Source: Gemmatimonadetes bacterium SCN 70-22 | Lineage (GTDB): Bacteria > Gemmatimonadota > Gemmatimonadetes > Gemmatimonadales > Gemmatimonadaceae | Reading direction: 5' to 3' | Assembly (NCBI GenBank): GCA_001724275.1 | Contig: MEDZ01000003.1 | Location: forward strand, 157,230 to 221,229 | DNA: 64,000 nucleotides | Shown here: positions 1 through 64,000 of the stretch, piece after piece | Layout of the letters: the number at the start of each line of letters is the position of its first letter | How positions within the stretch are numbered: position 1 is the first letter of the stretch | Notes under the pieces: generated by a model | Database searches by the model: none | Told to the model about the DNA's origin: nothing | The model's input: only the letters and a program-made list of their open reading frames with translations | Made by a program: the position numbers and the translations under genes

Positions 1-161
1 AGCGCCAGCGCCAGGAGCGCGAAGGCGAATCCACCGATGACCGGCGCCGGGATGTTGAAGCGGTCGAGGAGGGTCACGCGACGGCGGATGCCGTACCCGA
101 CGAAGAGGACGACGGCGGCGAGTGCCACGGTCTGGATCGGATCGAGCTGCAATGTGGGCAC
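1..161 (-). CDS. gltS: Sodium/glutamate symporter GltS, N-terminal fragment cut by window edge
   Basis: Reading the minus strand down to base 1 gives about 53 residues that look like the start of GltS, the inner-membrane Na+/glutamate carrier. A short Leu-Asp leader is followed by a hydrophobic helix (VALAAVVLFVGYGI), a basic turn (RRRVTLLDRFN) and the family-typical IPAPVIGG leading into a second helix. E. coli GltS has the same spacing, with Met-X-X-Leu-Asp, a helix and then IPEPVAGG. No ATG is available: the start is GTG at 161 or TTG at 152, and TTG best matches the E. coli length. The rest lies left of the window. Identification rests on the N-terminus only. Confidence 0.6.
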   Translation of the reverse strand, partial: MPTLQLDPIQTVALAAVVLFVGYGIRRRVTLLDRFNIPAPVIGGFAFALLALA

Positions 162-505
162 GCGCGACGGGAGATCGGGGACGACAGCTGCCGGAAGTCT
201 GGCGGGCGGAAGTCCGCGCAATATGGGCGCATGCACGCACAACCGGCGAGGCCCCAACGGCCGATGGGGACGATCTGCGCCGAGGGTGCGAGGGCGACGC
301 GCGTCGGAGCGGCATTCGAGGCCTCTCCGACGCTGCCGTCCGCCGACGGGAATGTCGCGTCCCCGCTGCGTCCCGACGACGCGCTCGGTCGGGCGCGCCG
401 TGACGTGCGCCGTGACGCACGCCGCCGCTAGGCGGATGCAAGCCGGGCCGATGCCCGTGCGTGCTCGAACGAGTCAAGCACGCACGAGCGGCCTGCGTTC
501 GGACG
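162..505. other. Intergenic region between gltS start and FAS1 gene end
   Basis: I find no convincing gene in these 344 bases. They hold the upstream region of the GltS-like gene and, at 456-486, a perfect 10-bp hairpin that follows the FAS1 gene. Confidence 0.5.
456..486 (-). terminator. Hairpin after the FAS1 gene
   Basis: CGTGCGTGCT and AGCACGCACG form a perfect 10-bp stem around an 11-base loop, about 20 bases beyond the FAS1 stop codon. There is no T tract, so it may act only as a 3' stabiliser. Confidence 0.45.
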
Positions 506-1068
506 CTACTTGGCTGCCGGGAGGATCACCGCGTCGACGACATGCACGATCCCGTTGGAACCGCGCACCGACGCCACGATCTTGGCGCCATCGACGGTGA
601 TCTCGTTGCCCGACTTCTTGATCGTCACCGATCCGCCGTCGGCCATGCTGAGGGTCATCCCTTGGTGAGATCCGCGGCCTCGAACACCGAGGTCGTCACG
701 TGGTGCTGCAGGATGCCGCGCAGCTTGTCGACGTTGGCAGGCTTGAGCAGGTCTTCCACCGTCCCCTTGGGGAGCTTGTCGAAGGCCGCGTTGGTGGGGG
801 CGAAGACGGTGAATGGTCCTGCATTTGCCAGCGCGTTCACGAGGTCGGCCGCCTTGAGGGCGGTGACGAGGGTGGTGTGATCGGCGGAGCCGACGGCGAT
901 CTTCACCACGTCCTTCTGTGATTCGTCATCCTGGACGGCCGCTTGACCGCCAACAGGGGCAGCGTCCGGCGTGGCAGCGGCGGGCGTTCCTCCTTCCTCC
1001 TTCGCGGGGGAACAGGCGAGGGTGAGGGCCGTCGTCAGGAGGAGCGTGAGGAAGGGGCGCGTTGTCAT
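506..1068 (-). pseudogene. FAS1 (fasciclin) lipoprotein, single-base frameshift
   Basis: The product begins with a lipoprotein signal (hydrophobic stretch then LACSPA, Cys about residue 20), then a low-complexity linker and a FAS1 adhesion domain (VDLVNALANAGPFTVFAPTN, later LRGILQHHV). The first frame ends at a TGA (655-657) just after LTKG. The missing half of the domain continues at once in another frame (GMTLSMADGGSVTIKK through SNGIVHVVDAVILP) to a TAG at 506-508. The break falls on a run of three G on the coding strand (659-661). One extra G would restore a FAS1 protein of about 187 residues. Either the gene is freshly broken or phase-variable, or the sequence lacks one base. FAS1 lipoproteins are usually surface adhesion or matrix proteins. 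Confidence 0.75.
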
Positions 1069-1230
1069 GAGGGTTCTGTCCTGTGGGCGGGAATGCCGCG
1101 CAAGCCATGCAGTATTGCGCGCAATGGCGATGATGTACCGGCCGCATCGCTGCGTCCGTAGGGGACTCCACGTAGCGGATGTCGGCGCGGAGGCGCGGCC
1201 ATGGCCGGGAGATCCCCTGCGTGAAAGCGA

Positions 1231-1260
1231 ACCGGCCACCCGCGTAAATGGGTGGCCGGT
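1231..1260 (-). terminator. Terminator of the argG-argH unit
   Basis: ACCGGCCACCC pairs perfectly with GGGTGGCCGGT (11 bp, 8-base loop), about 40 bases beyond the argH stop. On the minus strand a moderately T-rich stretch follows. Confidence 0.6.
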
Positions 1261-1299
1261 ATGGCAGCTTTTCTGGAGTTAGGGTGGTCGTGGCGCACC

Positions 1300-2766
1300 C
1301 TATCGATGGTGTGGCTCTCCCTGCGATGACGAGGTGTCGAGCGCTGCGCGTGCCCGTTCGATCTGTGTCCTGACCGCGCCCGGGCCGGTTCCTCCTTCGA
1401 CGTCGCGCCGCACAAGGGACCGCTCGGGAGACAACGCATCGTACACGTCGTCGCCGAACGCGGCATGTGCGCGAGCGTATGCGGCACGCGGGAGCGCGTG
1501 CAGCTCGAGCCCGGTGGCCTCGCACTCGCGCACGAGCGCGCCGACCGCCTTGTGCGCTTCGCGAAACGCGACCCCCTTCTCCACCAGGTAGTCGGCCAGG
1601 TCGGTCGCCATCATGGCGCTCGAGACCGCGGCACGCATGCGTTCCCGGTCGAAGGTGAGTTCCTCCACCGCGCCGGCGACGGCCGGCAGGACAAGGAGCA
1701 GGGTGTCCACGGCGCCGAACATCGCGCGCTTGTCGTCCTGCAGGTCCTTGTTGTATCCGCTGGGGAGTCCCTTCAGCGTGCCCAACAGGGAGACGAGGTC
1801 ACCCATCAGGCGTCCTGCCGAGCCTCGCGCGATCTCGAGGGCGTCGGGGTTGCGCTTCTGGGGCATCATGCTCGAGCCCGTGGAGTAGCCGTCGCCGAAC
1901 CTCACGAAGGCGAACTCGCTCGACCCGAACAGGATGAGGTCTTCCGCCAGCTTCGAGAGATGTGTTGCCATCATCGAGCAGGCAAAGACGACCTCGACCA
2001 CGAAGTCGCGGTCGGCGACGGCGTCGATCGAATTGGGCGAGACCGCTTCGAACCCCAGCGCGTCCTTGAGGAAGGTGCGGGAAATGGGGAAGGCGCAGCC
2101 CGCCACCGCCCCCGACCCCAGTGGGAGCGAGGCCGCACTGCGCGCGGCCACCGCCAGCCGCAGCCGGTCGCGCTCGAGGGGCCAGAAGTGCGAGAGCACC
2201 CAGTGCGCCGCCGAGACCGGGATGGCGCGCTGCATGTGCGTGTAGGCCGGGAGTATGGCTTCCTGCAACCCCTCCGCGTGCGCGAGCAGGACCGCCTGCA
2301 CCTCGCGGACGGCGCCGTCGAGGCGCTGGCAGGCGTCCATCGCCCACATCCGGGAGGCGGTCGCCACCTGGTCGTTGCGCGAGCGTCCGGTGTGCAACTT
2401 GGATGCGACCGCACCCGCCTCCTCGTGGAGGAGGCGGTCGATCATGGTATGGATATCCTCGTCAGAGTCGATCGGCACCTCGCCCGCCGCGAGTCGCCCG
2501 GCGACCCTGTCGAGGCCTGCGCCGATGTCCGTGCTCTCCTCACTCGTCAGGATGCCGGCGCGGCTCAGTGCGGTGGCCCACGCCTTCGAGAGCCTGACGT
2601 CGAAGGGCCACAGCCGGAAGTCGATCCCGATGGAGCGGTTGACGGCGTCCATGATGGCCGCCGACCGGGCGTTGAAGCGGCCGCCCCACAGACGGTGACC
2701 CCCGGCAGGCGTTGCGCCTGCCGGGGGAGTGGTCGACGGTCGAGGGGTACCGGCAGGGTCGCTCAC
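1300..2766 (-). CDS. argH: Argininosuccinate lyase
   Basis: 488 residues. It splits argininosuccinate into arginine and fumarate, the last step of arginine synthesis in the cytoplasm. Family marks include LWGGRF near residue 26, the HTGRSRND loop, [10 protein letters not shown] and the fumarase/ASL signature [11 protein letters not shown] carrying the catalytic loop serine. The start is taken as GTG 2764-2766, which overlaps the argG stop by four bases (GTGA) and implies translational coupling. The first 25 residues are a Pro/Ala/Thr-rich extension not expected in the family. This extension encodes a perfect 13-bp hairpin (2699-2727), and no in-frame ATG or GTG lies between the hairpin and LWGGRF. 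Length is otherwise normal. Confidence 0.95.
2699..2727 (-). promoter_or_regulatory. 13-bp perfect hairpin inside the argH 5' coding region
   Basis: CCCCCGGCAGGCG and CGCCTGCCGGGGG pair perfectly around a three-base loop. It starts about 40 bases into argH, in the non-conserved N-terminal extension and directly before the conserved LWGGRF. It looks like a terminator but lies in an open frame, so it could set the argG:argH ratio by pausing or premature termination. Confidence 0.45.
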
Positions 2767-4028
2767 GCGTACGCGAGCGTCGTGTCCTTCGCCCCCTCGC
2801 CTTCCTGCTTGTGGTGCTGCTTGAGCTCCAGGTCCTTGAGCGCGCGCACGCGCATGGGGAGGCCGTAAAGGCGGATGAAGCCAGCTGCATCCGACTGCTG
2901 GTACACGCCGTCGTCCTCGCCAAACGTGACGAAGCGCTCGTCGTAGAGCGCCTGCTCCGAGGCGCGCCCCGCGACGACGATGTTCCCCTTGTAGAGGCGA
3001 AGCGTCACGGTGCCCGTTACGCGCGCCTGCACCACGTTGACGAAGGCGTCGTACGCCTCCCGTTCGGTGGTCCACCAACGCCCCTCGTAGACGAGATCGG
3101 CGTAACGCGGCGAGATGACGTCCTTGGCGGCGATGGTGCGCCGGTCCAGAACCAGCATCTCGAGCTCGCTCAGCGCGGTGTACAGCAGGGTCCCGCCCGG
3201 CGTCTCGTACACGCCGCGCGACTTCATCCCGATGAGGCGATCCTCGACGATGTCGGCGCGTCCGATCCCGTGCCGCCCGCCGATCCTGTTGAGCGCCATG
3301 ATGAGCTCGACCGGGCCGAGCTTCTCGCCATTCACCGCGACCGGCGTCCCGCGCTCGAAGCCGATCGTCACGAGCTCGGCCTCGTTGGGGGCGTCCTCGG
3401 GATCGGTGGTGAGCATGAACATGTCCTTCAGCGGCGCCTGATTCGGGTCTTCGAGGACACCGCCTTCGTGCGAGATGTGCCAGAGATTGCGATCGCGTGA
3501 GTAGATCTTCTTGGTGGTCGCGGCCACCGGGATGTTGCGTTCGGCCGCGTAGGCGAGCGCGTCCTCGCGCGAGCGGATCGTCCACGACGGCTCGCGCCAC
3601 GGGGCGATGACCTTGAGGTCGGGGGCGAAGGTCATGTACGTCAGCTCGAAGCGCACCTGATCGTTCCCCTTGCCGGTGCAGCCATGCGCGAGCGCGGTCG
3701 CGCCGACCTTGCGGGCGACATCGACCTGGCGCTTGGCGATGATCGGGCGGGCCATCGAGGTACCGAGGAGGTACTTGCGATTGTAGATCGCGCCGGCGCG
3801 AAGCGTCGGATAGATGAAGTCCTCCACGAACTCCTTGCGGAGGTCCTCCACATAGCACTCGGCGGCACCCGAGGCGATGGCCTTCTCGACGACCCCCTTG
3901 AGTTCGTCCTCCCCCTGACCGACGTCGGCCGCAACGCAGACCACGCGCGCGTCATAGTGCTCGCGCAGCCAGGGGACGATGATCGAAGTATCAAGCCCGC
4001 CGGAGTAGGCGAGGGCGATGGTCTGCAT
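2763..4028 (-). CDS. argG: Argininosuccinate synthase
   Basis: 421 residues. It joins citrulline and aspartate with ATP to argininosuccinate. The PP-loop AYSGGLDTS sits at residues 8-16, followed by ADVGQGED, the [12 protein letters not shown] substrate loop and [15 protein letters not shown], all typical of ArgG. The ATG at 4026-4028 gives the usual N-terminus ([11 protein letters not shown]). argG is the middle gene of argR-argG-argH, and its stop is embedded in the argH start. Its frame stays open upstream through a poly-C tract, so a one-base change there could fuse it to ArgR. A candidate promoter lies at 4072-4099, just beyond the end of argR. Confidence 0.97.
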
Positions 4029-4071
4029 GGGTATGCTCCGAAATAGAGATAAACTTTCACCTATCCTGCAT

Positions 4072-4095
4072 AATCTACCAACCTGCCGCTGCCCG

Positions 4096-4099
<4 letters not shown>
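4072..4099 (-). promoter_or_regulatory. Candidate argG promoter
   Basis: On the minus strand a TTGACG (-35, 4099-4094) is separated by 16 bases from TAGATT (-10, 4077-4072). The predicted start lies near 4065, about 35 bases before the argG ATG. The -35 overlaps the argR stop codon. Downstream AT-rich sequence with a TGCATAAT half-site resembles part of an ARG box, so ArgR control is plausible but not clear. Confidence 0.45.
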
Positions 4100-4641
<542 letters not shown>

Positions 4642-4805
4642 GGGAGTCGAGAGATGAGGGACGTGATGGTGCCAGAGATTAGCGCGTCCCCCCCGAGCCA
4701 ACCACCCCTGTGGCGACCGTCCGCTGCCGACCGCCTCGGCGAGACTCGCCTTTCGAGCGAGTCAGTCGGCTCCAACTCCGGTTTCGTTTGCCGGCCGGGA
4801 GGCAA

Positions 4806-4841
4806 TTGACAGAAGGCCGCTGACTGAATATGCATTCATCG
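4806..4841 (+). promoter_or_regulatory. argC promoter with ARG-box operator
   Basis: TTGACA (4806-4811), a 17-base spacer and TATGCA (4829-4834) place the transcription start at or next to the argC GTG (4841), so the mRNA should be leaderless. The perfect palindrome TGAATATGCATTCA (4825-4838) covers the -10 and matches the ARG-box pattern TGAAT-N4-ATTCA, so ArgR binding would block RNA polymerase directly. Confidence 0.75.
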
Positions 4842-5800
4842 TGCATAGAATTCCTGTCGGAGTCTTCGGGGCGAGCGGATATGCGGGGCGAGAGCTCTGC
4901 GCGCTCATCAACGCCCACCCCCAGCTCGAGCTGGTCTACGCGACCGCCAACGCCCACCGTGGCGAACGCGCGCGCCTGGGCGCACGCGACGTCACCTTCA
5001 TTGCAACCGACGACGCGCCGATCGCGAAGGCCGAGGTGGTCTTCAGCGCCCTTCCGCATGGTGCCTCGGCTACGTGGGTCGAGCGCGCTCGTCGCGAGGG
5101 TGTGCGGGCCATCGACCTCTCGAGCGACCTGCGGCCGGGACACACGACGCAGCCGGTGCCGTATGGGTTGACCGAGGTCAATCGCGAGCAGCTGCGTGGC
5201 GCGGAATTGATCGCCAACCCGGGGTGCTATCCCACGGCGGCGCTGCTGGCGCTCGTGCCCCTCCTGTCACGCGGGCTGGTGAAGCCGGGCTCCGCGATCG
5301 TGGTGGACGCTGCCAGCGGGGTGACCGGCGCGGGCAACTCCCCGAAGCCGGAGCTCCTCTTCGGCGAGGTGACCGAGAACTATCGCGCCTATGGGGTGGG
5401 GAACGAGCACCGGCACCTTCCGGAGATGCGCTCGCTGCTGAACAGCTTCGAGGCGGACGCCGATCTCCTGTTCACGCCGCACCTCCTCCCGGTGGCGCGC
5501 GGGATTCTCTCCACCATCACGGTGCAGCTGACCGAAGAGCTGGGGCAGCCGCTCGCCATCTGGCATGAGCACTTCGCCGGGGAGCGCTTCATCGAGATCA
5601 CCGAGCAGCTCCCGGCGCTCCGCGACGTGGCCCATCGCAACACCGTGCGGATCACCGTGCGGGAGGCGCACGGGCTGCGGACGCCGACGCTCATCGTCCT
5701 GTCGGCGATCGACAACCTGGTGAAGGGAGCGGCGGGACAGGCGCTCCAGAACGCCAACGTCTCGCTCGGGCTGCCGGAGGAGCTGGGGTTGCCGCTGTGA
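4841..5800 (+). CDS. argC: N-acetyl-gamma-glutamyl-phosphate reductase
   Basis: 319 residues. It reduces N-acetylglutamyl phosphate to the semialdehyde with NADPH. The nucleotide-binding GASGYAGRE lies at residues 10-18, the catalytic cysteine is about residue 129 in NPGCYPTA, and HRHLPEM and AIDNLVKGAAGQA are family marks. The GTG start at 4841 coincides with the predicted transcription start and no ribosome site is visible. argB begins inside the last codons (GTGA overlap at 5797-5800). The related LysY/ArgC-like enzymes of amino-group-carrier pathways are similar, but the argG/argH/argR context favours arginine. Confidence 0.95.
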   Translation: MHRIPVGVFGASGYAGRELCALINAHPQLELVYATANAHRGERARLGARDVTFIATDDAPIAKAEVVFSALPHGASATWVERARREGVRAIDLSSDLRPGHTTQPVPYGLTEVNREQLRGAELIANPGCYPTAALLALVPLLSRGLVKPGSAIVVDAASGVTGAGNSPKPELLFGEVTENYRAYGVGNEHRHLPEMRSLLNSFEADADLLFTPHLLPVARGILSTITVQLTEELGQPLAIWHEHFAGERFIEITEQLPALRDVAHRNTVRITVREAHGLRTPTLIVLSAIDNLVKGAAGQALQNANVSLGLPEELGLPL

Positions 5801-6561
5801 CGACGCGCGTGATCAAGATCGGCGGGCGTGCCCAGGGCGACCCGGGCCTCGCCCCCGCCATCGCGTCGGCCGTGGCGCGCGGGGACCGTGTGTGCGTCGT
5901 CCACGGTGGCGGCGACGAGGTCTCGCAGCTGCAACGCCAGCTGGGGGCGGAGCCGGCGTTCCACAATGGCCGCCGCGTCACGACCGAGGGCGACCTGCTG
6001 GTCGTGCGGATGGTCCTGTCGGCCACGGTGAACAAGCGCCTGGTCGGCGCGCTCGCCGCCGCCGGGCTTGCCGCCGCGGGCATCTCGGGCGAGGACGGCG
6101 GACTCCTGACGTGCCGCCTCTTCGCCGATGGTGCGCTCGGGGCGGTGGGCGAGCCGGAGATCGTGAATCCCGCGCTCGTGCACGCACTCTTCGCCGGCGG
6201 GTTCGTCCCCGTCATCTCGCCGGTCGGACGCTTTGCGGACGGCAGCGGCTGCAACGTGAACGGTGACGACGCGGCCGCTGCCATCGCCGCGGCGTTGGGC
6301 GCCGACGAACTCGTCCTGGTGGCCGATGTCCCGGGTGTCCTCGACGCAGGGGGCGCGGTCATTCCGCAGCTGGACAGCGACGGGATGGCCGACCTGGTCG
6401 CCAGCGGCGGGGCAAAGGGGGGGATGATCGCCAAGCTCGAGTCCGCCCGTCGCGCCCTGGACGGCGGCGTGGGGCGAGTGCGCGTCGGCAACCTGGCAGC
6501 GATTCCCGATGCGAGCGCCGGCACCACCCTCGTCGCGCACGCCGAGCGACGATCGCGATAG
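5797..6561 (+). CDS. argB: Acetylglutamate kinase
   Basis: 254 residues, amino-acid kinase fold. It phosphorylates N-acetylglutamate. Visible marks are IKIGG at residues 5-9, VHGGGDEVS, GRRVTTEGDLL, NVNGDDAAAAIA, ADVPGVLD and the C-terminal GGAKGGMIAKLESA. The start GTG overlaps the argC stop by four bases, so translation is coupled. Length is at the short end for ArgB. A [LysW]-linked kinase is the nearest alternative, but no LysW-type carrier is visible nearby. Confidence 0.92.
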   Translation: MTTRVIKIGGRAQGDPGLAPAIASAVARGDRVCVVHGGGDEVSQLQRQLGAEPAFHNGRRVTTEGDLLVVRMVLSATVNKRLVGALAAAGLAAAGISGEDGGLLTCRLFADGALGAVGEPEIVNPALVHALFAGGFVPVISPVGRFADGSGCNVNGDDAAAAIAAALGADELVLVADVPGVLDAGGAVIPQLDSDGMADLVASGGAKGGMIAKLESARRALDGGVGRVRVGNLAAIPDASAGTTLVAHAERRSR

Positions 6562-6689
6562 GCTGCGGGACGAGCCTCGCCCGCCCGTCGCGAACCGGCG
6601 CCCGCAACCTTCGCCACCCCGTTCCACCCGTCGCTCCCTCCCCGTTCGCCTGCCCTCTGCCCTCCCTCCTCTCGTCTCCGAGGTTTCCG

Positions 6690-7880
6690 ATGCCTGCTTC
6701 CGTCGCCTCGCATCCCGCGACCGATGCCCTGCTCCCCGTGTACAAGCGCGCACCGATGGAGCTGGTGCGTGGCGAGGGCGTGGAACTCATCGACAGCGAA
6801 GGCAAGCGCTATCTCGACTTCACCAGCGGGATCGCGGTGAACGCGCTGGGCTACGGCGACGCGCAGCTTCAGGAGGTCATCAGGCGGGCTGCCGAGGGGC
6901 TGATTCACGTGTCGAACCTGTTCCGAACCGCGCCAGGCGAGCAGCTGGCGGACAAGCTGGTCGCAACCTCGTTCGCCGACCGCGTCTTCTTCGCCAATTC
7001 TGGCGCGGAAGCGAACGAGGGGGCCTTCAAGTTCGCGCGCCGCTGGGCACGCAACGTCGGTGGGCCAGCCAAGCACGAGATCTTCTCGCTGCGCGGAGCG
7101 TTTCACGGGCGTCTCTTCGGCACGGTTGCCGCCACCGATCGCCCCCAGTACCGCATGCCGTTCCGCCCGCTGGCGGGAGGCATCTCGATCCTCGAGCGCG
7201 ACCTGGACGACCTCGACATCTCGCTCAACTCCGAGACGACGGCTGCCCTCATCCTCGAGCCGATCCAGGGCGAAGGGGGGGTGCGAGTGTTCGAGGCGGA
7301 CTTCGTGCGCGCCGTGCGCCAGCTGACGCAGGAGCGTCGCATTGCGCTCATCTTCGACGAGATCCAGTGCGGACTGGGGCGCACCGGGCACCTGTATGCC
7401 CACGAACGGTTGGGGGTCACGCCGGACATCATGACGCTGGCCAAGCCGATTGCCGGCGGACTCCCCATGGGGGCGATCCTCGCGACCGACGAGATCGCCT
7501 CGGCCCTGCAGCCGGGCGAGCATGGGACGACGTTCGGCGGTGGGCCGTTCGTCGCCACCGTGGCCCTGCACGTCTTCGAGCGACTGTCGGATCCGCAGCT
7601 CCTGGCGCACGTGCGCGAGGTAGGGGCGTGGTTCGGGGACCAGCTGCACGGGATTGCCGCGCGCACGGCGCGCGCGCGCGCCGTGCGCGGCGCGGGCCTC
7701 ATGTGGGGGATCGACGTCGTGGAGCCGGCGGCCGAAATCATCGCACGCGCGCGGGAGGCGGGGCTCCTCCTCGTCTCAGCTGGCGAGCACACCGTGCGCC
7801 TGCTCCCGCCACTGGTCGCGACACGCGAGGAGCTCGCGCGCGGGTTGACCATTCTCGAAGGGGTGATGGCCGCGGGGTAG
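6690..7880 (+). CDS. argD: Acetylornithine aminotransferase
   Basis: 396 residues, class III PLP aminotransferase. It converts N-acetylglutamate semialdehyde to acetylornithine using glutamate. Marks are FTSGIAVNALGYGD, FANSGAEANEGAFKFAR, IFDEIQCGLGRTG and the PLP lysine at about residue 252 in LAKPIAGGLPMGA. It is third in argCBD, 128 bases after argB. That gap is very pyrimidine-rich and holds no obvious promoter. The ATG at 6690 gives the usual N-terminus. Enzymes for acetylation and for ornithine carbamoyl transfer are not in the window. Confidence 0.94.
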   Translation: MPASVASHPATDALLPVYKRAPMELVRGEGVELIDSEGKRYLDFTSGIAVNALGYGDAQLQEVIRRAAEGLIHVSNLFRTAPGEQLADKLVATSFADRVFFANSGAEANEGAFKFARRWARNVGGPAKHEIFSLRGAFHGRLFGTVAATDRPQYRMPFRPLAGGISILERDLDDLDISLNSETTAALILEPIQGEGGVRVFEADFVRAVRQLTQERRIALIFDEIQCGLGRTGHLYAHERLGVTPDIMTLAKPIAGGLPMGAILATDEIASALQPGEHGTTFGGGPFVATVALHVFERLSDPQLLAHVREVGAWFGDQLHGIAARTARARAVRGAGLMWGIDVVEPAAEIIARAREAGLLLVSAGEHTVRLLPPLVATREELARGLTILEGVMAAG

Positions 7881-7911
7881 GCAACTGCGGCCCCCGCATC
7901 GCCCCCTGCGT

Positions 7912-8568
7912 TCAGAACGCGATGCCGATGGTGATGGGGATCGTGCGCATGTCGTTGAAGCGCGCCTTCCCTTCACCGATCGAGAGGTTCTGCAGGCGTC
8001 CCTCGACGAAGCCGGTCAGCGAGCGGAGGCGGACGCGGACTCCTGCACCGCCATTGTAGGTCAGCGCCGTGTCGCTCACGTCGTTGGCCGACTCGGTTGC
8101 TCCGGTGCTCAGCCGGCTGGCGCCGACTCCGCCGATGAGATAGAAACCGCCGACCAGCGGGAGCTCGATGTTTCCGATGAGGCCGAGCGCCGATGACACG
8201 CCGCTCCCGCCACTTCCGTCACCCGGGATGGTGCGCGCGAGCAGCGGCACGGGGGTGCGTTCGTCGAGTGACGGGGCCACGGCGAGCGGCACGACCTCGG
8301 CAACGCGGTTCTTGAGCGAGAAGCGCTGGTAGCTGACCTCGGGGCGCAAGCGGATTCCCTGCCCTGCGAACCTGACGATCAGGGAGACGTCTCCGTGGAT
8401 GCCGAGCTTGTGGTAATCCCCGAAGGCGCCGGTCGGGAGCGCCGTACCTGCGGACACCACGACGGACACCGGGCGTGACGGTTCGGCATGCCACTGGGCC
8501 CGCAATGGAACGGTCACCATGCTGCTGGCGGCGAGCATCATCAGGGCGATCGACGAGGTGTGTGTCAT
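7912..8568 (-). CDS. Secreted outer-membrane beta-barrel protein
   Basis: 218 residues with a signal peptide (about 1-24, ending at LRAQ). The rest is alternating beta strands (VSVVVSAGTALPTGAFGDYH, IRLRPEVSYQRF, FYLIGGVGASRL) ending in an aromatic residue (IGIAF), as expected for an eight-stranded outer-membrane barrel of the OmpW/porin-like type. Ligand is unknown. It converges with argD, with 31 bases between the stop codons, and is divergent from the phosphatase gene. Confidence 0.65.
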   Translation of the reverse strand: MTHTSSIALMMLAASSMVTVPLRAQWHAEPSRPVSVVVSAGTALPTGAFGDYHKLGIHGDVSLIVRFAGQGIRLRPEVSYQRFSLKNRVAEVVPLAVAPSLDERTPVPLLARTIPGDGSGGSGVSSALGLIGNIELPLVGGFYLIGGVGASRLSTGATESANDVSDTALTYNGGAGVRVRLRSLTGFVEGRLQNLSIGEGKARFNDMRTIPITIGIAF

Positions 8569-8721
8569 GCGGGACTCCGTGAAGCCGGGGCGGCGCGAGC
8601 ACGACGCGGCGGGTGGCAGGGCCGGTGTGCGACCTCATGCAAATGTACGGATCCTTGACGGCCCTCCACCACGCCCCGGCGCTAGATTCCGAGATCGTCC
8701 ACCCCGGGGTCACAGTTTCCC

Positions 8722-10314
8722 ATGACGTGTCGGTTCCTGATCGCCATCGCTCCGCTCCTGCTCGTGTCATCGCGGGGAGCGGCCCAATCGCGCCCGGCCC
8801 TGCCCGCCAAGCCGCGCCTCGTGGTGCACGTGGCGGTCGACCAGCTGCGGCCGGACTATCTCGATGCGTACGCCGGGCAGTTCACGGGGGGCTTCGCTCG
8901 CCTGCTGCGTGGCGGGGCCTACTTCCCCAACGGGTTCCAGGACCACGGCATCACCGAGACGGCCCCGGGGCACTCGACGATGATGGCGGGGCGATTCCCC
9001 CGTGGCACGGGGATCGTCGCGAACGACGCCGGCGTCCTCGACATCCAGTCCCCCCTGGTGGGGGCCCCCGGCGATCCCGCGTCCCCCTTCCGCTTTCGCG
9101 GGACGGTGCTCGGTGACTGGCTGCGCTTCGCGGACCCTCGTTCGCGCCTCCTGTCGGTGTCGCGCAAGGATCGCAGCGCCATCCTCCCGTTAGGCCGCGC
9201 GAAGGGGGAGGCGTACTGGTACGCGCCCAAGGCGGGGATCTTCACCACGAGCCGCTGGTACGCCGACACCCTTCCGACGTGGCTCCAGCGGTTCAATGCG
9301 CGGCGCCTGCCGCAGTCCCATGCCGGGAAGACGTGGGAGCTGCTCCTGCCGGCGTCGTCGTATCCGGAGCCGGATAGCGTGGCCGTCGAGGCGACGGGGG
9401 CTGCGTACACCTTTCCGCACCGGCTTCCCTCCGACACGGCGGCAGCGGTCGAGGGGCTGAAGGACTTCCCCGTGATGGACGAGATCACGCTGCAGCTGGC
9501 GCTGCAAGCGGTACAGGCGCGCGAACTGGGCGCCGATCGTACGCGCACGGATTTCCTCTCGGTCTCGCTGTCCACCACCGACGCCATCGGCCACAAGTAC
9601 GGCCCGGACTCGCGCGAGCTGCACGACCAACTGGTGCGGCTCGATCGATACCTCGGAGGGTTCCTCGACTCGCTCTACGCGCTGCGCGACTCGTCGTCGA
9701 TCGTCATCTCCCTCACGTCAGACCACGGCGTCGCGCCGTACCCCGACAGTGGCTTCGTGACGCGCTATCGCAGCGTCCCTGGCGGGCGGGTCGATCCACG
9801 CCCACTCGTCTCGACGCTCCGCCAGGCGCTGGCCAGGGCCGGCGTGGACAGCAGCGGCTATCTATGGGACGATGGCGTCCTCTACCTCGATTCGATCCCG
9901 TTCGCGCGGGCGCGCGTGAATCGCGACTCGGTGGCCCGGGTGTTCGCCCGGCGCATGGCGCGGGTCGAGGGCGTGATGCGAGCCGACCTGTACGCCGACC
10001 TCGTGAAGCGCGGCCCCGGGGCCGACGTGATCACGCGTCGCTGGCTGCACATGTTTCCCCCCGACCTCCCGGTGGCGGTCGTGGTCACGCTCAGGCCGTA
10101 CTGGTACCTGGCGGGAAAGCGGGATGCGAGCCATGGCACACCGCACGACTACGACGCGCGCGTCCCGGTTCTCTTCTACGGAGCGGGCATCAGGCCGGGG
10201 CGCTACGCGGATACGGTGCGTGTGGTGGACATCGCGCCGACGTTGGCCCGGCTGGCCGGCGTGCGGCCGATGGAGCGCCTCGACGGCAAGGTCCTGACCC
10301 GGGTGCTACGCTAG
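8722..10314 (+). CDS. PafA-like secreted alkaline phosphatase
   Basis: 530 residues with a signal peptide (about 1-22). Alkaline phosphatase superfamily. Metal-site and catalytic motifs are VDQLRPDYLD, the catalytic threonine in ETAPGHSTMM, TDAIGHKYGPDS, SLTSDHGVAPY and a late histidine in SHGTPHDYDARVPV. A threonine nucleophile followed by PGH is the PafA mark, and this subfamily is calcium-tolerant, phosphate-insensitive and periplasmic. It should release phosphate from organic monoesters outside the cytoplasm. It is followed after two bases by the Smr-like gene, so they are probably co-transcribed. A TTGACG (8655-8660) and TAGATT (8683-8688) lie upstream but with a long 22-base spacer. Confidence 0.85.
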   Translation: MTCRFLIAIAPLLLVSSRGAAQSRPALPAKPRLVVHVAVDQLRPDYLDAYAGQFTGGFARLLRGGAYFPNGFQDHGITETAPGHSTMMAGRFPRGTGIVANDAGVLDIQSPLVGAPGDPASPFRFRGTVLGDWLRFADPRSRLLSVSRKDRSAILPLGRAKGEAYWYAPKAGIFTTSRWYADTLPTWLQRFNARRLPQSHAGKTWELLLPASSYPEPDSVAVEATGAAYTFPHRLPSDTAAAVEGLKDFPVMDEITLQLALQAVQARELGADRTRTDFLSVSLSTTDAIGHKYGPDSRELHDQLVRLDRYLGGFLDSLYALRDSSSIVISLTSDHGVAPYPDSGFVTRYRSVPGGRVDPRPLVSTLRQALARAGVDSSGYLWDDGVLYLDSIPFARARVNRDSVARVFARRMARVEGVMRADLYADLVKRGPGADVITRRWLHMFPPDLPVAVVVTLRPYWYLAGKRDASHGTPHDYDARVPVLFYGAGIRPGRYADTVRVVDIAPTLARLAGVRPMERLDGKVLTRVLR

Positions 10315-10316
10315 CG

Positions 10317-10937
10317 ATGCACCGTCGTCCCATCGTGAAGGCGGCGTTCGACCAGGCGCGCTTCGGGGCGACACGCATCCTCAACGTGCGCGACCCGCTC
10401 CTGAGCGGCGCGGAAGCGGTGCGCCGTGCCGATGGGTGGATTCGCGCCAAGCAGGTGGAGCGCGCCGAGGAAGTCCTGGTGATCACCGGGCGCGGCGCCG
10501 GGAGCCCGGGGCAGGAGCCGGTCGTCCGCGAAGCGGTGCGGAAGCTCCTGGGCCGCTTGCGACGGCAAGGCGTCGTTGCGGAGTTCCGCGAGCATACGCC
10601 CGGGTCGTTCGCGGTGCGGCTCGCCTCGCTGCGCGCGATGTTCGAGGCGCCCCCGCGCACGCGCGATGGGGGCGCATCCCGACCCTCCCGCCGTGCCGCC
10701 CGGACACCTGCCACGCTCCCCGGCCTGGAGCCCGAGACCCTGGCGCTGCTCCGCCGCCTCGCGATCCATTCCCTCGACTCGTTGGGAATTGCGGCGCCGG
10801 ACGAGGCATTCATCGGGAACGAGATGGCGCGAAAGTTCTCGCTCCTGGCACGCGCCGCGGGCGGCCAGCCGTCCGAGGACATGCTGCGCACCGCGTTGCA
10901 TCACGCCCTGCTGGAGTACGAGGACGGCGACGCCTGA
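10317..10937 (+). CDS. Smr-like domain protein
   Basis: 206 residues. Residues about 20-110 resemble the small MutS-related (Smr) domain: a conserved opening (LNVRDPLLSGAEAV), VLVITGRGAGSPGQ where Smr nucleases have I-T-G-x-G, then VVREAVRKLLGRL and a terminal strand GSFAVRL. The usual LDLHG motif has become LNVRD, so nuclease activity is uncertain. Residues 140-206 form a helical tail of unknown role. It starts two bases after the phosphatase stop. Confidence 0.55.
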   Translation: MHRRPIVKAAFDQARFGATRILNVRDPLLSGAEAVRRADGWIRAKQVERAEEVLVITGRGAGSPGQEPVVREAVRKLLGRLRRQGVVAEFREHTPGSFAVRLASLRAMFEAPPRTRDGGASRPSRRAARTPATLPGLEPETLALLRRLAIHSLDSLGIAAPDEAFIGNEMARKFSLLARAAGGQPSEDMLRTALHHALLEYEDGDA

Positions 10938-10987
10938 TGGCGCGTCCGTCTCTCCTCCCCCCGACCTCCCACCACTTCGAGGACGCC

Positions 10988-13093
10988 GTGACTTTGCTGC
11001 GTTTGTCGTTAGGTCTCTCCCTCCTCGCCGCCCCGATCGGCGCGCAGGACATCACCGGATTCACGCGCGCCCAGGCTGACCGCCAGCGGCAACTGGAGCG
11101 CGCGGCGACGTCGGTCCCCTCGCCCGAGCGGGCGCAGGCGCACTCACGCGCCCTCTCGGCGGAACCCCACGTGGCCGGGACACCGGCGCAGGCGCGCACG
11201 CGCGACTACGTCATCGACCAGATGAAGGCGATGGGATTGGAGACGGAGGTGCGACAGTACGAGATCTGGATGCCGCACCCGACGAGCGTTCGCGTGTGGC
11301 GGGTGGATGGTGGCGGGCGCGAGCTCGACCTGCGAGAGGGCAAGGTGGCAGGCGACCTCACGCTCGGCTCGACGGGGGAAGTCCCCCCCATCAACGGTTA
11401 CGCCGGGAGCGGCGACGTGAGCGGCGAGGTCGTCTTCGTCAACTACGGTCTCATCGAGGACTACGAGCAGCTGAAGGCGTTGGGGGTCTCGGTTCGGGGG
11501 AAGATCGCGGTGGCACGCTACGGGCGCAGCTTTCGGGGGATCAAGGCTCGCGAGGCGGAGCGCAACGGCGCCATCGCCCTCATCCTCTACTCCGACCCGC
11601 AGGACGACGGGTACGTGCGTGGCGACGTGTATCCCGAGGGGGCGATGCGCCCGCCGCAGGGGATCCAGCGGGGGGGCGTCGCCAACGGGAACGGCGACCC
11701 GACCACGCCGGGATGGGCGAGCGTCGCCGGGGCGCGCCGCCTCCCGGTGGCAGAGCTGAACGTGCCGAGAATCCCTGTCGTCCCGATCGGGTACGGGAAC
11801 GCCGCGGAGCTGTTGCGCGACCTGCGTGGGACGGCGATCCCTGCGGGCTGGCAGGGAGGGCTCCCGTTCCGCTATCACGTGGGACCTGGTCCGGTGCGGG
11901 CGCGCGTGGCCATCGCGACCGACACGGCAACGCGAGCCTACAAGACGATCTGGAACACCTATGGGACGGTGCGTGGAAGTGAGCTTCCCGACGAACTGGT
12001 GATCATCGGAGCGCATCGCGATTCGTGGGGGCCCGGCGCCGCAGACAACGTGAGCGGCACCGTGAGCGTCCTCGAGGCGGCCCGGGCGGTGATGGAGCAG
12101 GTACGGCGCGGCGAGCGCCCGCGGCGCACCCTCGTCTTCGCGACGTGGGATGCGGAGGAGTGGGGACTGATCGGCTCCACCGAGTACGTGGAGGACGACT
12201 CGCTGCGCCTCATGCGCGGGGCAGTGGCATACCTCAACCAGGATGTCGCGGCGCAAGGAAGTGCGTTCGGGGGAGGGGGGTCGCCCTCTCTCCGCGCCGT
12301 CCTGCGCGACGTGGTGCGCCAGGTCGACGACCCAAAAGGGGGAAGCATCTATGCCAACTGGCGTGCCTCGGCGCGGCTCGCGAGCGATACGCTGGAGCCC
12401 CCGATGGGTGATCCGGGGGGTGGGTCCGATTTCGCGGGCTTCTACAACCACCTGGGGATCCCGCATTCCGACTGGGGGTTTGGCGGGGCGGGAGGCGTGT
12501 ATCACTCGATGTTCGACTCGTTCGCGTGGATGTCGCGCTTCGGCGACCCCGGATTCTCGTATCACGCGGCGGCGGCGCGCGTAGGTGCCGCGATGCTCCT
12601 GCGCCTGGCGAACGCCGAGATCCTCCCATACGACTACGTCGAGTACGCACGGACGATGCGGCGGTACCTGCCGCCCCTGACACAGGCGGTTGCAGCTGCT
12701 GGCGGCGGCGTGGACCTGGCGCCCCTCGCGAGCGCGATCGCGGACATGGAGGCAGCGGCGAGCGCGTTCGGGGCGGCCCGGGACGCCGCCCTGGCCGGCG
12801 CTCCCCTCCCCGGTGCCTTCCGGGTGGCCAACGAGGCGCTGCTCGGGGTCGAGCGGGCGCTCACGCGCCCGGAGGGGCTCCGCTCACGCCCGTGGTTCCG
12901 CAACCTCATCTACGCTGCCGACGAGGACAACGGGTACTCGACGGTCGTCTTTCCGTCGGTGAACGAGGCGCTGCGCCGCCGCGACCTCGCGCTGGCGCGC
13001 GCCGAGCTTGCCGACCTGGCGGGGCGGTTTGTCGCCGCCAGCCGCAAGCTGGATGAGGCGCGCGCAGCCCTCGGCGCTGCAGGGCAGCGTTAG
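10988..13093 (+). CDS. Secreted M28 peptidase, glutamate carboxypeptidase II (PSMA)-like
   Basis: 701 residues from GTG 10988, chosen because it gives a compact signal peptide (LLRLSLGLSLLAAPIGAQ). An ATG at 10937 overlapping the previous stop would add 17 residues with acidic residues. Domain order is that of PSMA: a PA-like insertion (about 110-300, with VRGKIAVARYGRSFRG), the M28 zinc peptidase core (about 320-560) and a C-terminal helical dimer domain (about 570-701). Zinc and catalytic residues are in GAHRDSWGPGAADN, ATWDAEEWG, NQDVAAQG and YHSMFDS. It should trim acidic peptides in the periplasm. Confidence 0.87.
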   Translation: MTLLRLSLGLSLLAAPIGAQDITGFTRAQADRQRQLERAATSVPSPERAQAHSRALSAEPHVAGTPAQARTRDYVIDQMKAMGLETEVRQYEIWMPHPTSVRVWRVDGGGRELDLREGKVAGDLTLGSTGEVPPINGYAGSGDVSGEVVFVNYGLIEDYEQLKALGVSVRGKIAVARYGRSFRGIKAREAERNGAIALILYSDPQDDGYVRGDVYPEGAMRPPQGIQRGGVANGNGDPTTPGWASVAGARRLPVAELNVPRIPVVPIGYGNAAELLRDLRGTAIPAGWQGGLPFRYHVGPGPVRARVAIATDTATRAYKTIWNTYGTVRGSELPDELVIIGAHRDSWGPGAADNVSGTVSVLEAARAVMEQVRRGERPRRTLVFATWDAEEWGLIGSTEYVEDDSLRLMRGAVAYLNQDVAAQGSAFGGGGSPSLRAVLRDVVRQVDDPKGGSIYANWRASARLASDTLEPPMGDPGGGSDFAGFYNHLGIPHSDWGFGGAGGVYHSMFDSFAWMSRFGDPGFSYHAAAARVGAAMLLRLANAEILPYDYVEYARTMRRYLPPLTQAVAAAGGGVDLAPLASAIADMEAAASAFGAARDAALAGAPLPGAFRVANEALLGVERALTRPEGLRSRPWFRNLIYAADEDNGYSTVVFPSVNEALRRRDLALARAELADLAGRFVAASRKLDEARAALGAAGQR

Positions 13094-13097
13094 GGTA

Positions 13098-13121
13098 GAG
13101 GCGCCCCCACGGGGGCGCCTC
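13098..13121. terminator. Bidirectional terminator between convergent genes
   Basis: GAGGCGCCCCC and GGGGGCGCCTC form a perfect 11-bp stem with a two-base loop, between the stops of the PSMA-like and the hydrogenase-like genes. Confidence 0.7.
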
Positions 13122-13157
13122 GCCGTCCGCGGATCGGCCGGCGCGGGGTGGTGGTGA

Positions 13158-15326
13158 TCACCATGGGGCGGTCGGCGCGCGGCGAAAGATGACGGCGAGG
13201 GCAACGAGGAGCGCCAGCGCCAGCACCGCCGTGGTCAGGACCACGAGGAACCGCCCCGGCTCACGCGGCTCGCGCAGCTCGCTCGGCGCGCCGGGCGGAA
13301 CGGCATTGCGGGAGACCACGCGCCCGGGGAGTTGGGCCTGCCGTCGAATGCGGGCGAGCACGTCGGCGTTCACTGCGACGTCGGCCGCGGTCGGCGCCGT
13401 ACGCTCCCGAGCGATGACATCCCACTCCTCCGCGACGTCCCCCGGCGACGCAACGGCTTCTGCGAGGGTGGCGGGTTCAGGAGGAGCGACGCTCGGTGCC
13501 TCCAATGTCACGAGGGGTTCGCCCACCCCCTCCGCCGCCCGCTCGAGCCCGGATCCCGGTTCGAGCCCGGATCCCGGCTCGAGCGCTGACGCCGGCCCGA
13601 GCTCCGATTCTGGCCCGAGCTCGATCGACTGCTCGCCGGGCATTTCCTCGCCGCACGGCTCCTCGAACGCGGGCGGGGACACGGCTTGCGACTCGGCGGG
13701 AGTGTGGCGACGGGCGACGTACGCGCGCGGCAGGACCTTCCCGCCACCGGCGCTCGCGCGTGGGTGCGCGGCAGACCGCGAGACTCGGAACGCCGATGGT
13801 GGCTGGCGCCGAAGCGGGGGGAGGATGGTGCGCACTTCCTCACGGGCCGCCCCAGGCGACGGGGGAGCGCCCCCAGGCGGGACGGGTGCCACGGGAATTG
13901 CGCCTGACGGTTCGCGCCCCGGCTTCACGGTGCGCGGCGTCGGCGGGGCGGCCGTCGTCGGGCGAGGCGCTGCGGGCGCCGGTGCCGCGGACGAACGGGC
14001 CGGGATCGTGCGCGATCCCTCGCCCGCCCGCTCGCCGATCGTCGGAACGCCCCCTCGCGATTCGCCTCGGCGCGGTTCACCTGCCATCCATGGCTCATGC
14101 CCCCCGTGAGCCGGGTGGAGGCGGGCGAGTGCCTCGCCCCCTCCACCCCGTGCCGCAGTTGAGGAACCGGCCACGCGTGCGGAGGCCCAGTATCCCACGG
14201 CCCGCGCTGGGGCAGGGATCGCGGCCACGGCGTTTGCCGGTGTCACAGCGAAGAGGCGCTCCCTGACGCGCGACCGGGCGCTGTCGATCGGCACGGCGCC
14301 GGGGAAGCGCACGCGTCCCGAGGGTCCGCGCGATCCCTCTCCCGCTCCTTGGCGGGCCTGCGAAGCGATTCCGGGGCGCGAGGTGTCCGCGAGCTGCCCC
14401 GCCTGCCGCTGGGTGCCGCCCGGTTGCAAGCGGTCGTCTCGCACATCCCCGGCGCCCGGCGCCGACGGCGCTGCACTCACAGACCGCTCACGTCCGCGCT
14501 CGGGCGCCGAGATCGGCTCCTGGACGACGACGACCAGGTCATGCTCGACGACTGGCGTGGGCGAACGGGGTGGCTCGTGCCGCAGGATCTCCTCTCGTCC
14601 GGCCGGACCACGGTGTGCGCGATCGCCAAACCCGCCGCAGCAGGCGCACCCGAGGCGGGGCGAAAGGTCGATCAGGACGTTTTCGTTCCCGAGGAGATAC
14701 TCCGCGACCTCACTGGGGAATGCCTCTTCCGTGATCGTCACCAGTCGGCATTCAGGGGCGCGCGACTCGAGCGCGCGAGGGGCCGGGCAGCCGCCGGGAA
14801 GGGAGAAGTGTCGGCGGCGATCGGGAGGGACGATCGAGTCGGAGATGGCGGGTTGGCGATCGAGCGCGATCCCGCGATCGGCCAGGAGCCGGAGGAAGTC
14901 GTGGGGAGCAACCCGCACGTCGATGGACGGGTCGCGCGCGTCGGGGCAGCCGCCGATCACGGTGATGCGCAGCGACAGCGCCGGCTGCAACGCGCGCAGG
15001 TACCGGGCGGTGGCGACCGCCGGTGCCACCAGCGACAGGAGGAACGGGGCGAGCTCGCTGCCGGAGGCCAGGAGGCGCGAGCGCAATGTCGGACACGCAC
15101 AGAACACCGCAGGGGCCCCCCCGCGCGCGCTCACCGCCCGCAGCGCCTCCTCCGCCACCACCTCCTCGCCCCAGCTGACGGGCACGACGAGGTCGTACCC
15201 GCACGTCAGGATCGCGTGGGCCAGCTGCAAGGGTCGGGCGGGGAGCGCCGCCAGGACGGCGTCGTTGCCGACTATGGCGACCTCGTAGGGCCGCACGGGC
15301 GTGTCGGCCGGGGGGCGGGGCGACAT
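13158..15326 (-). CDS. Tail-anchored protein with [FeFe]-hydrogenase-like N-terminal domain
   Basis: 722 residues. Residues 14-240 match the layout of the Fe-hydrogenase large-subunit C-terminal domain. FCACPTLRSRLL (Cys76, Cys78) stands where hydrogenases have the SCCP motif, leading to LAPFLLSLVAPAVATARYL. ITVIGGCPDARD (Cys127) replaces the PCxAKK motif before VAPHDFLRLLADRGI. LGCACCGG (Cys227, 229, 230) replaces the last cysteine motif. Residues 245-688 are a Pro/Ala/Arg-rich, probably disordered linker with short repeats (EPGSGL). Residues 691-713 form one hydrophobic helix near the C-terminus. Canonical H-cluster residues are altered, so hydrogen chemistry is unlikely; iron-sulfur sensing is an inference. 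No signal peptide, so the head faces the cytoplasm. Divergent from moeB. Confidence 0.6.
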   Translation of the reverse strand: MSPRPPADTPVRPYEVAIVGNDAVLAALPARPLQLAHAILTCGYDLVVPVSWGEEVVAEEALRAVSARGGAPAVFCACPTLRSRLLASGSELAPFLLSLVAPAVATARYLRALQPALSLRITVIGGCPDARDPSIDVRVAPHDFLRLLADRGIALDRQPAISDSIVPPDRRRHFSLPGGCPAPRALESRAPECRLVTITEEAFPSEVAEYLLGNENVLIDLSPRLGCACCGGFGDRAHRGPAGREEILRHEPPRSPTPVVEHDLVVVVQEPISAPERGRERSVSAAPSAPGAGDVRDDRLQPGGTQRQAGQLADTSRPGIASQARQGAGEGSRGPSGRVRFPGAVPIDSARSRVRERLFAVTPANAVAAIPAPARAVGYWASARVAGSSTAARGGGGEALARLHPAHGGHEPWMAGEPRRGESRGGVPTIGERAGEGSRTIPARSSAAPAPAAPRPTTAAPPTPRTVKPGREPSGAIPVAPVPPGGAPPSPGAAREEVRTILPPLRRQPPSAFRVSRSAAHPRASAGGGKVLPRAYVARRHTPAESQAVSPPAFEEPCGEEMPGEQSIELGPESELGPASALEPGSGLEPGSGLERAAEGVGEPLVTLEAPSVAPPEPATLAEAVASPGDVAEEWDVIARERTAPTAADVAVNADVLARIRRQAQLPGRVVSRNAVPPGAPSELREPREPGRFLVVLTTAVLALALLVALAVIFRRAPTAPW

Positions 15327-15409
15327 CGGGGCGGGAGGGACGTGCAGACGAGCTCAGCGATTTACCAAGGAACGTGAAAATGCCGCGCGTGTCCAGATAA
15401 TTCGCCCGG

Positions 15410-15422
15410 TATATTCTGCCCA
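15410..15422 (+). promoter_or_regulatory. Leaderless promoter of moeB-like gene
   Basis: TATATT (15410-15415) ends six bases before the ATG at 15422. No clear -35 is seen. The 95-base gap also serves the divergent hydrogenase-like gene. Confidence 0.5.
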
Positions 15423-16642
15423 TGTTACCCCTTTCCATGCCAGCCAATCCGCTCCCCGATCTCGTGGCGGCCGAGTACCTGCGGTACGGTCGCCAAATCT
15501 CCCTCCCCTCGTTCGGCGAAGAGGGGCAGCGCCGGCTGCGGGGCAGCCATGTCCTCCTGGTGGGCGCCGGTGGCCTTGGATCGCCAGCGGCCACGTACCT
15601 CGCCGCTGCCGGGGTGGGCGCCCTCACGATCATCGACTTCGACCGCGTAGAACCCTCGAACCTTCACCGACAACCACTGTTTGGTGAATCGGCGATCGGT
15701 CGTTCCAAGGTCGAAGCGGCCCGCGCTCGGCTGGCGGACCTGAACCCGCACGTACAGCTCGAGATCGTGGACGCCAAGTTGTCCTCGCACAATGCGTTGG
15801 ACCTTGTATCGCGTTGCGACGTCGTGGTGGACGGGAGCGACAACTTCCCAACGCGATATCTCGTCAACGACGCGTGCGTCCTTGCCGGGCGCCCCAACGT
15901 CTACGCCTCGGTCCTGCGCTTCGACGGTCAGCTGTCGGTGTTGGGTGCGCCCGACGGTCCCTGCTATCGCTGCCTCTTTCCCGAGCCGCCACCTCCGGGG
16001 ACGGTTCCAAGCTGCGCCGAGGCTGGGGTGCTCGGGGTGCTCCCCGGGCTGCTGGGAACGATGCAGGCCCTGGAAGCCATCAAGCTGCTGAGTGGCGTGG
16101 GGAGCGTTGCCGTCGGACGGCTCATCCTGGTCGATGCCCTGCGCCTGGAGTTCCGCTCCATCACGGTGCGGCGTGAGCCGTCGTGTCCGGCCTGCGGAAC
16201 TCGCACGCTCGGCGCGCTCGTGGACTACGAGGATTTCTGCGGGATCTCGGCGGCGGGAGCGAGCGAGGGGGCTGACGCGGATGGTCGGGTCATGCCACCT
16301 CCCGGCGACGGGGGATGGGCGGGCGCGCGAGAATTGCACCCGGCGGAACTCGCCAGGCGCGTGGCGGAAGGGATCCGCTTCACGCTGGTCGACGTGCGTG
16401 AGCCGTGGGAGTGGAAGATCGGGCACATCGCTGGCGCGCGGCACATCCCGCTCGGGAGCGTCACGGGGGCGGTGACGACGCTCGACCGGGGGGAGGAGAT
16501 CGTGGTCTACTGCCACCACGGCGTGCGATCGCTGGCGGCCGCGGGCTTCCTTGCCGAGCAGGGATTCCGACGACTCTGGAACCTGTCGGGCGGCATCGAC
16601 CGATACGCGGTCGAAGTGGACCCGTCGATGCCGCGCTACTGA
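15422..16642 (+). CDS. MoeB/ThiF adenylyltransferase fused to rhodanese
   Basis: 406 residues. Residues 15-265 are the E1-like adenylyltransferase that activates the C-terminal glycine of a ThiS/MoaD-type sulfur carrier. Marks are YGRQISLPSFGEEGQ, the nucleotide loop VGAGGLGSPA, the arginine in EPSNLHRQPLF, DGSDNFPTRYLVND, the cysteine in VPSCAEAGVLG, and zinc pairs CYRC and CPAC. Residues 305-400 are a rhodanese domain with its active cysteine in YCHHGVRS. This fusion (as in MOCS3/Uba4) loads sulfur for molybdopterin, thiamine or thiolated tRNA. No sulfur-carrier gene is nearby. Start ATG 15422; ATG 15437 is an alternative. Confidence 0.9.
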   Translation: MLPLSMPANPLPDLVAAEYLRYGRQISLPSFGEEGQRRLRGSHVLLVGAGGLGSPAATYLAAAGVGALTIIDFDRVEPSNLHRQPLFGESAIGRSKVEAARARLADLNPHVQLEIVDAKLSSHNALDLVSRCDVVVDGSDNFPTRYLVNDACVLAGRPNVYASVLRFDGQLSVLGAPDGPCYRCLFPEPPPPGTVPSCAEAGVLGVLPGLLGTMQALEAIKLLSGVGSVAVGRLILVDALRLEFRSITVRREPSCPACGTRTLGALVDYEDFCGISAAGASEGADADGRVMPPPGDGGWAGARELHPAELARRVAEGIRFTLVDVREPWEWKIGHIAGARHIPLGSVTGAVTTLDRGEEIVVYCHHGVRSLAAAGFLAEQGFRRLWNLSGGIDRYAVEVDPSMPRY

Positions 16643-16646
16643 GCGC

Positions 16647-17549
16647 GTGACGAGGACCCTGGCAGCCGTCGTGGCCGGCGGGATCGCCGCCGTCACGCTC
16701 GCGGGCGTGCGCCGGCGGCATGCGCGCACGCGCGCCGAAGGTGCGTGGCGCCTTGCACATCCGGTTGCGGCTGACGGCATCGTGCCCGGGGCCGGGGCGA
16801 TCGCGCTCGACGGCGGTGCACGTGCTGTCCTCCTGCTTCACGGCTTCGGCGACACACCACAGACGCTCCGCCGCCAGGCGCTCGCCCTTCATGCGACCGG
16901 GTGGACCGTGCGGGCGCCGCTCCTCCCCGGACACGGGCGGACTCTCGAAGCGTTTCGCGCATCGGATGCCGCGGCGTGGACCGGCGCCGCCCGAGCTGCG
17001 TACGAGTCCCTGTGCCGCGTGCATGAGCAGGTGGCGGTGGTGGGGCTCTCGATGGGTGGGGCGATCGCGGTGCAGCTCAGTGCCGGGCAGCGCCCCCCCT
17101 CGGCGCTGGTCCTCCTCGCCCCCTACCTCGAAGTGGGGGGCAGGGGACGGCTGTGGACGTCGCTCTGGCCGCTCTGGTCGCTCTGGCGGGCCTGGATTCC
17201 GAGCGATCCGGCCTCCTCGATCCGCGATCCACTCGCGCGAGGGGAGTCGCTGGGCTACGGGCATGCGTCACCGCGGCTGCTGCGCGAGCTCCGTCGCGTG
17301 GTGGACTGGGCGCGAGCGGCCTCCGGCCGGGTGCGCGCTCCCACGCTCGCGGTGTTCTCACAGCACGACTACCGCATTACCCCCGATGCCGCCCTGCGGG
17401 GCTTTGCCCGACTGGGCAGCCGAGAGAAGGAGCTGCGCTGGGTGCAGAACAGCGGTCACGTGATCACCGTCGACCTGGATGCGGATGAGGTGACGCGATG
17501 GGTGGTCGACTGGCTCGCGCGGCACACCCCAGAATCGCCTCCGGCCTGA
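16647..17549 (+). CDS. Alpha/beta hydrolase, carboxylesterase-like
   Basis: 300 residues from GTG 16647, four bases after the moeB-like stop. A single N-terminal hydrophobic helix (TLAAVVAGGIAAVTLAGV) could anchor it. The hydrolase has the oxyanion HGFGDTPQTL, the nucleophile serine in GLSMGGAIAVQLS, an aspartate in FSQHDYRITPD and the histidine in NSGHVITVD. This matches the monoacylglycerol lipase/carboxylesterase group acting on short or medium acyl esters. Substrate unknown. Co-transcription with the upstream gene is likely. Confidence 0.82.
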   Translation: MTRTLAAVVAGGIAAVTLAGVRRRHARTRAEGAWRLAHPVAADGIVPGAGAIALDGGARAVLLLHGFGDTPQTLRRQALALHATGWTVRAPLLPGHGRTLEAFRASDAAAWTGAARAAYESLCRVHEQVAVVGLSMGGAIAVQLSAGQRPPSALVLLAPYLEVGGRGRLWTSLWPLWSLWRAWIPSDPASSIRDPLARGESLGYGHASPRLLRELRRVVDWARAASGRVRAPTLAVFSQHDYRITPDAALRGFARLGSREKELRWVQNSGHVITVDLDADEVTRWVVDWLARHTPESPPA

Positions 17550-17774
17550 CGGCCGCGTGCGACGTGGCGCGCGTGGGCCGCGGCACGCGTCGATCGACGC
17601 GGAAATCATCGGCCCCGCGCTTCCAACTGAGCCGTCAATAAATCCGACAGTGTTCATTGTCGTGACGCATGCTCCAGATCGCTCGTCCCATTGGTAACCG
17701 GCATGTCCTGCGCGGATCGTCCGGCGCACCATTCCGAACCGGTCTTCGACGGTCAGACGTACCGTCCTAGCGAG

Positions 17775-17803
17775 TTGTGAACCAATGGCTTACGAGGTAT
17801 AGC
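17775..17803 (+). promoter_or_regulatory. Candidate promoter of the surface-assembly cassette
   Basis: TTGTGA (17775-17780), a 17-base spacer and TATAGC (17798-17803) give good spacing, but the -10 ends only two bases before the ATG, so either transcription starts inside the first codons or the element is fortuitous. The remaining 256-base gap from 17550 holds no gene I can support. Confidence 0.3.
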
Positions 17804-17805
17804 GC

Positions 17806-18387
17806 ATGTCGACCGTCGTTCTGCTCCGCTCACTTCGCCTTGCCGCGTCCCTAGTCCTGGCTGCACCCGTGGTCGCCCATGGCCAAGGCGGATTACTGTC
17901 CAATACCGCGACAGTCGCCATCAACGCCACCAAGCAGGCTTCACTGAGCGTAGCCATCAACTCCGGTGGCGCGCAGACCATGACGACGCTGACGGACAAT
18001 ACCGTGAACAACTTCGCGACTCCCGTCAGCATCACGACCACGTGGGACATCAACCCCTCGGCCGCGGCGGTCGTCCTGGTCGGCTACTTCAGCAACCCGT
18101 CGCAGGCGCTGGCCAACGGGACCGACTACATCGCCTCGTCGCTCGTGAAGGGGAGGATCGGGACGGGCGGGGCGTTCAGCCCCTTCGCCGGCGGCGTGGT
18201 GACCGGTGGTGCGAGCACGGCGGGCGTTGCCGGAGGGACGCTGACGCTCTTCTCGCAATCGATCAATGGCACGAACAAGTCGTCGAGTCGCACCGATGAC
18301 CTCTACCTGCAGATCGACCTCACGGGCCAGACCGTTTCCGTCGGAACCTACGCGGGGACACTGAACCTGCGCGCCATCACCCAGTAG
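17806..18387 (+). CDS. Secreted subunit-like protein A of chaperone/barrel cassette
   Basis: 193 residues with a signal peptide (about 1-26, ending VAHGQG). The mature part is rich in Thr/Ser/Val beta strands, with VSITTTWDIN, VVLVGYF, YIASSLVKGR, SRTDDLYLQIDL and a terminal strand VGTYAGTLNLRAI. The third gene of the cassette has the same order of motifs, so the two are paralogues. The ending, an amphipathic strand close to the C-terminus, resembles subunits of the chaperone-usher or spore-coat U type, though no cysteine pair is present. No named family can be assigned with certainty. Leu codon TTA occurs once early on, unusual here. Confidence 0.65.
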   Translation: MSTVVLLRSLRLAASLVLAAPVVAHGQGGLLSNTATVAINATKQASLSVAINSGGAQTMTTLTDNTVNNFATPVSITTTWDINPSAAAVVLVGYFSNPSQALANGTDYIASSLVKGRIGTGGAFSPFAGGVVTGGASTAGVAGGTLTLFSQSINGTNKSSSRTDDLYLQIDLTGQTVSVGTYAGTLNLRAITQ

Positions 18388-18420
18388 GGCGCCCGCAGAC
18401 CGCAGGCACGGAGGATCGAG

Positions 18421-19134
18421 ATGCGCTGTCGAGTGATCGCCCGGGTGATCGTCGTGATGGCGACCCTTGCCGCCCCGTTCGTCGCGCCGGCCGCGCAGAC
18501 CATTCGCCCGGCGGTCGTGGAGTATCCTGTGCAGGGGCGCGGGAAGTTCGAACTCGTGAACGAATCGCTCTTTCCGCTCACGGTCGTGCTCGAACCGCGC
18601 GGATTTCGCGTCGACGAGAACGGCACCCTGGGCGACGTCCCGTTCGACTCGTCGAACGTCGATGTCAAGCTCTCGGCGATGTCGTTCCGCATTCCGCCGT
18701 TAGGTACCTATACCGTCTACTACGAGGCCCGGGCGCGCCGACTCCCGGCCTGGTTCATGGTCCTGTCGTCGATGACGGGGGCGCGGACTCACACGGGAAT
18801 CAACGTTCGCGTGGAGTTGCCGCACGTGGTGTACCTGCTGCAGCGCGAACCGCTCCAGAAGGAGGAGGTCGCCGTGCGCGCCTTCGACTTCGACAGCGTG
18901 GGGCATCGGGCGGTCCTCGAGCTGGAGAACACCGGCGACGCGCTCGGACGAGTGGTCGCCTCGGAGGTGAGCGCCACCGGCAAGCATGGGCAGCCCTTCG
19001 GTGGTTTCCCCCTCTTCCCCCAGAGTCGTCGTCGCGTGGAGGTGCCGTGGGATGGCGTCGAGGCGCCGGACCGGGTGCTGCTGCGGTTCGCGAACTTCTC
19101 GGTCGAGGAGCGCCGGGGCACCGCGCGACCCTAG
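18421..19134 (+). CDS. PapD-like periplasmic chaperone
   Basis: 237 residues, signal peptide about 1-24 (ending APAAQ). Residues 25-125 follow the PapD N-terminal Ig fold: IRPAVVEYPVQGRGKFEL, NESLFPLTVVLEP, then SFRIPPLGTYTVYYEAR where chaperones have the conserved strand before the subunit-binding basic residue, and VRVELPHVVYLL at the domain boundary. Residues 130-230 give a second beta domain (HRAVLELENTGDALGRVV). This is the layout of pilus chaperones that donate a strand to subunits in the periplasm. It sits between two subunit-like genes and a barrel gene, supporting that role. It contains a CGTTAGG motif (18698). Confidence 0.65.
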   Translation: MRCRVIARVIVVMATLAAPFVAPAAQTIRPAVVEYPVQGRGKFELVNESLFPLTVVLEPRGFRVDENGTLGDVPFDSSNVDVKLSAMSFRIPPLGTYTVYYEARARRLPAWFMVLSSMTGARTHTGINVRVELPHVVYLLQREPLQKEEVAVRAFDFDSVGHRAVLELENTGDALGRVVASEVSATGKHGQPFGGFPLFPQSRRRVEVPWDGVEAPDRVLLRFANFSVEERRGTARP

Positions 19135-19171
19135 GCGTGTGCGCTCACACTGGCGCGTGGGACCGCTGGGG

Positions 19172-19822
19172 ATGAACGCGTGCGGCCGCGCAGGGCCCGG
19201 ACGGGCGGAACGAGCAGCGTGGGGCGCGCTTGGCGCGCTGTTCCCGACCCTGCTCCTTGCGGTGTCCCCGGCGCGCGCCCAGGTGGAGAGCATCGCGACC
19301 GTGACGCCCGTGCTCTCGCCCGTGGGACTGTGGCGCACGGCGGCGGCCAGTGCGGGGTCCGTCGCCGGAGCCAATACGCTGACACTACGCATCAACAGCG
19401 GGGCGATCCAGGACATTCCGTTCCTGACCGACAACCGCCTCAATTCCTTCCCATCCCCCGTGAGTGTCACGACGGAGTGGACGCTTGGCGCGGTCGCCTC
19501 GACCGTGGACCTGGTCGGATACTTCCCGAGCGCTTCGGCGGCGCTGAGCGGTCCGGCGTACGACATCGCGTCGAGCCGGGTGAGCGGGCGCATGATCACC
19601 GGCACCGCGATCACCTTCACGCCCTTCGACGGACGTGCGGTGGGGGGAGTCGGGACCCCCGGCGCCACGTTGCACCTGTTCCGGCAGCCGATCCTCGCCC
19701 AAGTGAACGGCATGGGAACGCGGACGGACGACCTCGAATTGCAGCTGGACCTGCGGGGGGTGCCGAAGCTTCCGTCCGGCACGTATCGCGGGACGCTCAC
19801 GCTCCGGGCCGTGGCCTACTGA
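19172..19822 (+). CDS. Secreted subunit-like protein B of chaperone/barrel cassette
   Basis: 216 residues from ATG 19172; GTG 19157 in frame is possible. Signal peptide about 1-38 (hydrophobic GALGALFPTLLLAVSPARAQ). The mature protein repeats the motif order of protein A: VSVTTEWTLG, VDLVGYFPS, YDIASSRVSGR, FTPFDGRAVGG, RTDDLELQLDL and SGTYRGTLTLRAV ending in tyrosine. The shared RTDDL and GTY-GTL-LRA ends suggest a common structural unit such as a pilin or fibre subunit. The next gene starts one base after the stop, so this is a tight operon. Confidence 0.62.
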   Translation: MNACGRAGPGRAERAAWGALGALFPTLLLAVSPARAQVESIATVTPVLSPVGLWRTAAASAGSVAGANTLTLRINSGAIQDIPFLTDNRLNSFPSPVSVTTEWTLGAVASTVDLVGYFPSASAALSGPAYDIASSRVSGRMITGTAITFTPFDGRAVGGVGTPGATLHLFRQPILAQVNGMGTRTDDLELQLDLRGVPKLPSGTYRGTLTLRAVAY

Positions 19823-19823
19823 G

Positions 19824-21518
19824 ATGTCCCTCTCGCGCAACGCCGCCGAGCACCGGGACCGGGACGGCATCGGCATGCTCGGCCGAGGGGTACTCGCCGC
19901 GCTCGCCGTCCTTGCGGGACACTTCGCGGGGCCAGCCGTGGCGCACGCCCAGGTGTTCCAGGTGCAGGGTGGTGGCTCGTCGCTCTTCGAAGGATACGGC
20001 GGTGTCGTGAACATCTGGGGCAACGGGTACGACGCATCGATCGGCGTGGGTTACCTCGACGGGTTGCGGCTGGGGTGGTCGGCGCGGCGCCTCCTCGGCG
20101 GGCGTGATACGCTTCGCCTCGGCAACGACGCCCTCCCCTTCAGGCTTCCCACGGACGTCTTCGGCAGCGGGACCGCGATCCTGGCACAGGGTGCCTCGCT
20201 CCAGCGGCGTCGCGGACGCACGACACTGCTGGCCTTCGGGGGCGCGAGCGCGAATGCCGTCGCTGCGCCCTACTTTTCCTCCAACACGCCAGCCCGGGGG
20301 ATGGCATACCTGTGGCTGCAGCGCGACGTGAGTCGCAGGCTGACGGTGGGGGCGCACGCCGTCGCGACGGACCGGCAGACACTCCTCGCCAGTGCGCGCT
20401 GGACCCCGTCGTCGGGGATCACCACGAGCGTGACCGCTGGCATGGGGAGCAACGCGCCGTACGCGGCTGCAGCCCTCGACGCACGGACCACCCGGCTCGA
20501 CGTGCAAGCCGCGGCCGTGCACCTGGGGAATGGCTTCCGTCGCGCCTCGGCACCGATGCCGCTGCAGAGCGAGACGGAGCGCGAGAATGTCCACCTGACG
20601 TGGCGTGCGACTCCCACGCTCTCGCTCTCGGTGGCGCGCCAGCACTTCTGGCAGGATTCCGCATTTCGGGGCCTTCCGCAGCGCGCGACGCTGGATCAGG
20701 CGTCGGCCAGCGCCTCGCTGCTCGGGGCCACCGTGTCGTCGGGGTGGTTCCTGTCCGGCGCTGGCGGCGTTCGCAACCTGAGCTCGTCCCTCGGCGTCCG
20801 GCGCGATGTCGGGACGCGGCTCCAAGGAGAGTTCTACCTGCTGCGAGTGTGGGCGCCGCAGCCGTCGCGGGTCACGACGCCGGTCTTCCTCCTTCGTGAG
20901 AGTGTGACGCCGCGCCTGTCGCTGCTGCAGGTGATCAGCTACGAGCAGGGGCGGGCGTCCGTCAATTTCGGCGGAACGGTGTCGACGGGAATGAGCTCGC
21001 TCTCGCTCGACTACCAGGTGGCGCACTCGCCCTACCTCACGGCCAACCCGTTCGTCCAGAGCATCGGGCTGAACGCCCGGCTCCAGGTCGGCGGTTATGC
21101 ACTGACGTTAGGCAGTTTCGTGACGCCGGACGGAAGGGTCCACTACTCGGCGCAGGGGAGCACGTTCTTCTATCGCGGTGCGCCCGGCGGAGGCGCGCTC
21201 CCGGCGGTCTCGGTGCGCGCACACGTTGCCGGCTACATGATCAAGGGGCGCGTGGTGACCGAGGATGGCGCGCCGGTCGACGGCGCCGCGCTGGAGATCG
21301 GTGGCGAGCTGGTGTTCACGGACTCCCGCGGCAACTTCTTCCATCGGCGCCCGACGCGGCAACCGCTGGCGATACGTGTCGCGCTCGAAGAATTCCTGTC
21401 GCCGGGGAAATACGAGGTGACCAGTGCGCCGGGTGAAGGAACCCCCGAGCATGACGATCGCGCGAAGGCGCTCACGATCGTCGTCAGGCGAGTGGTGGAG
21501 GGGGTGCCCCGGCGATAG
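19824..21518 (+). CDS. Outer-membrane barrel with C-terminal beta domain, usher-like
   Basis: 564 residues. A signal peptide is best seen from Met18 (LGRGVLAALAVLAGHFAGPA, then VAHAQ), so ATG 19875 may be the real start. Residues about 45-460 alternate polar and hydrophobic residues as in a large transmembrane barrel (RLGWSARRL, ISYEQGRASVNFGG, GYALTLGSFVTPDG). Residues about 470-560 form a small Ig-like domain (YMIKGRVVTEDGAPVDGAAL, then VFTDSRGNFF) like the C-terminal domains of fimbrial ushers or carboxypeptidase-regulatory domains. Classical ushers are about 800 residues with a plug and N-domain, neither visible here. Position after subunits and chaperone supports a secretion pore. Confidence 0.6.
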   Translation: MSLSRNAAEHRDRDGIGMLGRGVLAALAVLAGHFAGPAVAHAQVFQVQGGGSSLFEGYGGVVNIWGNGYDASIGVGYLDGLRLGWSARRLLGGRDTLRLGNDALPFRLPTDVFGSGTAILAQGASLQRRRGRTTLLAFGGASANAVAAPYFSSNTPARGMAYLWLQRDVSRRLTVGAHAVATDRQTLLASARWTPSSGITTSVTAGMGSNAPYAAAALDARTTRLDVQAAAVHLGNGFRRASAPMPLQSETERENVHLTWRATPTLSLSVARQHFWQDSAFRGLPQRATLDQASASASLLGATVSSGWFLSGAGGVRNLSSSLGVRRDVGTRLQGEFYLLRVWAPQPSRVTTPVFLLRESVTPRLSLLQVISYEQGRASVNFGGTVSTGMSSLSLDYQVAHSPYLTANPFVQSIGLNARLQVGGYALTLGSFVTPDGRVHYSAQGSTFFYRGAPGGGALPAVSVRAHVAGYMIKGRVVTEDGAPVDGAALEIGGELVFTDSRGNFFHRRPTRQPLAIRVALEEFLSPGKYEVTSAPGEGTPEHDDRAKALTIVVRRVVEGVPRR

Positions 21519-21656
21519 GTCGGTTGGCCCGGGCACCGCGCTTCCTTACATTCCCCGGGACACCGTCGCGGCATCCTTCAGCACCGGGTGTGGCGGCCAA
21601 TGTGCCGGGCCGTCCCCGGATCGTCACACGCGGTGCGTTCTCCTCCCTTGGTTCCC

Positions 21657-21935
21657 ATGCCAGACATCACGTGTTCGCGCTGCGGCCAGAATCGCGCCGG
21701 CTTCGAGCGTCCCCCGTTTCCTGGCGCCATCGGGGCGCGCATCGTCGCCGAGGTGTGCCAGCAGTGTTGGGGTGACTGGCTGAAGCAGCAGACGATGCTG
21801 ATCAACCACTATGGGCTGAACGTGATGGATCCGCAGGCCCGCAGCTTCCTGACGAAGAACATGCAGGCGTTCCTGTTCAAGACGGGGGCGGGCGAGGACG
21901 TCGACACGTCGAAGAAGGGCACCATCACGTGGTGA
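21657..21935 (+). CDS. YggX-like iron-trafficking protein with CxxC pairs
   Basis: 92 residues. The core IGARIVAEV...WGDWLKQQTMLINHYGL and FLTKNMQAFLF match YggX/Iron_traffic (about 90 residues), linked in enterics to Fe-S repair and oxidative-stress resistance. Unlike enteric YggX, it has two cysteine pairs, CSRCG near the start and CQQCW in the core, that could bind zinc or iron. ATG 21657 gives a start right at the first motif. Its stop overlaps the start of the glycosidase gene by several bases. Confidence 0.78.
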   Translation: MPDITCSRCGQNRAGFERPPFPGAIGARIVAEVCQQCWGDWLKQQTMLINHYGLNVMDPQARSFLTKNMQAFLFKTGAGEDVDTSKKGTITW

Positions 21936-23848
21936 GCGGCGCGCCCCGGCGGCTCGGGCGCTGGGTGGCTGGCGCGTTGCTGCTGGCGGGCTGCCGCGGC
22001 TCGTCCGTCCCGGTATCGACCCCGGCGCCCGTTCCGGGGGATGCGCGCCTGCAATCGCCCGCGCGCCGGGTCACCGCACCGGGGCCAGACGGACCGCAGT
22101 CCTCCGCCGAGCGTCCCGGGCTGGCGGCCTGGTCACCGGCGCAGCACCCGGCGCGCGAGCGTTCGGACCTCGCGTGGGCCGACTCGCTGCTCCTCACGCT
22201 CTCGCTCCGGGACAAGGTCGCCCAGCTCGTGTGGCCGTGGATCCTCGGGGATTTCGCTCCCGAGCAGAGTGCCGATTGGGGGCGCATCTCGCGCCTGGTG
22301 ACCGAACAGCGTGTCGGGGGGTTCATCGTGTCGGTCGGAACGCCGACGGATGTGGCGGTCAAGCTCAACGCGCTGCAGCGCCTGAGCGTCCTCCCGCTCC
22401 TGGTGAGCGCCGACCTCGAAACCGGGGCCGGATTCCGGTTCCGCGGGGTGTACTACACCCCGAACGCCATCGACCTGGGCGGGGCGACGCACTTCCCCCT
22501 GCAGATGGCGCTCGGCGCCATCGGCGACACGGCGCTGGCGTACGAGATGGGGCGCATCACCGCCGAGGAGTCACGTGCGTTAGGCATCCAGGTGGCGTTC
22601 GGCCCCGTGCTCGACGTCAACAACAATCCGGCCAACCCGGTGATCGGGGCGCGGTCGTTCAGCGAGGACCCGGTCCTGGCCGGGCGGCTCGGGGCGTCGA
22701 TGGTGCGCGGCATCCAGGAGCATGGGATGCTGGCCACGGGCAAGCACTTTCCCGGCCACGGGGATACCGAGACCAACTCCCACCTGGCGCTCGCGGCCGT
22801 GACCGCCTCGCGTGCACGCCTCGATTCCGTCGAGCTCGTCCCATTCCGGGCGGCCATCGACGCCGGCGTCGGCGCGATCATGACGTTCCACGGCTTCCTG
22901 CCGGCACTCGACTCGGCCGAGGTTCCGGCGACGCTGTCGCCGAAGGTGATGACCACGTTGCTCCGCGAGGACATGCGGTTCGACGGCCTGGTGGTCTCGG
23001 ACGCCATGGACATGGCCGGGGTGGTGGACCGGTTCGGCGCCGCCGAGGCGGCCAAGCGGGCGATTGCAGCTGGCAACGACGTGTTGCTGATGCCGGCGGA
23101 CGTGGCGGGCGCGATCGACGCGGTGGTGGCGGGGGTGCAGGAGGGACGCTATGACGAAGCGCGCATCGATCGCTCGGCGCGTCGCGTCCTGGCGCTCAAG
23201 CACCAGTTCGACCTCCATCGCGCGCGAGTGGTGGACGTGGAGCAGGTTCGCCGCACCGTGGGGAGCGGGCCCAATGTCGAGGTGGCCAACACCATCGCCG
23301 AGCGTGCCTTCGTCCTGGCCCGCGACTCGCTGTCGCTCGTCCCGGTGGTGCGGGAAGGGCGTCGTCCACGCGTGCTGTCGGTGACGTATGCACGGCGCGC
23401 CGACCTGGGCGCCGGGACAACCTTCAACGCCGAGCTTCGAGGGCACGTCGCGTCGGTCCGCACGGCGTTCGTCAACGCCGACGAGGGCGAGCCGAGCTAC
23501 GTGGCACTGCTCCGCGAGGCGCGCAGCGCCGACGTCGTCGTGATCGGAGCGTACGTGAACATCACCTCCGAGACGGCGACCGCCAACGCGCCGCGTGCCT
23601 TCGTGGAGTTCGTCACCGCGTTGCAGGCGCAAGGCGCGAAGGTCGTCCTGGTGTCGTTCGGGACACCATACCTGCTGACGCAGGTGCCGTCGGTGGGAAC
23701 GTACGCCGTGGCCTGGGGCGGCACGCCCGCATCGCAGCGGGCGGCGGCGCGCGCGCTCGCGGGCGTGCATCCGATTACGGGGCGGCTGCCGATCTCGATT
23801 CCGCCGCTGCTCGAGATGGGTGCTGGGGAGCGACGGGGGACCCCGTGA
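21929..23848 (+). CDS. Glycoside hydrolase family 3 lipoprotein, beta-N-acetylhexosaminidase-like
   Basis: 639 residues. The start GTG 21929 lies inside the end of the YggX-like gene. The N-terminus is a lipoprotein signal with the lipobox cysteine in LLLAGC. Residues about 80-410 are the GH3 barrel with KHFPGHGDTETNSH, the NagZ-type histidine/aspartate loop, and DGLVVSDAMDMAGV bearing the nucleophile aspartate. A second alpha/beta domain follows (about 430-630, ADVVVIGAYVNITS). It probably removes N-acetylglucosamine from peptidoglycan fragments at the envelope. Contains a CGTTAGG motif at 22578. Confidence 0.88.
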   Translation: MVSGAPRRLGRWVAGALLLAGCRGSSVPVSTPAPVPGDARLQSPARRVTAPGPDGPQSSAERPGLAAWSPAQHPARERSDLAWADSLLLTLSLRDKVAQLVWPWILGDFAPEQSADWGRISRLVTEQRVGGFIVSVGTPTDVAVKLNALQRLSVLPLLVSADLETGAGFRFRGVYYTPNAIDLGGATHFPLQMALGAIGDTALAYEMGRITAEESRALGIQVAFGPVLDVNNNPANPVIGARSFSEDPVLAGRLGASMVRGIQEHGMLATGKHFPGHGDTETNSHLALAAVTASRARLDSVELVPFRAAIDAGVGAIMTFHGFLPALDSAEVPATLSPKVMTTLLREDMRFDGLVVSDAMDMAGVVDRFGAAEAAKRAIAAGNDVLLMPADVAGAIDAVVAGVQEGRYDEARIDRSARRVLALKHQFDLHRARVVDVEQVRRTVGSGPNVEVANTIAERAFVLARDSLSLVPVVREGRRPRVLSVTYARRADLGAGTTFNAELRGHVASVRTAFVNADEGEPSYVALLREARSADVVVIGAYVNITSETATANAPRAFVEFVTALQAQGAKVVLVSFGTPYLLTQVPSVGTYAVAWGGTPASQRAAARALAGVHPITGRLPISIPPLLEMGAGERRGTP

Positions 23849-23950
23849 CTCGAAGCGCGTTGCGCGCCGACGCGTGAAGGACGGGAGCGTCGCGAACGGA
23901 ATCGCGAGACGAGGCAGGTGGTGACGCGGCGCCGGTGTTGGCAACGCACG

Positions 23951-23979
23951 TTGACGTCGGGGGGAGCGCGTCCTACAAT
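23951..23979 (+). promoter_or_regulatory. Promoter upstream of the NrtR-like gene
   Basis: TTGACG (23951-23956), 17 bases, TACAAT (23974-23979) is the closest match to a sigma-70 promoter in the window, with a predicted leader of about 64 bases. A second TTGACA lies at 24012-24017, nearer the gene, with a poor -10 (CTTATT 24035-24040). A nine-codon mini-frame begins at the ATG 23978. Confidence 0.6.
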
Positions 23980-24049
23980 GAGCACGGTGATGGGCGAGAC
24001 GTGATGGCCCCTTGACATTAGTTTTGCGGTGCTACTTATTCGCGCAGTG

Positions 24050-24757
24050 ATGCGCGACCGGGCCCCTTCTCCATCGCCGCCGCCTGCGCGCTCGCCTGCC
24101 CGGCGCTCCTCGCACACCGTCGACGTCGTCCTCTTCACGCCGCGCGGCAAGCAGCTGGCGGCGCTGTGTGTTCGTGTGTCGGACCTGCAGGCGCGCGAGC
24201 GGTGGCAGCTCCCGAACGACTGGGTCGGCAGCGACGAGACACTCGACGCCGCGGCGCGCCGCATTGTGCTTGCCGCCGCGGGCGTCGAGCCGAGCTGGAT
24301 CGAGCAGGTCGGGGCGTTCGCCGACCACCTTCGGCATCCGGCCGAGGCAGACCTCTCCGTGGCATTCGTGGGGGTGATCCCGACGAGCGCGCAGGAGCGG
24401 ACGAGCGAAGCCGGGGCGTGGTTCAGCGCCATCGACCCGCCGGTGATGCCGCCGCGTCACCGCGCGATGCTCGAGGCGGCACTGGAGGCGTTACGGACGC
24501 GGATGGACTACGCGCCGATCGCCTTCCGCCTCCTTTCCCCGATGTTCACCCTGAGCGAACTGCAGCAGATGTACGAGCTGCTGCTCGGGCGTCGGCTGCA
24601 CAAGGCGTCGTTCCGGCGCGCATTGCAGGCGGCGTCCCTGGTGGAGCCGACCGACGAATGGCGGAGCGAGGGGCGCGGAAGGCCGGCGCAGTACTATCGC
24701 TTCGCGCCGCGGAAGCGGCGCACGGGACGTCGCCCGGTTCGCTTCGACCTGCTGTAG
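24050..24757 (+). CDS. NrtR-like Nudix-related transcriptional regulator
   Basis: 235 residues. Residues about 20-150 are a Nudix-like fold (VDVVLFTPRGKQLAAL, WQLPNDWVGSDETLDAAARR). The catalytic REUxEExGU signature has become RRIVLAAAGV, so it should bind but not hydrolyse nucleotides. Residues about 155-225 form a winged helix (FTLSELQQMYELLLGRRLHKASFRRAL, then GRPAQYYRF). This is the layout of NrtR, which represses NAD synthesis or sugar-use genes in response to ADP-ribose or related ligands. No NAD genes lie beside it here, so its target is open. Confidence 0.8.
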   Translation: MRDRAPSPSPPPARSPARRSSHTVDVVLFTPRGKQLAALCVRVSDLQARERWQLPNDWVGSDETLDAAARRIVLAAAGVEPSWIEQVGAFADHLRHPAEADLSVAFVGVIPTSAQERTSEAGAWFSAIDPPVMPPRHRAMLEAALEALRTRMDYAPIAFRLLSPMFTLSELQQMYELLLGRRLHKASFRRALQAASLVEPTDEWRSEGRGRPAQYYRFAPRKRRTGRRPVRFDLL

Positions 24758-24909
24758 GTCGGTGCGGGGCAGCGAGCACCTGCGTTCGCGGCAGCCTGCG
24801 GCAGCTTGCGAGGGCCTTTCGGGCGGTGGCCGGGCGCCGACGCGCATACAACTCCCTTACGCCTTGGTTACGGGAACCTTTCTTGACCGTCTCGCGTATT
24901 AGTTGCTAA

Positions 24910-24922
24910 GTGTCAATTACAC
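24910..24922 (+). promoter_or_regulatory. Small inverted repeat before a hypothetical gene
   Basis: GTGT-CAATT-ACAC lies four bases before the GTG start at 24926, in an AT-rich patch with a TTGACC at 24883. A possible operator; short enough to be chance. Confidence 0.25.
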
Positions 24923-24925
24923 ACT

Positions 24926-25261
24926 GTGCGCGGGAGGCCGGCCGTGCTCGCCTACCTCGAAGCCCTCTGTAGCGCGCTCAAGGCGCGTGATGTGCTCGCC
25001 ATTGGCGAGCTGTTGCGCCATCCGTTGGCGTCCGCGCTCCCTCTCCAGGTCGTGGACGAGGCGCGGCGCATCGCTGCGGCGCACGATGTGGATTCCCTGG
25101 CGCCGCTCCATGCCCTGCGCCTCTACCACCAGACGGCCCACTTGCTGGGTGCCTGCACCGATCCCGCCATGCGCCGCCGCACGACCGGGGCACCGCGTGT
25201 GGTGAGCGAGGCGCCCCCGCAAATGGAGCTCGACCTCCCGCTCCGCGCGGCAGTCGCGTAG
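24926..25261 (+). CDS. Hypothetical protein, mostly helical
   Basis: 111 residues from a GTG. Not recognised. It is Ala/Leu/Arg-rich and predicted helical (LAYLEALCSALKARDVLAIG, ASALPLQVVDEARRIAAAH), ending in a short tail (QMELDLPLRAA). No membrane segment or signal. It has its own AT-rich upstream region and a good terminator after it, which argues for a real single-gene unit. A second in-frame GTG nine codons on is also possible. Confidence 0.5.
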   Translation: MRGRPAVLAYLEALCSALKARDVLAIGELLRHPLASALPLQVVDEARRIAAAHDVDSLAPLHALRLYHQTAHLLGACTDPAMRRRTTGAPRVVSEAPPQMELDLPLRAAVA

Positions 25262-25342
25262 CTGGTGGGAGCGCAGCCACCGATCGACGCGGGGACACAC
25301 ATCCGAGGGCGACCGTAGTGCGGGGGAGGTCGCCAAACGTGT

Positions 25343-25380
25343 CCGGGCCCCAGCCGTGTCGATGGCGGGGGCCCGGTTTG
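25343..25380 (+). terminator. Rho-independent terminator
   Basis: CCGGGCCCC (25343-25351) pairs with GGGGCCCGG (25368-25376) and is followed by TTTG, about 80 bases after the hypothetical gene's stop. Confidence 0.6.
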
Positions 25381-25415
25381 GCGTGCAGGGCGGAGTGGTA
25401 GCGTACCGCGTAGCG

Positions 25416-25706
25416 CTAGAACTTCGCCTTTCCGTCTCCTCGTAGGCCGAGCAGCCCCTTGGCGACGGCGACGTTGTCCTGTGCGATGCGAAGGAGTTCG
25501 CCGAAGATGCCCTGCAGGCTGCGCCCTTCGGCGCGCGCAATGACTGGGGGCTCGTGGCCGTCGCGGCGCGCGGGGTCGGTGCGACGCTCCACCCTGACCT
25601 GCGCCCTATGGGTTTCGGTGTCGTGCCGGCTCTCCTCTTCGACGTGCACGAATCCCCCCCCGGGGAGTTCACGCTCGTACAGGATCTTGAGATCCTTGGT
25701 CGACAT
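25416..25706 (-). CDS. Hypothetical 96-residue protein
   Basis: Start ATG 25706 is supported by AAGGAG eight bases upstream, one of the few clear Shine-Dalgarno sites here. The N-terminal half has beta character (LKILYERELPGGGFVHVEEE, then HRAQVRVERR), and the C-terminal half is helical (GIFGELLRIAQDNVAVAKGLL). It is charged and cytoplasmic. I do not recognise a family. It lies between an unknown gene and the cold-shock gene. Confidence 0.6.
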   Translation of the reverse strand: MSTKDLKILYERELPGGGFVHVEEESRHDTETHRAQVRVERRTDPARRDGHEPPVIARAEGRSLQGIFGELLRIAQDNVAVAKGLLGLRGDGKAKF

Positions 25707-25898
25707 GGTGGCGCTCCTTCGTCGCAAGGCAGACCCTTCCAGCCGCCTCCCAGCCAGGGGTGATCCCGCCCTCCCTGTAACGGGGACGATGTCAGCATAG
25801 CGGACGTCACGATGGCGACGCGGTGACACCGGCCACATGCGGTTTCGCAAGGGCGCGCGCCGGCGCTCGCAGGCGCGCGCCAGCGCTGCCGAAGACGT

Positions 25899-25934
25899 GA
25901 GGGCTCCGAAGCGTCGCTACGCCTCGGAGCCCTC
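25899..25934 (-). terminator. Terminator after the cold-shock gene
   Basis: GAGGGCTCCGA and TCGGAGCCCTC anchor a nearly perfect 15-bp stem about 20 bases past the csp stop. No T tract follows. Confidence 0.55.
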
Positions 25935-25954
25935 TCACCCGTGGTTCCGGTGCG

Positions 25955-26161
25955 TCAGACCTTCATGACATCGGCGGCCTGCGGCCCCTTCTGTCCCTGA
26001 ACGATCTCGAATTCGACCTTGTCTCCCTCCGCAAGGGACTTGAAGCCAGGCTGGTTGATCGCGCTGAAGTGAACGAACACGTCAGGACCACCCTCGCGCG
26101 AAATGAAGCCGAAGCCCTTCGCGTCGTTGAACCACTTCACGGTGCCTTGGATGCGTGCCAT
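25955..26161 (-). CDS. Cold-shock protein, CspA family
   Basis: 68 residues, the full usual length. RNP1 GFGFIS and RNP2 VFVHFSAI are present, with the classic opening [15 protein letters not shown]. It binds single-stranded RNA and DNA as a five-strand OB barrel and melts structured mRNA. A purine-rich AGGAAAGGATCC precedes the ATG. The roughly 120-base upstream stretch after the terminator at 26285 could be a structured leader, but no known thermosensor is evident. Confidence 0.97.
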
Positions 26162-26284
26162 GGATCCTTTCCTCTTCCCCTGCGGGGTAAAACTGTGGCG
26201 CTAGTGCTGACCGGCCGAATGAGCGCCCTTACGCTCGCACGCCGATCGGGATGCGGGAGTCGGCGCCGTGCCGAACCCTCCGCG

Positions 26285-26323
26285 AAAAAAAAAGAAGCTC
26301 GCGCGCTCGTGACGACCGAGCGC
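26285..26323 (-). terminator. Rho-independent terminator with T9
   Basis: On the minus strand GCGCTCG pairs with CGAGCGC and a nine-T run (26293-26285) follows shortly after. It ends the small zinc-ribbon gene and separates it from csp. Confidence 0.75.
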
Positions 26324-26338
26324 CAACCCCAATCCCGA

Positions 26339-26548
26339 CTAAGCCGCTCCCGCAATATAGCGGGCAATTCGACCGCAGGCGGTACACGTCAGCGTCACGT
26401 GAGACCGCGGCGGAGGTGGGAAGTGATCGGGCGACCGTTCGATCGAGCCGCTGCACGAGGGGCAGCTGAGGGGCTCGCCGGTGCGGTCGCTCGCAATGAG
26501 ATGCAGTGCCTGCGCCGGATTGTAGGTCGCCGGACGGGGCTTTCTCAT
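26339..26548 (-). CDS. Small zinc-ribbon protein
   Basis: 69 residues. The start ATG 26548 has a strong AGGAGGT six bases upstream. Two cysteine pairs, CPSCSG near residue 30 and CTACGR near residue 60, would bind one zinc. The rest is basic and polar. It could bind nucleic acid or act as a partner protein; no family name is secure. It has its own terminator, and an inverted repeat lies about 75 bases upstream. Confidence 0.6.
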   Translation of the reverse strand: MRKPRPATYNPAQALHLIASDRTGEPLSCPSCSGSIERSPDHFPPPPRSHVTLTCTACGRIARYIAGAA

Positions 26549-26622
26549 GAGACCTCCTGTGCTGGAACGATGTGCGCGCGGAACCGGGAAGACCGCGGCC
26601 ACCCGGAAGGTAACCGCCACGG

Positions 26623-26655
26623 GTCGCAAATCCAAAATTGACAGCAATTTGCGAC
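26623..26655. promoter_or_regulatory. Inverted repeat upstream of small zinc-ribbon gene
   Basis: GTCGCAAAT and ATTTGCGAC form perfect 9-bp arms with 15 bases between them, in an AT-rich patch. The size suits a dimeric repressor. In the rest of the 334-base gap 26549-26882 I see no gene. Confidence 0.4.
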
Positions 26656-26882
26656 GCTGCGAAGGCGTCGATTCCAAGTGGGAATCCGTGAGTCATCCTG
26701 ACTGACCGCCGCACCCTGCGCCCCAGCGTTCCCCGCGCCTCCACGCCCCTCGGCAGTGGTGCGGTCCCCTGTAGAACGCGCGCAGAAGCGCGAGTGTTGT
26801 ACGCTCCCGAGGAACGAGCGGTTCCCTCTAAACAGCAACGATAGACCGCTACTGTTGACCTCGCCTCATTCGGGCATCGTGG

Positions 26883-27866
26883 TCAGTCCCATGAGTGAGG
26901 GCGCCGCCAAATCCTCCGGCCAACGCGCCAGGGGCGGCGCTCGCTGACCTCGCCGTCCCCGAAGTGCTCGTCCTCGCCCAGCGCTTCGCCCATGTCGTTC
27001 GCCTTGGCCGACGTCTCGTCTGCCCAGTGCAGCAGCTCGGCCTCCACGGTCATCGGTTGCACGGGGCTCCCGAACTCCAGCGCCCCATGATGTGACAGGA
27101 TGAGGTGCAGGAGCTCGAGTCGCTGTGACCGGGACAGCTCCTCCGGTGAGACCGTGGCCAGCCGCTCCTGGAGCATGAGTGCACCGAGGACGACGTGTCC
27201 CACCAGCGAACCCGCCGGCGTGTGCGTGAAGCCCGTGGGGGTGACGTCGTAGGCGCGAAGCTTTCCGATGTCGTGGAGCAACGCGCCGGCCACGACGAGG
27301 TCAGCGTTCGCCTTCATCACGCGAGCCGCGTTGCGGGCGATGGTGGCAACCTCGGTGACGTGCAGGAGCAGTCCTCCGATGGCGGCGTGGTGGCCACCGA
27401 CCGAGGCGGGAGCCCGCTCGAACTCGAGGCGGAACGCCTCATCGCCGTAGAAGAGATCCACTGCCCGGCGAAGCGCGGACGACTTCATCTCGGCACGGGC
27501 GCGATCGATCCAGTCCCACAACGGCTCGGTCGCGACGGGGATGCGCGGGAGGAACAGCTCGGGGCGCACCGAGGCGTCGGGGAGGACGCGGAGCGGGGCC
27601 GTGAGGCGGAGCTGTCGCTTGCCGTGAAACGCCGCGACGTCGCCGATCACCTGCACGACCTTTCCCTTGTCGGCACCGAGGGCCCAGTCCAGCTGGCTGG
27701 ACCAGATCGGCGCGGTGGGGAGGCGTCCGGTAGCGTTGCCTAACGTGAGCACGACGAACGGATCGCCGCTGGCCTGGCGCTTCTCCTCGCGCTCGACGAC
27801 CAGGAATTCGTGCTGCACGCGATCGCCCACCTGGGCGCGGGCGATGTCGAAGGTGCCGGAGGCCAT
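26883..27866 (-). CDS. HD-domain nuclease-like protein with OB fold (YhaM-like)
   Basis: 327 residues. Residues about 10-100 resemble a nucleic-acid-binding OB fold (VGDRVQHEFLVVEREEK, KVVQVIGDVAAFHGKRQL). Residues about 150-300 form an HD metal-hydrolase domain: GGHHAAIGGLLLHVTEVATI then the diagnostic LLHDIGK. This pairing is that of YhaM, a 3'-5' exoribonuclease. Start ATG 27866, 22 bases after the small zinc-ribbon gene, so it is third in an SPFH operon. C-terminal 40 residues are acidic then basic. Contains a CGTTAGG motif on its coding strand (27738). Confidence 0.78.
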   Translation of the reverse strand: MASGTFDIARAQVGDRVQHEFLVVEREEKRQASGDPFVVLTLGNATGRLPTAPIWSSQLDWALGADKGKVVQVIGDVAAFHGKRQLRLTAPLRVLPDASVRPELFLPRIPVATEPLWDWIDRARAEMKSSALRRAVDLFYGDEAFRLEFERAPASVGGHHAAIGGLLLHVTEVATIARNAARVMKANADLVVAGALLHDIGKLRAYDVTPTGFTHTPAGSLVGHVVLGALMLQERLATVSPEELSRSQRLELLHLILSHHGALEFGSPVQPMTVEAELLHWADETSAKANDMGEALGEDEHFGDGEVSERRPWRVGRRIWRRPHSWD

Positions 27867-27888
27867 GCCGTGTGCGCGCGGAGCGGGG

Positions 27889-28113
27889 TCAGCCGAGGAA
27901 GACGATGTCGCCGTCCGCGTCCAGCCCCATCTCGGTCTCCAGCCCGCACACTCCACAAATGCGACGCACGATCCACACGGCCTGCAGTTCCCGCTGGTGC
28001 GCCTCGCTCGCCGGCTTGACGGAGACCTTCTTGAAGGTGTACTCGAGGCAATGCCCGCAGGCCTGCGCGCGGGCAATGACTTCGGCGCGTTCCCGTGAGA
28101 TGACCGGATCCAA
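27889..28113 (-). CDS. Small zinc-ribbon protein with TTG start
   Basis: 74 residues from TTG 28113, seven bases after the SPFH stop. Cysteine pairs CGHC (about 19-22) and CGVC (about 53-56) flank a basic beta region (YTFKKVSVKP, LQAVWIVRRI), ending in an acidic tail. A one-zinc ribbon is the likely fold. Extending the frame upstream would overlap the SPFH gene with non-protein-like sequence, so the rare start is preferred. No family recognised. Confidence 0.55.
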   Translation of the reverse strand: MDPVISRERAEVIARAQACGHCLEYTFKKVSVKPASEAHQRELQAVWIVRRICGVCGLETEMGLDADGDIVFLG

Positions 28114-28120
28114 GACGGAC

Positions 28121-29185
28121 CTACGAATTGGATGAGTCGATCGGCCCCGATCCCAGCGCCCGGGGGGCGGTAGCGGATGGGGTGCCCGGCTTGCGCGCCG
28201 ATTCACCCGACTCTCCACCCTGGCCGCGCAGCATCTCGCGCAAGCCGCCCAGCGCGCCGAGCACTCCGCTGGCCTCGGCCGGGAGGAAGATGGTTGCGCC
28301 CTTGCCCTGCGCGATGTGGGGGAGCGCCTCGAGGTACTTCTGCCCCAGGAGATAAGTCGAGGCATCTCCCTCGGGGAGCGACCCGGCGATCAGACGAATT
28401 GCCTCGGCTTCGGCGTTGGCCATGGCCAAGCGGGCCTCGGCCTGCCCCTGCGCGCGCAGGATCGCGGCATCCTTCTCGCCCTGTGCACGCAGCACCTGCG
28501 ACTCGCGCACCCCCTCGGCTTCGAGGATGGCGGCGCGCTTGGTTGCCTCGGCGTTGGTGACGGCGGCGCGGCGCTCGCGCTCGGCGCGCATCTGCAGCTC
28601 CATGGACTGCTGGATGTCGCGCGGTGGTTCGATGGACTGCAGCTCGACCCGGGTCACGTCAACGCCCCAGCCGATCGATGCATCCTCGATGACCTCGCGC
28701 ATGCGCTTGTTGATGACGTCGCGCGAGGTGAGGGTGGCATCGAGCTCCATTTCGCCGACGATGTTGCGCAGCGTGGTGCGCGTGAGCGTCTCGAGGGCGT
28801 AGGGAAGGTTCTGGACGGAGTACGTCGCCTTCTGCGGGTCGGCGACCCGGTAGTACACGACGGCGTCGATGTCGATCGTGACGTTGTCCTTGGTGATGAC
28901 GGGCTGGGACGGGAAGTTGAGGACCTGCTCGCGCAGGTCGATCCGGGTCGTGGAGCCCGACGTGATCTTCTTGATCCCCCCGACGTCGCTCTCGAGGTAG
29001 CGGACGTCGAGCTCCTTGGGGCGTTCGACCAGGGGAATGAGGATGTTGAACCCCGAGCGGGCGACGCGATGGAAGCGCCCGAGTCGCTCGATGACCATCA
29101 CTTCGGCCTGGCCAATGATCTTGACCGACGACTTGAGAAGGAGGAGGACAACCGCGACGGCGACGATCAGGGGGATGAATTCCAT
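28121..29185 (-). CDS. SPFH/Band 7 membrane protein, stomatin-like
   Basis: 354 residues. A single N-terminal helix (FIPLIVAVAVVLLLL) anchors it, followed by the SPFH domain (about 25-200: EVMVIERLGRFHRVARSG, then YYRVADPQKATYSVQNL) and a long Ala/Glu-rich coiled coil (about 200-270) that drives oligomerisation. It matches the QmcA/stomatin branch forming ring-like membrane microdomain scaffolds. The usual NfeD partner is not visible nearby; instead a zinc ribbon and an HD protein follow in the same direction. Confidence 0.92.
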   Translation of the reverse strand: MEFIPLIVAVAVVLLLLKSSVKIIGQAEVMVIERLGRFHRVARSGFNILIPLVERPKELDVRYLESDVGGIKKITSGSTTRIDLREQVLNFPSQPVITKDNVTIDIDAVVYYRVADPQKATYSVQNLPYALETLTRTTLRNIVGEMELDATLTSRDVINKRMREVIEDASIGWGVDVTRVELQSIEPPRDIQQSMELQMRAERERRAAVTNAEATKRAAILEAEGVRESQVLRAQGEKDAAILRAQGQAEARLAMANAEAEAIRLIAGSLPEGDASTYLLGQKYLEALPHIAQGKGATIFLPAEASGVLGALGGLREMLRGQGGESGESARKPGTPSATAPRALGSGPIDSSNS

Positions 29186-29365
29186 GGCGCGCTCCCGAAG
29201 GGTGGTGTGCGTCCGTGGATGTTATGGAGGGGCAGGAGGAGAGTCGAGGGCCCGATGGTCGTCCTGCCTCCCACGCACCCCCTCACGGCGCAGACAAGAT
29301 GATCGGCCTGGTCAACGAGGAGAGTGGGGGCGACACGTGCGGCGGGTGCGCCAGCCCGGGGGCGA

Positions 29366-30478
29366 CTACCACTTCCAGTCGGCGATGTAGAGGTTCGTGT
29401 CCGTCGGCTTAGTCGACGTGCGATTCGAGGCCCAGATGAGCTTCTTGCCGTCGGGCGAGAACATCGGGAAGCCGTCGAAGACTGGCGTGAAGGTGATCTG
29501 CTCGACCTGATCGCGCCCGGCCCTGGTGGCCGATGCATCGACGAGGTACAGGTCGAAGTTCCCGCTGCGCGGCGCGACGTGATTCGAGGAGAAGATGATC
29601 TTCTTGCCGTCGGGCGTCCACGACGGGCCGAAGTTGGCCCCGCCCAGCGCGGTCACCTGCCGCTGGTCGCTTCCATCGGCGTTCATGACGTACAGCTCGA
29701 CGCGGCTGGGACGGATCATCTTGCGGTCGAGCAGGGCGCGATAGTCGGCCAGTTGCGCCGAATCGGCCGGGTGGTGCGCGCGATACGCAATCTTGGTCCC
29801 GTCGGGCGACCACCAGGGTCCGCCGTCGTAGCCGGGGGTATGCGTCAGGCGCTTCACGTCGGTCCCGTCGACGTTCATCGTGTAGATCTCGAGGTCGCCA
29901 TCCTTCAGCGACGTGAAGACAATCTTCTTCCCATTCGGGGAGAGGACGGCCTCCGCCGTGTACACGTCGTAGTGGGTAAGCCGCTGGAGGTCGGTGCCGT
30001 CGCGATTGACGGTGTAGATGTCGTACGGGTCGAGCGGCCACACGTACCCGGCCGATGGATCGGGCCTGGGGGGACAGGTCGAGTCGTGGGCGTGCGACGA
30101 GCCGAAGAAGAGGCGCTTGCCGTCGGGGAGGAACCAGCCGCAGGTCGTCTTCCCGAGGCCGTTCGAGATGCGCTTGAGCCCCGTGCCGTCGGTGCGCATC
30201 ACGTACTGCTGGTCGCAGGTGCGCCCTTCGCGCGTGGACTGGAAGGTGATCCACTGTCCGTCGCGCGAGAAATACGCCTCGGCGTTCTCGCCGCCGAAGG
30301 TGATCTGCCGGACGTTGGTGAGGTGGCGTTCGTTGGGCGTGTCGGCGATGGTCACCGCGCGCGAGGGCTCCGGCGATTCGCTACCCGGGGCGGCGCCACC
30401 AGGCGTGCCGGCACCCGGGGCGCAAGCGATCGCCGCCACGAGGGTCGTGGCGGCGAGGAAATTCGGAAGAGTGCTCAT
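29366..30478 (-). CDS. TolB-like PD40 beta-propeller lipoprotein
   Basis: 370 residues with a lipoprotein signal (cysteine in AIACAPG, about residue 20). At least six PD40-type blades are visible, with the SPDG or SRDG-x-x-I/L-x-F pattern (YFSRDGQWITF, WFLPDGKRLFF, LSPNGKKIVF, WSPDGTKIAYR, WTPDGKKIIF, FSPDGKKLIW). Such propellers act in periplasmic protein-protein contacts or as sensors. It begins 11 bases after the S41 peptidase, so both are probably one transcript; it may cooperate with or inhibit the peptidase. Confidence 0.82.
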   Translation of the reverse strand: MSTLPNFLAATTLVAAIACAPGAGTPGGAAPGSESPEPSRAVTIADTPNERHLTNVRQITFGGENAEAYFSRDGQWITFQSTREGRTCDQQYVMRTDGTGLKRISNGLGKTTCGWFLPDGKRLFFGSSHAHDSTCPPRPDPSAGYVWPLDPYDIYTVNRDGTDLQRLTHYDVYTAEAVLSPNGKKIVFTSLKDGDLEIYTMNVDGTDVKRLTHTPGYDGGPWWSPDGTKIAYRAHHPADSAQLADYRALLDRKMIRPSRVELYVMNADGSDQRQVTALGGANFGPSWTPDGKKIIFSSNHVAPRSGNFDLYLVDASATRAGRDQVEQITFTPVFDGFPMFSPDGKKLIWASNRTSTKPTDTNLYIADWKW

Positions 30479-30489
30479 GCCTGATGAAT

Positions 30490-32070
30490 CTACTTCTGCG
30501 AGTATCGCGGAGCGAGGGCGAAGAGGTCCTTCTGGTTCTGGCCCCTCTTCAGGATCTCGATCGCTTTTTGCAGCTGGATGTCGTCGTCGAGGGAGCGGCG
30601 GCGCGCGGTGGAATCGCCGAAGGCCAGGCGCGCCACGCGCTGTTCGAGCATGCGATCGATCTGGGTGTGGGCACGATCGTACAGCGCGCGATCGAGGGTG
30701 ACGCCCTTCTTCGACAGCCGGTTGTAGAGCTCGTCACGCCATTCTGGGGCGACGACGAAGTTCGGGTTTCCCTTCACCTTGTCCTTGAGCTCCATCGCGT
30801 AGTCGTAGGTGGTGACATAGATGTCCTGCGACTTGGAGGCGCTGGCGCGGAGGAAGGCCTGTTCCGCCGCCGTGAAGGTGTCGGGCTTCACGATCACGTC
30901 CGGCGTGATGGCGCCGCCGCCGTACACGACGCGACCCGCATCGGACCTGTAGACCGGGCGCGCCTTGCGAGCCGAGTCGCTCTCGAGCGAATCCGGATGC
31001 ACCTCGACGAACTGGCCGTCGGGCAACAGCGTGCGCTCCTTCTGGATGGTGCGCCCGCTCGGCGTGTACCACTTGCCCGTGGTGATCTTGAGGGCGTAGC
31101 CGCCGTCGAGGTTGAACAGCGTCTGCACGAGCCCCTTCCCGAACGACGTGGTGCCGAGGATGAGGGCGCGATCGTGGTCCTGCAACGCCCCGGCGACGAT
31201 CTCGGACGCCGAGGCGGTGAACTGGTCGGTGAGGATGACGATCGGGATGTCCGGGGCGATCGGCTTCTCGCGGGCGGTGTAGGTCTGGTTCTCCTGGTTC
31301 CGGCCGCGCACCGAGGCGAGCTCCGTTCCCTGGGGGAGGAAGAGGTTCGAGATCGCGAGCGACTGGTCGAGGAAGCCTCCGCCATTCCCCCGCAGGTCGA
31401 GAATCAGCCCCTTGGCGCCCTCCTGGGTGGTGAGGAGTCGCACCGCAGCGGCCACTTCCTGCGTGGAGCTCTCGTTGAAGCCCTGCAGCGGGATGTAGCC
31501 GACCTTGTCGAACGTGATGGCGTATGGGACCGCCGGAACGCGGATGACGGCGCGCGTGAACGTCGACTTGATGGGTTCGACGACGCCCGGACGCGCGAAC
31601 GACACCGACACCTTGGACCCCGGGACGCCACGCAGCGAATCGGCGACGCGCGCCGAAGACCAACCGCGCGTGGCGAGCGTGTCGATGGCGATGATCATGT
31701 CGCCTTCCCGCGCCCCCGCTCCTTCGGCCGGGGTGTGAGGAAAGACCTTGGATACCACGACTCCCTTGCCGGGCTGCTCCTCGATCTGCATTCCCAAGCC
31801 GCCGTAGCGACCGGCCGTGGTGGTATTGAACTGCGTGAGCTGCCTGGGCGAGAAGAGCTCCGAATAGGGGTCCTGGAGCTGGGCCACGAGGCCACGGGCC
31901 GCCTTCTCGTACAGCATGGCCGCGTCGACCGAGTCCACATAGCGGCTTTCCACCAGGTCGAGGACCTGGCCGAAGAGGCGGCCGCCGTCGAGCGTCGCGC
32001 GCTCCTGCACAACGAACGCCCCGGCGATGAGCGGGAGGGCAACGATGGCGGCGATGGCAGACTTTTTCAT
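30490..32070 (-). CDS. C-terminal processing peptidase, S41 family
   Basis: 526 residues from ATG 32070. A membrane anchor (KKSAIAAIVALPLIAGAFVV) precedes a short helical region, a PDZ domain (about 90-170, GMQIEEQPGKGVVVSKVF) and the S41 catalytic domain, with the nucleophile serine in FTASASEIVAGAL and the lysine in TTSFGKGLVQ. It should cleave proteins at C-termini in the periplasm. An 8-bp tandem repeat occupies the bases immediately before the start codon, leaving no ribosome-binding site there. Confidence 0.92.
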   Translation of the reverse strand: MKKSAIAAIVALPLIAGAFVVQERATLDGGRLFGQVLDLVESRYVDSVDAAMLYEKAARGLVAQLQDPYSELFSPRQLTQFNTTTAGRYGGLGMQIEEQPGKGVVVSKVFPHTPAEGAGAREGDMIIAIDTLATRGWSSARVADSLRGVPGSKVSVSFARPGVVEPIKSTFTRAVIRVPAVPYAITFDKVGYIPLQGFNESSTQEVAAAVRLLTTQEGAKGLILDLRGNGGGFLDQSLAISNLFLPQGTELASVRGRNQENQTYTAREKPIAPDIPIVILTDQFTASASEIVAGALQDHDRALILGTTSFGKGLVQTLFNLDGGYALKITTGKWYTPSGRTIQKERTLLPDGQFVEVHPDSLESDSARKARPVYRSDAGRVVYGGGAITPDVIVKPDTFTAAEQAFLRASASKSQDIYVTTYDYAMELKDKVKGNPNFVVAPEWRDELYNRLSKKGVTLDRALYDRAHTQIDRMLEQRVARLAFGDSTARRRSLDDDIQLQKAIEILKRGQNQKDLFALAPRYSQK

Positions 32071-32071
32071 C

Positions 32072-32108
32072 AGAAGACGAGGAGACGAGAAGACGAGAAG
32101 ACGAGGAC
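32072..32108. repeat. 8-bp tandem purine repeat, AGAAGACG-type, copy 1
   Basis: Four and a half units (AGAAGACG, AGGAGACG, AGAAGACG, AGAAGACG, then a degenerate one) lie one base upstream of the S41 start codon. A second array with the same unit and same orientation relative to the + strand is at 42758-42793. Confidence 0.85.
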
Positions 32109-32247
32109 AGGTGTGTCCCCTATCTACCTTCATACCTACACCCGAAGTTCCGGGCTCCCTGTACTCGGACGGGGTTGAAGCTATACGCGTGACCCGTTCG
32201 GGATGCTTGCCGATGGCGACCGATGGCGACCGGTGGCGACCAGGGAC

Positions 32248-33129
32248 TCAGGAGGGACGGGTGGCGAGGACGTAGTCCACGAACCACTGCTTGCGGATCT
32301 GGTGCACCTTGGCGTCGCGCACGATGCCGGCCGTGAGGAGCATCTCATGAGCCGGCTGGAGGACCCGCTGGAGGTGTGACGGATAGCGCTGTACCAGGGG
32401 CACCTGCTCGGCGAGCGCCTCCAGCTCGATGCGCCAGGTCACGGTGTCGTCCGCCCTGGCCACCTCGAGCAGGCGATACAAGCGGCGAGCGACCGGGGAC
32501 GAGAGCCCCTGGTACAGTGAGGGTGACAGGGTCGTGGTGTGCGATCCCGTGATGTTGGCGCGGAGGAGCGGGGAGAGCACCACGCGAGCATCGCCCGGTT
32601 CCGACGCGGTGAAGGTTGGGAAGAGGGCGAGTTGCTCGCGATCGGCCGTGCGGCGCCGGTCGATGGAAACGGCCGAAAGGACGGAGAAGCGACCGTCGAG
32701 CGGGGCGAGCGTCGTCATGCTCCAGTAGGCGCCGGTCGACTCCAGCGAGGTGCGTTCCAGGCGCGTCAGCGCCGCCCGCAGCTGCTCATACGTGCGGCCG
32801 TCCGCTCGCCGGCCGATGGAACGGAGGAAGGCGTGCAGGGTGAACGAAACGGCCCCGTCGGCCGGCATCCCCGCGTCCAGATAGCGTCGACAGATCTCGA
32901 CGTACACGTCCTGATCGAACGTTCCCGGGAGGCGGTCGCCAGCGCCTGGGAGCACCCGCCAGCGACCACCGCCCGGTGGGGTGTAGAGAATGGTGGTTTC
33001 TTCAGCCGAATCGGAGAGGCGGAAGAGGGGGAGCGCTTCGAGCGACCGGTCGAGGAAGATGGCGCGACCGGGGGGGCGTCGCGGGTGCGACGGTCGCGGC
33101 TGGCGGTCGAAGGCGCGGTCCCCGGGCAC
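32248..33129 (-). CDS. Replication initiator protein A (RepA)-like protein
   Basis: About 293 residues from GTG 33129; the start is uncertain because no ATG is available. The core follows the plasmid RPA initiator family: a first winged-helix region (FTLHAFLRSIGRRADGRTYE, QLRAALTRLERTSLES), a beta section (RFSVLSAVSIDRRR), then LSPSLYQGL and a second region (VARRLYRLLEVARADD, TWRIELEALAEQVPL). On plasmids such proteins bind origin repeats. Here it is the last gene of a MerR-SDR-Rep unit, and no iteron array is visible. It may be a domesticated DNA-binding protein or a trace of an integrated replicon. Confidence 0.6.
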   Translation of the reverse strand: MPGDRAFDRQPRPSHPRRPPGRAIFLDRSLEALPLFRLSDSAEETTILYTPPGGGRWRVLPGAGDRLPGTFDQDVYVEICRRYLDAGMPADGAVSFTLHAFLRSIGRRADGRTYEQLRAALTRLERTSLESTGAYWSMTTLAPLDGRFSVLSAVSIDRRRTADREQLALFPTFTASEPGDARVVLSPLLRANITGSHTTTLSPSLYQGLSSPVARRLYRLLEVARADDTVTWRIELEALAEQVPLVQRYPSHLQRVLQPAHEMLLTAGIVRDAKVHQIRKQWFVDYVLATRPS

Positions 33130-33152
33130 GGTGTGGAGGCGAATCGTGGCGG

Positions 33153-33881
33153 TCAGCCCAGCTTGATCAGCTGTCCCGAGACGGGGCCGCTCGCGGGAGA
33201 GCAGAGGAAGGCGATCCACTCGGCGACGGTTTCCCGTTCGACGTATGCGATGTCGCTTCCCATGGCGGCGAGATTCGTGGCGGTGCGGACGTTGGTGGGG
33301 GCGAGGGCGTTCGCGCGGACCCCGTGGGCGCGCTCCTCGGCGGCGACGGCACGCATCAGGGCGACCACGCCCGCCTTGGCGGCGCCGTACGCGGCGATTC
33401 CCTTGACCGACCCCCCCCGCGTCACGGCGGCCGAGGCGAAGTAGACGATGCTTCCGTGTGCCGCCCTGAGGGCGGGGATGAAGGCGCGGGTGGTCGCGTA
33501 GGCCGTGGCGAGGTTGATGGACTGGAGGCGAGCCCACTCGTGCGGATCGCTTTCGGCGACGGGAGTTGCCCCGCCGAATCCGCCGGCGATCGGGACGAGT
33601 GCCGCGACGCCGGCCGGGTGAAGGCGGGCGAGTTCGTCGGTGATGACTCGCAGGGCCTGATGGTCGGTGAGGTCGCAGGGGAATGCGGTGGCGCTGATGC
33701 CATCGGCGCGCAGCTCGCTGGCGCGCGCTTCCAGCTCGGCGGCGTTCCGGTCGAGGAGTGCGAGGGCGGCCCCGCGCTCGCCGAGGGCGCGCGCAACGAC
33801 CTCGCCGACCTGTCCGCGGTGCGCCACGCCAGTGAGGACGGCGAGCTGGCCGTCGAATCGTGCGGGGGAGGCGAGGATCAC
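33153..33881 (-). CDS. Short-chain dehydrogenase/reductase
   Basis: 242 residues, Rossmann fold. The nucleotide loop is atypical (TGVAHRGQVGEVV rather than TGxxxGxG), but DLTDHQALRVITDEL, the mid-strand serine (VYFASAAVTRG) and the catalytic YGAAKAGV (Tyr, then Lys four later) are in place. The substrate cannot be told. The start overlaps the MerR-type gene's stop by four bases, so it is likely co-regulated by it. Confidence 0.82.
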   Translation of the reverse strand: MILASPARFDGQLAVLTGVAHRGQVGEVVARALGERGAALALLDRNAAELEARASELRADGISATAFPCDLTDHQALRVITDELARLHPAGVAALVPIAGGFGGATPVAESDPHEWARLQSINLATAYATTRAFIPALRAAHGSIVYFASAAVTRGGSVKGIAAYGAAKAGVVALMRAVAAEERAHGVRANALAPTNVRTATNLAAMGSDIAYVERETVAEWIAFLCSPASGPVSGQLIKLG

Positions 33882-34423
33882 CGCGTCTCCACCCTGCCTA
33901 ACGCGGTGCGAAGGGCCTCGCGGAGGGCCATGACCACCTCGTCGCGGGCGAGGGAGGAATCGTCACGCAGGTGCAACTCGATGCCGTCGGCGACGGGGAC
34001 CCGGCGCCAGCTGACGACGGGGTCGGCGTCGTGGCGTGCCGCCTGGGGGACGCCCGCCATGAGGACTGTTGCCAGGGACTGGGCGACGTGTCGTTCGAGG
34101 GCATCGCCGGTGACCTCGCGCATGGACGTGCGGATGGCCTCGAGCGACATGCCCTCACGCTGGCGCATCTTGATGGCCAGCAGCTGCAAGAAGTGGCGAT
34201 AGTTGTACGTTGCCGAGGTGCCGAGTCCCTCGGGCCGGTCCATCAGCTTGTTGGCGACGTAGAAGCGCACGGCGCGGGCCGACGGCGTGGCGCGCGCGGA
34301 GGCGTTGGTGGGCCGGACCCCCGCGGAATCGACCAGGGAGGCGACGTGCGCGGCGAGGCCGCGCGCATTCCACGGGGCTTGACGCGCGTGAGCGCGCAGT
34401 AACGCGACAGGAGACTCCGCCAT
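33878..34423 (-). CDS. MerR-like transcriptional regulator
   Basis: 181 residues. Residues about 45-115 carry a MerR-type winged helix: SARAVRFYVANKLMDRPEGL, then TYNYRHFLQLLAIKMRQREG and MSLEAIRTSM. Instead of the common N-terminal position, about 45 unrelated residues come first. The C-terminal half has a beta region (SWRRVPVADGIELHLRDD) that could be the effector domain. It leads an operon with SDR and Rep-like genes. A GATAAT element ends eight bases before the ATG, suggesting a leaderless message. Confidence 0.72.
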   Translation of the reverse strand: MAESPVALLRAHARQAPWNARGLAAHVASLVDSAGVRPTNASARATPSARAVRFYVANKLMDRPEGLGTSATYNYRHFLQLLAIKMRQREGMSLEAIRTSMREVTGDALERHVAQSLATVLMAGVPQAARHDADPVVSWRRVPVADGIELHLRDDSSLARDEVVMALREALRTALGRVETR

Positions 34424-34431
34424 TCGGGAAG

Positions 34432-34437
34432 ATTATC
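34432..34437 (-). promoter_or_regulatory. -10 element of the MerR-like gene
   Basis: GATAAT on the minus strand ends eight bases before the start codon; CTGGCG at 34460-34455 has the right 17-base spacing for a weak -35. Confidence 0.45.
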
Positions 34438-34484
34438 GCGCGCTGGGGGATGGGCGCCAGCACTGACGCGACAGTTGCCTGCCA

Positions 34485-34525
34485 TCACGAACGGCCCGCG
34501 CAGCGTCTGCGCGGGCCGTTCGTGA
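34485..34525 (-). terminator. 18-bp perfect hairpin terminator
   Basis: TCACGAACGGCCCGCGCA pairs perfectly with its reverse complement around a five-base loop, 32 bases after the H1-like gene's stop. It is the longest perfect stem I found in the window. Confidence 0.75.
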
Positions 34526-34556
34526 CGTGGTCACCCACGAATGCCGAGGCGGCGAC

Positions 34557-35393
34557 TCAGCGCTTCTTGGTTCCCTTGCTGCCCCCCTTCCTGGGTGCCG
34601 GCTTCCGGGGAAGGGGCTTCCTGGCCGCTCCCTTCCTGGCGACGACCTTCTTCGCACCTCCCTTGCTGGCCGGTGCTTTCTTTGCGCCCTTGGGCGGGGC
34701 CTTCCTGACCGCCTTCTTCACGGCCTTCTTGGCGGCCTTTCCGGCGGGCTTCCTGGCGCTCTTCGCGGGAGCCGCCTTCTTGGCCGTCGCCTTCTTCCCC
34801 GCTGGCTTGGCCGCCTTCTTCGCAGCCTTGGCTGGCGCTTTCGCCGGCGCCTTCGTTGGGACCTTCGCCGTCACCTTTGGCGGCGCCTTTGGCGATGCCT
34901 TGGCCGGTGCCTTGGCCGGTGCCTTGGCCGGTGCCTTGGCCGGTGCCTTGGCCGGTGCCTTGGCTGGGGCCTTGGCTGGGGCCTTGGCTGGGGCCTTGGC
35001 CGTGGGAGCGCCAACCTTCGGAGGTGCCACGACCTTCACCGGCTCGGGAGCAGGTGGCGGGGGTGGGGCAACGACCGCTGGCGGAGGTGCCGGGGGCTTC
35101 GGCTTCGGCGGACGGCCGCGGCGCGCGGGGGCGCCGAAGACGATCTCCTCCTCCTCCTCGAGGTCGACCTCTTCCTCGACCTCCTCCTCGGAGGTCACCT
35201 CGCCCTCCTCCTCTTCCTCGAGCGCGGCCTCCTCAGGCTCATCCCAGAGGCTCTCGTCATGCTTGGACGAGCCTCCCCAGCCGTCATCATCCTCGTCTTC
35301 GTCATCGTATGACGATGAGCCGCCGTACCCGACGTCATCATCGTCGTCGTCGGAGAACTTCAGCGTCTCGTCCCACGCCTCGCCACGCGGCAT
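34557..35393 (-). CDS. Acidic head, AT-hook and histone H1-like tail protein
   Basis: 278 residues. The start ATG 35393 has AGGAGG seven bases upstream. Residues about 1-90 are intensely acidic with poly-Asp and poly-Glu runs. Then comes an AT-hook-like RRGRPPKPK, a Pro-rich stretch, (AKAP)n repeats (encoded by 34897-35004) and a Lys/Ala/Pro tail (KKAVKKAVRKAPPK) like bacterial H1 homologues. The tail should coat DNA. The acidic head could fold back on it, act as a histone-chaperone-like region or recruit proteins. This combination is not a standard nucleoid protein I know. Confidence 0.72.
   Translation of the reverse strand: MPRGEAWDETLKFSDDDDDDVGYGGSSSYDDEDEDDDGWGGSSKHDESLWDEPEEAALEEEEEGEVTSEEEVEEEVDLEEEEEIVFGAPARRGRPPKPKPPAPPPAVVAPPPPPAPEPVKVVAPPKVGAPTAKAPAKAPAKAPAKAPAKAPAKAPAKAPAKAPAKASPKAPPKVTAKVPTKAPAKAPAKAAKKAAKPAGKKATAKKAAPAKSARKPAGKAAKKAVKKAVRKAPPKGAKKAPASKGGAKKVVARKGAARKPLPRKPAPRKGGSKGTKKR
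34897..35004. repeat. 12-bp tandem repeat, nine units, coding AKAP
   Basis: Nine head-to-tail 12-mers. Five identical GCCTTGGCCGGT units are followed by three identical GCCTTGGCTGGG and one variant. Two homogenised blocks point to recent expansion by slippage or recombination within the H1-like gene. Confidence 0.85.
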
Positions 35394-35594
35394 GAATGCC
35401 TCCTGCATGTAGTGATCGACGGTCCAGTGTGTGAGATCGGGGCCAGGCCTGCGCGAGTCGATACGCCGGCCCAACGCCGTCGCGGCGCGACCACCGAATG
35501 ATCGCCCGTTTCGGGAACTTCCTTTTACAATCGCACGCCTGCGCCGTCAAGCGGGAACTGCTGCCGACCTGTCGGCAAAGCGAGACGGTCGCCC

Positions 35595-36689
35595 TCAGTC
35601 GGCCGTGAGGCCGAGGACGTGACGTTCCGCGACCACCCGCTGCAACGCCGCATACACCCGCGGATCGAGCAATCCGCCGGCGTGGGCCTCGAGATAGTCG
35701 ATGGTGTCCTCGACGGCCATGGCCGGACGGTAGGCACGCCGCGAGGTGAGGGCGATGAAGGCGTCGGCGCAGCACAGGATACGCCCACCTAACGAAATCC
35801 GTTCCCCCATGAGGCCCTGGGGATACCCGGAGCCGTCCCAGTGCTCGTGATGGTCGCGCACCATCTCCAGGATGTCGTGCAGCTGCGTGAGCGGGGCCAG
35901 GATCTCCAGTCCGAGCTGCACATGTTCCTTGACGTGCTCGAACTCCTCGGGACTCAAGGCGCCCGGCTTGTTCAGTACCGAGTCGCGCAGGGCGATCTTG
36001 CCGACGTCGTGGAGGCGGGCCGCGATCGCGATCCGCTCGACCTCGGCGGGGGGGAGCTCCAGCACCTCGGCGATCGCCCGGGCGACGGCCGCCACCCGGA
36101 GGGTGGTGCCGGCCAGAAATGGATCCTTGGACTCGTGGAGGGCGATGAGGTGCGCGATCGAATCGATGGCCGCCGCGCGCAGCGCCGCGCGCTCCCGCTC
36201 CACCTCCGAGGTACGCCGCGCGACCTCGGCATCGATGAGACGCTGCACGTTGCGCTGTTCGATCGCGAGGTCCCGCCGATTGGCGACCCGCTCGATGGCA
36301 TCCAGCAGGTCCTGCAGGTCGACGGGCTTGGTGAGGTACTCCATCGCGCCTGCCGACATGGACTCGCTCGCGGTGGGGGCGTCGTTCACCGCGCTGAGCA
36401 TCATGATCGCCATGTCGGGATGCAGCTCGCGGACCCGTGGCACGAGCTCGAGCCCCGACATCCCCGGCATCCGGATGTCGCAGAGCATGAGGGAGTAGCT
36501 CGCCGAGCCGAGGTGCTCGAGGGCGGTCATTCCCGATTCGGCTGTCTCGACGTCGAAGCCGCGCGAACGCAAGAACTTCGAGAGGGCGAGGCGGATCGTC
36601 TCCTCATCGTCGACGATCAGGATTCGCCTGGCTTCCGGCCCCCCGATGACGAGGTTGCTCAGGGCGCCACCGCGTGAGAGATCACTCAT
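35595..36689 (-). CDS. HD-GYP response regulator, RpfG-like
   Basis: 364 residues. Receiver domain about 20-135, with phosphoacceptor Asp71 in MLCDIRMPG and the lysine in EYLTKPVDL. A short coiled linker (about 140-175) leads to an HD-GYP domain (about 175-350) with LHDVGKIALRDSVLNKPG and HHEHWDGSGYPQG, the signature of cyclic-di-GMP phosphodiesterases. The ATG overlaps the stop of the histidine kinase gene by four bases (ATGA), so the kinase is its probable partner. Confidence 0.93.
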   Translation of the reverse strand: MSDLSRGGALSNLVIGGPEARRILIVDDEETIRLALSKFLRSRGFDVETAESGMTALEHLGSASYSLMLCDIRMPGMSGLELVPRVRELHPDMAIMMLSAVNDAPTASESMSAGAMEYLTKPVDLQDLLDAIERVANRRDLAIEQRNVQRLIDAEVARRTSEVERERAALRAAAIDSIAHLIALHESKDPFLAGTTLRVAAVARAIAEVLELPPAEVERIAIAARLHDVGKIALRDSVLNKPGALSPEEFEHVKEHVQLGLEILAPLTQLHDILEMVRDHHEHWDGSGYPQGLMGERISLGGRILCCADAFIALTSRRAYRPAMAVEDTIDYLEAHAGGLLDPRVYAALQRVVAERHVLGLTAD

Positions 36690-39600
36690 GAAGACTGGGC
36701 GGGGGCTGACGAGGCCACCGACTCGGGGAGAAAGATGCGAAACGTGGTGCCGACGCCGACCTGGCTCTCGACGCCGATGCTCCCGCCATGGGATTGGACG
36801 ATACCATACGACACGCTCAGGCCGAGCCCAGTTCCCTGTCCGGCCGGCTTGGTGGTGAAGAACGGCTCAAAGATGCGCTGTCTCGTGTCTTCCGCCATGC
36901 CCGCACCGGTGTCGCTCACGGTGAGCACCACTCCCTGATCCACCGATTCGGTCCGGACCGTCAGTCGCTTGATCGCCGAACCCTCCATCGCGAACTCGGC
37001 ATTGACCAGCAGGTTGAGGAGAACTTGCTGGAGGCGCTGGCCGTCACCACGCACCCGGGGAATTCCCCGATCCAACTCGAGTCGCACATCGACCCCCGCG
37101 CTTCGCAGGGAGTAATGGCGGAGTCGCAGCGTGAGCTCGATGATCTCGTTCAGGTCGATCGGGGCGCGCGATGGTCCCGCCTTTCGCGAGAATATCAGGA
37201 GGTCGCGGATGACCGCCACGGCGCGGTCGGCCTCGCGCTTGATGAGACGAACCGACTCGCGCTGTTCGTCGTGGAGCAGCTCCTCGAGGAGAATCTGCGC
37301 GAAGGCGGAGATCCCAGCGAGGGGGTTGTTGAGTTCATGGGCGACACCGGCCACCAGCTCGCCGATCGCGGCGAGCTTCTCGCTCTGCCGCAGCTGCTCC
37401 TCCAGCCGTCTCTCGTCCGTGAGGTTCCGGATGTTCATGACCTGACCCACCGGGGCGCCGTCGTCGTCGCGGATGTAGCTGAGCATGACCGACGCCGGGA
37501 ACTCGGTGCCGTCGCGGCGGCGATGCACGTGTTCCGCGAGCCAGACGCTTGCGGCGATCGCCGCACCATTCGCCAGCCGACGCGCCGGGACGGCCGAGGC
37601 GACGAGAGCGTCGAAGGTGATGGCGGTGAGCTCGTCGGCCGCGTAACCGTATTCACGCACCGCCGCCGCGTTGGCGTACCAGATGCGCCGGTCGAGTCCG
37701 AGAATGAAGACTGGCTGGTCCATCGTGGCGAGGGCGGTCGCCAGCATGCGCTCACGCTCGCGCCGTTTGCGTTCCTCCTCGCCCAAGAGAAGGACGTCGG
37801 CGGCCAGGGCGACGTGCGCGGCGAGGCGGACGAGTGACTCTGCCTCTCCTCTCCGCTCGCGGGTGCCCGCCACCGGCACGCTCCAGAGGACACCGAGCGT
37901 CTGGTGCTTGGCGATGAGCGGGACGACACGCGCGCCGTGAGGGACGACGTCATGTTCGGCGATGGCGGCCAGGGCATCCCGGCCGGCGGTGAGGATGTCC
38001 ACCGTCGAGCCGATCAGGTGCGCGGCGCTCTGGTCCACGGGAATGCTGCGGTTCAGCAGCCCCTGAAGCGCTCCGGTCGCGCTCAGGTACGTGAGCGTCT
38101 CCCCGCCATCTCCCACGACGCCGAGCGCCTTGCCGGCCGAGGGGACGACGCTCTCGACCGCCGCGAGAATCTCGCGTCCCATCTCGGCGGGCGAGCCCGA
38201 GCCGAGCGCGGCGCGCGCGATGGTCGCGGCGGCTTCGGCGATGGTGCGCGCCCGTCGCTCCGCCGCAAAAAGGCGCGCGTTGTCGATGGCCGCGCCGGCC
38301 TGGCGCGCGATGATGGCGAGGACCGCGGCGTCCTGCTCGTCGAAGACGCCGGGCTCGTCTCCCTGGACGACGATGACGCCAAGGATCTCTTGCCCGTGCA
38401 GGATCGGGACGGCGATCTCCGCACGGACCGGGAGACGTCCCCCCTTGCCCGCGACGAAGTCGGACCAGGCGCGCGCGGGCGCGTCGCTGATGTGCGTTCC
38501 CCCGTCCCGAAGCGCCCGAGAGGCGGCACAGCTTCCCACCGCGACGATGGGAAGCGCGCTGGCGCTCGTGCTCACGCCGTCGACGACGATGAGCTGCGGG
38601 AGGAAGTCGGTCTGGTCCGGATTGAGGAGCAGGAGGGCGAAGACGGACGCGTGCGGGACCGACGACAGCGCCGCGCGATGCACCTCGCCGTACACATCAC
38701 CGAGTTCGGTACGGGAGATGGCTTGTTGCACCTGGGCGACCGAGGCGAGCCGTGCGGCGCGTCGTTCGAGATCGCCGAGCAGCCCGGCGTTGCGCAGTGC
38801 GATGGCAACGTGGGTCGCGAAGTCACGCAGGAGCTCGTGCTCGGCCTCGCTCGGGTGTCGAGGGGCGTACCACCGCATGACGAGGAGTCCACGCACCGTT
38901 TCGTCGATCACCAGGGGGAGAAAGGCGATGGATGAAACGCCGGCCTGGCGCAGCCCCTGCAGCGGTTCCGAGAGCTCATCCTCCCCGAGCACGCGAAGGT
39001 CGGGGAGGATCACATGCTGGGCGTTCTCCACCGCCCATCCCGGGCGACCGATCCAGAGCGACGGGGCGACGGTGGCCACCTGCTCGGAACCGAGTCCGCG
39101 CGAATGCTGCACGGCTGACGTGCGCCGCACGACGTCGATGGCATACACCGTGAAGCCGTCCGCGCCCAGTAGCTGGGTCGCGATGCGCTCGATGCCGTCG
39201 AAGACCTCTTCTGACGAGACAGCGGAGGCGAGGATGCGGCCGGTGGCGGCGAGGATCTCGGCGTGGCGGGTGGTGCGGGCGGCCGCGCGATAGAGCCGCG
39301 CGTTCTCCACCGCCACCGCGGCATGCGAGGCCAGCGCCTCGAGGAGTTCTTCCTCGTGCGCGTTGAAATCGCGAACGGCGTTGCCGTAGACCAACACGGC
39401 GCCAAGCACGCGATCGCCCACCAGGAGGGGAGCGGCTACGGCGTTGGGCGCGACGTCGTGGTACAGGTCGGGGGACGTCTCCCAGCGGGGGAACTGGCGA
39501 AGGTCGGAGGTGCGGACCGGGCGTCGCCGACGGAGCGCCTCGCCGCTGAACACTCCCTCCATCGGGAGGATCCCCATGAATCGTCCGACCGCATGTCCCG

Positions 39601-40297
39601 CGGCGCCAACGATCCGGAGGGCGTCGCCCTCCAGCATGGTGACGGTGGCCCCGGCACCCTGCAGCAGGTCGGCGGCGTGCTCGGCGATGAGGGTGAAGAC
39701 CCGCTCGACCTCGAGCGACTGATTGAGGTGGCGGACGATGTCGGCGAGGGCGCGTGCCTCGCGTGCGCTCTGCCGCTCGCGCTCGAGCAGCCGGGCATTT
39801 CGCACCGACTGCGATCCCAGTTCGGCGAGATACTGCAGCAGGGCGGCGTCCTCATCGGAGAAGACACCATCCCCGGCGTTGACGGCGAGGAGGACGCCGA
39901 AGGCGCTGCCGCCAGCGACGAGTGGGGCGGAAACAACCTGGCGGATACCCAGCTCTCGCAGGTACGGGAGGTTGGCGCCGCGCTCCGTGGTGAGCTGGTT
40001 GAGCACGAGGGTGCTCCCCTCCTGCAGCGTCCGGAGCGCAAGGGAGTCGCCCAGGGGGAAGCGTTTCGTGCGCAGTGGTCGGAGGATTCCCGCAGCGGCA
40101 TCGACGCGGAACTCGTCGTCGTCGAGCGAGGACAGTAGCGCGCCCTCGGCGCCGAGAATGGCGACGACGCTCTCCGTGAGGATCGAAGCCGCCTCGTCGC
40201 TGTTGGCGGCGACCGCCGCCAACCGGCGGGCCACGGCCAGCAGCTCAACGGCTGAGCTCGGCGGGATTTCGGCGCGAATCCTGGCGGAGGACGTCAC
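36686..40297 (-). CDS. Multi-GAF/PAS hybrid sensor histidine kinase
   Basis: 1203 residues from GTG 40297, with no membrane segment. About five GAF-like modules fill residues 15-840, each ending in a helix such as LLQYLAELGSQSVRNARLLE or ALASHAAVAVENARLYRAA. A PAS domain follows (about 850-960: VFILGLDRRIWYANAAAV). The HisKA phosphoacceptor is about His987 in GVAHELNNPLAG. The ATPase domain (about 1085-1190) has VLLNLLVNAEFAM, DTGAGM and GTGLGLSVSYGIV. It is a soluble integrator of several small-molecule or redox cues, feeding the overlapping HD-GYP regulator. GAF ligands cannot be read from sequence; no paired heme or bilin cysteine motif stands out. Confidence 0.92.
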   Translation of the reverse strand: MTSSARIRAEIPPSSAVELLAVARRLAAVAANSDEAASILTESVVAILGAEGALLSSLDDDEFRVDAAAGILRPLRTKRFPLGDSLALRTLQEGSTLVLNQLTTERGANLPYLRELGIRQVVSAPLVAGGSAFGVLLAVNAGDGVFSDEDAALLQYLAELGSQSVRNARLLERERQSAREARALADIVRHLNQSLEVERVFTLIAEHAADLLQGAGATVTMLEGDALRIVGAAGHAVGRFMGILPMEGVFSGEALRRRRPVRTSDLRQFPRWETSPDLYHDVAPNAVAAPLLVGDRVLGAVLVYGNAVRDFNAHEEELLEALASHAAVAVENARLYRAAARTTRHAEILAATGRILASAVSSEEVFDGIERIATQLLGADGFTVYAIDVVRRTSAVQHSRGLGSEQVATVAPSLWIGRPGWAVENAQHVILPDLRVLGEDELSEPLQGLRQAGVSSIAFLPLVIDETVRGLLVMRWYAPRHPSEAEHELLRDFATHVAIALRNAGLLGDLERRAARLASVAQVQQAISRTELGDVYGEVHRAALSSVPHASVFALLLLNPDQTDFLPQLIVVDGVSTSASALPIVAVGSCAASRALRDGGTHISDAPARAWSDFVAGKGGRLPVRAEIAVPILHGQEILGVIVVQGDEPGVFDEQDAAVLAIIARQAGAAIDNARLFAAERRARTIAEAAATIARAALGSGSPAEMGREILAAVESVVPSAGKALGVVGDGGETLTYLSATGALQGLLNRSIPVDQSAAHLIGSTVDILTAGRDALAAIAEHDVVPHGARVVPLIAKHQTLGVLWSVPVAGTRERRGEAESLVRLAAHVALAADVLLLGEEERKRRERERMLATALATMDQPVFILGLDRRIWYANAAAVREYGYAADELTAITFDALVASAVPARRLANGAAIAASVWLAEHVHRRRDGTEFPASVMLSYIRDDDGAPVGQVMNIRNLTDERRLEEQLRQSEKLAAIGELVAGVAHELNNPLAGISAFAQILLEELLHDEQRESVRLIKREADRAVAVIRDLLIFSRKAGPSRAPIDLNEIIELTLRLRHYSLRSAGVDVRLELDRGIPRVRGDGQRLQQVLLNLLVNAEFAMEGSAIKRLTVRTESVDQGVVLTVSDTGAGMAEDTRQRIFEPFFTTKPAGQGTGLGLSVSYGIVQSHGGSIGVESQVGVGTTFRIFLPESVASSAPAQSS

Positions 40298-40329
40298 GAG
40301 GCGGGGACACCGTTGGTGGGGAGCGCGAT

Positions 40330-40352
40330 GGGCGGCGGCGACTCCGCCGCCC
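40330..40352 (-). terminator. Hairpin after the zinc-ribbon membrane protein gene
   Basis: GGGCGGCGG and CCGCCGCCC form a 9-bp stem with a five-base loop, about 80 bases past the stop. Confidence 0.5.
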
Positions 40353-40432
40353 CCCCACGGAAAAACGAAGGACGAGCGCCCCCGTTACAATCCCCGGCGA
40401 ATGCCGCGGTGGGCGCTCCGGGGGGGCAAGTG

Positions 40433-41266
40433 CTACTTCGTGAGCGACTTCGCCTCCTCGATGGCGGCGTCGATGTCGCCCTTGTGACGCTGATACTCCT
40501 CGATGCTCTTGGCCTGCTCGGTCTTCTCGACCGCCAGGAGCTTTCGGTAGAATCGGAGCCGGGCGGCTTCGTCGTTCTTGAGCTGCGCGACGCGCGCGGC
40601 CAGGATGAGGCCCAGCAGGTGGTCGGGGTTGCTCTCGAGGATCGCGGCCGACTGCTTCTCGGCTTCCGCGAGGTTCCCGGCCATTTCGGACATGCGCCCG
40701 AAGTCGTACTTGAGGTCGTTGTCGAGGGGGCCGAGGAGCTCGTAGGCCTGCGCGGCCATTGTGGCGAAGAACGAGGCGCTGTCGCTCTTGCCTTCGGAGG
40801 CGAGGCGCATGACGCGATCGTAGAGCCGGTCGGCGCGCTCGCGCGGGGACATCGAGGAAATGTCCGGGGCCCGCATGGCGCCGGCGCCGGCGAATGGAGC
40901 GCTTCCGTCCAGGGGGATGTTTGCCCCCATCGCGGCCGGTGCCGAGCTGTCGCGCTGCTGGACCGCCACGGCGATCACCAGGGCGAGGACGGCCACCACG
41001 CCGATGGCCCATGGGAGAATGCTTCGTGGCGGGGCCTGGACGGGGGCGGCAGGGGGAGCAGCCCCAATCGCGCGAGCGCCTTGTGGGGCTCCGGCGCCGA
41101 CCGGGGATCCACAGGCGTGGCAGAAGCGTGCGCCAGGCGTCAGCGGTGTCTGGCAGGCAGCGCAGGAGACACCCATGAGTGCCGCACCGCACTCGGCGCA
41201 GAACTTCCCATGGGAGAGCGTGCCGCACGAAGGGCACGTCGTGCCGGCGTTGGGGGCTTTCGACAT
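40433..41266 (-). CDS. Membrane protein with two zinc ribbons and helical repeats
   Basis: 277 residues. Residues 11-55 hold two zinc-ribbon knuckle pairs (CPSCGTL/CAECGAA, then CAACQTP/CHACGSP). A Pro/Ala linker and one membrane helix follow (about 85-105, ILPWAIGVVAVLALVIAVAV), then a soluble helical region (about 140-277) that looks like degenerate TPR pairs (DFGRMSEMAGNLAEAEKQS, AARLRFYRKLLAVEKTE). The ribbons face the cytoplasm and the repeats the periplasm. Role unknown. TATCTT ends six bases before the ATG. Confidence 0.7.
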   Translation of the reverse strand: MSKAPNAGTTCPSCGTLSHGKFCAECGAALMGVSCAACQTPLTPGARFCHACGSPVGAGAPQGARAIGAAPPAAPVQAPPRSILPWAIGVVAVLALVIAVAVQQRDSSAPAAMGANIPLDGSAPFAGAGAMRAPDISSMSPRERADRLYDRVMRLASEGKSDSASFFATMAAQAYELLGPLDNDLKYDFGRMSEMAGNLAEAEKQSAAILESNPDHLLGLILAARVAQLKNDEAARLRFYRKLLAVEKTEQAKSIEEYQRHKGDIDAAIEEAKSLTK

Positions 41267-41272
41267 GCGCCC

Positions 41273-41278
41273 AAGATA
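41273..41278 (-). promoter_or_regulatory. -10 element of zinc-ribbon membrane protein gene
   Basis: TATCTT on the minus strand ends exactly six bases before the start codon; -35 not obvious. Predicts a leaderless message. Confidence 0.45.
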
Positions 41279-41349
41279 GGGGTGTGATCCGGCCGGAGGG
41301 GAGAGCGCCTCGCGATCGGCCCCGGTTTCCGGGCGGGCGTCCGCATCCG

Positions 41350-41378
41350 TTGAGGGAGTGTGAGGGAGCCCATAACGT
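41350..41378 (+). promoter_or_regulatory. Candidate glnA promoter
   Basis: TTGAGG (41350-41355), a 17-base spacer and TAACGT (41373-41378) precede glnA by 37 bases. The -35 is identical to that of tRNA-Cys. The -10 is weak. Confidence 0.35.
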
Positions 41379-41415
41379 TCGGTTCCGCCGTCATCGCCTT
41401 TCCCGGAACCGTGAC

Positions 41416-42759
41416 ATGCCGAATCCCCTGGCCGGCGCCAACGCGCAGGACATCCTGAAGCTCGCGGCGTCGCACGACGTGCGATTCCTCCGGCTGCAAT
41501 TCACCGACATCCTCGGCGTCAACAAGAACGTCGAGATCCCGCGGTCGCAGTTCGAGAAGGCGTTGGCGGGCGACATCCTGTTCGACGGTAGCTCGATCGA
41601 AGGCTTCATCCGGATCGAGGAGTCGGACATGCTGCTCGTCCCCGATTTCGCGACCTTCGTCGTCTTCCCGTGGGGCGACGCCGACTCGAAAGTGGCACGC
41701 CTCATCTGCGACATCCACCGTCCCGACGGGACGCCGTTCGCCGGAGATCCGCGTCACGTGCTCAAGCGGCAGATTGCGCGCGCCGCCGAGATGGGCTTCA
41801 CGATGAACGCGGGGATGGAAGCGGAGTTCTTCATGTTCAAGCCGGGGCAGGAGGGGGCGCCGGCCACCGTGACGCACGATGTGGGGAGCTATTTCGACAT
41901 GGCGCCCGCCGACCTGGGCGAGGATGCACGCCGGGCGATCGTGTCGACGCTGGAGCAGATGGGATTCGAGGTGGAGACGGCGCACCACGAGGTGGCACAC
42001 GGACAGCACGAGATCGATTTCCGCTATGCCGATGCCCTCACCACGGCAGACAACATTGCCACGTTTCGCTTCGTGGTGAAGGTGGTGGCGCAGCGCTTCG
42101 GGCTCACGGCGTCGTTCATGCCGAAACCGATCTTCGGGCAGAACGGGAGCGGGATGCACACGCACCAGTCGCTGTTCTCCGGCGGGAAGAACGCCTTCCT
42201 CGACGCCGATGCCCGGTGGCAGCTGAGCGATGTGGCGTTGCACTACATCGGCGGATTGCTGAAGCATGCGCGCGGCTTCGCAGCCATCACGAATCCGCTG
42301 GTGAACTCCTACAAGCGCCTGGTGCCGGGCTACGAGGCGCCGGTGAACGTGGCGTGGTCGATGCGCAATCGCTCACCGCTCGTCCGCGTCCCCGAGCGGC
42401 GGGGGATGGGTACGCGCGTGGAGGTGCGGATGCCCGATCCCTCGGCCAATCCCTACCTGGCGCTCGCCGTCATGCTGGCAGCGGGGCTGGATGGCATCGC
42501 GAGCAAGGCGGATTACCGGGAGCCCGTGGACACGAACATCTTCGAGATGTCGTTTCGCGAGAAGCGGCGCCTGCGCATCGACGACCTCCCGCACGACCTG
42601 AACGAGGCCTGCGACGAGCTGGAGAAGGACGACGTGATCATGGAGGCGTTGGGCGAGCACGTCGCCAAGCACTTCCTGCATGCGAAGCGCGAGGAGTGGC
42701 GCGAGTACATCACGCAGGTGCACGAGTGGGAGCTGCAGCGGTACCTGCTCAAGTACTAG
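41416..42759 (+). CDS. glnA: Glutamine synthetase, type I (GSI-alpha-like)
   Basis: 447 residues. It makes glutamine from glutamate, ammonia and ATP as a dodecamer. Marks are FDGSSIEGFIRIEESDM near the start, MEAEFFMF, the ATP-binding loop KPIFGQNGSGMHTHQSL, NSYKRLVPGYEAPV and a short C-terminus (HEWELQRYLLKY). The length and ending match the alpha subtype, which lacks the adenylylation loop, so control should be transcriptional or by feedback. An 8-bp repeat array begins at its stop codon. A GSIII gene lies 6 kb away. Confidence 0.96.
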   Translation: MPNPLAGANAQDILKLAASHDVRFLRLQFTDILGVNKNVEIPRSQFEKALAGDILFDGSSIEGFIRIEESDMLLVPDFATFVVFPWGDADSKVARLICDIHRPDGTPFAGDPRHVLKRQIARAAEMGFTMNAGMEAEFFMFKPGQEGAPATVTHDVGSYFDMAPADLGEDARRAIVSTLEQMGFEVETAHHEVAHGQHEIDFRYADALTTADNIATFRFVVKVVAQRFGLTASFMPKPIFGQNGSGMHTHQSLFSGGKNAFLDADARWQLSDVALHYIGGLLKHARGFAAITNPLVNSYKRLVPGYEAPVNVAWSMRNRSPLVRVPERRGMGTRVEVRMPDPSANPYLALAVMLAAGLDGIASKADYREPVDTNIFEMSFREKRRLRIDDLPHDLNEACDELEKDDVIMEALGEHVAKHFLHAKREEWREYITQVHEWELQRYLLKY

Positions 42760-42793
42760 AAGACGAGAAGACGAGAAGACGAGAAGACGAGAG
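42758..42793. repeat. 8-bp tandem purine repeat, AGAAGACG, copy 2
   Basis: Four perfect units and part of a fifth start at the second base of the glnA stop codon. Same unit as 32072-32108. The rest of the gap to 43001 holds no gene I can support. Confidence 0.85.
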
Positions 42794-43001
42794 GTGACGG
42801 GAGGGCGTGGGAGGGGCCTGTACCTGCTCGCTACGGGAAACCGATTCAGGACGGGTGGGATTCAACAGGTGGACGTCATCGCACGATTGGTCGGCGGCTT
42901 CCGGCTGGCGCAGGGCGCCGGCGCGCCGGCGACCATTCGTGTGATGGTCCGTGGATCGGGGCAGGGCGTCGGTCGGTACCTCTCACCAAACGGAGTGCGC
43001 C

Positions 43002-43205
43002 ATGGCCAGCTCGTTCTTCACGCGCAATGAAGGGACCATCGATCGTGGGCTGCGGGTGGTCCTCGGACTCGTCCTCCTCGGCATCGCCGTCACCGGGCGC
43101 GGCGCGTGGGGGTACATCGGGGTCCTGCCACTCGTGACCGGGTTGATGGGGACGTGTCCCGTCTACTCGATCTTCGGGATCAGCACCTGCCCGACGAAGC
43201 AGTAG
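43002..43205 (+). CDS. Small membrane protein, YgaP/DUF2892-like
   Basis: 67 residues. Opening FFTRNEGTIDRGLRVVLGL is typical of DUF2892 (MxxNxGxxDRxxR), followed by two membrane helices (VLGLVLLGIAVTG and GVLPLVTGLMGTCPVYSIFG) with a cysteine in GTCPVYS and another in STCPTK. Such domains often accompany rhodaneses in sulfur transfer. GGAG lies nine bases before the ATG. No rhodanese is adjacent. Confidence 0.8.
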   Translation: MASSFFTRNEGTIDRGLRVVLGLVLLGIAVTGRGAWGYIGVLPLVTGLMGTCPVYSIFGISTCPTKQ

Positions 43206-43263
43206 CACGCCACCGGGGGCTCCTTGGCTGGGGCTGTGCGCGTGGTGCGAGGGGGCGCGCCGC

Positions 43264-44739
43264 CTAACGCGGGTACGGGTAACCGCGGGCGAGCAGCGAT
43301 TGCAGGGTGCGGTCATGACCGTACAGGTCGTCGAAGAAGCGCATGGTGCCGTTGCGCTCGGCGATGGCGGTCACGTACAGGACGTACACCGGGATGCGTT
43401 CGGTGATGGGGACCGTGAGCGGGGTCGAGCGCGACATCGCCTTCTCCATCGCCTCCGGCGTCCACTCAGGGCGATCGCGCAGGATCCACTTCGCCAGCTC
43501 CACGGGGCGCGAGAGGCGGATGCAGCCGTGACTGAGGTCGCGGCGCTGGCGCTCGAAGACGCTCTGCACCGGCGTGTCGTGCATGTACACGCTGTGGGGA
43601 TTCGGGAAGACGAACTTCACCCGTCCCAGGGCGTTGTCGGCGCCGGGGAGCTGGCGCACGCGCACGCCGTTGCCGATCGCGTCGATGTTGGCTGCCGTGA
43701 CGGGGACCTGGAGCCCGTTGCGCAGCAACACGTAATGGTTGCGTTGCAGGTACGACGGCGAGCGGAGGGCCGGCGGCCGGATTTCCTTGCGTGCGATGCT
43801 GGTCGGCACCTCCCAATACGGCGAGAAATCGAGGTGCTTCAGTTCCCGGGTGAAGATCGGCGTCTTGTGGTCATACGCCTTTCCCACCACCACGTCCATG
43901 CTGAAGACGACGACGGAGTCGGAGGTCAGCCGGTCGAAGGCATGGAGCCGGAACTCGGGGACGTTGACGATGATCACGCGTCCCGGGAACGTGTGCGGAA
44001 ACCACCGCCAGCGCTCGAGGGCAAGCTCGAGCTTCGTGATGCGCCCGTTCATGCGCCGCCGCGACGCGGCGGTGATGCTGTCGCGCGCCATTTCGCGATG
44101 GCGAGCCAACTGCCCCTTGAGTAGCCGGTAATGGAGGAATGGGGGCTCGGCTTCGTCGAACACGCCGATGGGATCGCTGGAGCCCGCGATGATGCGCAGC
44201 GCGGCCGCGAGGTTGTAGTCGTCGCGCGGGATCCGGATGCTTTCATGGACGTCGCTCGGCTTCACGCGCCCCCACTGCAGGGCGGCGAGCATCCGGGCGG
44301 TGGCGACGCTCAGCATCGCCTCGAAACGTCCGGCCATCGCGGGGGTCGCCGTCGAATCGCGGAGACGCCGGGCGAGCGAGTCGAGGTGCGCCGCGTCGTA
44401 GTCACTGCTGCGGAGCCCGACGCCTTCGGCGAGCTGGAGATAGCGGATGATGGAGAGGGCGTTCGGGGTCGCACGCCCCTCGTGGAGCCAGAGTGGGAGC
44501 TGGGCGCTGTCGTAGACGAGGCGCAGGTCGCGCACGACGTCGGAGATGACGGGCCATCGCGCCCCCTGCAATCGCCCGCTGGTGATGGCGTTGCGAACCG
44601 GCGCCAGCACGTCATCTCGTGTGACCCGTGGCGTGGCGACGGGTGCCTGCGAGGCGAGTTCGCGCGGAGTCGCCGCCGCGACGAGGAGGAGCGCGGCGAG
44701 GGAACGCAGGGCGCGCCGGATGGCGGGACTACGCATCAT
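43264..44739 (-). CDS. L,D-transpeptidase (YkuD/LdtD-like)
   Basis: 491 residues with a signal peptide (about 1-30). A long N-terminal scaffold region (about 60-250) of the LdtD/YcbB kind comes first. The YkuD catalytic domain (about 270-440) has VYMHDTP and the active-site SHGCIRLSRPVELAKW, with the cysteine nucleophile. It should form 3-3 cross-links in peptidoglycan. The stop is a TAG within a CGTTAGG motif (43262-43269). It is divergent from the PLP lyase gene, and the two -10 hexamers overlap. Confidence 0.9.
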   Translation of the reverse strand: MMRSPAIRRALRSLAALLLVAAATPRELASQAPVATPRVTRDDVLAPVRNAITSGRLQGARWPVISDVVRDLRLVYDSAQLPLWLHEGRATPNALSIIRYLQLAEGVGLRSSDYDAAHLDSLARRLRDSTATPAMAGRFEAMLSVATARMLAALQWGRVKPSDVHESIRIPRDDYNLAAALRIIAGSSDPIGVFDEAEPPFLHYRLLKGQLARHREMARDSITAASRRRMNGRITKLELALERWRWFPHTFPGRVIIVNVPEFRLHAFDRLTSDSVVVFSMDVVVGKAYDHKTPIFTRELKHLDFSPYWEVPTSIARKEIRPPALRSPSYLQRNHYVLLRNGLQVPVTAANIDAIGNGVRVRQLPGADNALGRVKFVFPNPHSVYMHDTPVQSVFERQRRDLSHGCIRLSRPVELAKWILRDRPEWTPEAMEKAMSRSTPLTVPITERIPVYVLYVTAIAERNGTMRFFDDLYGHDRTLQSLLARGYPYPR

Positions 44740-44745
44740 ACCCGA

Positions 44746-44755
44746 ACCCTAGCTT
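44746..44755. promoter_or_regulatory. Overlapping divergent -10 elements
   Basis: On the minus strand TAGGGT (44751-44746) ends six bases before the L,D-transpeptidase ATG. On the plus strand TAGCTT (44750-44755) points toward the PLP lyase gene, 12 bases before a GTG at 44768. Only one polymerase could use the site at a time. Confidence 0.4.
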
Positions 44756-44797
44756 CCGCGACCGAGGGTGGCAAAGGTGAACGCCGCCTCCAGATTA

Positions 44798-45802
44798 ATG
44801 CCGATGACCGACCACGTGGACCACGACGCGCTCCCGGGTGCGATACGCCGCGCGCACGAGCGGCTGCGCCCGTACGTCCGGGAGACGTACTTCGACGGTA
44901 GCCTGCCCCTGAGCGAGCGGTTGGGCGGCGACGTGCGCCTCAAGGGCGAACACCTGCAGCATACCGGGTCGTTCAAGGCACGCGGGGCGCTGCACAAGAT
45001 CCTCTGCCTAACGCATGACGCCCGCGAGCGCGGCGTGGTCGCCGCGTCGTCCGGCAACCATGGGGCGGGGCTGGCGTGGGCCTGCCGGATGACCGGCGTC
45101 CGGGCGGTGATCTACGTCCCCGACCATGCGTCGCCCACCAAGGTGGCGATGATCGCGCGCCATGGAGCCGAGGTTCGCCACTTTGGCGTCGACGGGCTCG
45201 ACACCGAGGAGCACGCGCGCGCGGTTGCCGCGCGAGAGGGGTGCACGTACGTCTCGCCATACAACGACATCGAGGTGCTGTGTGGGCAGGGGACGGTTGG
45301 CGTGGAGATGGCTGGACAGAGCGGGATGCTGGACGCGGTCGTCGTGGCCGTTGGCGGGGGCGGGCTGATTGGGGGGGTCGCCGCGTATCTCAAGCATGTC
45401 ATGCCCGGCGTGCGGGTCATCGGTGCGCTTCCGGCCAACTCGCCGGTAATGGCGGAATCGGTGGCGGCCGGACACATCGTGACGCGTGAGTCGTTCCCCA
45501 CGCTCTCCGACGGTACCGCGGGGGGAATCGAGCCGGGGGCGATCACCTTCCCCCTGTGTCAGGCGCTGGTGGACGAATGGACGCTGGTGGAGGAAGGCGA
45601 GATCGCCGCGGCCATTCGCCGCTTCATCGAGGAGCACCACCAGTTGATCGAGGGGGCCGCGGGGGTGGCGCTCGCGGCTCTGGAGCGTCGCGCCGCCGCT
45701 GGCGGCTCGCGCGGGTTGGCGGGCGAGCGCGTGGGGGTGGTCCTGTGCGGGGCCAACATCAGCAATGCGCGATTGCGCGAGGTGCTGGCCGGGGAGGGGT
45801 AG
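44798..45802 (+). CDS. Threonine/serine dehydratase-like PLP enzyme, fold type II
   Basis: 334 residues from ATG 44798 (GTG 44768 or ATG 44804 possible). The PLP lysine is in TGSFKARGALHK, the substrate loop is SSGNHGAGLAWA, the phosphate-binding GGGGLIGGVAAY follows, and LCGANIS is near the end. It deaminates or racemises hydroxy amino acids; threonine dehydratase or serine racemase are both possible. No ACT regulatory domain. A second, distinct enzyme of the same fold is at 55249-56217. Confidence 0.83.
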   Translation: MPMTDHVDHDALPGAIRRAHERLRPYVRETYFDGSLPLSERLGGDVRLKGEHLQHTGSFKARGALHKILCLTHDARERGVVAASSGNHGAGLAWACRMTGVRAVIYVPDHASPTKVAMIARHGAEVRHFGVDGLDTEEHARAVAAREGCTYVSPYNDIEVLCGQGTVGVEMAGQSGMLDAVVVAVGGGGLIGGVAAYLKHVMPGVRVIGALPANSPVMAESVAAGHIVTRESFPTLSDGTAGGIEPGAITFPLCQALVDEWTLVEEGEIAAAIRRFIEEHHQLIEGAAGVALAALERRAAAGGSRGLAGERVGVVLCGANISNARLREVLAGEG

Positions 45803-45836
45803 CGCACGATCGTCCCCGGCGGGGAGGAACGCACAA

Positions 45837-45862
45837 CGGCCGGCATCTCGCGATGCCGGCCG
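45837..45862. terminator. Terminator hairpin 1 between convergent genes
   Basis: CGGCCGGCATC and GATGCCGGCCG, 11-bp perfect stem, four-base loop, downstream of the PLP lyase. Confidence 0.7.
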
Positions 45863-45886
45863 CTGGCGTCTGCGGCGTCCGGGCAC

Positions 45887-45923
45887 GTCACGCCAGGCGC
45901 CGTCGTGCGGCACCTGGCGTGAC
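45887..45923. terminator. Terminator hairpin 2 between convergent genes
   Basis: GTCACGCCAGG and CCTGGCGTGAC, 11-bp perfect arms, five bases from the Ig-repeat lipoprotein's stop. Confidence 0.6.
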
Positions 45924-45927
45924 ATCG

Positions 45928-48429
45928 TTACGGGGTGAACGACCCCGTCCGCGCCGCCGTGAGGACCACCGCACCATCCGAGTAGGGGTTGGTGAAGCCA
46001 CCGGTTCCGAGCGTCCAGCCGGAGGCCGAGGCATTCCAGGTGATCTCCGAACCGGAGACGGGCGCCCAGCTGTTCTGCCACCCCGAGACCCCGGAGAAGT
46101 CGGGGAAGGAGAAGTCGACCGCATTGGCACCGAGATAGGCCGCGCTGTACACCACGCTCACCGCATGCCCGGTCTGTCCGTAGCCGATCGCCCAGAACTG
46201 GTTGTACTCGGCCTGGCGGGCCAGCTGGACGCGGGAGCGCAGGTACGGGGCCGAGGCCAGCGTGGTGAAGGTCGGGGTGTTGAGGGCGGCGCCGAGTGTG
46301 ACCGACTTGTCGACGGCGTCCTTGAACACGCTGGTGACGATGCGGGACGAGGTGACTGTCCCGCCGCCTCCCGCGTTGCTGGATGCGGCGACGAGCACGT
46401 GCAGGTCCGACGCGACCTGCTGCGCCGACGGGACACCGTAGTAGGTACCGGTGGTTCCCGATGCGAGCGTCGTTCCGAGCACGGCGAAGCCCTGGTTGGC
46501 CGTGAAGTACGTCGAGCTGGCGAAGAGCTGGTCGCCGGCGGCACTTCCGTTGATCGTGACCGTGCGGCTGACGGGATCGAACGCCTCGGCGGCGCCGAAG
46601 TCGAGGACCGGGAGGGTGGAGCCGTTGGCCGGGTTGAGGTTGCGGCGGATGATCAGCTTGTTGGTCGCATAGCCGGCCATCGGGTTGGCGAAGTCGATCG
46701 CCTGGCGAGCGGCGACGAGATCCACCGTTCCTGCTTCCACGCCGCTGAGCGTGAACGTCGTGGCGGGAGACATCACCTGCGCGAAGGCCGAGCCGAGCGA
46801 GACCTGCGCCTGGGCGCCAGTCCCGAGGTTGGCCACCGATCCGTTCACCGTTTTCGTGGTCGCGGTGGGGCAGATGGCCGTCCCCTGCGACTGCAACTCG
46901 GCCAGCGATCCGAAGTAGAAGTTGATCTCGTATTCGTTCGAGATGCCCTTCGTGACGTAGGCGATGCCGCCGGCGCTCGTGATGTTGAAGGAGTACGCGT
47001 TGTTGGTGCCGACCACCTGCTGCCAGACGCCGCTACCGTTCTGCGCCGCGACCCAGAGCGGGATCTCGCTGGCGTCGCAGAAGCCGAAGGTCCACGTCAC
47101 GTTGCCGCTGCCGACCGGGGCCTGCGCCACGTTGAGCGTGAACTGCGTGGTGGCGTTGGCGATCCCCGTGCCCGAGCCGGTGACGGTGATGCCGTATGAT
47201 CCGGGGACAGTGGCCGCGCCGACCGCCAGCTGCACGGTGACGGCGTTGCCTGCCGTGGGCGAGGTCGTGATGGTCGGCGTGACCCCGGCCGGGAGGCCGG
47301 CGAGTTGGATGGTGACGTTACCCGCGAAGTTGGTGCGGGTGATGTTGACCGTGAACTGGGTCGACGCGCCCTGGTTGACGGTGGCGCTGGTGGCCGAGAG
47401 GGCGAGGGCGATGGAGCCGGCCGGGGCCGCCGTGACCGTGAGCGTGAGGGTGGCGGTCTGGGTGGCGCCACCCGATGTGGCGGTGATGGTGAGTGGGTAG
47501 TTCCCCGCCGCGACGGCGCCGCCGACGCCGATCGTGAGCGGCGTGGCGGTGTCGGGGTTGTTCAGGGTGCTCTGGCCCAGCGCTGTCGTCACGCCGTTCG
47601 GTGCGCCGGTGACGGCGAGGGCGACGGCACCGGTGAAGTCGGTGCGCGTGACCGTGACGGTGGCCTGCCCATTGGCGCCAGCCTGCACCGTGAGCGCTGC
47701 CGGCGCGACCGCGACGGTGAAGGAGCCCGTGGGCGCCGCCGTGATAGTGAGCGCGTAGGTGGCCGTGGCGTTGGCGACGCCGGTGCCCGAGGCGGTGACG
47801 GTGAGCGTGGAGGTCCCGACCGCGGCATTCGCTGCGGCGTTCACCGTGATCGTCCCGGCATCGCCGTTGGTCGCGACCGTCGTGGTGACGCCGGTCGGCT
47901 GACCGGTGACCGCGAGGGTGACCGCACCGGTGAAGTTGGTGCGCGTGACGGTGGTCGCGATGGCGGTGCTGTTCCCCTGGACGACCGAGCCGGCGGCCGG
48001 GGCGAGCGCCAGGGCGATCTTCGGCGCCGCGGTGACCGTCATCGCGACGTTGGCCGTCTGGTCAGCCAGGCCGGTGGCCTTGCCGCGGATCGTGAAGTTG
48101 TAGGATCCAGCCGCAACGCCGGCGGCAGCGGTGATGGTCAGCGTGGTCGAGTTCGTGCCGCTGGTGATTGCAGCCGGCGTAAAGCTCGCGGTGACGCCGG
48201 CGGGGAGGTTCTCGGTGGAGAGCTCCACCGTCCCGGCGAAGCTCCCGGTTCGCGTGATGTTGGCGGTGACCGTGGCGGTCCCGCCCTGGGTCACGCTCAA
48301 CGTGTTCTGCGAGAGGGCGAGGGTGAAGCCGCCGACGGACGGTGGGTTGGTGGTGCCGCCGTCGTCGCTGCCGCCGCAGGCGGCAAGGGACATGGCGGTC
48401 GCCGCCAGGACCAGGCGGAAAACATGCAT
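45928..48429 (-). CDS. Ig-repeat surface lipoprotein
   Basis: 833 residues from ATG 48429. The lipobox cysteine is in SLAACGG (about residue 18). Residues about 30-400 hold four Ig-like repeats of about 90 residues, each with a TRTxFxGxVxLxxxGxPxGVT core and ending in TVTAAP or similar. Residues about 405-833 form a larger domain without a recognised family, starting NVTWTFGFCDASEIPLWVA, Gly/Ser/Thr-rich and beta-like. The layout suggests a stalk carrying a distal domain, anchored in the outer membrane. Thr/Ala-rich composition is unlike its neighbours. Confidence 0.75.
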   Translation of the reverse strand: MHVFRLVLAATAMSLAACGGSDDGGTTNPPSVGGFTLALSQNTLSVTQGGTATVTANITRTGSFAGTVELSTENLPAGVTASFTPAAITSGTNSTTLTITAAAGVAAGSYNFTIRGKATGLADQTANVAMTVTAAPKIALALAPAAGSVVQGNSTAIATTVTRTNFTGAVTLAVTGQPTGVTTTVATNGDAGTITVNAAANAAVGTSTLTVTASGTGVANATATYALTITAAPTGSFTVAVAPAALTVQAGANGQATVTVTRTDFTGAVALAVTGAPNGVTTALGQSTLNNPDTATPLTIGVGGAVAAGNYPLTITATSGGATQTATLTLTVTAAPAGSIALALSATSATVNQGASTQFTVNITRTNFAGNVTIQLAGLPAGVTPTITTSPTAGNAVTVQLAVGAATVPGSYGITVTGSGTGIANATTQFTLNVAQAPVGSGNVTWTFGFCDASEIPLWVAAQNGSGVWQQVVGTNNAYSFNITSAGGIAYVTKGISNEYEINFYFGSLAELQSQGTAICPTATTKTVNGSVANLGTGAQAQVSLGSAFAQVMSPATTFTLSGVEAGTVDLVAARQAIDFANPMAGYATNKLIIRRNLNPANGSTLPVLDFGAAEAFDPVSRTVTINGSAAGDQLFASSTYFTANQGFAVLGTTLASGTTGTYYGVPSAQQVASDLHVLVAASSNAGGGGTVTSSRIVTSVFKDAVDKSVTLGAALNTPTFTTLASAPYLRSRVQLARQAEYNQFWAIGYGQTGHAVSVVYSAAYLGANAVDFSFPDFSGVSGWQNSWAPVSGSEITWNASASGWTLGTGGFTNPYSDGAVVLTAARTGSFTP

Positions 48430-48604
48430 CGGGCGCAAGAGTGCCTCCGGTGTGACGAGATGCGAGGATGATCGGGAATAGCAGCTGCAATGAGTCGCGC
48501 CGCACACTGCAAGGCATGGGCCAAATGACCCATCATTTGACCAACGATTGGACGCTCCCGAGCGCTGCGCAAGCAAACCAGACCGTGGCAGATTAGAAGC
48601 ACAA

Positions 48605-48627
48605 GGGCCCGGTGATTCACCGGGCCC
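48605..48627 (-). terminator. glnN terminator
   Basis: GGGCCCGGTG and CACCGGGCCC form a perfect 10-bp stem with a three-base loop, about 40 bases beyond the glnN stop. Confidence 0.65.
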
Positions 48628-48668
48628 CGTCGTGGAGGTGCCTAGGGCGATGTCCTGCCGGGTGACCC

Positions 48669-50888
48669 TTACACCGGGAAGAGCATCTCGCGGTACTTCG
48701 GCAGCGGCCAGTACTCGTCGCCGATCAGGAGCTCGAGCGCGTCGCTGGCGGCGCGAACCTCCGCCATGCGATCGGCCCCCTCCGAGGTGAGGAGGACGGC
48801 ACAGTGCGCGAGGTCGTCGTGCATGGCCTCGGCCTTCTCGATCACCTTGTCCATGGCATCACGACGCGCCTTCAGCTGCTTCGCCAACGCTCCCACCTCG
48901 TTGGCGCGCTCGACCTGCGGCACCTCCTTGATGCCGGCCGACCGGGCGACCGCGGCGCTGCTGGCGAGCGTTCCCTGGTAGGCGTAGGCGGACGGGAGGA
49001 TCATCGTGTCGATCATCTCCTCGAGCGTGTGCATCTCGATCAGGATGTCCTTCACGTAGCGCTCCATGCGCACGTGGTAGCGCGACTCGAGCTCCTCCCT
49101 GGTCAGGATGCCGAGCGCGGCAAAGAGCTCCCGGGTGCGCCTCACGTTCAGCTGCGCGAGCGCTTCCGGAGTCCGGCGAAGGTTGAGCAGGCCGCGCCGG
49201 GCGGCTTCCTGGACCCAGGCATCGGAGTAGTTGTTCCCTTCGAAGCGCACGTTCCTGGTTTCGCGAAACGCCTTCCGGATGACCTTCATCACGGCGTCGC
49301 TGGTCGACTTGGTCGTCTTCTTCTCCGCCTTGATCTCCTCGATCATGTCGGCGATCGCCTCGGCGACCGCGGCATTGAGGAGGGTGACCGGGAAGGCGAC
49401 CGACTGCGAGCTCCCCACGGCGCGGAACTCGAACTTGTTTCCGGTGAAGGCGAAGGGCGACGTGCGATTGCGGTCCGTGTTGTCCTTCTCGATGTCGGGG
49501 AGCTTGTTGACCCCCAGCGAGATGAGCTGCTGCTCGGCGCTCTTGTTGCTCACCTTGCCGCTGGCGATCTCCTCGATGACGCGGGTGAGCCCCTCGCCCA
49601 TGAAGACGGAGATGATGGCCGGCGGCGCCTCGTTCGCTCCCAGGCGATGTTCGTTCCCCGCGGTCGCGATCCCGGCGCGCAGGAGCCCGGCGTGCTTGTG
49701 CACCCCCTTGAGCACGGCGGCGAGGAAGGCGAGAAAGCGGATATTCTGGTGTGGCGTGCGGCCCGGCTTGAGAAGGTTGATGCCGTTCAGCTCGTTGTCC
49801 GCGGTGACGGCCATGGCCCAGTTGCAGTGCTTTCCCGAGCCGTTGACGCCCGCGAAGGGCTTCTCGTGAACGATGGCCTGCAGCCCGTGGCGCAGCGCGA
49901 CGCGCCGAAGGACCGACATGACCAGCTGGTTATGGTCGACGGCGACGTCGATATCCTCGAAGTAGGGCGCCATCTCGAACTGGCACGGTGCCACCTCGTT
50001 GTGCCGGGTCACGATGGGGACGCCGAGCTTGTACAGCTCGTGCTCCACCTCGGCGATGCACGCCTGGATGCGTTCCGGGATGCCGCCGAAGTAGTGATCC
50101 TCGAGCTGCTGTCCACGCGGCGGTGGAGCGCCGATCAGGGTGCGGTTGGCCATCACCAGGTCGGGGCGCAGCGCGAAATGCGTGCGATCGATCAGGAAGT
50201 ATTCCTGTTCGGCGCCCAGGGTAGTGTACACGCGCTGCACTCCCCTGTCGCCCAGGAGCGCGAGAAGCTCGATGGCCTTGCTGGAGAGCACGTCGGAGGA
50301 GCGGAGGAGCGGGGTCATCTCGTCCAGCGCTTCGCCGTTGTAGCCGATGAAGACCGAAGGGATGCACAGCGTGCGCACGTTGCCCGACTCGATGATGAAG
50401 ACGGGCGATGCCGGGTTCCACGCGGTGTAGCCGCGCGCTTCCCACGTGGCGCGCAGTCCGCCGGAGGGGAACGACGAGGCATCGGGCTCGGACTGGATCA
50501 GCTGCGCTGCCGTGAACTGCTCGAGAACCTGCTTGTTCTCGTCGAATGTGATGAAGGCGTCGTGCTTCTCCGCGGTGAGCCCGGTCTGGGGCTGGAACCA
50601 GTGCGTGAAGTGCGTCGCACCGCGTGACACCGCCCAATCCCGGATGGCCTGGGCAACGGTCGGGGCGATATCGAGGTCGAGCTTCTTGCCCAGCCGGATG
50701 GATTCGCTGAGCCGGGCGTAGACGTCCTTCGGGAGCTTCGAGCGCATCTGCTGCACGCCGAAGGTGTTCATCCCGAAGAACTCGGAGACGCTGGCCTTGT
50801 CGCCGTTCGGCGAGGGCGCAGCCTTCGCCACACGGGTCGCGATCGCGGCCATGGCGGACTTGCGGGCGCTGTTTGTCGAGCTGGACAT
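48669..50888 (-). CDS. glnN: Glutamine synthetase, type III
   Basis: 739 residues, the usual GSIII size and far longer than GSI. Marks are FGMNTFGVQQMRSKLP near the start, the GSIII-type THWFQPQTG, EKHDAFITF, LGAEQEYFLIDR, EVAPCQFEMAPYFED and EKPFAGVNGSGKHCNWA. The C-terminal third (helical, VRRTRELFAALG) is specific to the type. It duplicates glnA's reaction, and such pairs are often split by nitrogen status. Start ATG 50888 has no ribosome site; ATG 12 codons on is an alternative. A 446-base AT-richer control region lies upstream. Confidence 0.95.
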   Translation of the reverse strand: MSSSTNSARKSAMAAIATRVAKAAPSPNGDKASVSEFFGMNTFGVQQMRSKLPKDVYARLSESIRLGKKLDLDIAPTVAQAIRDWAVSRGATHFTHWFQPQTGLTAEKHDAFITFDENKQVLEQFTAAQLIQSEPDASSFPSGGLRATWEARGYTAWNPASPVFIIESGNVRTLCIPSVFIGYNGEALDEMTPLLRSSDVLSSKAIELLALLGDRGVQRVYTTLGAEQEYFLIDRTHFALRPDLVMANRTLIGAPPPRGQQLEDHYFGGIPERIQACIAEVEHELYKLGVPIVTRHNEVAPCQFEMAPYFEDIDVAVDHNQLVMSVLRRVALRHGLQAIVHEKPFAGVNGSGKHCNWAMAVTADNELNGINLLKPGRTPHQNIRFLAFLAAVLKGVHKHAGLLRAGIATAGNEHRLGANEAPPAIISVFMGEGLTRVIEEIASGKVSNKSAEQQLISLGVNKLPDIEKDNTDRNRTSPFAFTGNKFEFRAVGSSQSVAFPVTLLNAAVAEAIADMIEEIKAEKKTTKSTSDAVMKVIRKAFRETRNVRFEGNNYSDAWVQEAARRGLLNLRRTPEALAQLNVRRTRELFAALGILTREELESRYHVRMERYVKDILIEMHTLEEMIDTMILPSAYAYQGTLASSAAVARSAGIKEVPQVERANEVGALAKQLKARRDAMDKVIEKAEAMHDDLAHCAVLLTSEGADRMAEVRAASDALELLIGDEYWPLPKYREMLFPV

Positions 50889-50979
50889 GGAGGCGGAGAG
50901 GGTCAGGGCGGGGCAGTGCGTCGACGGGGGTGGGGGGCGTTGGTCGAGCGGCCAACGAGGAGCAGGATGTGCGATTCGA

Positions 50980-51075
50980 AGACTGTACCGCAGAAAATGC
51001 GAATTCCGCACCGAAAGCGGAACAGTACGGCAGAAATAAAGCACAAAAATGGATTTCCGCGCAATTAGTTGTGCC
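50980..51075 (-). promoter_or_regulatory. AT-rich control region upstream of glnN
   Basis: On the minus strand TTGCGC (51064-51059) and TTTATT (51040-51035) with an 18-base spacer could be a promoter. Beside it are a TTCCGC/GCGGAA inverted repeat (51004-51022) and two near-copies of GTACSGCAGAAA (about 50985 and 51025). These suit one or two repressor sites. The remainder of the 50889-51334 gap holds no gene I can support. Confidence 0.4.
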
Positions 51076-51322
51076 AAATCTGCACGAAATGCGTGACGAT
51101 GCGGCAAGATCGTTCCATTGCCTGCCCCGTACGGGTCCGCCGGCGAGGCCGAGTCGATCGCGGGCGCCAGGGGCTCCGGCAGTCGGACAGACGGGGGGTT
51201 GCCGACCGCCCCGCAGGGTGTTGGCCGAGGGTGGCGGGAACCCGGGGGAGCGCGCAACCGCTTTCGGACGAACGACTTGACGCATCGGGCGCGCGGGTGT
51301 GTCCCCGCCTCCGCGCTCCCCT

Positions 51323-51328
51323 TAGCTT
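51323..51328 (+). promoter_or_regulatory. -10 element of the M15 peptidase gene
   Basis: TAGCTT ends six bases before the ATG at 51335, again predicting a leaderless message. Likely the promoter of the M15-lutABC group. Confidence 0.45.
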
Positions 51329-51334
51329 GATCGC

Positions 51335-52351
51335 ATGTCGTCGCGGGTCGCGTGGCGCGCTGCCCTCAAGGGGTGGGTTCGCCGCTTCATCATCGCATTC
51401 GCCCTCCTGCTGACCACGGTCGCCGCGGCCAAGGTCGCCGTCGTCGCGCGCGACTTCGTGGATGAAGGGGGAGACCTGGCCGGCGTCGGGCCGAGCGGGC
51501 TCCCCCCCATCCCCGACATGCCGAAGGTCGCGACCGTGACGCTCGCCGACTCGCTCCTTGGCCAGAGCGGGGCCCTGCGGTTCCGGGCGCTGACCGCCGC
51601 GGAAGCCCTGGCGATTCCCGGCTTCGTCGATGCGTACGGCGAGCGCGCGCTCCACACGCCCGCCGTTCACCTGGTGGGGCGGCCCCAGGACTCGTCCACC
51701 TTCGCCCTCATCGTGCAGCGTCCCTTCGGTGCCAAGCGCGGCGACATGCTGAATGGCTACCGGCTCGGACGATGGCCGGCGGAGCGGTGGATCATGAGTC
51801 GCAACTACTTCAATCCAGACGGCTTCGTGGAGGTGACGCCGCAGAACCAGCGGTTGCAGCTGTCGAAACACTTCACGCTGGGCGACTTCGTGACCCACGA
51901 CCAGCGGGACACGTGGCCCAAGTACGTCGTGCTCGAGGAGAAGCTGATCGACAAGCTGGAGCTCGTCCTCGCGGACCTGAATGCCCGCGGCATTCCGACG
52001 CGCAACGTACGCGTGCTCTCCGGCTTCCGCGCGCCGTACTACAACGACCGTGGGGTGGGGGAGGGGATGGCGCGGGCGAGTCGTCACCAGTATGGCGACG
52101 CGGCCGACATCATCATCGATGACGACGGCAACGGGCGGATGGACGACCTCAACCGCGACGGCGTCGTGGACCTGCGCGACATCGGGCCGATCACCGCGGC
52201 CATCGCGCGCGTGGAACAGGCGCATCCGTCGCTGGCGGGCGGGCTCGGCACGTACCAGGCCGTGGGGCCAAGCGGTCCGTTCGCGCACGTCGACGTGCGC
52301 GGGACGAGTGCGCGTTGGGAGAGCGGGTGGTGGAAGGGGCGCAAGCGCTGA
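51335..52351 (+). CDS. M15-like peptidase with EF-hand-type insert
   Basis: 338 residues. One N-terminal membrane anchor (RFIIAFALLLTTVAAAKVAVV). The C-terminal domain (about 185-335) has FTLGDFVTHDQ, VLSGFRAPYYN and the zinc-site motif SRHQYGDAADI of D-Ala-D-Ala carboxypeptidase-like M15 enzymes, closing with AHVDVRG. Directly after the zinc aspartate comes DDDGNGRMDDLNRDGVVDL, which looks like a pair of calcium loops (DxDGNGxxD, NRDGxxD) as in dockerins and EF-hands. It probably cuts peptidoglycan peptides, perhaps calcium-dependently. lutA begins six bases after the stop. Confidence 0.8.
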   Translation: MSSRVAWRAALKGWVRRFIIAFALLLTTVAAAKVAVVARDFVDEGGDLAGVGPSGLPPIPDMPKVATVTLADSLLGQSGALRFRALTAAEALAIPGFVDAYGERALHTPAVHLVGRPQDSSTFALIVQRPFGAKRGDMLNGYRLGRWPAERWIMSRNYFNPDGFVEVTPQNQRLQLSKHFTLGDFVTHDQRDTWPKYVVLEEKLIDKLELVLADLNARGIPTRNVRVLSGFRAPYYNDRGVGEGMARASRHQYGDAADIIIDDDGNGRMDDLNRDGVVDLRDIGPITAAIARVEQAHPSLAGGLGTYQAVGPSGPFAHVDVRGTSARWESGWWKGRKR

Positions 52352-52357
52352 TCTCGC

Positions 52358-53134
52358 ATGCGCGTCGCCCTCTTCGTCCCCTGCTACGTCGACCAGTTCG
52401 CCCCTTCCGCGGCGATCGCGGCCCTCCGCGTGCTCGAGCGACTCGGTCTCGCCGTGGACGTCCCCTTCGGGGCGGCGTGTTGCGGCCAGCCGGTGGCCAA
52501 TGCCGGCTTCGCCCCCGACGGCCAGGCGGCGCTGGCGCGCTTCAGCGAAACCTTCCGCTCCTGCGACCACGTGGTCGTACTCTCGGGGAGCTGTGCCGCT
52601 CACGTCCGGGCGCACGCGGCCGGCGCACATGCGGAAGGTGAGGGCGTCGCCCGCCGCACCTGGGAGTTCTGCGCGTTCCTGCACGACGTGGTGGGCGTTG
52701 CGCACGTGCGATCGCTGGCCGCGACGCTCCCTGCGCGGGTGGCGTTGCACATCGGCTGTCATGCGCGGCGCGCCCTCGGGGTGGCGACGCCGAGCGAGCT
52801 GCAGCTGCCGGCGGTCGACAAGGCACGCGCCCTGCTGGAGACGGTCGACGGGCTGTCGTTCGCACCGCAGGCGCGCCCCGACGAATGCTGCGGCTTCGGC
52901 GGGAGCTTCAGCGTGACGGAGGGAGCGGTGTCGTCGCGGATGGGACAGGACCGGCTGGCCGACATGCGGGCCGGCGGCGCGACCGCACTCGTCACGACCG
53001 ATCTCTCGTGCGCGTTGCACCTGCGCGGCCTGGACCGTGCCGCCGCCGGCACGATGCCGATGTGGCACGTGGCGGAGGTGCTCGCGGGGATGGCGGCGAC
53101 CGGGGCGGGTGCGAAGTCGGGAGGGGCCACGTGA
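52358..53134 (+). CDS. lutA: Lactate utilisation protein LutA
   Basis: 258 residues. Two CCG (cysteine-rich) domains: CYVDQFAPS with AACCGQPVANAG, and HIGCHARRAL with ECCGFGGSFSV. These bind noncubane iron-sulfur clusters as in heterodisulfide reductase B and glycolate oxidase GlcF. With LutB and LutC it oxidises L-lactate to pyruvate at the membrane. Stop and next start overlap (GTGA). An additional cysteine (SGSCAAHV) is typical of the family. Confidence 0.93.
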   Translation: MRVALFVPCYVDQFAPSAAIAALRVLERLGLAVDVPFGAACCGQPVANAGFAPDGQAALARFSETFRSCDHVVVLSGSCAAHVRAHAAGAHAEGEGVARRTWEFCAFLHDVVGVAHVRSLAATLPARVALHIGCHARRALGVATPSELQLPAVDKARALLETVDGLSFAPQARPDECCGFGGSFSVTEGAVSSRMGQDRLADMRAGGATALVTTDLSCALHLRGLDRAAAGTMPMWHVAEVLAGMAATGAGAKSGGAT

Positions 53135-54555
53135 GCCCCGCAACGGGGGGGCGCACCCTTCCCGTGCTCGACGCGCATGGCGCGATCGACCATGCCGCCG
53201 CCGCCGAGCGCTTCGTGGCGGACGCGGCCCGTACCACGTGGCACGACGCGTCGCTCTGGATGGTGCGGGAGAAGCGCGATCGCGCGGCCGCTTCGGTTGC
53301 GGAGTGGGAGGCGCTGCGCGACCTGGCCTCGGCCATCAAGGCGCACACGCTCTCGCGGCTGGACGAGTACCTGGTGCTGTTCGAGCGACGCGCGACGGCG
53401 CGCGGGATCCGGGTGCACTGGGCGCGTGACGCGGAGGAACACAACGCGATCGTCCATGGCATCCTGGCGGCGCGCGGTGCCCGGCACCTCGTGAAGAGCA
53501 AGTCGATGTTGACCGAGGAGTGCGGGCTGAACGGCTACCTCGTGGCACGCGGGGTCGAGGTGACCGACACGGACCTGGGGGAGCGGATCGTGCAGCTGCG
53601 CGGCGAGCCACCCAGCCACATCGTGATGCCCGCCATCCACCTGAAGAAGGAGGAGATCGGGGCGACGTTCCACGAGCAGCTGGGGACGCCAGCCGGGGAA
53701 TCCGACCCGGATGCGCTCACCGTGGCGGCACGCGTGCACCTGCGTGAGCGCTTCCTCTTTGCCGACGCCGCGCTCACGGGGGTGAACTTCGCGATCGCCG
53801 AGACGGGTGGCATCGTGGTCTGCACCAATGAAGGAAACGCCGACCTCGGGACCGCCCTGGCGCCGGTGCACATCGCCTCGATGGGGATCGAGAAGCTGGT
53901 GCCTCGGGCCGCCGACCTCGGGATCTTCCTTCGGCTGCTCGCCAGGAGCGCGACGGGACAGGCGAGCACCGTGTACACCTCGCACATGCACGCACCCCGC
54001 GACGGGCAGGAGCTGCATGTCGTCCTGGTCGACAACGGGCGCAGCGCGCAACTCGGGCGCGCCGAGTTCTGGGGGTCGCTCAAGTGCATCCGCTGCGCCG
54101 CGTGCATCAACACGTGCCCGGTGTACCGCCGCTCGGGTGGATACAGCTACGGGTCGACCGTTCCCGGGCCGATCGGGGCGGTGCTCACCCCGGGGGCCGA
54201 CCTGCGCCAGTACGCGGCGCTCCCGTTCGCCAGCACGTTGTGCGGGTCGTGCACGGCGGTGTGCCCGGTGAAGGTCGACCTCGACGCGCAGTTGTATGCG
54301 TGGCGGCAGGTGGTGGCCCGGGCCGGGCTCCTCTCCCCCGCCAGGGGATGGTTCATGCGGCAGCTGGGGGCGATGCTGGCCCGTCCGCGAGCGTTGCAAC
54401 TGGCGGGGAGGATCTCGCGCGCGCTGTTGCGCGTCGTGCCGCGCCACGTCACCCGTCACCTGACGGGCGCCTGGGGGCGAACGCGTGTCCTGCCCGAGGC
54501 GCCCCGCGAAAGCTTCCGCGAGTGGTATCGGGCGAACCGGAGGGGGGAGGGATGA
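53131..54555 (+). CDS. lutB: Lactate utilisation iron-sulfur protein LutB
   Basis: 474 residues from GTG 53131, inside the lutA stop. The LUD domain fills residues about 70-300 (KSKSMLTEECGLN, AETGGIVVCTNEGNADL). Two 4Fe-4S motifs follow: CIRCAACINTCPVYRR and CGSCTAVCPVKVDL. The N-terminus has the usual WMVREKRDRAA. Middle subunit of the LutABC L-lactate dehydrogenase. The family's C-terminal helical tail is present. Confidence 0.95.
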   Translation: MSPATGGRTLPVLDAHGAIDHAAAAERFVADAARTTWHDASLWMVREKRDRAAASVAEWEALRDLASAIKAHTLSRLDEYLVLFERRATARGIRVHWARDAEEHNAIVHGILAARGARHLVKSKSMLTEECGLNGYLVARGVEVTDTDLGERIVQLRGEPPSHIVMPAIHLKKEEIGATFHEQLGTPAGESDPDALTVAARVHLRERFLFADAALTGVNFAIAETGGIVVCTNEGNADLGTALAPVHIASMGIEKLVPRAADLGIFLRLLARSATGQASTVYTSHMHAPRDGQELHVVLVDNGRSAQLGRAEFWGSLKCIRCAACINTCPVYRRSGGYSYGSTVPGPIGAVLTPGADLRQYAALPFASTLCGSCTAVCPVKVDLDAQLYAWRQVVARAGLLSPARGWFMRQLGAMLARPRALQLAGRISRALLRVVPRHVTRHLTGAWGRTRVLPEAPRESFREWYRANRRGEG

Positions 54556-55223
54556 GTGCGCGTGATGACATCCTCCGCGCCGTGCGCGACGCGCGCCTCG
54601 AGACCTTCGGCACGTCCGCGTTCCCGCTCCCCGACGTGCGCCAGCCGTTCCCGCGGGGCGACGAGTCGAACGATGTCCTGCTGGCGCGGTTCGTCGCCGC
54701 CGCCGAGGGAGCGGCCGCGCGCGTCGTCCGGGGACGGCGTGGGGAGCTGGCGGCGATCGTCGCGGCCGCCGGCGCCGGTGCGAGCGAGACCGGCGAATCG
54801 CAAGGAGTGTCGCCCTTCGCCCGGGATCATCGCCAGCCGCAACATCGGGCGGGGAGCTGCCTGTCGATGGTGGCCGGGGTGGCCGGCAACGTCGAGCTCC
54901 CCGACGACCCCCATGCCCTGGCCCGCCTGGACGTCCTCGTGTGCGAGGGGACGGTCGGCGTCGCGGAGAACGGGGGGATCTGGCTTTCCGCGTCGCAGCT
55001 GGGTGAGCGCGCGGCGCTCGTCCTGGCGCGACATGTCGTCGTCGTGCTGCCGCGTTCGACGATCGTCGCCGACCAGCATGCGGCCTACGCCGCGATCGAC
55101 GTCGACGCCGACGCGTTCGGCGTCTTCCTGGCGGGGCCATCCAAGACGGCCGACATCGAGCAGTCGCTGGTCATCGGGGCGCACGGGGCCACGGCGGTGA
55201 CGGTCGTGCTGCTGGACGAGTAG
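54552..55223 (+). CDS. lutC: Lactate utilisation protein LutC
   Basis: 223 residues. ATG 54552 overlaps the lutB stop (ATGA). LUD domain with EGTVGVAENGGIWL and the near-invariant FGVFLAGPSKTADIEQSLV toward the end. The segment at residues 84-100 (GVSPFARDHRQPQH) is unlike the family, and another frame reads GIIASRNIG there, so a pair of compensating base errors is conceivable. No lactate permease or LutR-type regulator sits next to the operon. Confidence 0.92.
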   Translation: MSARDDILRAVRDARLETFGTSAFPLPDVRQPFPRGDESNDVLLARFVAAAEGAAARVVRGRRGELAAIVAAAGAGASETGESQGVSPFARDHRQPQHRAGSCLSMVAGVAGNVELPDDPHALARLDVLVCEGTVGVAENGGIWLSASQLGERAALVLARHVVVVLPRSTIVADQHAAYAAIDVDADAFGVFLAGPSKTADIEQSLVIGAHGATAVTVVLLDE

Positions 55224-55248
55224 GGGCGCGCCGTGGCGCCGGGAGCGC

Positions 55249-56217
55249 CTAGAGCAGCCCCCCGAGCCGCTCGAGGTCGACGTTGCCGCCGCAGATGACG
55301 GGGACGATCGTTGCCCCTGGCGGGACGGCCAGGCGCCCGGCAAGGAGTGGCACCACGGCCGCGGCGCCGGCAGGCTCCGGCAGCAGCTTGCAGCGCTCCA
55401 TCAGGACGCGCATCCCTTCCACGATCTCGCGGTCGGACACCAGGATCCAGTCGTCGACGAAGGCCTGGCAGTGCGCGAGGTTGCGCGTGCCGGCGAAGGG
55501 GGCGGCGAGGCCGTCGGCGATCGTGTCGAGCGAGGCGAGGCGCTGCGGTGAGCCGGCGGCGATCGATCGTGTCATCGCGGCCGCCCCCTCGGGCTCGACG
55601 CCGATGACCCGCACCGAAGGGCGTCGCTGCTTGATCGCGGCGGCGACGCCGGAAATGAGTCCCCCCCCGCCGCAGGCGACGATGACGACGTCGGCCTCCG
55701 GCACCTGTTCCATGATCTCCATGCCGACCGTTCCCTGGCCGGCGATGACGCGCGGGTCATCGAAGGGGTGGACGAGGGTGAGGCCACGCACGCGCTGCAG
55801 CTCGAGGGCAGTGGCCAAGAGATCCCCGTCGGTCTGGATCACCTCGCCGCCGTACCCCCGCGTGGCCGCAACCTTCGAGGGGACCGCCGTCGACGGCATG
55901 ACGATGGTGGCACTGATCCCGAAGCGGGATGCTCCCCATGCCAGCGCCTGCGCGTGGTTCCCCGCCGAGAGCGAGATCACTCCCCGTGCGCGCTCCTCAG
56001 CCGAGAGCTGGCGGAGGGTGTTCACGACCCCTCGCGCCTTGAACGATCCCGTCTTCTGGAAGAGCTCCAGCTTGAGGACGACCCATGCGCCGGCGCGACT
56101 CCCCAGGTAGCTCGACCCCATCACGGGGGTGTGGTGCACGTGCGGCGCGATGGCCGTGCGTGCCTCGCGAATGGCGTCGAGCGAGACCAGAGAGGGTGAT
56201 CCGGCGGGAGCGGTCAT
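55249..56217 (-). CDS. Threonine dehydratase, catabolic type
   Basis: 322 residues, PLP fold type II without an ACT domain. PLP lysine in KTGSFKARGVVNTL, loop SAGNHAQALAW, VACGGGGLISGVAA and a closing VICGGNVDL. It deaminates threonine to 2-oxobutyrate; TdcB-like enzymes also act on serine. It converges with lutC (25 bases apart). Its -10 (TAGATT) overlaps the stop codon of the propeller gene on the same strand. Confidence 0.88.
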   Translation of the reverse strand: MTAPAGSPSLVSLDAIREARTAIAPHVHHTPVMGSSYLGSRAGAWVVLKLELFQKTGSFKARGVVNTLRQLSAEERARGVISLSAGNHAQALAWGASRFGISATIVMPSTAVPSKVAATRGYGGEVIQTDGDLLATALELQRVRGLTLVHPFDDPRVIAGQGTVGMEIMEQVPEADVVIVACGGGGLISGVAAAIKQRRPSVRVIGVEPEGAAAMTRSIAAGSPQRLASLDTIADGLAAPFAGTRNLAHCQAFVDDWILVSDREIVEGMRVLMERCKLLPEPAGAAAVVPLLAGRLAVPPGATIVPVICGGNVDLERLGGLL

Positions 56218-56223
56218 CCCCCC

Positions 56224-56229
56224 AATCTA
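56224..56229 (-). promoter_or_regulatory. -10 element of the threonine dehydratase gene
   Basis: TAGATT on the minus strand ends six bases before the ATG at 56217; its TAG is also the stop codon of the upstream propeller gene. Confidence 0.45.
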
Positions 56230-57309
56230 CGGCCTGAAAAACTCGTCCGCGACGATGGTCTGCGCTCCCGTCCCGCGGACGGCAACGACCTCACCCCCCA
56301 CGGCGGCGACGGAGCGGAAGGCGAGCGCCGTGCTCCCTGCGACCGTTGCCTCGTCGATGGCGTAGATGGCGCGAAGGTCGTCGTTGGTGAGGTGGGCGTA
56401 CTGCACCAGTCCCTTGGGGATCAGGGAGAGCTCGGGACCGCTGCCGGTCAGGGGGACGCGCACGAGGGCACGATCGAAATCGCCGCCCGGAAGGACGCCG
56501 GTGCGCCGGATCACGAGGGCCCAGGTGCCGGAGCGCGAGATGGCCTGCACCGTCCCGTTGATTCCGTCCGCAAGGCGGATGCGCGCACCGGTCGCCAGCT
56601 CGATCCGCCAGACCTCGCACACCTTGTCGAACAAGGGAGCCCCTCCCTCGGCCACAGGGCGCGAGTAGAAGACGAAGCGTCCGTCGCTGCTGAAGCGAAT
56701 GGAACCTCCCAACTGCGAGTAGTTGAGCCCCGTGGTGAGGCGCTGAACCTGGTTGGTGGTGAGGTCGGTGACGAAGATGTCGACGCCGAGGGCGTGCCCG
56801 AGGGTGCTCATGGCGTAGGCGAGCTTCGATTCGTCCGGCGACCAATCGGGGGCACTCAGGATGATCTGGGTATTGGGCGAGGCGACGCGCGGGGCGCTGC
56901 CATCGGCGTTCGCCACCACGACTTCGGACTGGTCGTACGCGAGTGTTGCGACCATCGCCAACTTGTTGCCGGTCGGGCTCCAGGAGAGCGGCCCCAATGC
57001 GAGCAGGTTGGCGTCGGCCAGCGACGGAAGCAGGGGAGAATTGCCGGGAATGGGGTCGGAGGCGCCATTGAATACGACCTTGGTCCGCTGCTCGGTCCCC
57101 GTGTCGAGGAAGAGCGCGGCGCGCGTCCCGATGTACTCGACGCTCGCGACAGCGGACTTGCCCGTGGACGAGGGCCCCGGGTTGGTGACCTCGTCACTGG
57201 CACAGGCGGAGAGAGCGAGGAGAATCGAGGCCTGCGCGAGGACGGCGGAGCAGCGCGCGGCAGCGCGGCGGGGGAGGGGGACGCGTGGAGCGTGTCTCGT
57301 ATGATGCAT
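56227..57309 (-). CDS. PD40 beta-propeller lipoprotein
   Basis: 360 residues from ATG 57309; two ATGs a few codons upstream (57315, 57327) are equally possible. A basic n-region, a hydrophobic helix and the lipobox cysteine in LLALSACAS make the signal. Propeller-like blades recur (LSWSPTGNKLAMV, DWSPDESKLAYA, IRFSSDGRFVFYS), with less regular ones after. No enzyme motif. Likely an outer-membrane-anchored binding protein, similar in design to the one at 29366-30478 but only distantly related. Confidence 0.72.
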   Translation of the reverse strand: MHHTRHAPRVPLPRRAAARCSAVLAQASILLALSACASDEVTNPGPSSTGKSAVASVEYIGTRAALFLDTGTEQRTKVVFNGASDPIPGNSPLLPSLADANLLALGPLSWSPTGNKLAMVATLAYDQSEVVVANADGSAPRVASPNTQIILSAPDWSPDESKLAYAMSTLGHALGVDIFVTDLTTNQVQRLTTGLNYSQLGGSIRFSSDGRFVFYSRPVAEGGAPLFDKVCEVWRIELATGARIRLADGINGTVQAISRSGTWALVIRRTGVLPGGDFDRALVRVPLTGSGPELSLIPKGLVQYAHLTNDDLRAIYAIDEATVAGSTALAFRSVAAVGGEVVAVRGTGAQTIVADEFFRP

Positions 57310-57471
57310 CGTCATGGCGACGGTCATGGCGTGAAGGAATCCATTCGCACGAAAGTGCGGGAACGCCGGAAGCGCATGGGTCACCGTACCCGCATGCGTA
57401 GCGCGGACAGTGCACAGGACACGCGGCGGCACCGGAGACCTGACGTGCCGCCGGGTCCGACGCGCTTCACC

Positions 57472-57500
57472 TTGAGGACCGAGGGTTGCCCCCCTAGCTT
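57472..57500 (+). promoter_or_regulatory. tRNA-Cys promoter
   Basis: TTGAGG (57472-57477), a 17-base spacer and TAGCTT (57495-57500) lie ten bases before the tRNA. Because a tRNA must be transcribed from here, this anchors TAGCTT as a genuine -10 form in this genome. Confidence 0.65.
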
Positions 57501-57510
57501 CCCCGGTCAT

Positions 57511-57582
57511 GGCGCCGTAGCCAAGTGGTAAGGCAGCGGTCTGCAAAACCGCTATTCGCCGGTTCGATTCCGGCCGGCGCCT
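57511..57582 (+). tRNA. tRNA-Cys (GCA)
   Basis: A 72-base cloverleaf. Acceptor GGCGCCG pairs with CGGCGCC, the anticodon stem GCGGT/ACCGC encloses CTGCAAA with anticodon GCA (57543-57545), and the T arm GCCGG-TTCGATT-CCGGC is perfect. The 3' CCA is not encoded and must be added. Confidence 0.97.
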
Positions 57583-57698
57583 CTCGTGGTCCTTTCGCGC
57601 GCTCCATGGCTGACTGCCGTGGGGCGCGCGTCTCGTAGGTGCGGTGTCACGGCGTCGTGGTACCGCACGGCCCGCTTCGGCCAGCTGGACGAAGGCGC

Positions 57699-57704
57699 TA
57701 GCTT
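57699..57704 (+). promoter_or_regulatory. -10 element of the patatin-like gene
   Basis: TAGCTT ends eight bases before the ATG at 57713; a weak TTCGGC lies 17 bases upstream. Confidence 0.4.
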
Positions 57705-57712
57705 CCCGACGC

Positions 57713-58774
57713 ATGCACGCGCTCTCCCTTCGCGCCGGACCAGACGCCCTCCGCATCATCCGGGAGCGCGGGCTGCGGCCGGATGACGTCGACATCATGC
57801 CGGGCGCTTCCGGGGGAGCCAAGTGGCTGGCGCTGGCCGGGCTAGACCGCTTCCTCTTCGGCACCTTCCTGGCAGCGTCCCGCAGGCGCCCGCTTCACCT
57901 GATCGGCTCGTCGATCGGGAGCTGGCGCATGGCATGCCTGGGGCAGCGCGACCCGGTGGCGGCGCTGGCGCGCGGGCATCACGCCTACATCTACGAGCAG
58001 CGTTACAGCCGGCATCCTTCGACGAAAGAAGTCTCGGAGGTCCTGTCGCGCGCGCTGGACCTGATACTGGGCGCCACCGGCGTGGAGGAGATCCTCAGCC
58101 ATCCGTGGGCGCGACTCCACGTCATCACCGCCGAGGGGCGCGGACTGGCCGCGAGCGAGCGGCGGTCGCTCCTGATGGGCGGGATCGCGCTGGCGGCGGC
58201 GGGGAACCTCGTCAGCCGCAAGTCGCTGGCGCTGCACATGCGGCGCTTCATCTTCCACAGCGCCGGCGACGCGTCACCATTTCGGGCCATCTCCGACCTC
58301 CCCACGACGCACGTGGCGCTCACGCCCGAGAACCTGCGAGCGGCGCTCCTGGCGTCAGGATCGATCCCGCTGCTGATGGAAGGGGTGACGATCCCGGGGA
58401 CGCCGGCGGGGGTGCACTGGGACGGCGGGGTGCTCGACTATCACCTCGACCTCGACTTCGGTCCCGGCGATGGGCTCGTGCTGTACCCGCACTTCTACAG
58501 CCACATCGTCCCGGGGTGGTTCGACAAGTCGTTGCGCTGGCGCCGTGCCCGCGGCGACAACTTTCGCCGGGCGCTGCTGATCGCCCCGTCGGATGCCTTC
58601 GTCGCGAGCCTGCCTAACCAGAAGATCCCGGACCGCCGGGACTTCTACGTGATGGATGAGGCCACGCGGCAGCGCACCTGGCAGCGGGTGCTCGACGAGA
58701 GCGAGCGGCTGGGCGACGAGCTCGCGGAAATGCTGGCGCTCGGGAAGCTCGGCGAGCGGGTGCGGCCGTGGTGA
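57713..58774 (+). CDS. Patatin-like phospholipase
   Basis: 353 residues. The patatin dyad is visible: the serine in GSSIGSWR (a GxSxG elbow) and the aspartate in WDGGVLDYHLDLD, with an oxyanion-type GASGGAKWLALAGLD near residue 30. It should release acyl chains from phospholipids or similar esters. No signal peptide or membrane helix, so cytoplasmic. Transcribed alone, convergent with an M28 peptidase. Confidence 0.85.
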   Translation: MHALSLRAGPDALRIIRERGLRPDDVDIMPGASGGAKWLALAGLDRFLFGTFLAASRRRPLHLIGSSIGSWRMACLGQRDPVAALARGHHAYIYEQRYSRHPSTKEVSEVLSRALDLILGATGVEEILSHPWARLHVITAEGRGLAASERRSLLMGGIALAAAGNLVSRKSLALHMRRFIFHSAGDASPFRAISDLPTTHVALTPENLRAALLASGSIPLLMEGVTIPGTPAGVHWDGGVLDYHLDLDFGPGDGLVLYPHFYSHIVPGWFDKSLRWRRARGDNFRRALLIAPSDAFVASLPNQKIPDRRDFYVMDEATRQRTWQRVLDESERLGDELAEMLALGKLGERVRPW

Positions 58775-58782
58775 TGCTGCCG

Positions 58783-58803
58783 CGGGGCCAGTGGCCGGCC
58801 CCG
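58783..58803. terminator. Terminator between patatin-like and M28 genes
   Basis: CGGGGCC and GGCCCCG, 7-bp stem with a seven-base loop, nine bases after the patatin-like stop. Confidence 0.45.
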
Positions 58804-58856
58804 TCCCACCCACCGTCGGGTGCGTGGAACAGGGCCCGGCGACCGACGATCGCGGC

Positions 58857-60074
58857 CTAACGAGACACGCGTGCTCCCGTCAGCATCCCCAGCGCTCCCA
58901 GGGTGGTCTGGGCGGCGTTGAGGCCCAGGCGGAAATCCTTGTCGCTGTACGTGGAGAAGAGGTCGGTGGGCTGGTGCCAGTGCGGGTTCCACCCGTTGCC
59001 CGTGTGGGCCCCGCGCTCGTTCTCACGCAACGAGATGGACGGAACGATGTCCTGGAACGGCGCCGAGTCGGTGTTGGTCATGTGGGGACCGACCGTGGCC
59101 GGATAGTCGGTGGCGTACTTCTCGTTCGCCGCGTGGAAGAACCAGGCGAGCCTGGCCGACTGCTCCGACATCTTCGAGTTGGACTGGAACTCGACGTTCA
59201 CGTCGGCCTCCGGGCGCTGCTCCGGATCGAGCGTCCCGTCGGCGCGGGGCATGCCGTGGTCCCACATCATCATGTCGTGCTGGATCATCCCGAGCCACCG
59301 GGGCTCCGGGTACCTCCCCGATCCTGCCGGTACTTCCTTGCCCTGGAGGGCCTGGCGCTGCGCGACGTATGCGCGGGCACCGTTGAGCCCCGTCTCCTCG
59401 TTGTTCCAGAGGATGAATCGGATCGATCGATCGGTCGTGACGCCCGGCATCGAGAAGACGCGGGCGAGCTCCATGACCAGCGCCGTTCCCGACCCGTCGT
59501 CGTTGGCGGCCTCACCCCAGCCGATGCCATCCATGTGCGCGCCCACGATGTACATCTCGTCGGGGTGCGCGGTGCCGATCTTGGTGCAGTAGACGTTCTG
59601 CCGCTTTCCCGGCGTACTCGGCTCGGCGTTGAGGGCGCGAAGGCGCGCGTCGGGCTGCGCGAGCGAATCGTTGTTCACCCCGGTGCGGGCCCGGATGCCC
59701 CGGGGGCGCGATCCGCCGGCTCCCGGACGGGGAGTGGCTGCGCCGGGGCGCGCGCCAGCCGCTTGCGCCGGTCGCGGCGCCGGTGGCGCCGGGGTGAAGT
59801 CGTAGTCGAGGCGTTCGGTGTTCGTGCAGCCGTAGCTCTTCAGCTGGGCCTCGATCCAGTCGAGAGCGGCGCGATTGCGCGCCGTCCCTTGCCGTCGGTC
59901 ACCGAACTGCGTCAGCCCCTTGATGGTCGCCTTATAGCGCTCGAGGTCGAGCTGCGACACGAGGTACGCGACCGGATCGGCGGTGTCGGCCGGCTGGGGC
60001 GGCTGCGCAGCGACGGGGCCCGTCGAGGTCAACGTCAGGAGGAGGGCTGCGACGAGCGTGGCAGGAGCGCGCAT
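58857..60074 (-). CDS. Secreted M28 zinc aminopeptidase
   Basis: 405 residues, signal peptide about 1-24. The zinc-site motifs are VGAHMDGIGWGEAANDDGSG, ILWNNEETGLNGA, MIQHDMMMWDHG, TNTDSAPFQ and a late histidine in WHQPTDLFS. An unusual Pro/Ala/Gly/Arg-rich insertion of about 40 residues (near 95-135) interrupts the segment before the catalytic core. It is a periplasmic exopeptidase, shorter than the PSMA-like M28 enzyme at 10988-13093. The stop lies in a CGTTAGG motif. Confidence 0.87.
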   Translation of the reverse strand: MRAPATLVAALLLTLTSTGPVAAQPPQPADTADPVAYLVSQLDLERYKATIKGLTQFGDRRQGTARNRAALDWIEAQLKSYGCTNTERLDYDFTPAPPAPRPAQAAGARPGAATPRPGAGGSRPRGIRARTGVNNDSLAQPDARLRALNAEPSTPGKRQNVYCTKIGTAHPDEMYIVGAHMDGIGWGEAANDDGSGTALVMELARVFSMPGVTTDRSIRFILWNNEETGLNGARAYVAQRQALQGKEVPAGSGRYPEPRWLGMIQHDMMMWDHGMPRADGTLDPEQRPEADVNVEFQSNSKMSEQSARLAWFFHAANEKYATDYPATVGPHMTNTDSAPFQDIVPSISLRENERGAHTGNGWNPHWHQPTDLFSTYSDKDFRLGLNAAQTTLGALGMLTGARVSR

Positions 60075-60127
60075 GGGGGGTGTGGCTGTGGTCACGAGGG
60101 AGCGGGAGGCGGTGGGCGAAGCGCCGG

Positions 60128-60460
60128 TCAGCCGTTGGGGAGTCCTATGAGGTACGTGACGGGGATCGGACCGTTGAGCGCGATCTCGCCCGCGTCCCCG
60201 CGGAATCGATGGCTGTGTGGGACGGATGTTGCCAGCGCCCGCAGTTCGTGCGCGTCGTAGGTGCGCAGGGGCGACACGACGCCGTCCCACCGGACCATGA
60301 GCGGCACCAGCGGAACGACGTAGGTGAAGAAGAGGTTGAATGGGCGGACCGGCGGAATCATGAGCAGCACCATGATCGGGGTCAGGAGCATGAAGAGGAG
60401 GCACGGAAGCGAGCGCCTCGAGCCCACCACGGCGGGTGCCGAGGAGGCGATCCTGATCGG
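60128..60460 (-). pseudogene. C-terminal remnant of a SAM-dependent methyltransferase
   Basis: The frame is open from a TGA at 60461-60463 down to 60128, about 110 residues. Hydrophobic turns (LLFMLLTPIMVLLMIP, LFFTYVVPLVPLMVRWDG) are followed by VSPLRTYDAHELRALA and a closing PVTYLIGLPNG. This matches my recollection of the last third of a class I methyltransferase family whose end reads DGxVSCLRTY...PVTYLIG. The SAM-binding N-terminal half is absent and no ATG opens the frame. It is probably a decayed gene; a short functional membrane protein is the alternative. Confidence 0.5.
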
Positions 60461-60483
60461 TCATGGTGGACATCAAATCAGCG

Positions 60484-60510
60484 GTAAGTCGTTGCGTGTA
60501 AACGTCTTAC
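60484..60510. promoter_or_regulatory. Imperfect inverted repeat in AT-rich gap
   Basis: GTAAGTCG and CGTCTTAC (one mismatch) with 11 bases between, in the lower-GC stretch left of the 106-residue gene. A possible regulator site. Confidence 0.25.
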
Positions 60511-60632
60511 GATTGGGAAGCGAGAAGATTGAGGGTCGCGTGCCGCGCGACGCGGCGTGGAACGGGGGCCCCTTGCGGGAGAACGCGACGGGACAGGGGT
60601 CAATTGGAGGGGAGGATCGACTACCTTTAGGC

Positions 60633-60953
60633 ATGTCCAAAGCCAAAGCCATTACGCCGACGTCCTTCTCGTTCGTCGACAACGAGCGGACCTACACCTG
60701 CACGCGAGAGGGCCTGCGCGGCGTTCAGGACGACCCGTGGTGGTGGTTCAGCGTCTCGAGCGACGATCGTCATCGCTATGCGCCATTCCGGGCCGAGGTC
60801 GGTGACACGGAAGCCAGCGTCCGGCCTCGGGTGGTGGCGTACTACGAGGACCTGCTGGCGCGTCGGGCGGCACCTCCCGAGCCGCGGTGGCGCGGACGAG
60901 GGAACCAGGGGAGCGGCCCCAAGCCCGCAGCCGCTCCGGCGAAGCCGGAATAG
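60633..60953 (+). CDS. Hypothetical protein, 106 residues
   Basis: Residues 1-80 look like a compact alpha/beta domain rich in aromatic residues (FSFVDNERTYTCTREGLRG, DPWWWFSVSSDDRHRYAPF), then a helix (VVAYYEDLLARRAA) and a disordered Pro/Lys tail. No family recognised. TACCTT (60622-60627) ends five bases before the ATG. A purine-rich GGAGGGGAGG lies too far upstream to act as a normal ribosome site. Confidence 0.6.
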   Translation: MSKAKAITPTSFSFVDNERTYTCTREGLRGVQDDPWWWFSVSSDDRHRYAPFRAEVGDTEASVRPRVVAYYEDLLARRAAPPEPRWRGRGNQGSGPKPAAAPAKPE

Positions 60954-60976
60954 GCGGCCGGGCGCGACGCGCCGAC

Positions 60977-61462
60977 TCAGCCGGCCAGGGGGGCGACTCC
61001 GAGGGCGCCCACCCCGCGTGTGTCTCCGGTGACGAGTCGCCGATGGAAATCGACCTGCCCGAGATGGTACGCAAGGTGAGTCGCCAGATGCAACAACCCG
61101 CGGCTCACCGGGAGCGTGGAGTTCGCCACCGTCATCGTGCCGGCCATGCGCTCGTGGGGAAGGGCCTCGAGCGCCTTTCCGACCTCGGCGGCGGTGATGT
61201 CCACGAGCGCCGCGAGCTCGGCGCGTGACGCGCCGCGGGTGCTGAACTCGGCGTCGCGATCGCGCACGTATCCCGAGCCGCCGAGCCCTGCCCCGACATT
61301 GCTGCGCAGGTTTCCGCAGAGGTGAAGCACGAGCGTCCCCCCGCTGTTCGGGGCGCCGGGGGGGAGCGCCCACACCGACTGGTCATCGGGATAGGCGAGG
61401 ACCTCGGCGCGGAGCGCAGTCAGCTCCCGAGCCAGGACCAACACGAAGTCGTGAGCCGTCAT
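60977..61462 (-). CDS. DinB-family protein
   Basis: 161 residues, four-helix bundle of the DinB/YfiT type. Metal-ligand histidines appear in LVLHLCGNL and near the end in HLATHLAYHLGQVDFHR. Such proteins are often stress-induced and some are thiol transferases (for bacillithiol, mycothiol) or hydrolases; the substrate is unknown. Start ATG overlaps the DUF1080 gene stop by four bases, making it the last gene of a three-gene unit. Confidence 0.82.
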   Translation of the reverse strand: MTAHDFVLVLARELTALRAEVLAYPDDQSVWALPPGAPNSGGTLVLHLCGNLRSNVGAGLGGSGYVRDRDAEFSTRGASRAELAALVDITAAEVGKALEALPHERMAGTMTVANSTLPVSRGLLHLATHLAYHLGQVDFHRRLVTGDTRGVGALGVAPLAG

Positions 61463-62532
61463 GGAATACGCTCCGCGGTCGCCTCGACCTCGGCGACCCT
61501 GACGATGAGGCGCGCCGGCCGGCCCGGCTCGCTGATGAACTCGGCGGTGCCGGCCGTGTGCTGGAAGTCGAAGCTGGTCGCGTCTCGCGGGATGAGCTCG
61601 ATCTGGACGCCTCGCCCGAACGGGTCGAGGAAGAGGTGTGCGCCGCGTCGGGTGACGACCGCCACGGTTTCTGCGCCGCGGCGATAGGTCCCGACGAAGC
61701 GCTGCAGCGCCGTGGGAGAGAGGGAGATCCTTGGCCGACTCGCGCGGGGGCCGCGCTCGTCGGATGGCGGGTCGGGGAGCGGCCGCACCCAGAAATTGCG
61801 ATAGCGGACCGGGTGATCGTGATCCTGGAGCACGAACGGCAGCGCGTCGGGGTGCCTCGCGTACGGATCGGCGACCAGCCAGTTGGTGCGCCCCCACAAC
61901 TCGGCGTTGTCCTGCACGAGGACCCCGTTGTGGAAGACGGTCATGCGCGCGGGTGACACCAGCGCGCCGTTGGCGCCGAAGCGCGGGCGGCGGAAGACGA
62001 CGTCGTACGATTGCCACTCGCCCGGCGGGCGCGACGCGTTGACGAGGGGTGGGTGCTGCCCGTACAGCGCCGCGGCCTGCCCGTCGGCGTAGGTCTGGTT
62101 CCGGTACGAGTCCAGCACCTGCACTTCGTAGTTGTCCATGAAGTAGATGCCGCTGTTGCCGCGTCCCTGCCCTGTCCCCACGGCCGGCGACGGTGTGGAC
62201 CATTCGACGTGCAGCTGCACGTCGCCGAACGCCCGCCTGGAGACGATGGCGCCGGCTCCGGGGACGGTCTGCATGTAGCCGTCCCCGACGACCCACCGGG
62301 CGGGCGAACCGTCGCGTGCCGTCCACTCGTCGAGGGACCGCCCGTCGAACAGCACGACGGCGTCGCTCGGTGCGAGGCCCGGCTGCGCCCCGGGGGTGAC
62401 GACGGGAGGCTTGGGTCGGTCGGGGTCGTGGACCTTCCAGCGATGCCCCGTATCCTGCGCCGCCGAGACGCTGGCGGAGAGCACCGTCAGGAGCAAGAGG
62501 GGCGGGGCATGGCGGAGGAGGGGCGGGAACAT
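61459..62532 (-). CDS. Secreted DUF1080 (3-keto-disaccharide hydrolase-like) protein
   Basis: 357 residues, signal peptide about 1-25. Residues about 40-245 are the concanavalin-like DUF1080 fold, with VVLFDGRSLDEWTARDG at the start, GNSGIYFMDNYEVQVLDSY in the middle and FVLQDHDHPVRYRNFWVRPL at the end. An extra C-terminal beta domain (about 270-355: LQRFVGTYRRGAETVAVV, RLIVRVAEVEATAE) resembles the DUF3471-like modules found after hydrolase domains. Likely acts on oxidised sugars or glycosides outside the cytoplasm. Twelve bases after dodecin. Confidence 0.85.
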   Translation of the reverse strand: MFPPLLRHAPPLLLLTVLSASVSAAQDTGHRWKVHDPDRPKPPVVTPGAQPGLAPSDAVVLFDGRSLDEWTARDGSPARWVVGDGYMQTVPGAGAIVSRRAFGDVQLHVEWSTPSPAVGTGQGRGNSGIYFMDNYEVQVLDSYRNQTYADGQAAALYGQHPPLVNASRPPGEWQSYDVVFRRPRFGANGALVSPARMTVFHNGVLVQDNAELWGRTNWLVADPYARHPDALPFVLQDHDHPVRYRNFWVRPLPDPPSDERGPRASRPRISLSPTALQRFVGTYRRGAETVAVVTRRGAHLFLDPFGRGVQIELIPRDATSFDFQHTAGTAEFISEPGRPARLIVRVAEVEATAERIP

Positions 62533-62544
62533 GCAGCCGCGCGC

Positions 62545-62748
62545 TCAGTCGGTGAGGATGAAGGTGACCTTCATGGTGACGCGGTAGGTCGTGATCTTCC
62601 CGTTTTCGCAGTCCACCTTCATCTCCTTGACCCATGCGCCCCGGATGTTGCGCAATGTCTGGTTGGCGCGCTTGATGCCGGCGGCCATGGCGTCGTCGAA
62701 GGACTTCTCCGACGAGGCGATGATCTCGGTGACCTTGGCGACGGACAT
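62545..62748 (-). CDS. Dodecin
   Basis: 67 residues, the usual size. VAKVTEIIASSEKSFDDAM, the central WVKEMKV tryptophan region and the last strand YRVTMKVTFIL match the dodecin family, which forms a hollow dodecamer storing flavin or CoA. A GGGAGGA seven bases before the ATG is a good ribosome site. First gene of dodecin-DUF1080-DinB. Confidence 0.92.
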   Translation of the reverse strand: MSVAKVTEIIASSEKSFDDAMAAGIKRANQTLRNIRGAWVKEMKVDCENGKITTYRVTMKVTFILTD

Positions 62749-62856
62749 GACATCCTCCCGCGTGACAGGTTGGCGAGTTCCTCGGTGGGGCGGCCAGGGC
62801 GATCGGCCGCTGCGCCACGTTTTCCAAGCAACCGCAGCGTGCAGGATGACGCAAGG

Positions 62857-62896
62857 CATCGCGGCCGCCGCCCCGGAGGGGGCAGCGGCCGCGATG
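62857..62896 (-). terminator. Terminator of the TTHB210-like gene
   Basis: CATCGCGGCCGC and GCGGCCGCGATG, a perfect 12-bp stem, about 45 bases after the stop at 62940. Confidence 0.65.
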
Positions 62897-62939
62897 TCCC
62901 TCTGTGGAGCGCCCGAGGGGCAGCCCCGCCGATGCGGGA

Positions 62940-63794
62940 TTACTGCGCCGCCTGCTTGGCCACGAGTCCGTCGAGGGCGATGCGGTACTCCTTGGCCGCC
63001 GCATCGTACTTGATGGAGTAGGCGTTCGGGTACATCCCCGTCGAGGTCACCTTGGCCGGCACGGCAAGCGGGAAGGTGATGCCCTCGGACTTGCCCTTGG
63101 CCGTGTCGATGAACGCCTTGGTGATCATCGGCTCGAGGAAGATGAAGCGCCCGTCGTAGGAGCCCCAGAGGAAGGTGCTGGTGAAGGTCTTGTTGTTCGG
63201 CGGCGGCTGCAGCTCGGGGGCCGAGGTGTCGAGCCAGTGCATGCCCATGAAGGGGACCGCAGCGGCTGCTGGCGGGATGTTGGCGAGGGTCGACATCGCC
63301 ATGTAGCCGCTCGGGACATACTCGGCTGCCGGGAAGACCCCCGTCTTGGCAGCGAAGTCCGGATTCGTGGGGAGCAGGGCGTTGCGCTGCGCCGGAGTGA
63401 TCTGGTAGAAGTGGAAGTCGAAGTGCGGGTGCGTGTAGACGTGCTCGGGTTCGTGTCCGGCGGGGTTCCAGTCGAGCATGACGTGGTTGAAGCCGGTGTA
63501 GGCGGCCTCCGCGGGGAGCGTGAGGGTGAGCATCGCCGCCGCGGGCAACCCCGGGATGGTGGCCTGCGGGAGAGTGGCCATCGCCGTCTCGGAGATCGCC
63601 ACACCTAACGATGCCGGCTTGCCGGCGTTGTCGAGGATGACGTAGCTGCGCGCCGTCCCCTGGCCCAGCGCCTGGGCGTCTCCATAGACGAGGCGCTGGT
63701 TCGGGCCGGTGGATTCGTTCTCGGAGCAGGCGGTGGTCCCGGTCGTCATCCCCACGAGCGTGGCGATCATGGCCGCACGGGCCAGGGGCCGCAT
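62940..63794 (-). CDS. TTHB210/DUF5602-like lipoprotein
   Basis: 284 residues from ATG 63794, chosen because a TATAGT (63851-63846) sits just before the upstream ATG 63842 and would start transcription after it. Lipobox cysteine in GTTACSE (about residue 23). The body has SYVILDNAGKPASLGVAIS, HVMLDWNPAGHEP, THPHFDFHFYQI and a final GMYPNAYSIKYD, which I associate with the TTHB210-like group. Histidine-rich HPHFDFHFY could bind a metal. Function unknown; Thermus TTHB210 is reported under extracytoplasmic sigma control. Confidence 0.65.
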   Translation of the reverse strand: MRPLARAAMIATLVGMTTGTTACSENESTGPNQRLVYGDAQALGQGTARSYVILDNAGKPASLGVAISETAMATLPQATIPGLPAAAMLTLTLPAEAAYTGFNHVMLDWNPAGHEPEHVYTHPHFDFHFYQITPAQRNALLPTNPDFAAKTGVFPAAEYVPSGYMAMSTLANIPPAAAAVPFMGMHWLDTSAPELQPPPNNKTFTSTFLWGSYDGRFIFLEPMITKAFIDTAKGKSEGITFPLAVPAKVTSTGMYPNAYSIKYDAAAKEYRIALDGLVAKQAAQ

Positions 63795-63845
63795 GGCGGG
63801 GATGCGTGACTCGAGGAGCAACGAGGAAAGGAGCTGGAGCATTGG

Positions 63846-63851
63846 ACTATA
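63846..63851 (-). promoter_or_regulatory. -10 element of the TTHB210-like gene
   Basis: TATAGT on the minus strand, 51 bases before the chosen ATG. No clear -35. Nothing else was seen in 63852-64000. Confidence 0.35.
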
Positions 63852-64000
63852 CCTCACGAGGGGGGCTGGATCGGTCACTCACTTGGCGCACGCAGGGATG
63901 ATGATGCGGACGGGGATGACGCGAATGGGTGGAATTACCCCCCGGCAGGACGGGATTGCAGGCCGGCGCGACGTCCCGGTCGCGCCCCCTCGCCGGCGGG

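Follow-up and report, generated by a model that had tools for sequence, protein, structure and literature searches.

A predicted chaperone–usher-like operon with a reduced, plugless barrel in one order of Gemmatimonadota

The window analyzed here, a stretch of 64,000 nucleotides from the Gemmatimonadetes bacterium SCN 70-22 (genome size, 4.7 Mb), contains four consecutive genes for two secreted subunits, a predicted periplasmic chaperone, and a predicted outer-membrane barrel protein (Table 1). The genes are separated by only 33, 37, and 1 nt, as expected from a preliminary description that placed four open reading frames in one tight operon, and all four products carry signal peptides as judged by eye. 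That description also regarded the subunits as paralogs sharing the motifs VGYF, RTDDL, and GTY-GTL-LRA; the motifs are present in both proteins, which are 48% identical over 150 residues (E 1.8e-35). Ordinary genes flank the operon; those upstream encode a ThiF/rhodanese protein and an alpha/beta hydrolase, and those downstream a YggX-like protein of iron trafficking and a GH3 enzyme. The four genes can be considered real because homologs occur in the same order across many genomes, at 33–77% identity for the chaperone and 33–79% for the barrel protein. None of the four proteins scores above a Pfam or NCBIfam cut-off, and when PDB, Pfam, and NCBIfam were searched directly with sequences and profiles of the subunit, chaperone, and barrel families, only the C-terminal domain of the barrel protein was matched.

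Table 1. Genes and features of the operon (positions are those of the window).
Feature	Position	Strand	Remarks
Subunit A, secreted single-domain beta protein, 193 aa	17806–18387	+	Signal peptide approximately residues 1–26
N-terminal extension of subunit A, mature residues 1–16, proposed donor strand	17884–17931	+	Low pLDDT; motif V-x-[IL]-x-A
PapD-like periplasmic chaperone, two domains, 237 aa	18421–19134	+	Predicted fold and profile links
G1 strand of the chaperone, residues 126–139, proposed donor strand	18796–18837	+	Hydrophobic residues at 127/129/131/133
Subunit B, paralog of subunit A with a longer N-terminus, C-terminal end ...LRAVAY	19172–19822	+	Start at 19172 probable; stop at 19820–19822
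Outer-membrane barrel protein, 564 aa, usher-like but reduced	19824–21518	+	
Barrel domain, ~26 predicted strands, no plug-sized insertion	19950–21173	+	Predicted fold and alignment
C-terminal beta domain, CarboxypepD_reg-like, the only one present, located where ushers have CTD1	21228–21494	+	

The operon is present in 17 genomes, all belonging to a single order of Gemmatimonadota. A profile of the chaperone gives strong matches (E < 1e-80) in 17 of the 288 genomes of this order, a patchy distribution covering ~6% of them, and a single-sequence search in a 298-genome sample of the phylum found no chaperone outside the order. The barrel profile yields 13 full-length matches among 395 genomes of the phylum, all within the 17 chaperone-containing genomes; its remaining matches are to the common C-terminal domain only. 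In the other four chaperone-containing genomes, the barrel gene adjoins in three, and the contig ends first in one. Each locus begins with one to three subunits followed by the chaperone, sometimes one or two further subunits, and then the barrel, which lies 3ʹ of the chaperone wherever the contig is long enough. The arrangement of one to four subunits, a chaperone, and a barrel, which had been put forward as something to check in related genomes, is thus kept across all 17 genomes wherever the contig is complete. No chaperone relative was found among plasmid records. The scan of genome contigs used one query sequence and so could show close relatives only, and collections outside the phylum were likewise searched with single sequences only.

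The chaperone was modeled with AlphaFold2 as part of a read-through chain of subunit A, linker, and chaperone (TAG read as Gln; 47 sequences). The chaperone part of this model reaches a pLDDT of ~90, while no relative placement of subunit and chaperone is claimed since the pTM of the chain is 0.52. Archaic or alternative chaperones, namely CsuC, EcpB, and CfaA, take the first seven Foldseek ranks for the chaperone model, with E values from 5e-8 to 4e-7. Structural alignment with CfaA gives Z 13.1 over 193–195 residues, and matches to CfaA, SafB, and Caf1M (Z ~13) span nearly the whole two-domain protein. Also among the closer fold matches are structures of enterococcal WxL-interacting proteins (9i25 and 9i1y). 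A direct search of the chaperone against family models gave no match, and its profile could not be linked to FimC and EcpB by themselves; an intermediate family, the chaperones of a second Gemmatimonadota system, was needed. The profile of this second family matches that of the present chaperone end to end (E 1.3e-9, 206 columns), and 13 of its 18 members match the Pfam model PapD_N (best, 8e-9). By predicted fold and linked profiles, the protein is a two-domain, PapD-like periplasmic chaperone, and the earlier assignment to this class holds on both counts.

The predicted G1 strand of the chaperone has large hydrophobic residues at positions 127, 129, 131, and 133 in 100% of 17 sequences, and the residues that separate them are mostly polar. 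This alternation is the proposed donor motif expected of such a chaperone, although it is also a general property of strands. Other chaperones anchor the subunit carboxylate through Arg/Lys in the classical systems or through an Arg in strand F1 in the archaic ones (PMC4654587). Neither anchor is evident at the aligned columns, nor is the invariant proline of the chaperone superfamily at its aligned position, the alignment being weak. Residues invariant in this chaperone family are Arg90, Arg122, Arg130, His135, and Arg204.

In the predicted structure of subunit A, mature residues 1–16 are disordered, and the last strand (residues 161–167) ends at the C-terminus. None of the three outcomes named beforehand as refuting the proposal, one of them a full Ig fold that needs no donor strand, was observed. 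Conserved motifs are found at both ends of the subunits, V-x-[IL]-x-A in the N-terminal extension and G-T-Y-x-G-T-L-x-L-x-A at the C-terminus, and to judge from sequence, this layout resembles that of pilins lacking strand G. The fold search for subunit A was carried out within the joined chain, where the chaperone filled the list of matches. No subunit scores above the cut-off of the SCPU or DUF4402 profiles, one member reaching E 0.007 to SCPU, and subunit profiles show no link to the subunits of the second Gemmatimonadota system. All subunits are single-domain across the loci, none of which showed a two-domain tip adhesin. In one family, the subunit nearest the barrel (subunit B in the window, and subunits just 5ʹ of the barrel in relatives) has a longer N-terminus and a Tyr in place of Gln at the end; it is perhaps a base or anchor subunit.

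The AlphaFold2 model of the barrel protein (16 sequences; mean pLDDT 81, pTM 0.66) contains ~26 strands in mature residues 2–408, followed by one beta domain at residues 427–515. The preliminary description had reported a 564-residue barrel with a C-terminal Ig-like domain; the length and the presence of a C-terminal domain stand, whereas the domain is instead a CarboxypepD_reg-like beta domain, matched by 11 of 12 relatives and, below cut-off, by the protein in the window (E 6e-4). Three members of the barrel family weakly touch CooC_C. All of the first ten Foldseek matches of the barrel model in the PDB are FimD or PapC (E 2e-10 to 1e-7); the usher pore has 24 strands, against the ~26 predicted here. 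VIA-align gives Z 17.6 over 319 residues with the PapC pore and up to 15.8 with porins, which is not far below the ushers. The alignment begins at usher residue 138–146, past the N-domain of the usher, and extends as far as the end of CTD1.

Three of the five usher domains are missing from this protein. There is no N-domain, the mature protein beginning at strand 1. There is likewise no plug, since no gap between strands exceeds 14 residues, and none of 16 relatives has an insertion. In both model and alignment, a single C-terminal domain takes the place of two. A reduced barrel lacking plug and N-domain, as had been proposed, is therefore what the model contains, and its best fold matches are ushers and not a porin. 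At the sequence level, the barrel does not match PF00577 (Usher) above cut-off, and its profiles give only C-terminal-domain or chance scores against ushers of E. coli and Gemmatimonadota. Because the three missing domains are defining ones, we do not assign the barrel to the usher family; the claim is that it may work like an usher.

Known chaperone–usher systems offer several points of comparison. As in the CsuC, EcpB, and CfaA systems, which are closest in chaperone fold, a two-domain PapD-like chaperone is combined with single-domain subunits and an usher-like barrel, and the alternative E. coli usher EcpC also has a C-terminal domain that matches CarboxypepD_reg. Unlike in those systems, the barrel is devoid of an N-domain, a plug, and a second C-terminal domain, there is no sequence match at the family level, and neither known carboxylate anchor is evident in the weak alignment. 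Relative to FimD and PapC, the model of the barrel protein can be superposed on the translocation pore and, with a looser fit, on CTD1; however, the protein has 522 mature residues compared with ~830 and lies below PF00577 detection.

Taken with the conserved gene order and the co-occurrence of chaperone and barrel, these computed features (the operon and its conservation, the two predicted folds, and the absent domains) probably reflect a divergent chaperone–usher-like pathway in which a naturally reduced, plugless usher is predicted to export single-domain subunits of a fiber or coat. The chaperone would catch secreted subunits in the periplasm and complement their unfinished beta sandwich with its own G1 strand. 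Chaperone–subunit complexes would then dock at the plugless barrel, which is of usher-like size, through its single C-terminal domain, a site proposed because the N-domain is absent. Donor-strand exchange, in which each subunit receives the N-terminal extension of the one that follows, would join the subunits into a chain that would leave the cell through the barrel as a thin fiber or a coat. According to the FimD paradigm, recruitment of chaperone–subunit complexes falls to the N-domain, and a very wide pore is sealed by the plug (PMC12122975). Whether the operon encodes a working machine of this kind, in which the barrel, its one C-terminal domain, and the chaperone carry out recruitment, gating, and handover, is an even call.

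Several observations count against an usher-like role and leave room for a different one, in which the barrel, a large porin or a structural protein of the outer membrane, would do no more than share the operon, while the chaperone-folded subunits would reach the surface otherwise or stay in the periplasm. Beyond weak matches of the C-terminal domain, no sequence-profile link joins the barrel to ushers, and the porin Z score is close to theirs. Moreover, in two relatives, an OmpA peptidoglycan-binding domain, which is unusual for an usher and keeps a structural porin in play, follows the compact barrel: it is fused in L022 (6832–8946, − strand) and lies in another frame, possibly through a frameshift, in L020 (11642–11905). 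However, it is ushers that fit the barrel fold best, the barrel accompanies the chaperone on its 3ʹ side wherever the contig is long enough, and the host genome yielded no PF00577 usher. A porin or structural protein is accordingly unlikely.

A wide plugless pore would also need some other means of closure. While a separate, unlinked protein might supply the N-domain or plug to the reduced usher, given how central both are to known ushers (PMC12122975), no candidate for it was seen in the operon, the flanks in relatives having been traced for a set of named genes, and such an arrangement is rather improbable. The apparent lack of a carboxylate anchor and of the invariant proline at the weakly aligned chaperone positions also weighs against the usher-like pathway. 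The subunits might also be released singly or as short oligomers that form a coat, with no polymerization by donor-strand exchange. Subunits that are all single-domain, with no two-domain tip adhesin, would suit such a product; the conserved V-x-[IL]-x-A extension fits a donor strand, and a coat made in this way is very unlikely.

In keeping with the earlier suggestion that the system is possibly undescribed, no family-level match was obtained, and the literature search found no paper on such a Gemmatimonadota system or on a natural short usher. With a predicted export pore that lacks three of the five parts used by known pilus pores, the operon may show the minimum that such an assembly machine needs. 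A natural usher without N-domain and plug, if confirmed, would make it testable which parts fiber secretion requires and by what means a pore that has no plug is kept closed. Chaperone–usher-type export would also be extended in a phylum where such systems are nearly invisible to the standard usher model, PF00577 exceeding its cut-off in 1 of 298 genomes.

The second Gemmatimonadota system (L080, 2715–7456; L115–L129) occurs in the same bacterial order and is more widespread, with its chaperone matched in 69 of 287 genomes. Like the present operon, it combines a subunit, a PapD_N-like chaperone, and a large outer-membrane protein in a single operon, and the chaperones of the two systems are homologous. 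It differs in its outer-membrane protein of ~930 aa, an Ig-barrel-Ig protein with N-terminal Ig-like domains and SdrD_B-type C-terminal domains that no Usher model recognizes, and in its single-domain subunits, which are unrelated to those described here. More standard ushers occur in other Gemmatimonadota (L091, L092, L093, and L094), mostly below the PF00577 cut-off. Compactness is not the norm of the phylum, since ushers of 785–852 residues with traces of PF00577 (L091–L093) are found in it; that of L092 adjoins a DUF4402-like subunit.
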